A DNA stretch of 15,062 bases from Desulfobulbaceae bacterium (lineage in GTDB: Bacteria; Desulfobacterota; Desulfobulbia; Desulfobulbales; Desulfocapsaceae), in contig JAUVON010000032.1 in NCBI GenBank assembly GCA_030599175.1, positions 1 to 15,062 of the forward strand, given 5' to 3'. Shown here piece after piece: positions 1 through 15,062 of the stretch (within the stretch, counting starts at the first letter, position 1; each line of letters begins with the position of its first letter). The position numbers and the translations under genes are program-made. The notes under the pieces were generated by a model. It did not search any database. It was given only the letters and a program-made list of their open reading frames with translations, and had not been told where the DNA came from.

Positions 1-657
1 CTAAAGGATGTTTCAATATCTGTGGATCGGGGACAGGTCGTGATTATGCTGGGGCCCAATGGCCACGGCAAGAGTACCTTATTAAAATCGATTTGTGGTC
101 TGGTGGAAAAAATAGATGGTCAGATTTTATATGATGGTCAGGATATCACTGGTTTAGCGTCTGATAAAATCGTTAATCTGGGAGTTACTTATATTGCTGA
201 GAATCGAGAATTATTCCCCTATATGACTGTCATGGAGAATTTGAAACTTGGAGCTTACTCTAGAAACGCCAGGGGTAGTGAGAAGGAAAATATGGCATGG
301 GTTGCGTCTCTTTTTCCCAAACTCATGCAACGTCATAACCAGTTGGCTTCAACCATGAGCGGTGGCGAAGCAAAAATGTTGGCAATTGCCAGGGGGCTTA
401 TGTCTGATGCGGATCTGCTCTGCATTGATGAACCGGCCCTGGGGTTGCAGCCGAGTTACAGGGTGGAGATCAGTCAGATAATCAAGGAGATCAGCAGGCA
501 GGGAAAAACTGTCTTTATTGTAGAACAAAATATTCCCCAACTTATTGAGATGGCAGGGAAAATATATATTATGGAAGAAGGGAAAATTTCCTTTGAAGGT
601 GGAAAAGATGACGTCCTTAACAATGAGCAATTGAAAGAAATTTTTCTTGGATTGTAG
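1..657 (+). CDS. livF: HAAT-family ABC transporter ATP-binding protein, LivF type (5' end outside window)
   Basis: This is the cytoplasmic ATPase of a branched-chain amino acid/amide-type importer; it would hydrolyse ATP to drive the LivH/LivM-type permeases downstream. The frame is open from base 1: seven codons (LKDVSIS) precede the GTG at 22 and match the usual ABC N-terminal strand, so GTG 22 is internal and the true start lies upstream. Walker A is GPNGHGKST (52-78). The signature is MSGGEAKM (355-378), where LivF proteins usually have LSGGEQQM. Walker B is CIDEP in the 421-435 area, and the segment VEQN occupies the H-loop position, as is typical of LivF. About 218 codons are visible and only a few residues seem missing compared with the usual 230-240. 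A livG-type partner ATPase is expected just upstream. The ligand is unknown. Confidence 0.93.
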   Translation, partial: LKDVSISVDRGQVVIMLGPNGHGKSTLLKSICGLVEKIDGQILYDGQDITGLASDKIVNLGVTYIAENRELFPYMTVMENLKLGAYSRNARGSEKENMAWVASLFPKLMQRHNQLASTMSGGEAKMLAIARGLMSDADLLCIDEPALGLQPSYRVEISQIIKEISRQGKTVFIVEQNIPQLIEMAGKIYIMEEGKISFEGGKDDVLNNEQLKEIFLGL

Positions 658-684
658 GTAGTGTCTGAAATTTTATCCCGCAGA

Positions 685-693
685 GGGGGGGGG
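685..693 (+). repeat. Nine-G homopolymer tract ahead of the livH-type start
   Basis: Nine consecutive G residues lie in the 47-nt gap between the livF-type stop and the livH-type ATG at 705. The tract overlaps the purine-rich region where a ribosome binding site is expected; a second, closer GGAA (701-704) abuts the ATG. A G-run this long is prone to slippage, so its length could alter translation of the permease, or it could simply be a site of sequencing uncertainty. Confidence 0.6.
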
Positions 694-704
694 AATAGCA
701 GGAA

Positions 705-1577
705 ATGTTGCTTGAAATAATTGACGTATTTATAAGCGGTCTCATCAACGGTTCTGTTTATGCGCTGATGGCTGTGGGATTGACGCTTGTATATGGGGTG
801 ACAAAGGCTTTTAACTTCGCATATGGGTCTTTTTACAATCTGGGCGGTTATTTTGCGTGGACACTCCTTATTCCACTGACAATTATTGGAGGATATTTTT
901 CCGTTTTTTTCATGGCCATTCCTTTCTTTTTCATTGTCGGGTATCTGCTGGAAAAGGTGCTGATCTCTCCCCTACGGAAGTATGATGATTGGGAGATGAA
1001 GGTGATGATGCTGACCCTGGGGTTGTCACTTTTTATGGATTTTGGCTATCAGTCCATATTCGGGCCCCGGATAAAATCTTTACCCGGTATTATTGAAGGA
1101 ACTGTTCAGATTGGTGAGATAGTCCTCTTCCAGCAGGATATCGTTATCTTTATCTTGTCTATCAGCGGCATGCTCTGTTTTGGCTGGGTTTTGAACAACA
1201 CCCGTACCGGCATGGCTGTCCAGGCAGTTGCACAAAATCCTGCCGGCGCTCAAATTGTCGGTATTCCAAAAGATTTCATTTTTGCTGCTACTTTTGCAAT
1301 TTCAACGATAATGGTTGGTTTTGGTGGTATCCTACTCTGTCAGAAAAACTTTGTCGACCCGATGGGCAGTACTGATATCATGATCAAAGCGTGGGTTATT
1401 ACCGCTTTTGGAGGCATGGGATCAATCCGTGGCAGCCTCTATGCTGCTTTTATTCTGGGAATGCTGGAAGCCTTTGTCGGATGGTATTTTGGTATGATAC
1501 ATGTACAGATTGCGACCTTAACATTGCTTTTAGTTACCCTGGCTATACGCCCCCGGGGGTTGATGGGGAGGGAGTAA
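705..1577 (+). CDS. livH: HAAT-family ABC transporter permease, LivH type
   Basis: Inner-membrane permease subunit of the Liv-type importer, expected to pair with the LivM-type protein encoded next. The 290-residue length is normal for LivH. The N-terminal segment GLINGSVYALMAVGLTLVYG followed by FNFAYGSFYNLGGY is the conserved LivH opening. Hydrophobic stretches run throughout, with charged loops such as LRKYDDWEMK. The cytoplasmic loop near residues 160-190 (NTRTGMAVQAVAQNPAGAQ, then GI) is the family's ATPase-coupling region, and the C-terminal AFGGMGSIRGSLYAAFILG segment is also characteristic. The start at 705 is supported by GGAA immediately upstream and by the family N-terminus. Only 3 nt separate its stop from the next ATG, indicating translational coupling. 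Confidence 0.93.
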   Translation: MLLEIIDVFISGLINGSVYALMAVGLTLVYGVTKAFNFAYGSFYNLGGYFAWTLLIPLTIIGGYFSVFFMAIPFFFIVGYLLEKVLISPLRKYDDWEMKVMMLTLGLSLFMDFGYQSIFGPRIKSLPGIIEGTVQIGEIVLFQQDIVIFILSISGMLCFGWVLNNTRTGMAVQAVAQNPAGAQIVGIPKDFIFAATFAISTIMVGFGGILLCQKNFVDPMGSTDIMIKAWVITAFGGMGSIRGSLYAAFILGMLEAFVGWYFGMIHVQIATLTLLLVTLAIRPRGLMGRE

Positions 1578-1580
1578 ATT

Positions 1581-2558
1581 ATGAGCTTGAAACGTATGCT
1601 CCGTATCTTATGCGGCTTTTATTGTGTCATGGGAATTATGCCGCTGTTTTTTGGTGGCACCGATTACATTATGAATATTTTGATCATGATACTGATATGG
1701 GCGGTTGTGGCCTCCTGCTGGGATGTTATTATGGGGTTCGCTGGAATTTTCTCTTTCGGCCAGGTCGCCTTTTATGTCGTAGGCGCATATGCTTCGGCTA
1801 TTTTATCGGTGTCACTTGATATACCGCCTGTTTTTTCAATAATGATGGCGGGTGTAATCACAGGACTCTTTGGTGTGCTTGTAGGACTGCCCTGTCTCAG
1901 GCTGGCCGGACCCTATGTAGCTCTTGTAACCTTTGCGGTTCATATGACCCTGGTTCCTTTCCTGCGGGGCCCCCTCGGCAGAGCAATTGGTTCCGGCGGA
2001 TCCCAGGGAATTCTTACCATTCCTCCTATCGAGCTGTTTGGCTTGGCTTTCAGCTCTGAGCAATTGGTGCCGTTCTTTTACTTGACATTATCCCTGACAA
2101 TCATTTGCACCCTAGTCCTTGTTTTAGTTATTAAATCCTATTGGGGCACAGCATTTCTAGCTCTGAAAGATTCTGAAAATTTTGCTGCCAGTCTGGGGAT
2201 CAGTGCTTTTAAGTATAAATTGATGGTTTTTGCACTTACCTCTTTTATTACAGGGTTGTTTGGGGCTCTCTACGCACATTATGTCGGTATGTTGTCGACA
2301 AAAATGCTGAGCATGGATGTCTTTACAATTCTGATGATCATGATGGTAATCGGTGGTATCGGTAAATACCCCGGTGTTGTCGTCGGGGCGGTTATCACTG
2401 TAACTCTCAGTCAGCTTCTGGCTCCTCTGGGAATGTATCGCCCTCTGATAATGGGCGCTATTGTGGTAGTTCTGGTACTGTTTCTTCGGGATGGTATAAT
2501 AAGCCCGATTATACGAATTTTGTCTTCATGGCAAAGAGTTGGCGTGGAAGAGGAATAA
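1581..2558 (+). CDS. livM: HAAT-family ABC transporter permease, LivM type
   Basis: Second inner-membrane permease of the Liv-type importer, 325 residues, within the normal LivM range. Recognisable family segments are GFAGIFSFGQVAFYVVGAYA near residues 50-70, LAGPYVALVTFAVH near 110, the cytoplasmic ALKDSENFAASLGI loop near 205 (the coupling helix region; the family usually has a R-D-x-E-x-A-A pattern here) and GGIGKYPGVVVGAV near 260. The first 40 residues form a hydrophobic helix preceded by basic residues (MSLKRMLR). It starts 3 nt after the LivH-type stop; upstream bases 1566-1572 (GGGAGGG-like) overlap the end of livH and can serve as ribosome binding site. A 179-nt gap follows before the binding protein gene. 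Confidence 0.93.
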   Translation: MSLKRMLRILCGFYCVMGIMPLFFGGTDYIMNILIMILIWAVVASCWDVIMGFAGIFSFGQVAFYVVGAYASAILSVSLDIPPVFSIMMAGVITGLFGVLVGLPCLRLAGPYVALVTFAVHMTLVPFLRGPLGRAIGSGGSQGILTIPPIELFGLAFSSEQLVPFFYLTLSLTIICTLVLVLVIKSYWGTAFLALKDSENFAASLGISAFKYKLMVFALTSFITGLFGALYAHYVGMLSTKMLSMDVFTILMIMMVIGGIGKYPGVVVGAVITVTLSQLLAPLGMYRPLIMGAIVVVLVLFLRDGIISPIIRILSSWQRVGVEEE

Positions 2559-2564
2559 CCTAAC

Positions 2565-2588
2565 CCGACAAGTCGGAAAATTTTTTAG
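2565..2588 (+). terminator. Small hairpin plus A/T tract after the livM-type gene
   Basis: CCGAC (2565-2569) pairs with GTCGG (2572-2576), followed by four A and six T residues. It resembles a weak intrinsic terminator, but the stem is short, the loop is tight and the A run separates stem from T tract. It may attenuate read-through from the permease genes into the binding protein gene rather than stop it. Confidence 0.35.
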
Positions 2589-2600
2589 TATCGCGGGATA

Positions 2601-2707
2601 AGTGCCTTGAAGGTATATTCAACGATATGATTTTAAAATACATTACTTAGTTTCTTGGAGTCTGCGCTTACCTGTTTTTTATGACAGGGTTTCAGGAGTA
2701 AGGCACT
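2601..2707 (+). promoter_or_regulatory. Structured leader candidate upstream of the Liv-type binding protein
   Basis: The 179-nt gap ahead of the binding protein gene holds mutually exclusive pairings. AGTGCCTT (2601-2608) is the exact complement of AAGGCACT (2700-2707) and would close a domain of about 107 nt. Inside it CCTGT (2671-2675) pairs with ACAGG (2684-2688). Alternatively GCgCTTACCTG (2664-2674) pairs with CAGgaGTAAGGC (2693-2704), which would consume the right arm of the closing stem. The domain ends 30 nt before the ATG at 2738, with a strong GAGGAGGAG ribosome binding site between. It matches no riboswitch class I recognise. It could be a cis-regulatory RNA or an mRNA-stability structure that raises binding protein output over the permeases. 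Confidence 0.35.
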
Positions 2708-2737
2708 AAAATATTTTATTAAACGAGGAGGAGTAAA

Positions 2738-3961
2738 ATGAGAAAAACTGGATTATTGGCCATTATTTTTACACTTGTTATGCTGACAACTACGTCGGTT
2801 TTTGCTGCTGACACTATCAAGGTCGGAGTTCCTTTGGCAGCGACCGGAGCGTATGCCGGTTCAGGTGACAATTACTGGAAGGGCATCGATATGGCGATCA
2901 ACGAGATAAATAAAGGCGGCGGTCTGCTTGGGAAACAGCTCGAAGTTGTTCGTTTCGACTCCCAGGAATTTGCTCCTGAAATTGTCATGCAGGGAGCTAA
3001 CTACCTGTGTGGTAAGATGAAAGTGGCTTCAGTTCATGCCGGATGGGCGGGATGGGGGCAGGATATCCGGGCCTATGGTAAATATGATGCACCTTTTTTC
3101 TGTGATGACGGAGCAATGCCTGCAGTAGAAGTTTATAAGAGTGATCCTGAAAAGTATTACAATACATATTTCATCACCGATACCGGGGGTGATCAGGCGA
3201 ACAGTATGTTCAATATGCTGACAGCTCTGCCCTATGATTACCCCAATAAAAAAATTGTTATTATCAATACCGATGATGCATGGGGAATGGAAGTGGGTGA
3301 TACTCTTTCAAAACGATTCACAAAAATTGGCTGGAAAGTGGCGAAGCGGGAAACTGTTCCTTACGGTACAAATGAGTGGGGGCCGATTCTGACAAAAATC
3401 AGAAGAATTAACCCTGCCATCATCCATATTGAGATTCCCAGCTCCCAGGAGGTAATCACTTTTTTCCGTCAGTTTATTAAACAGCCAACTGACTCGATTC
3501 TCAGCTATGGCTGGTCCATTACACCCCTTGAAGTGTTGACAACTCTGGGCAAAGATGCTGATGGAATTGTTGGTGAAATGCCTGCAGGTATGCCGGCACC
3601 AAAGGCCCCCAACGCCAAATCTCAGGCCTGGGTTGACCAGTACATGAATATCTATAAGCATCCGGTTCCAGCCGGTTCCTGGATCGCCTATACCAGTGTG
3701 ATGGCATGGGCCGAGGCGGTTAAAGCGGTAGGGGATGAGTATGATTTTAAAGCGGTCAACAAGCATCTTAAAGATGTGGGCTATGACGGGTTACAAGGCA
3801 AGATGAAATTTGGTGAAAATAATACCCTGCATGCTCAGCCCGCTGCCCCTATAGTTCACTATCAGGTGCAGGACGGAAAACTTGTGGCACTTTTCACCGA
3901 CCCGCCACTCAAACCATATGGAGAGTATAAGTTTCAGGTACCTCGCTGGATAAAAAAATAA
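2738..3961 (+). CDS. Periplasmic substrate-binding protein of the Liv/HAAT importer (type 1 PBP fold)
   Basis: Captures the transported ligand in the periplasm and delivers it to the LivH/LivM-type permeases. The first 23 residues form a signal peptide (MRK, hydrophobic core, then VFA before the predicted cut at A23/A24). The mature N-terminus IKVGVPLAATGAYAGSGDNY and the following KGIDMAINEINKGGGLLGKQ are the hallmark of the Peripla_BP_6/LivK family, as is VIINTDDAWGMEVGD in the second lobe. At 407 residues it is slightly longer than E. coli LivK. A strong Shine-Dalgarno (GAGGAGGAG, 2725-2733) fits the high expression expected of binding proteins. It is the last gene of the liv cluster and is followed by two hairpins. 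The ligand cannot be assigned; amino acids, amides, urea and aromatic acids are all known for this family. Confidence 0.92.
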   Translation: MRKTGLLAIIFTLVMLTTTSVFAADTIKVGVPLAATGAYAGSGDNYWKGIDMAINEINKGGGLLGKQLEVVRFDSQEFAPEIVMQGANYLCGKMKVASVHAGWAGWGQDIRAYGKYDAPFFCDDGAMPAVEVYKSDPEKYYNTYFITDTGGDQANSMFNMLTALPYDYPNKKIVIINTDDAWGMEVGDTLSKRFTKIGWKVAKRETVPYGTNEWGPILTKIRRINPAIIHIEIPSSQEVITFFRQFIKQPTDSILSYGWSITPLEVLTTLGKDADGIVGEMPAGMPAPKAPNAKSQAWVDQYMNIYKHPVPAGSWIAYTSVMAWAEAVKAVGDEYDFKAVNKHLKDVGYDGLQGKMKFGENNTLHAQPAAPIVHYQVQDGKLVALFTDPPLKPYGEYKFQVPRWIKK

Positions 3962-3990
3962 ACTGAAGAAAAAGTGAGGGCTTCAGTTTT
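3960..3990 (+). terminator. Probable intrinsic terminator overlapping the binding protein stop codon
   Basis: AAACTGAAG (3960-3968) pairs with CTTCAGTTT (3981-3989) around a 12-nt loop and ends in a TTTT run (3987-3990). The upstream A-rich stretch (3953-3958) makes it potentially bidirectional. The T tract is short, so termination may be partial; a second hairpin follows at 4022-4080. Confidence 0.5.
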
Positions 3991-4021
3991 GGCAGAATAA
4001 CACTTTATCCGAAGTTAACGC

Positions 4022-4080
4022 AGGGGGGGGCTCATCTGCCTGTTGATCTTTGCAGGTCTGCAGGCTGATGAGCATCCCCT
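4022..4080 (+). terminator. Large GC-rich hairpin in the liv / metabolic cassette gap
   Basis: GCTCATCtGCCTG (4030-4042) pairs with CAGGCtGATGAGC (4061-4073) with one internal mismatch and an 18-nt loop. The stem can be extended by an eight-G run (4023-4030) against CCCC (4076-4079). It is followed by a T/A-rich stretch (TCTTTAATTAT). It is the strongest hairpin between the transporter and the HAD gene and probably ends the liv transcript, although the T run is interrupted. Confidence 0.5.
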
Positions 4081-4147
4081 CTTTAATTATATGAAAGTCC
4101 TGCGATAATCTAACATTGCCTATAAACATTAACTGTGACGATCTATT

Positions 4148-4162
4148 CCATGACTCTCATGG
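4148..4162. promoter_or_regulatory. 15-bp palindrome upstream of the metabolic cassette
   Basis: CCATGA (4148-4153), spacer CTC, TCATGG (4157-4162): a perfect 6-bp inverted repeat located 53 nt before the HAD ATG. Its position in the only sizeable gap before the four-gene cassette makes it a candidate operator for a dimeric regulator. It is short enough to be chance, and no regulator gene is in the window. The rest of 3991-4214 shows no convincing promoter. Confidence 0.3.
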
Positions 4163-4214
4163 GGCTATTGAGTATGACTGAAATCCGGGAAAGCAGATAT
4201 AAGGAGTTGTTGAT

Positions 4215-4976
4215 ATGGCTGGTAATATAAGTGCAGTAACCTTCGACCTTTGGGACACTGTTATTGTTGATGAATCTGATGAACCCAAACGAGCTGCAAG
4301 GGGACTGTTATCTAAATCTTTAACAAGAAGAGAGCTTGTCTGGAAATTCCTCGAAAAGCATGAGCTGATTTCCAGAGAGCTGGTTGATGTGTCTTATGCT
4401 GCAACTGATGCTGCTTTTCGTAAGGTCTGGTATGATCATAGCTGTACCTGGTCAGTAAATGAGCGTCTTGAAGTGGTTTTGAAAGGACTTGGCCAAACGC
4501 TGCCGGAAGAGGAGATGGCTGAACTTGTAAGGCTCCATGAAGAGATGGAGTTTGAAATTCAACCCGACCTGGCTCCCGGTATCGTGGAGGCCATCAAAGG
4601 ACTTCATGGCAAATATAAACTGGGTGTCATTTCAGATACTATTTTCAGTTCAGGCCGTGTTCTTCGAAAGCTTCTCCGGGCCAATGATCTTGAACAATAC
4701 TTTGATGTGTTCATTTTTTCAGATGAAGCGGGCTGCTCAAAACCAGACTCGAGGACGTTTACTGCAGCTGCAAAAGGGCTTGGAGTGGATATCACAAAAA
4801 TTGTCCATGTGGGCGACAGGGACACGAAGGATATCAAAGGTCCTCAGAATCTTGGTGCTAAAGGTATTTACACAACTGTAGTGAATGATCGGGGCAGTAG
4901 GGATAGCAGTGCAGATGCTATTTGCAGAGATTATGCAGATCTTGTTGAAATTGTTGATACATTGAATAATGGGTAG
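4215..4976 (+). CDS. HAD-superfamily hydrolase with an atypical motif I
   Basis: Predicted cytoplasmic HAD-fold hydrolase of 253 residues. Motif I is FDLWDT with nucleophile D11. Phosphatases normally carry a second Asp two residues on; here that position is W13, and D14 sits where Gly usually is, so the general acid is missing. Motif II is S140 (VISDT), motif III K176 (SKPD) and motif IV GDRDTKD with D201, D203 and D206. Residues about 20-110 form a helical cap (type C1). The pattern is closer to haloacid dehalogenase-like members (Tyr at +2) than to phosphatases, but the substrate is unknown. The start is supported by AAGGAG at 4201-4206, 8 nt before the ATG. It is the first gene of a four-gene cassette and lies 41 nt before the amidotransferase-like gene. 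Confidence 0.85.
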   Translation: MAGNISAVTFDLWDTVIVDESDEPKRAARGLLSKSLTRRELVWKFLEKHELISRELVDVSYAATDAAFRKVWYDHSCTWSVNERLEVVLKGLGQTLPEEEMAELVRLHEEMEFEIQPDLAPGIVEAIKGLHGKYKLGVISDTIFSSGRVLRKLLRANDLEQYFDVFIFSDEAGCSKPDSRTFTAAAKGLGVDITKIVHVGDRDTKDIKGPQNLGAKGIYTTVVNDRGSRDSSADAICRDYADLVEIVDTLNNG

Positions 4977-5017
4977 TTGTTCTGTTAGTCTTAAAACTTA
5001 TAACCTGAGAGGGAAAA

Positions 5018-5890
5018 ATGGGAACAGCGGCGCATTTTCTCATCATTGATGGGTATCCCAAAGCCAGTCGTAATGATTTGCAGGCTGCCGGGATGCAGTT
5101 TGCCTGGAAGCTTTATGGTGATCTGCTGCAGAGGAATCTAGCCGGGGCAGAGTATGATGTGTTGCTGCCAAGTGATCCCGGCGTGGAAATACCCAGCGAA
5201 AAAGAACTTGGAAAATATTCCGGAATCCTCTGGACAGGATGTAACCTCTGTATCTTCGATGACGAAAATCCAAGTGTCATCAAACAGATTGAGCTGGCAA
5301 AACTGTGTTATGAAATTGGTATCCCAAGTTTTGGCAGTTGCTGGGGACTGCAGATAGCTGTGGTTGCTGCAGGCGGAAAGGTTGCAGCCAATCCAAGGGG
5401 AAAGGAAATGGGTATTGCCAGGAAAATCAGACTTACAGGAGAGGGGGTGACTCACCCCATGTTCCAGGGAAAACCCTCTGTTTATGAGGCGTATATCAGC
5501 CATGATGATATGGTGACTGAAATCCCGGAAGGAGGGGTTATCCTGGCGGGCAATGATTTCACGCCCATCCAGGCTCTTACCGTCACCCATAAAAAGGGGA
5601 CTTTCTGGTCTGTCCAGTATCATCCGGAATATAACCTCCATGAGATGGCCTGCCTGATTATAGCCAGAGAGGATCCGCTGATACAGAGAGGTTTTTTTAG
5701 GGATCCCGCTGATCTGAAGGCTATGGTTGATAAAATGAAGATCCTTTATAGAGAGCCTGACAGAAAAGATCTCCGCTGGCAGCTTGTCATTGATGATGAT
5801 GTCCTTTCCAGCGAAATAAAAGAGTGCGAGTTTAAAAACTGGATTAATGAGCTGGTTTTACCCTTTAATGCACAAAAAGATGGAGAATAA
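5018..5890 (+). CDS. Free-standing class I glutamine amidotransferase-like (GATase1) protein
   Basis: A 290-residue protein of the GATase class I fold, resembling the amidotransferase half of GMP synthase. The catalytic triad is visible: nucleophile C108 in FGSCWGLQ, then H202 and E204 in QYHPEYN. The intervening NPRGKEMGIARK segment is also typical of GMP-synthase-like GATases. No synthetase domain is fused and none is next door, so it may act as a gamma-glutamyl or amide hydrolase, or supply ammonia to an unknown partner. About 86 residues follow the catalytic Glu, longer than I expect for the fold; this tail is charged and helical-looking. GAGAGGG precedes the start. Its stop is 2 nt from the next ATG, so it is translationally coupled to the alcohol dehydrogenase gene, which argues for a shared pathway. 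Confidence 0.85.
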   Translation: MGTAAHFLIIDGYPKASRNDLQAAGMQFAWKLYGDLLQRNLAGAEYDVLLPSDPGVEIPSEKELGKYSGILWTGCNLCIFDDENPSVIKQIELAKLCYEIGIPSFGSCWGLQIAVVAAGGKVAANPRGKEMGIARKIRLTGEGVTHPMFQGKPSVYEAYISHDDMVTEIPEGGVILAGNDFTPIQALTVTHKKGTFWSVQYHPEYNLHEMACLIIAREDPLIQRGFFRDPADLKAMVDKMKILYREPDRKDLRWQLVIDDDVLSSEIKECEFKNWINELVLPFNAQKDGE

Positions 5891-5892
5891 CA

Positions 5893-7059
5893 ATGCATAG
5901 TGGTGTTTCAAAATTCTCATTTCCGACAACTATATATTTTGGCGCTGGTGCCATTGATGAGCTGCCTCAGTATTTGAAAGATGTCGGCATAAAAAAACCT
6001 CTGGTAGTTACTGATCCAGGAATGCTGCAAACCGCAGTTTTTCCCAGGGTCGAAGGGGTGTTAAGAGATTCGGCCATCGCGTTTGGCCTTTTCTCCCAGG
6101 TTAATCCAAACCCTCTCGACAGTGATATCCAGAAGGCAGTGGATATGTACAACGAAGAGGCGTGTGACGGGCTCATTGGTCTTGGTGGCGGCAGTGCCCT
6201 TGATGCAGCTAAAATGGTGCAGGTTATTGCGGGTCATGGTGGCAAGGTTAATGATTATGATATTTCCACGGGAGGAAATGAGAATATAAAAGGTCCCCTT
6301 CCGCAAATGGTGGCCATTCCTACAACTTCCGGTACCGGCAGTGAAGTTGGGAGCTGCTCCGTTATAACGTCTGTTGCGCTTGGCAGGAAATTTCTGGTAT
6401 GCAGCCCCCTGCTGATTCCTGCCATTGCCCTGCTTGATCCGGAACTCACCATGGGCATGCCTGCGGCTCTTACTGCAGGAACCGGCATGGATGCTTTTAC
6501 CCATTGCATTGAAGCATTGTCTGTCAAGGATTTCCATCCGATGTGCGATGCCATCGCCCTTAAAGGAATAGAATTTGTGGCACACTATCTTGAAACTGCC
6601 GTTAAGGAGCCGGATAATATTGAGGCCAGAGGATATATGCAGCTGGCTGCCATGATGGGTGCTGTTTCCTTCCAGAAGGACCTCGGCGCTGCTCACTCCC
6701 TGTCCCATTCGCTCTCCGCGGTTTGCCATGTTCCCCACGGTCTTGCCAATGCTATCTGTCTTGTACCTGTGATGAAGTTTAATAAGGAGAACTGCCTGGA
6801 AGAATATGCAGAAGTAGCTGCATGTTTTGGCATTAATACCTTTGACATGTCCCGGGAAGAAGCTGCTGAAAAAGCAATAGAGGCAGTGGCAGATCTTAAA
6901 AAGCGTATAGGCATACCGGATAAATTGTCCGACGTGGGAGTGAAGGAAAAAGATCTTGAAGAGCTTACGGAAAAGGCATTTCTGGATGGCTGTCATCAAT
7001 CCAATCCAAGATCCTGCACCAGAGAAGATCTAAAAGAACTCTACAGAGAAGTTTTATAA
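5893..7059 (+). CDS. Iron-containing (group III) alcohol dehydrogenase
   Basis: NAD(P)H-dependent alcohol/aldehyde oxidoreductase of the Fe-ADH family, 388 residues, normal length. The dinucleotide-binding loop is GGGS (98-101) with D104 and K107. TTSGTGSE (144-151) is the second nucleotide-site motif. The metal ligands expected from FucO-type enzymes are all present: D200 and H204 (MDAFTHCIEA), H268 (AAHSLSH) and H282 (VPHGLANA), with the family's 14-residue spacing between the last two. It begins 2 nt after the amidotransferase-like stop, with GGAGA (5882-5886) as ribosome binding site, and lies 43 nt before the AOR gene. The pairing suggests the two enzymes share an aldehyde: one interconverts it with an alcohol, the other with a carboxylic acid. 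Substrate chain length cannot be told. Confidence 0.95.
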   Translation: MHSGVSKFSFPTTIYFGAGAIDELPQYLKDVGIKKPLVVTDPGMLQTAVFPRVEGVLRDSAIAFGLFSQVNPNPLDSDIQKAVDMYNEEACDGLIGLGGGSALDAAKMVQVIAGHGGKVNDYDISTGGNENIKGPLPQMVAIPTTSGTGSEVGSCSVITSVALGRKFLVCSPLLIPAIALLDPELTMGMPAALTAGTGMDAFTHCIEALSVKDFHPMCDAIALKGIEFVAHYLETAVKEPDNIEARGYMQLAAMMGAVSFQKDLGAAHSLSHSLSAVCHVPHGLANAICLVPVMKFNKENCLEEYAEVAACFGINTFDMSREEAAEKAIEAVADLKKRIGIPDKLSDVGVKEKDLEELTEKAFLDGCHQSNPRSCTREDLKELYREVL

Positions 7060-7102
7060 AAGCTACTCACAGCAGATTCATTTCCCAGGAGGGCTAAAAG
7101 TT

Positions 7103-8974
7103 ATGGCTAAAGGATTTACTGGAACTATTCTGAAAGTTGATCTTACAATCGGTAAAACAGAACGCATCGAATTGTCCGATGAATTCTATCGAACATATAT
7201 GGGTGGGAGTGGTTTCGGGGCTTATTTTTTATTAAAAGAGCTGAAGAAAAAAACTGATCCTTTTGCTCCTGAAAATATTGTCACTCTCGCACCGGGCATC
7301 ACCACAGGAGCAGCGGTCAGTGGTGTCAGTCGTTGCTGCATAACAGCTCTGTCTCCGGAAACCGGAGGTGTCGGGGACAGTCAGCTGGGCGGAAACATCG
7401 GTCCTATGATAAAACGGGCTGGTTATGATGGCATTGTTATCACAGGCAAAGCTGCTGGCCCAAGTTATCTCCTTGTGGATGGGGAGAGTGTTGAAATAAA
7501 AGATGCAGCACATATTTATGGTAAAACTGTTTTAGAAACCCACGACGCATTGACAGATGAACATGGTGACAAAAAGATCAGTATACTGCAATGCGGACCG
7601 GCCGGCGAAAACCTGGTTCGGTTTGCATGTCTGATGGGTGACTTCAATCATGCCGCCGGTCGTGGGGGAATGGGGGCTGTTTTTGGCAGCAAGAATCTAA
7701 GGGCCGTGGTAGTGAAGGGGGAGGGAAGTGTTGATTTTGAAGACTCCGATACCCTGAAAAAACTGGCAAGGCTTGCAATGGATCGGCTGCCGGGATCCGG
7801 TTTTCCAGAAATACTTCAAGAGCTGGGAACTCCAGGTGTTACAGCTCCCCAGGCGGAGGGGGGTAACTTTGCCACCCATAATTTTTCCAGAAGCTGGCAT
7901 AAAGATTATATGAACCTTCATGGCGGCACCTATGAAAAAGAGATAGGTGCCGGAAATACCACCTGTTTTGGCTGTATTCTTGGATGCAGGAAAAAGGTGA
8001 AAGCGGAATCTCCGTGGAAGGTAACAGATCGGCTGGGAGGGCCTGAGTTTGAGACGCTGGGGCTTTTAGGCTCCAACCTTGATATTACTGATGCCGTTGC
8101 TGTGGCTAAGGCCAATGAGCTTTGCAATAACTATGGACTTGATACTATTTCCATGGGCGGGATCGCAGCCTATCTTTTTGAATGTCTGGAAAAAGATCTG
8201 GTAACTCCGGCTGACTGTGACGGTAAAGAGCTTGGTTTCAACGATCCGGAAGGATTGTTCTGGCTTATAGAACAGGTTGTTCATCGGCATGGCATCGGCG
8301 ATACTCTGGCCGACGGGCTCGTCACCGCTGTCGCAAAACTGGGTCTGGAAACAGAACCCTATGCCATCCATGTAAAAAATAAAGTTCCGGCAGTTCATAT
8401 GGCCCAGGTTAAGCCCAGCCTAGCCCTGATGTATGCTGTTTGTCCTATTGGTCCTGATCATATGTCCAATGAACATGACTGGCTGCTTGCCAGTGAAGCT
8501 GAATTTTCCAAAAGCCTTGGCATACTTGGTGGAGGTGAACTGGATTGTGCCGATCTAAACAAAGTTCGCATGACAGTCTATTCACAATATTACTACAGTT
8601 TACTGGATACTATTTGCCTCTGTATGTTTTGCTGGGGATGTGGTAGTCTGTTTAATTACCGTGATCTTGTAGATCTCCTGCATCACACTGCTGGCTGGGA
8701 CTGTACAATGTTTGAGCTGATGAAGGTGGGAGAGAGAAGAATCAACATGTTGCGCCAAATCAATACCAGGCAGGGATTTAGTTCAAAGGACGACACCCTT
8801 CCCCAGCGCCTTTTTGAAAAGCTTCCCGATGGACCTGCCAAAGGCAGATGTGTTGATAAAGACGCTTTTGCCGAGATGCGTGGCCTATACTATGATCTAA
8901 TGGGCTGGGATGATATCACTGGTACCCCCAGGGCTGGGAAATTAAGAGAGCTTGGCCTGGAGTGGGCCATTTAG
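7103..8974 (+). CDS. aor: Aldehyde:ferredoxin oxidoreductase (tungsten-pterin)
   Basis: Oxidises aldehydes to carboxylates with ferredoxin as electron carrier, or runs in reverse; cytoplasmic, oxygen-sensitive. The 623 residues fit the AOR family. The N-terminal domain has LSPETGGVGDSQLGGNIGP and HAAGRGGMGAVFGSKNLRA, the pterin-contacting segments. The [4Fe-4S] ligands are C288, C291 and C295 (CFGCILGC, the same numbering I recall for Pyrococcus furiosus AOR), with the fourth probably C507 in ICLCMF. E315/E317 (GPEFET) and H453 (GPDHM) sit where catalytic Glu and His are expected. C505, C510 and C513 crowd the fourth ligand, which is unusual. AGGAGGG (7087-7093) precedes the ATG by 9 nt. Last gene of the cassette; no ferredoxin or MoaD-like partner is in the window. 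Confidence 0.95.
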   Translation: MAKGFTGTILKVDLTIGKTERIELSDEFYRTYMGGSGFGAYFLLKELKKKTDPFAPENIVTLAPGITTGAAVSGVSRCCITALSPETGGVGDSQLGGNIGPMIKRAGYDGIVITGKAAGPSYLLVDGESVEIKDAAHIYGKTVLETHDALTDEHGDKKISILQCGPAGENLVRFACLMGDFNHAAGRGGMGAVFGSKNLRAVVVKGEGSVDFEDSDTLKKLARLAMDRLPGSGFPEILQELGTPGVTAPQAEGGNFATHNFSRSWHKDYMNLHGGTYEKEIGAGNTTCFGCILGCRKKVKAESPWKVTDRLGGPEFETLGLLGSNLDITDAVAVAKANELCNNYGLDTISMGGIAAYLFECLEKDLVTPADCDGKELGFNDPEGLFWLIEQVVHRHGIGDTLADGLVTAVAKLGLETEPYAIHVKNKVPAVHMAQVKPSLALMYAVCPIGPDHMSNEHDWLLASEAEFSKSLGILGGGELDCADLNKVRMTVYSQYYYSLLDTICLCMFCWGCGSLFNYRDLVDLLHHTAGWDCTMFELMKVGERRINMLRQINTRQGFSSKDDTLPQRLFEKLPDGPAKGRCVDKDAFAEMRGLYYDLMGWDDITGTPRAGKLRELGLEWAI

Positions 8975-9044
8975 TTTTCCTCTAACCAGTTATGATGATC
9001 TCGTAAAAAGGTCACTCGATGTCTACGCTTATCGGAAGTTCCAG

Positions 9045-9171
9045 ATGGCTAAGTCAAAAAGTTCGATACACGAGGCGTAGCGTTTTTCCCGGGCCCTCAA
9101 CAATACATGTGGTATGTTGAGGTTCTGAGAAAAACCTGCAACGAAGGAGATCGGACTTTTTACGACGCCAT
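9045..9171. repeat. 127-bp fold-back intergenic repeat upstream of the Dpp-type binding protein
   Basis: Imperfect palindrome filling the gap after AOR. Outer arms: ATGGCT with AAAAAGTtCGAT (9045-9067) against ATCgGACTTTTT and GCCAT (9150-9171). Middle arms GTTTTTC / GAAAAAC surround a central hairpin of CCTCAACAaTAC (9095-9106) with GTATGTTGAGG (9112-9122) and a 5-nt loop. A further left half-arm, TCGTAAAAAG (9001-9010), is the exact complement of CTTTTTACGA (9156-9165), giving an alternative fold. No transposase is present. From memory, similar fold-back units recur between genes in Desulfobacterota, but that is unverified here. The rest of the 332-nt gap (8975-9306) has no gene; a degenerate relative of the 3' end occurs at 11247-11284. 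Confidence 0.7.
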
Positions 9172-9240
9172 TAGTTATAAGCTCTTCCAAAAGAATTGTA
9201 GGAGAGTTCTTTATCAAGTTGCCTGACGAATAAAAGCACC

Positions 9241-9258
9241 ATACCTTTTATCAGGTAT
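9241..9258. promoter_or_regulatory. Palindrome upstream of the Dpp-type binding protein gene
   Basis: ATACCT (9241-9246), 6-nt spacer TTTATC, AGGTAT (9253-9258): perfect inverted repeat centred about 57 nt before the ATG at 9307. It could be an operator or a small 5' UTR hairpin. No promoter boxes could be assigned with confidence around it. Confidence 0.3.
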
Positions 9259-9306
9259 TTAGTGTTCTCCCGACAGGAGTTCACATCATTTAAAACAGGA
9301 GGATGG

Positions 9307-10830
9307 ATGAAAGTATTAAAATTAGCTTTAACGATGTTTGTACTGGTTTTGTTAAGTTTGCCATGTGTTTTGTCGGCAGCACCCCAGGGTACCTTGCGAG
9401 TGGGGTTAAGTGCCATGCCCAATGCTATTGATCTACCCATGAGTTCAGAACGAAATGCTCACAATGTAAGTTGGCAGATATATGATCCGCTGGTCTGGAC
9501 CGATGATAGTGGCAAGTCAGTGCCTGCACTGGCGGAAAGCTGGACGGTTTCCAAGGATGGTACGGCATACACCTTTAAATTACGTAAAGATGTGGTCTTC
9601 CACAATGGTGAACCCTTTAATGCCGATGCCGTAGTGTTTTCATGGAAACGCGGCAGTGGCACAAAAATGCAGTGGAAGGATAAATGGGCCATGGCAGAGT
9701 CGGTTAAAAAGATTGATGACTATACTGTGACTATTGCCACCAAAGGGCCTAACCCTCTGATGCTTCGAATGCTGTCGGAATACTGGGCAATGGTTCCACC
9801 CAAGTACCATGCCGAGGTAGGTGAAAATGGTTTTCAGAAACATCCTGTAGGTACCGGGCCATTTATGTTTAAACAGTGGAAAAAAGGTGACAGAATTATT
9901 TTTGAAGCTAACCCGAACTATTACGAAAAAGGGTTCCCAAAAGTCAAAAACCTGATCTTCCGTCCAATCCCCGAATCCAGCACCCGCGTGGCAGCTATTA
10001 AGACAGGTGAAATTGATATTGTAACACGTTTAAGTGCGGAAGAAGCAGATAGTTTAAAAGGGGCGTCAAATGTCAAGATGAAAACGTACCCGGTTGACAG
10101 GGTTTATTATATCACATTTAACAATCTGACTTCGGGTAAGGGTAAACCCACTGAAAACCCACTGGTGCGCCAGGCAATGAACTATGCAGTGGATGTGGAT
10201 GCCATCATAAAAGCACTTCTCAACGGCCATGGAGTTCCAATTGCCGGTTTTGTAACCTCTGAGAACTGGGGCTTTGATAAGGACAATAAGCCATTTGGTT
10301 ATGATCCTGAGAAAGCAAAAAAACTGCTTGCTGAGGCAGGGTTTCCCGATGGCTTTGAAATTGATTTTGCTGCTCCTGCTGGTGCGTACACCAATTTTGA
10401 GCAGGTTTGTCAAGCCATTCAGGGCTACCTTGAAGCTGTTGGTATCAAAACCAATCTTGACATTATGGAATCCGGTAAATACTGGAATATGGAAGCTAAA
10501 AAGGAATTGCCGCCACTGTTTGGTGACAGTTGGTCCGAGGCTACAGGGGAGGCTTTACCCCGCTTAAAAGGTTCTCTTGGAGGAATGAAGGCCAGTTATT
10601 CAGCCTGGTCTGATCCGAAAATCGACGTTCTGCTGGAGAAAATAGGTACAACTGTGGATGATGATGCCCGGGCAAAGTTATATGTCGAATTGCAGGGCTA
10701 TATGATGGAAAACCCTCCGTTTATTTATCTCTATCAGCCAGTTACGTTTGAGGCAATGAACCCCAAAGTTAAAGATTATAAGCCCCGTGCGGCTGAAAAT
10801 TACTACCTCAAAGGTACATATCTGGAATAA
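9307..10830 (+). CDS. ABC transporter substrate-binding protein, family 5 (Dpp/Opp/nickel type)
   Basis: Periplasmic receptor of the second importer. I place the start at ATG 9307, not at 9262, because AGGAGG (9297-9302) sits 4 nt upstream and because translation from 9307 gives a clean signal peptide: MKVLKLALT, hydrophobic core, then LSA before a predicted cut after residue 24. The protein is 507 residues. Family hallmarks are YDPLVWTDDSGKSVPALAESW near 55-75, FKLRKDVVFHNGEPFNADAV near 90-110, GTGPFMFKQW near 185 and AMNYAVDVDAI near 295. P19-C20 gives a poor lipobox, so a soluble periplasmic protein is more likely than a lipoprotein. Family ligands include di- and oligopeptides, nickel, heme and sugars; this one is unassigned. 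A hairpin and a MITE-like element separate it from its permease genes. Confidence 0.9.
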   Translation: MKVLKLALTMFVLVLLSLPCVLSAAPQGTLRVGLSAMPNAIDLPMSSERNAHNVSWQIYDPLVWTDDSGKSVPALAESWTVSKDGTAYTFKLRKDVVFHNGEPFNADAVVFSWKRGSGTKMQWKDKWAMAESVKKIDDYTVTIATKGPNPLMLRMLSEYWAMVPPKYHAEVGENGFQKHPVGTGPFMFKQWKKGDRIIFEANPNYYEKGFPKVKNLIFRPIPESSTRVAAIKTGEIDIVTRLSAEEADSLKGASNVKMKTYPVDRVYYITFNNLTSGKGKPTENPLVRQAMNYAVDVDAIIKALLNGHGVPIAGFVTSENWGFDKDNKPFGYDPEKAKKLLAEAGFPDGFEIDFAAPAGAYTNFEQVCQAIQGYLEAVGIKTNLDIMESGKYWNMEAKKELPPLFGDSWSEATGEALPRLKGSLGGMKASYSAWSDPKIDVLLEKIGTTVDDDARAKLYVELQGYMMENPPFIYLYQPVTFEAMNPKVKDYKPRAAENYYLKGTYLE

Positions 10831-10847
10831 TCGCACGCCATCACTAT

Positions 10848-10880
10848 ATCGGCGTTCATCATCTATGACTGAACGTCGAT
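10848..10880 (+). terminator. Hairpin just after the Dpp-type binding protein gene
   Basis: ATCGGCGTTCA (10848-10858) pairs with TGAACGTCGAT (10870-10880): 11 bp with one G-U and an 11-nt loop, starting 17 nt after the stop codon. No clear T run follows (TTAATAAT), so it may stabilise the 3' end or partly terminate transcription. The mobile element's left target duplication overlaps its last two bases. Confidence 0.45.
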
Positions 10881-10887
10881 TAATAAT

Positions 10888-11134
10888 CAGTAGTGTCCTG
10901 TTAACGAATTGCATAGCGTCAAAAACGGCTTCATGGGTTACTTTTGTCCGCTTTTGGCAGTAGATTTCTTGATTTTCAAATATTTTTCACATCCAATTTG
11001 TATCATGCGAGTTCCTCGCAGAGACTGATACAAATCAAATGCAAAAATATTAAAAAATGTTACGAAATTTACTGGATGACGCTCCCAAAAGTTACCCACG
11101 AATCCTCCTGCATGATCTAAACCGGACACTACTG
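10888..11134. mobile_element. MITE-like non-autonomous element, 247 bp, palindromic, with 9-bp target duplication
   Basis: Terminal inverted repeats CAGTAGTGTCC (10888-10898) and GGACACTACTG (11124-11134) are perfect over 11 bp, and after one mismatch three more bases pair. The element is flanked by the direct repeat ATTAATAAT (10879-10887 and 11135-11143), as expected of a target-site duplication. The two halves are diverged inverted copies. GGGTTACTTTTG (10935-10946) matches 11086-11097 at 11 of 12. CAGTAGATTTC (10958-10968) matches 11064-11074 at 10 of 11. AATATTTTT (10979-10987) matches 11043-11051. ATTTGTATCA plus TGCGA (10996-11010) meet their exact complements at 11016-11035 around a 5-nt loop. 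There is no intact transposase, so an autonomous IS with these ends would be needed for movement. It sits between the binding protein and permease genes. Confidence 0.82.
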
Positions 11135-11246
11135 ATTAATAATAGGAAAATTGTTAACTATTCGGGTGGTTAAATTCAACATTAAGGGGACATAAGACAT
11201 TTACTTCTTGTTGAGTTTTACCCTACCTGAATAGCCGCCACTATAG

Positions 11247-11284
11247 CTGCAATGTAGCAGATGAAGAATTTTACGAATCCATCG
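11247..11284 (+). repeat. Degenerate copy of the fold-back repeat 3' end, ahead of the dppB-type gene
   Basis: Aligned without gaps to 9136-9173, this segment matches at 25 of 38 positions by eye, with shared blocks CTGCAA, AGAT and TTTTACGA and a shared CCAT. It ends 13 nt before the ATG at 11298. Upstream, TCAACA and TGTTGA (about 11177-11215) could be the decayed centre of the same palindrome. CTATTCGGGT (11158-11167) also pairs with ACCTGAATAG (11225-11234) with one G-U, so the whole 11144-11297 leader may be structured. Confidence 0.4.
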
Positions 11285-11297
11285 AAGGTGGGATCAT

Positions 11298-12248
11298 ATG
11301 CAACGCTATATTCTTTCCCGTTTATTTCAATCCTTTATAATGCTGGTCGGCGTGCTGTTTATTGTTTTCTTTATGCTTCAGCTCACTGGAGATCCTGTTG
11401 CGCTGATGGTATCTCGTAACGCCTCTCCTGAGCAGGTTGAAGAATTGCGTGAGGAACTGGGATTTAACCGTCCAGTGATGGTGCAATTTGCCGATTTTAT
11501 AAGCAAGGCAGTGAGAGGGGATTTTGGTATGTCCCTGCGCCATAACCAACCAGCTATGGAGCTTATTCTTGAGCGGCTGCCTGCCACCGTGGAGCTTGCT
11601 TCCATTGCTTTGCTCTTTGCCATGGTTGTGGGAATACCGCTGGGTCTGCTGGGAGGGGCAAATCCGGGCAGCATCTGGGATGCTTTTGCCAGAGGGGCAG
11701 GGCTTATAGGCCAGACTATACCTAATTTCTGGCTGGCCTTGATCTTAATCATGGTTTTTGCTGTTAATCTGGGCTGGTTTCCCTCTTTCGGCCGGGAAAC
11801 CTGGCAATTTATGGGCCTTGCTCTGCCGACGAAATCCGTAGTACTTCCGGCTTTTGCCCTGGGGTTGTTTACCATGGGGCAATTAGTACGTTTTACCCGG
11901 TCAGCCGTACTGGAAATCAAAAATGAAGATTTTGTACGAACGGCATATAGCAAAGGACTGGCTGACTGGCGTGTCTATGTCAAACATATCCTGCGCAATG
12001 CCGCCATTCCTTTGATCAGTATTCTCGGGGTCCAATTCGGTTATCTTTTGAGTGGCTCCATTTATATCGAAACCATATTTTCCTGGCCGGGCCTTGGTAA
12101 TCTCCTTGCTGAATCCATTGGCAACAGGGATTTTGCCCTGGTACAGGCAATTGCATTTTTCACCAGTCTTGTTGTGGTCTCACTCAACCTGACGGCTGAT
12201 ATTGCTTATGGAATGGCTGACCCGAGAATCAGATATGGAGAACAATAA
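11298..12248 (+). CDS. dppB: Dipeptide/oligopeptide-type ABC transporter permease, DppB type
   Basis: Inner-membrane permease of the second importer, 316 residues, normal for DppB/OppB. The N-terminus MQRYILSRLFQSFIMLVGVL then FFMLQLTGDPV is the family opening, followed by a periplasmic region with LREELGFNRPVMVQFADFI and GDFGMSLRHNQP. The ATPase-coupling EAA-like loop is RTAYSKGLADWRVYVKHILRN near residues 215-235, and IYIETIFSWPGLGNLLAESI near 255 is also diagnostic. The ribosome binding site is GAAGGTGGG around 11284-11292. The symbol denotes family only; substrate may be peptides, nickel or other solutes. It overlaps nothing and runs 2 nt from the next gene. A repeat-derived leader precedes it. 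Confidence 0.93.
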   Translation: MQRYILSRLFQSFIMLVGVLFIVFFMLQLTGDPVALMVSRNASPEQVEELREELGFNRPVMVQFADFISKAVRGDFGMSLRHNQPAMELILERLPATVELASIALLFAMVVGIPLGLLGGANPGSIWDAFARGAGLIGQTIPNFWLALILIMVFAVNLGWFPSFGRETWQFMGLALPTKSVVLPAFALGLFTMGQLVRFTRSAVLEIKNEDFVRTAYSKGLADWRVYVKHILRNAAIPLISILGVQFGYLLSGSIYIETIFSWPGLGNLLAESIGNRDFALVQAIAFFTSLVVVSLNLTADIAYGMADPRIRYGEQ

Positions 12249-12250
12249 TT

Positions 12251-13183
12251 ATGGATAGTGAAGCAACAATAAAATCCACCGGGTCACGGATTGATGAAGA
12301 AGCTGAACGCGGTATATGGCCCAAACTTATTTATGTATGGCGGTTACTTTATCGTGATAAGGCCGGCATGCTCGGTCTCGCCATGTTTTTAATAGTTGTT
12401 GCGACAGCAGTATTTTCCCCCCTGCTATCACCCTACGATCCGCTGAAACAGGATTTGATGGCAGCGAAACAACCACCTGCCTGGTCAGAGAAAGGAGATA
12501 TGTCCCATATTCTAGGTACGGATAACCTTGGTCGGGATATGCTTAGCAGAATTATTTACGGCAGCAGGGTATCGGTGACTGTTGGATTTTTCGGGGTACT
12601 GATAGCATGCTCTCTGGGAATGACCATCGGGCTGGTTTCAGGTTATATCGGAGGCCGGGTTGATAGTTTTATCATGGGAGGCGTCAATATGATTCTCGCC
12701 TTGCCGTACCTGGTGTTTGTGGTGTTTATTGCCTCAATTTTAGGCCGGAGTCTGATTAACGTTATTCTTATTTTTGGATTTACAAATATCCCCATTTTCG
12801 CAAGAATTACGCGAGGTGAGGTCTTGCGATTACGTGAATCAGGTTTTGTGGAATCCGCTCTCAGTATTGGCGCCACAAGAACCAGGATTCTCTTTAGTCA
12901 TATTCTGCCAAATTTGCTGGGTCCTTTAATCACTATTGCCACCTTTGAAATGTCAGGTATGATTTTTTATGAGGCAGGTCTTGGGTTTTTAGGGCTGAGC
13001 GTTCCACCCAGTACACCCAGCTGGGGTAACATGCTGGCTTCTGGTCGTCAATATCTGACAATTTATCCATGGATTGCAACTTTTCCCGGGCTGGCTATCG
13101 TCTTTACCGGGCTGGGTATGAATTTATTTGGCGACTGGTTGAGGGATGTTCTTGATCCACGGTTACGGAGAACTAAACGCTGA
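12251..13183 (+). CDS. dppC: Dipeptide/oligopeptide-type ABC transporter permease, DppC type
   Basis: Second permease of the Dpp-type importer, 310 residues. A hydrophilic cytoplasmic N-terminus of about 30 residues precedes the first membrane helix (AGMLGLAMFLIVVATAVFSP), followed by the family motif YDPLKQDLMAAKQPP and HILGTDNLGRDMLSRIIYGSR. The EAA loop is VESALSIGATRTRILFSHIL near residues 198-217, and the C-terminal GLSVPPSTPSWGNMLASGR segment is characteristic of DppC/OppC. The ATG lies 2 nt after the DppB stop, and GGAGAA (12236-12241) provides the ribosome binding site inside the preceding gene, so the two permeases are translationally coupled. A 43-nt gap with a good AAGGAG leads to the ATPase gene. 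Confidence 0.94.
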   Translation: MDSEATIKSTGSRIDEEAERGIWPKLIYVWRLLYRDKAGMLGLAMFLIVVATAVFSPLLSPYDPLKQDLMAAKQPPAWSEKGDMSHILGTDNLGRDMLSRIIYGSRVSVTVGFFGVLIACSLGMTIGLVSGYIGGRVDSFIMGGVNMILALPYLVFVVFIASILGRSLINVILIFGFTNIPIFARITRGEVLRLRESGFVESALSIGATRTRILFSHILPNLLGPLITIATFEMSGMIFYEAGLGFLGLSVPPSTPSWGNMLASGRQYLTIYPWIATFPGLAIVFTGLGMNLFGDWLRDVLDPRLRRTKR

Positions 13184-13226
13184 AACAGGATCAACATTAT
13201 AGCAAAAGGCAGTGAAGGAGTAAGGA

Positions 13227-14237
13227 ATGACAAGAATTCTGAGTGTTAAAGACCTGGTAATCAAATTTTATACATTCGATGGTGTGGTACATGCTCTCAA
13301 CAATATCGCTTTTGATCTTGAGGAAGGAGAAACCCTTGCAATTGTCGGCGAGAGTGGCAGCGGCAAGAGTGTCACCATGCTCTCTCTGCTTCATCTATTG
13401 CCCATGCCGCCGGCCAAAATTGAAAATGGAGAGGCCTGGTTTTATGGCGATGGAAAAGAGCCAGTGGATTTGCTTAAATTGAACCGATCAGGTATTTCCA
13501 AAATTCGGGGGGGTAAAATTGGTTTTATTTTCCAGGATGCTTTAAGCGCCTTGAATCCGGTTATGACAATAGGACGACAGATATCCGAGTCAACTATGGA
13601 GCATTTGGGTCTTAGTCATGCAAAGGCTAAAGAAAAGACTATTAAACTTCTTAAACGGGTAGGAATTCCCGGTGCACGACAGCGGTATGACAACTTTCCT
13701 CACCAATTTTCAGGCGGTATGCGGCAGAGGGTTATGATCGCAGTGTCCATGGCCTGCAATCCAAAAATTGTCATTGCTGACGAACCAACCACTGCCCTGG
13801 ATGTTACTGTGCAGGCACAAATTGTTGATTTAACCAAAGAGTTGCAAAAAGAGTTTAATATTGCAGTGGTATGGATTACCCATGATCTTGGCGTTGTGGC
13901 TGGAATGGCTGACCGTGTGCTGGTCATGTATGCTGGTGCCCCTGTGGAAATAGCCAAAGCTCAGGATCTTTATGCAAAACCCCAACATCCATATACCATT
14001 GGCCTGATGAATGCCTTACCCAATATGAAAGGAGATGGAGATTCCCGGCTTGCGTCCATTGATGGTATGCCACCGGATCTGATGGAAGAGCCTCAACACT
14101 GCCAGTTTGTCTGGCGCTGTTCCCATGCATTTGATCGTTGTTGGAAAGAAATCCCGCAACAGATCCACGTTGGTGATAATCATATTGTAAGCTGTTTTTT
14201 TGATGTTGATAAAGGGAGGCCAAGAGAAAATGCCTGA
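13227..14237 (+). CDS. dppD: Dipeptide/oligopeptide-type ABC transporter ATP-binding protein, DppD type
   Basis: First of two cytoplasmic ATPases of the Dpp-type importer, 336 residues. Walker A is GESGSGKS (41-48), signature FSGGMRQR (161-168), Walker B IADEP with D185 and E186, and H-loop H219 (WITHD). The C-terminal oligopeptide/HPY domain contains four cysteines, C292, C298, C305 and C323 (CQFVWRC, DRC, SCF). This matches the conserved C-terminal Cys set of DppD/OppD proteins, for which an iron-sulfur cluster has been reported in some members. A strong AAGGAG precedes the start. Its last 8 nt (ATGCCTGA) overlap the start of the next ATPase gene, a typical DppD/DppF arrangement ensuring equal synthesis. 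Confidence 0.94.
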   Translation: MTRILSVKDLVIKFYTFDGVVHALNNIAFDLEEGETLAIVGESGSGKSVTMLSLLHLLPMPPAKIENGEAWFYGDGKEPVDLLKLNRSGISKIRGGKIGFIFQDALSALNPVMTIGRQISESTMEHLGLSHAKAKEKTIKLLKRVGIPGARQRYDNFPHQFSGGMRQRVMIAVSMACNPKIVIADEPTTALDVTVQAQIVDLTKELQKEFNIAVVWITHDLGVVAGMADRVLVMYAGAPVEIAKAQDLYAKPQHPYTIGLMNALPNMKGDGDSRLASIDGMPPDLMEEPQHCQFVWRCSHAFDRCWKEIPQQIHVGDNHIVSCFFDVDKGRPRENA

Positions 14238-15062
14238 GTATACCAGTTCACAAAAGTCTGACAGTACCAGGGAGAAGCAGATCATGGTACGGGTTCAGAA
14301 TTTAAAAAAATACTTTCCAATAACAAAGGGACTTATCTGGAGCAAACAGGTCGGTGCGGTTAAAGCGGTGAATAATGTTTCCTTTGACATTATGAAAGGT
14401 GAAACTCTTGGAGTGGTAGGAGAAAGTGGCTGTGGAAAATCAACTACGGGTCGGGCGATTTTAAATTTGCTTAAACCCACCTCGGGTAAAGTGTTTTTTG
14501 AAGACGTTGAAGTTACCGCGTTAAATAATGAGGAACTGCGTCATTTACGGCCCAGGATGCAAATGATTTTTCAGGATTCCTACGATTCCCTTAACCCCAG
14601 GCATTCAGTGGCAAAAATAATTGCCGAACCGATGGTTGTCAATAAGAGTGGCAGCCCGGCAGAGATTCGAGATAGAGTCATGGAACTCCTGGAACTTGTG
14701 GGACTTAATCCGAATCATGCCGTTCGCTATCCCCATGAGTTTTCCGGCGGTCAGCGGCAGCGGATCAACATTGCCAAGGCGTTGGCCCTGAATCCTGAAT
14801 TCATTGTCTGTGATGAACCCATTTCCGCTCTGGATGTTTCAATCCAGGCGCAAATAGTTAATTTATTTCAGGATCTTCAGGAGCAGCTGGGATTAACATA
14901 TCTGTTTATTGCCCATGATTTGAGTATGGTTCAACATATTTCCCACCGGGTGGCGGTTATGTACCTGGGGCAGATTATGGAACTTACAAGTTGTAAAAAC
15001 CTTTCCGATAATCCTTTACATCCCTATACCCAGTCCCTGATGTCTGCAGTGCCGATACCGGA
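14230..15062 (+). CDS. dppF: Dipeptide/oligopeptide-type ABC transporter ATP-binding protein, DppF type (3' end outside window)
   Basis: Second ATPase of the Dpp-type importer, forming a heterodimer with the DppD-type protein. The frame is open from ATG 14230 to the end of the window (277 codons), so roughly 40-60 residues are missing. Walker A is GESGCGKST (64-72), Q-loop IFQDSYDSLNPR near 114-124, signature FSGGQRQR (171-178), Walker B VCDEP with D195 and E196, and H-loop H229 (IAHD). The N-terminal LKKYFPITKG and HPYTQSL near the cut are diagnostic of DppF/OppF. The start overlaps the upstream stop by 8 nt with GGGAGG (14214-14219) as ribosome binding site. ATG 14284, with GGAGAAG 6 nt upstream, is an alternative start that would remove 18 non-conserved residues. 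Confidence 0.94.
   Translation, partial: MPEYTSSQKSDSTREKQIMVRVQNLKKYFPITKGLIWSKQVGAVKAVNNVSFDIMKGETLGVVGESGCGKSTTGRAILNLLKPTSGKVFFEDVEVTALNNEELRHLRPRMQMIFQDSYDSLNPRHSVAKIIAEPMVVNKSGSPAEIRDRVMELLELVGLNPNHAVRYPHEFSGGQRQRINIAKALALNPEFIVCDEPISALDVSIQAQIVNLFQDLQEQLGLTYLFIAHDLSMVQHISHRVAVMYLGQIMELTSCKNLSDNPLHPYTQSLMSAVPIP

Follow-up and report, generated by a model that had tools for sequence, protein, structure and literature searches.

The window analysed here, a stretch of 15,062 nucleotides from a Desulfobulbaceae genome, contains on the same strand a gene for a solute-binding protein of family 5 and a gene for an ABC transporter permease. Between the two genes lies a 247-bp palindrome flanked by short direct repeats, which an earlier note had described as a MITE with a 9-bp target duplication. 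Both copies of the exact duplication, the 11-bp perfect terminal inverted repeats and the location between the two transporter genes could be retrieved as described there. The features of the locus are as follows:

9262-10830, plus strand: extracellular solute-binding protein, family 5 (PF00496)
10848-10880, plus strand: native hairpin immediately downstream of the binding-protein gene (z -5.6, equalled by 0 of 200 shuffles)
10879-10887, plus strand: left target-site duplication ATTAATAAT, which shares its first 2 bases with the foot of hairpin 10848-10880
10888-11134, no strand assigned: MITE of 247 bp, an imperfect palindrome over nearly its full length, free of ORFs of at least 80 aa
10888-10902, plus strand: left terminal inverted repeat CAGTAGTGTCCTGTT, with 1 mismatch after 11 perfect bp
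10984-11047, no strand assigned: arms of the central hairpin with the 3-nt loop 11012-11014 between them, strongly conserved among copies
11006-11020, plus strand: apical hairpin TGCGAG-TTC-CTCGCA, directly followed in some sister copies by a 16-nt insert that the window copy lacks
11120-11134, minus strand: right terminal inverted repeat, inward reading CAGTAGTGTCCGGTT
11135-11143, plus strand: right target-site duplication ATTAATAAT, read from the sequence
11298-12248, plus strand: ABC transporter permease (PF00528, PF19300)

The perfect ends, CAGTAGTGTCC at 10888-10898 and its inverted copy at 11124-11134, continue beyond 11 bp with one mismatch (CAGTAGTGTCCtGTT versus CAGTAGTGTCCgGTT). According to a repeat search of the window the outer arms comprise 24 nt, the duplication counted in, with 92% complementarity, and in BLAST the MITE aligns to its own reverse complement across 10879-11143 (67%, E 8e-10). 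The DNA folds into one long hairpin (z -8.9), as does the RNA of the MITE stretch (z -9.2), and in both cases 0 of 200 shuffles were as good. The sequence is thus a palindrome over nearly its full length, as had been claimed. The 5-nt loop placed earlier at 11011-11015 has to be revised, since in the fold G11011 and C11015 form the closing pair and the innermost loop consists of the 3 nt 11012-11014. The ORF list, with its minimum of 80 aa, contains no ORF overlapping 10888-11134.

The number and distribution of related copies were then assessed by sequence searches. In the host genome (2.9 Mb in 430 contigs, 87% complete), BLAST returned 39 rows for the MITE, corresponding after subtraction of 7 opposite-strand self-matches to about 32 distinct places with whole or partial copies, of which many are truncated by the end of a contig. 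The end motif CAGTAGTGTCC occurs 26 times in the 2.9 Mb versus 3 times for the reversed control. Nine copies with both ends are flanked by exact 9-bp duplications, all of them different, so that the further copies and the differing duplications anticipated from the window were both found:

C36 (window copy): ATTAATAAT, exact 9 bp
C372: TGTTTACAT, exact 9 bp
C339: GGTTAGAAT, exact 9 bp
C62: ATTCAAAGT, exact 9 bp
C35: ATACTCATT, exact 9 bp
C74: AATTTTACC, exact 9 bp
C189: ACTTGAAGT, exact 9 bp
C169: ATTATTTTT, exact 9 bp
C348: AGGAAAATT, exact 9 bp

Five of these nine are shorter copies of 68-171 bp that have kept both ends. The flanks of two further copies in the same genome agree at 8 of 9 positions (C382) or do not match (C371). 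Across the genus, matches to the MITE are present in five of seven genomes, own counted, with none in G001 and in the single-contig genome G006; the other six genus assemblies are fragmented, with a completeness of 72-88%. Altogether 12 of the 193 genomes searched, own included, contain a match. In another genus of the same family (G056, G039 and G090), copies likewise have recognisable ends and exact duplications. No match to the MITE was obtained in the plasmid and phage collections.

For eight sister insertions the flanks were joined with one copy of the target and searched against the seven genus genomes. Continuous empty alleles with a single target copy, exact or with 1 mismatch, were detected at five of the eight sites: C348 (9-mer exact in G002, 8/9 in G005), C169 (exact in G005; the alignment in G002 is gapped at the join), C62 (exact in G002, where the alignment covers 185 of 230 bases; 8/9 in G005), C74 (8/9 in G002) and C35 (8/9 in G005, with an alignment over 154 of 213 bases). 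At the C339 site the alignment runs through in G001 and is poor (82%, 6 of 9 target bases), at the C189 site G005 holds a different insertion, and for the C372 site no continuous allele was found in the seven genus genomes. At the window site itself, G002 and G005 have both transporter genes and a spacer without the MITE. These orthologous spacers contain no single ATTAATAAT and are too diverged, so that the absence of the MITE there falls short of proof of an empty allele. Empty alleles of the kind sought in the earlier note thus exist at sister insertions; for the insertion in the window, an allele with a single ATTAATAAT was not recovered.

These data bear on the alternative that the palindrome serves the transporter operon as a regulatory hairpin or a domesticated structured RNA and is not a mobile element. 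Its very stable fold, the covariation of its arms described below and its site between a binding-protein and a permease gene on the same strand would all fit such a role. Against it stand the dispersal over about 32 places, the empty alleles of sister insertions, the exact target duplications of 9 bp and, in two congeners, an orthologous spacer free of the MITE; we consider it very improbable. A known structured RNA family was also rejected as a candidate, since Rfam at gathering thresholds gave 0 matches in the window.

To trace the origin of the ends, species genomes were sampled for CAGTAGTGTCCGGTTWRRA, which yielded at least 114 stretches from many bacterial groups. Some of the matches listed there represent elements that bear these ends and measure about 1.2-1.3 kb; three of those listed (L090, L155 and L185) combine the same ends with exact 9-bp duplications, and six more listed end pairs enclose a long frame and have no duplication (L094 reaches the end of its stretch). 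The element L155, from a Syntrophaceae MAG, is 1323 bp long and has an exact 9-bp duplication. Its protein matches DUF4372 (7e-33) and DDE_Tnp_1 (1e-30) as well as NF033592, 'IS4 family transposase' (3e-80, 270 bits, cut-off 115), and the L085 protein likewise contains DUF4372 and DDE_Tnp_1 and scores above the NCBIfam cut-off of NF033592. The right end of the MITE is identical in 15 of 15 positions to at least one end of L090, L155, L185, L096, L188, L085, L094 and L099; across all 11 aligned IS the agreement extends over 15 bases in eight and 12 in the other three, with 17 of 17 for L188. Relatives of the L155 protein are present in 80 of 193 genomes searched. Among 30 transposase loci of such relatives, 18 have ends of the form CAnTnnTGTCY together with an exact 9-bp duplication, 3 have a duplication of another length and 9 have none. 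A scan of viral contigs for the ends gave one contig, in which the adjoining sequence resembles, by eye only, the tail of such a transposase.

In the host's own genome neither DUF4372 (PF14294) nor the L155 transposase gave a match, and no such ends were found in the stretch surrounding its two DDE_Tnp_1 matches. Since this genome is an incomplete bin, the autonomous element may be missing from it. The L155 transposase has no match in six of the seven genus genomes, G001 and single-contig G006 included, and a distant one (32%) in G002. The prediction of an autonomous IS with the same ends was therefore confirmed for other bacteria, where it belongs to the IS4 family, and not for the host genome.

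The shared ends could also mean that the MITE is an internally deleted IS4 element that has kept its ends and nothing else (a type I MITE), the palindrome having arisen by chance or by a later inverted duplication. The 15-bp ends and the duplication length of 9 bp, both shared with IS4-family elements, agree with this, as do the derivatives of 68-171 bp with both ends and duplications in the host genome, since they demonstrate that internal deletion does occur in this MITE family. When compared by blastn with the 11 IS, all of which come from outside the host genus, the MITE matches at the ends over 12-18 bp, the other matches being 8-16 bp long with E values of at least 0.01. In tblastn the longest frames of nine of the IS gave nothing better than E 0.16 against the MITE (L090, whose longest listed frame is on the other strand, and L096 were left out). 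The likeness to the 11 IS ends within about 18 bp, and the MITE is therefore no simple deletion of those elements. Moreover, each half of the MITE corresponds, along the length, to the reverse complement of the other. An origin by internal deletion is thus unlikely, and the earlier view of a diverged inverted duplication rather than a simple deletion derivative can be upheld. An IS fragment with a broken gene was discarded as well, as there is neither an ORF of at least 80 aa nor a transposase remnant detectable with the nine frames.

Overall, judged from its sequence, the element is very probably a non-autonomous palindromic MITE that was moved in trans by an IS4-family transposase of the DUF4372 plus DDE_Tnp_1 group; the observation of the earlier note is confirmed and its interpretation, taken as a whole, supported. 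Such a transposase, now gone from the lineage or missing from the genome bin, would have recognised the ends, excised the MITE and inserted it with 9-bp staggered cuts. The MITE would thereby have been placed next to a pre-existing hairpin, at its 3' foot, in the spacer that separates the binding-protein gene from the permease gene.

The target of the MITE begins at the foot of this hairpin (10848-10880). The matching place also folds in the two congeners that lack the MITE there, with changed sequence, in G005 with z -4.9 (0 of 200 shuffles as good) and in G002 with z -2.9 (3 of 200). A read-through transcript of the window locus would gain a second, very stable hairpin, which could shield the message upstream of it and reduce the expression of the permeases encoded downstream. 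The MITE hairpin in the transcript may in this way alter the ratio of binding protein to permease. Scans of 10780-11330 for promoter and terminator patterns were empty; a reading of the element as terminator or promoter was therefore rejected, and an effect on the operon draws no support from the pattern scans. A short stretch between the MITE and the permease gene (window 11201-11234) is repeated elsewhere in G002 (C180, C158).

Furthermore, the relation between the two arms was analyzed in an alignment (A3) of 15 full-length copies from two genera. Fragmentary copies were excluded, and five of the 20 copies of alignment A2 (G004_C415, G039_C221, G000_C62, G090_C525 and G002_C171) were omitted owing to long insertions or great divergence. 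Of 1253 cells 92.9% are paired, compared to 36-46% with one arm slid, a control that keeps relatedness and favours a structure derived from one sequence. Both sides have changed in at least one copy at 19 of 84 pairs, the cells changed on both sides number 41, and the covariation score is 0.128 versus 0.075. For each of these four measures 0 of 500 shuffles were as high, in a control that ignores relatedness; the number of further pair types, taken as the fifth measure, did not exceed the shuffles (163 of 500). RNAalifold gave a similar result (20 of 83 pairs). The arms thus change together as the copies diverge, which means that the pairing is kept.

Arm pairing may be maintained via arm-to-arm template copying (quasipalindrome correction), by selection, or by both. 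If copying during replication were the sole cause of the covariation, the hairpin would need no function. In favour of copying are insertions of about 24 nt, which occupy opposing stem positions and are mutually complementary in the three copies where both arms are visible (L021 at about 1275 and about 1440; L076, 1413-1723; L237 at about 782 and about 964), as templated copying would give. Two further copies (L025 and L253) have a 24-nt insertion in one arm, with the other arm outside the examined stretch, and no copy was found with such an insertion in one arm beside a visibly empty other arm. The smaller inserts of 16-17 nt described below, when near the right end or at the third site, are present in one arm only (e.g. 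L005, L022), which argues that arm copying is not general. Moreover, selection for pairing would yield identical covariation counts. Copying as the only cause has become less probable as most of the small inserts occupy one arm, and we give it somewhat less than an even chance.

These small inserts of 16-17 nt, GATA(A)GCGTAGACTTCG and variants, lie in the sister copies exactly between A and A. The 16-nt block GATAGCGTAGACTTCG is present or absent with exact boundaries among sister copies, and the window's own copy reads CTCGCAGAGACTG, without the insert. Filled and empty places were counted by regular expressions on the fetched loci and merged by their flanks. At the apex site, after CTCGCA, 8 places are filled and 32 empty. 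At the right-end site, after T(T)GCA, 14 are filled and 20 fit the empty form; two of the latter, L111 and L212, were not fetched through the MITE itself and probably fit by chance. At a third site, TTAAGA^AAATAC, a 17-nt form GGTAAGCGTAGACTCCG is found in L022 and a variant in L237, giving 2 filled and 26 empty places. Loci with the insert, in the MITE and in other repeats, include:

L005: 399-414
L054: 1634-1649
L237: 914-930 and 1013-1028
L021: 1489-1504
further loci: L006, L022, L040, L238, L298-L327

The block is also found in other repeats. At the site AATAATGCTCGCA^ATATCA, loci from genus genomes carry the block, and L036 of the host's own genome has the empty form; the remaining repeat contexts of the insert were judged by eye. 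In the own genome there are 35 exact occurrences of GCGTAGACTTCGA, and 59 of the 257 genomes in the order, the host's included, contain dispersed copies of a longer form, the reversed control giving 0 in each row. Two single-contig genomes contain 21 and 11 exact copies, respectively, versus 0 for the reversed pattern, and an assembly artefact was rejected on this ground. Among 107 distinct contexts of a wider motif in the fetched loci, an A precedes in 101 and an A follows in 105, the latter count being biased because the pattern used to fetch many of the loci itself ends in A.

Further dispersed repeats were noticed alongside. One, containing GATGGCTAAGTTAAAAAGTTTGATA, lies at about 267-326 of G000:C35 in the host genome and at many places in the genus, with dozens of matches, and copies of a repeat like it carry a 17-nt insert by eye. 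The contexts L300-L327 of G049:C1, a single-contig genome, represent a further repeat family, in which variants such as GGTAAGCGAAGACTCCG seem, again by eye, to be located at one upstream point.

Tentatively, and with rather more doubt than confidence, we propose that one of the smallest mobile sequences, a unit of 16-17 nt, G(A/G)TA(A)GCG(T/A)AGACT(T/C)CG, uses the palindromic MITEs of this order as landing sites. It would leave no target duplication and enter precisely between two A residues, usually as GCA^A, both in the MITE and in repeats unrelated to it, single-contig genomes included. To our knowledge, there is no transposition mechanism that obviously works at a length of 16-17 nt.

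The MITE itself belongs to a known class, and the micro-insert, with its exact filled and empty states within one genome, is the more surprising lead; together with the covarying arms it raises the interest of the MITE. What is now available is a testable bacterial fold-back MITE for which a probable transposase group is identified, congeners show empty alleles of sister insertions, and the arms covary across two genera. How the two arms of palindromic elements stay matched can thereby be tested directly.

When compared to known systems, the MITE has in common with the NF033592 group of the IS4 family (DUF4372 plus DDE_Tnp_1) the terminal CAGTAGTGTCCGGTT and the 9-bp target duplication. Elements of that group are about 1.3 kb long and encode a transposase, whereas the MITE has 247 bp, lacks a transposase, is palindromic throughout and has an interior unlike the 11 compared elements. 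The Nezha MITEs of cyanobacteria are bacterial MITEs with terminal repeats and related full-length IS. They resemble the present MITE in their terminal repeats and their related IS, and differ in being shorter and in their hosts. ERIC and Correia-type palindromic repeats are likewise short, dispersed and intergenic and can fold along their length; their target and end sequences differ, and the MITE makes 9-bp duplications. Intercistronic REP hairpins, e.g. of malE-malF, provide a precedent for a stable hairpin between binding-protein and permease genes, as predicted here from the sequence, with the difference that REP units are not MITEs of the present kind. For the micro-insert, the small dispersed repeats (SDR) of cyanobacteria, reportedly described by Elhai and others in 2008 with about 21-27 nt, are the closest parallel known to us. 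The likeness consists in very small repeated inserts within other repeats; the SDR belong to another phylum, have another sequence and are longer.
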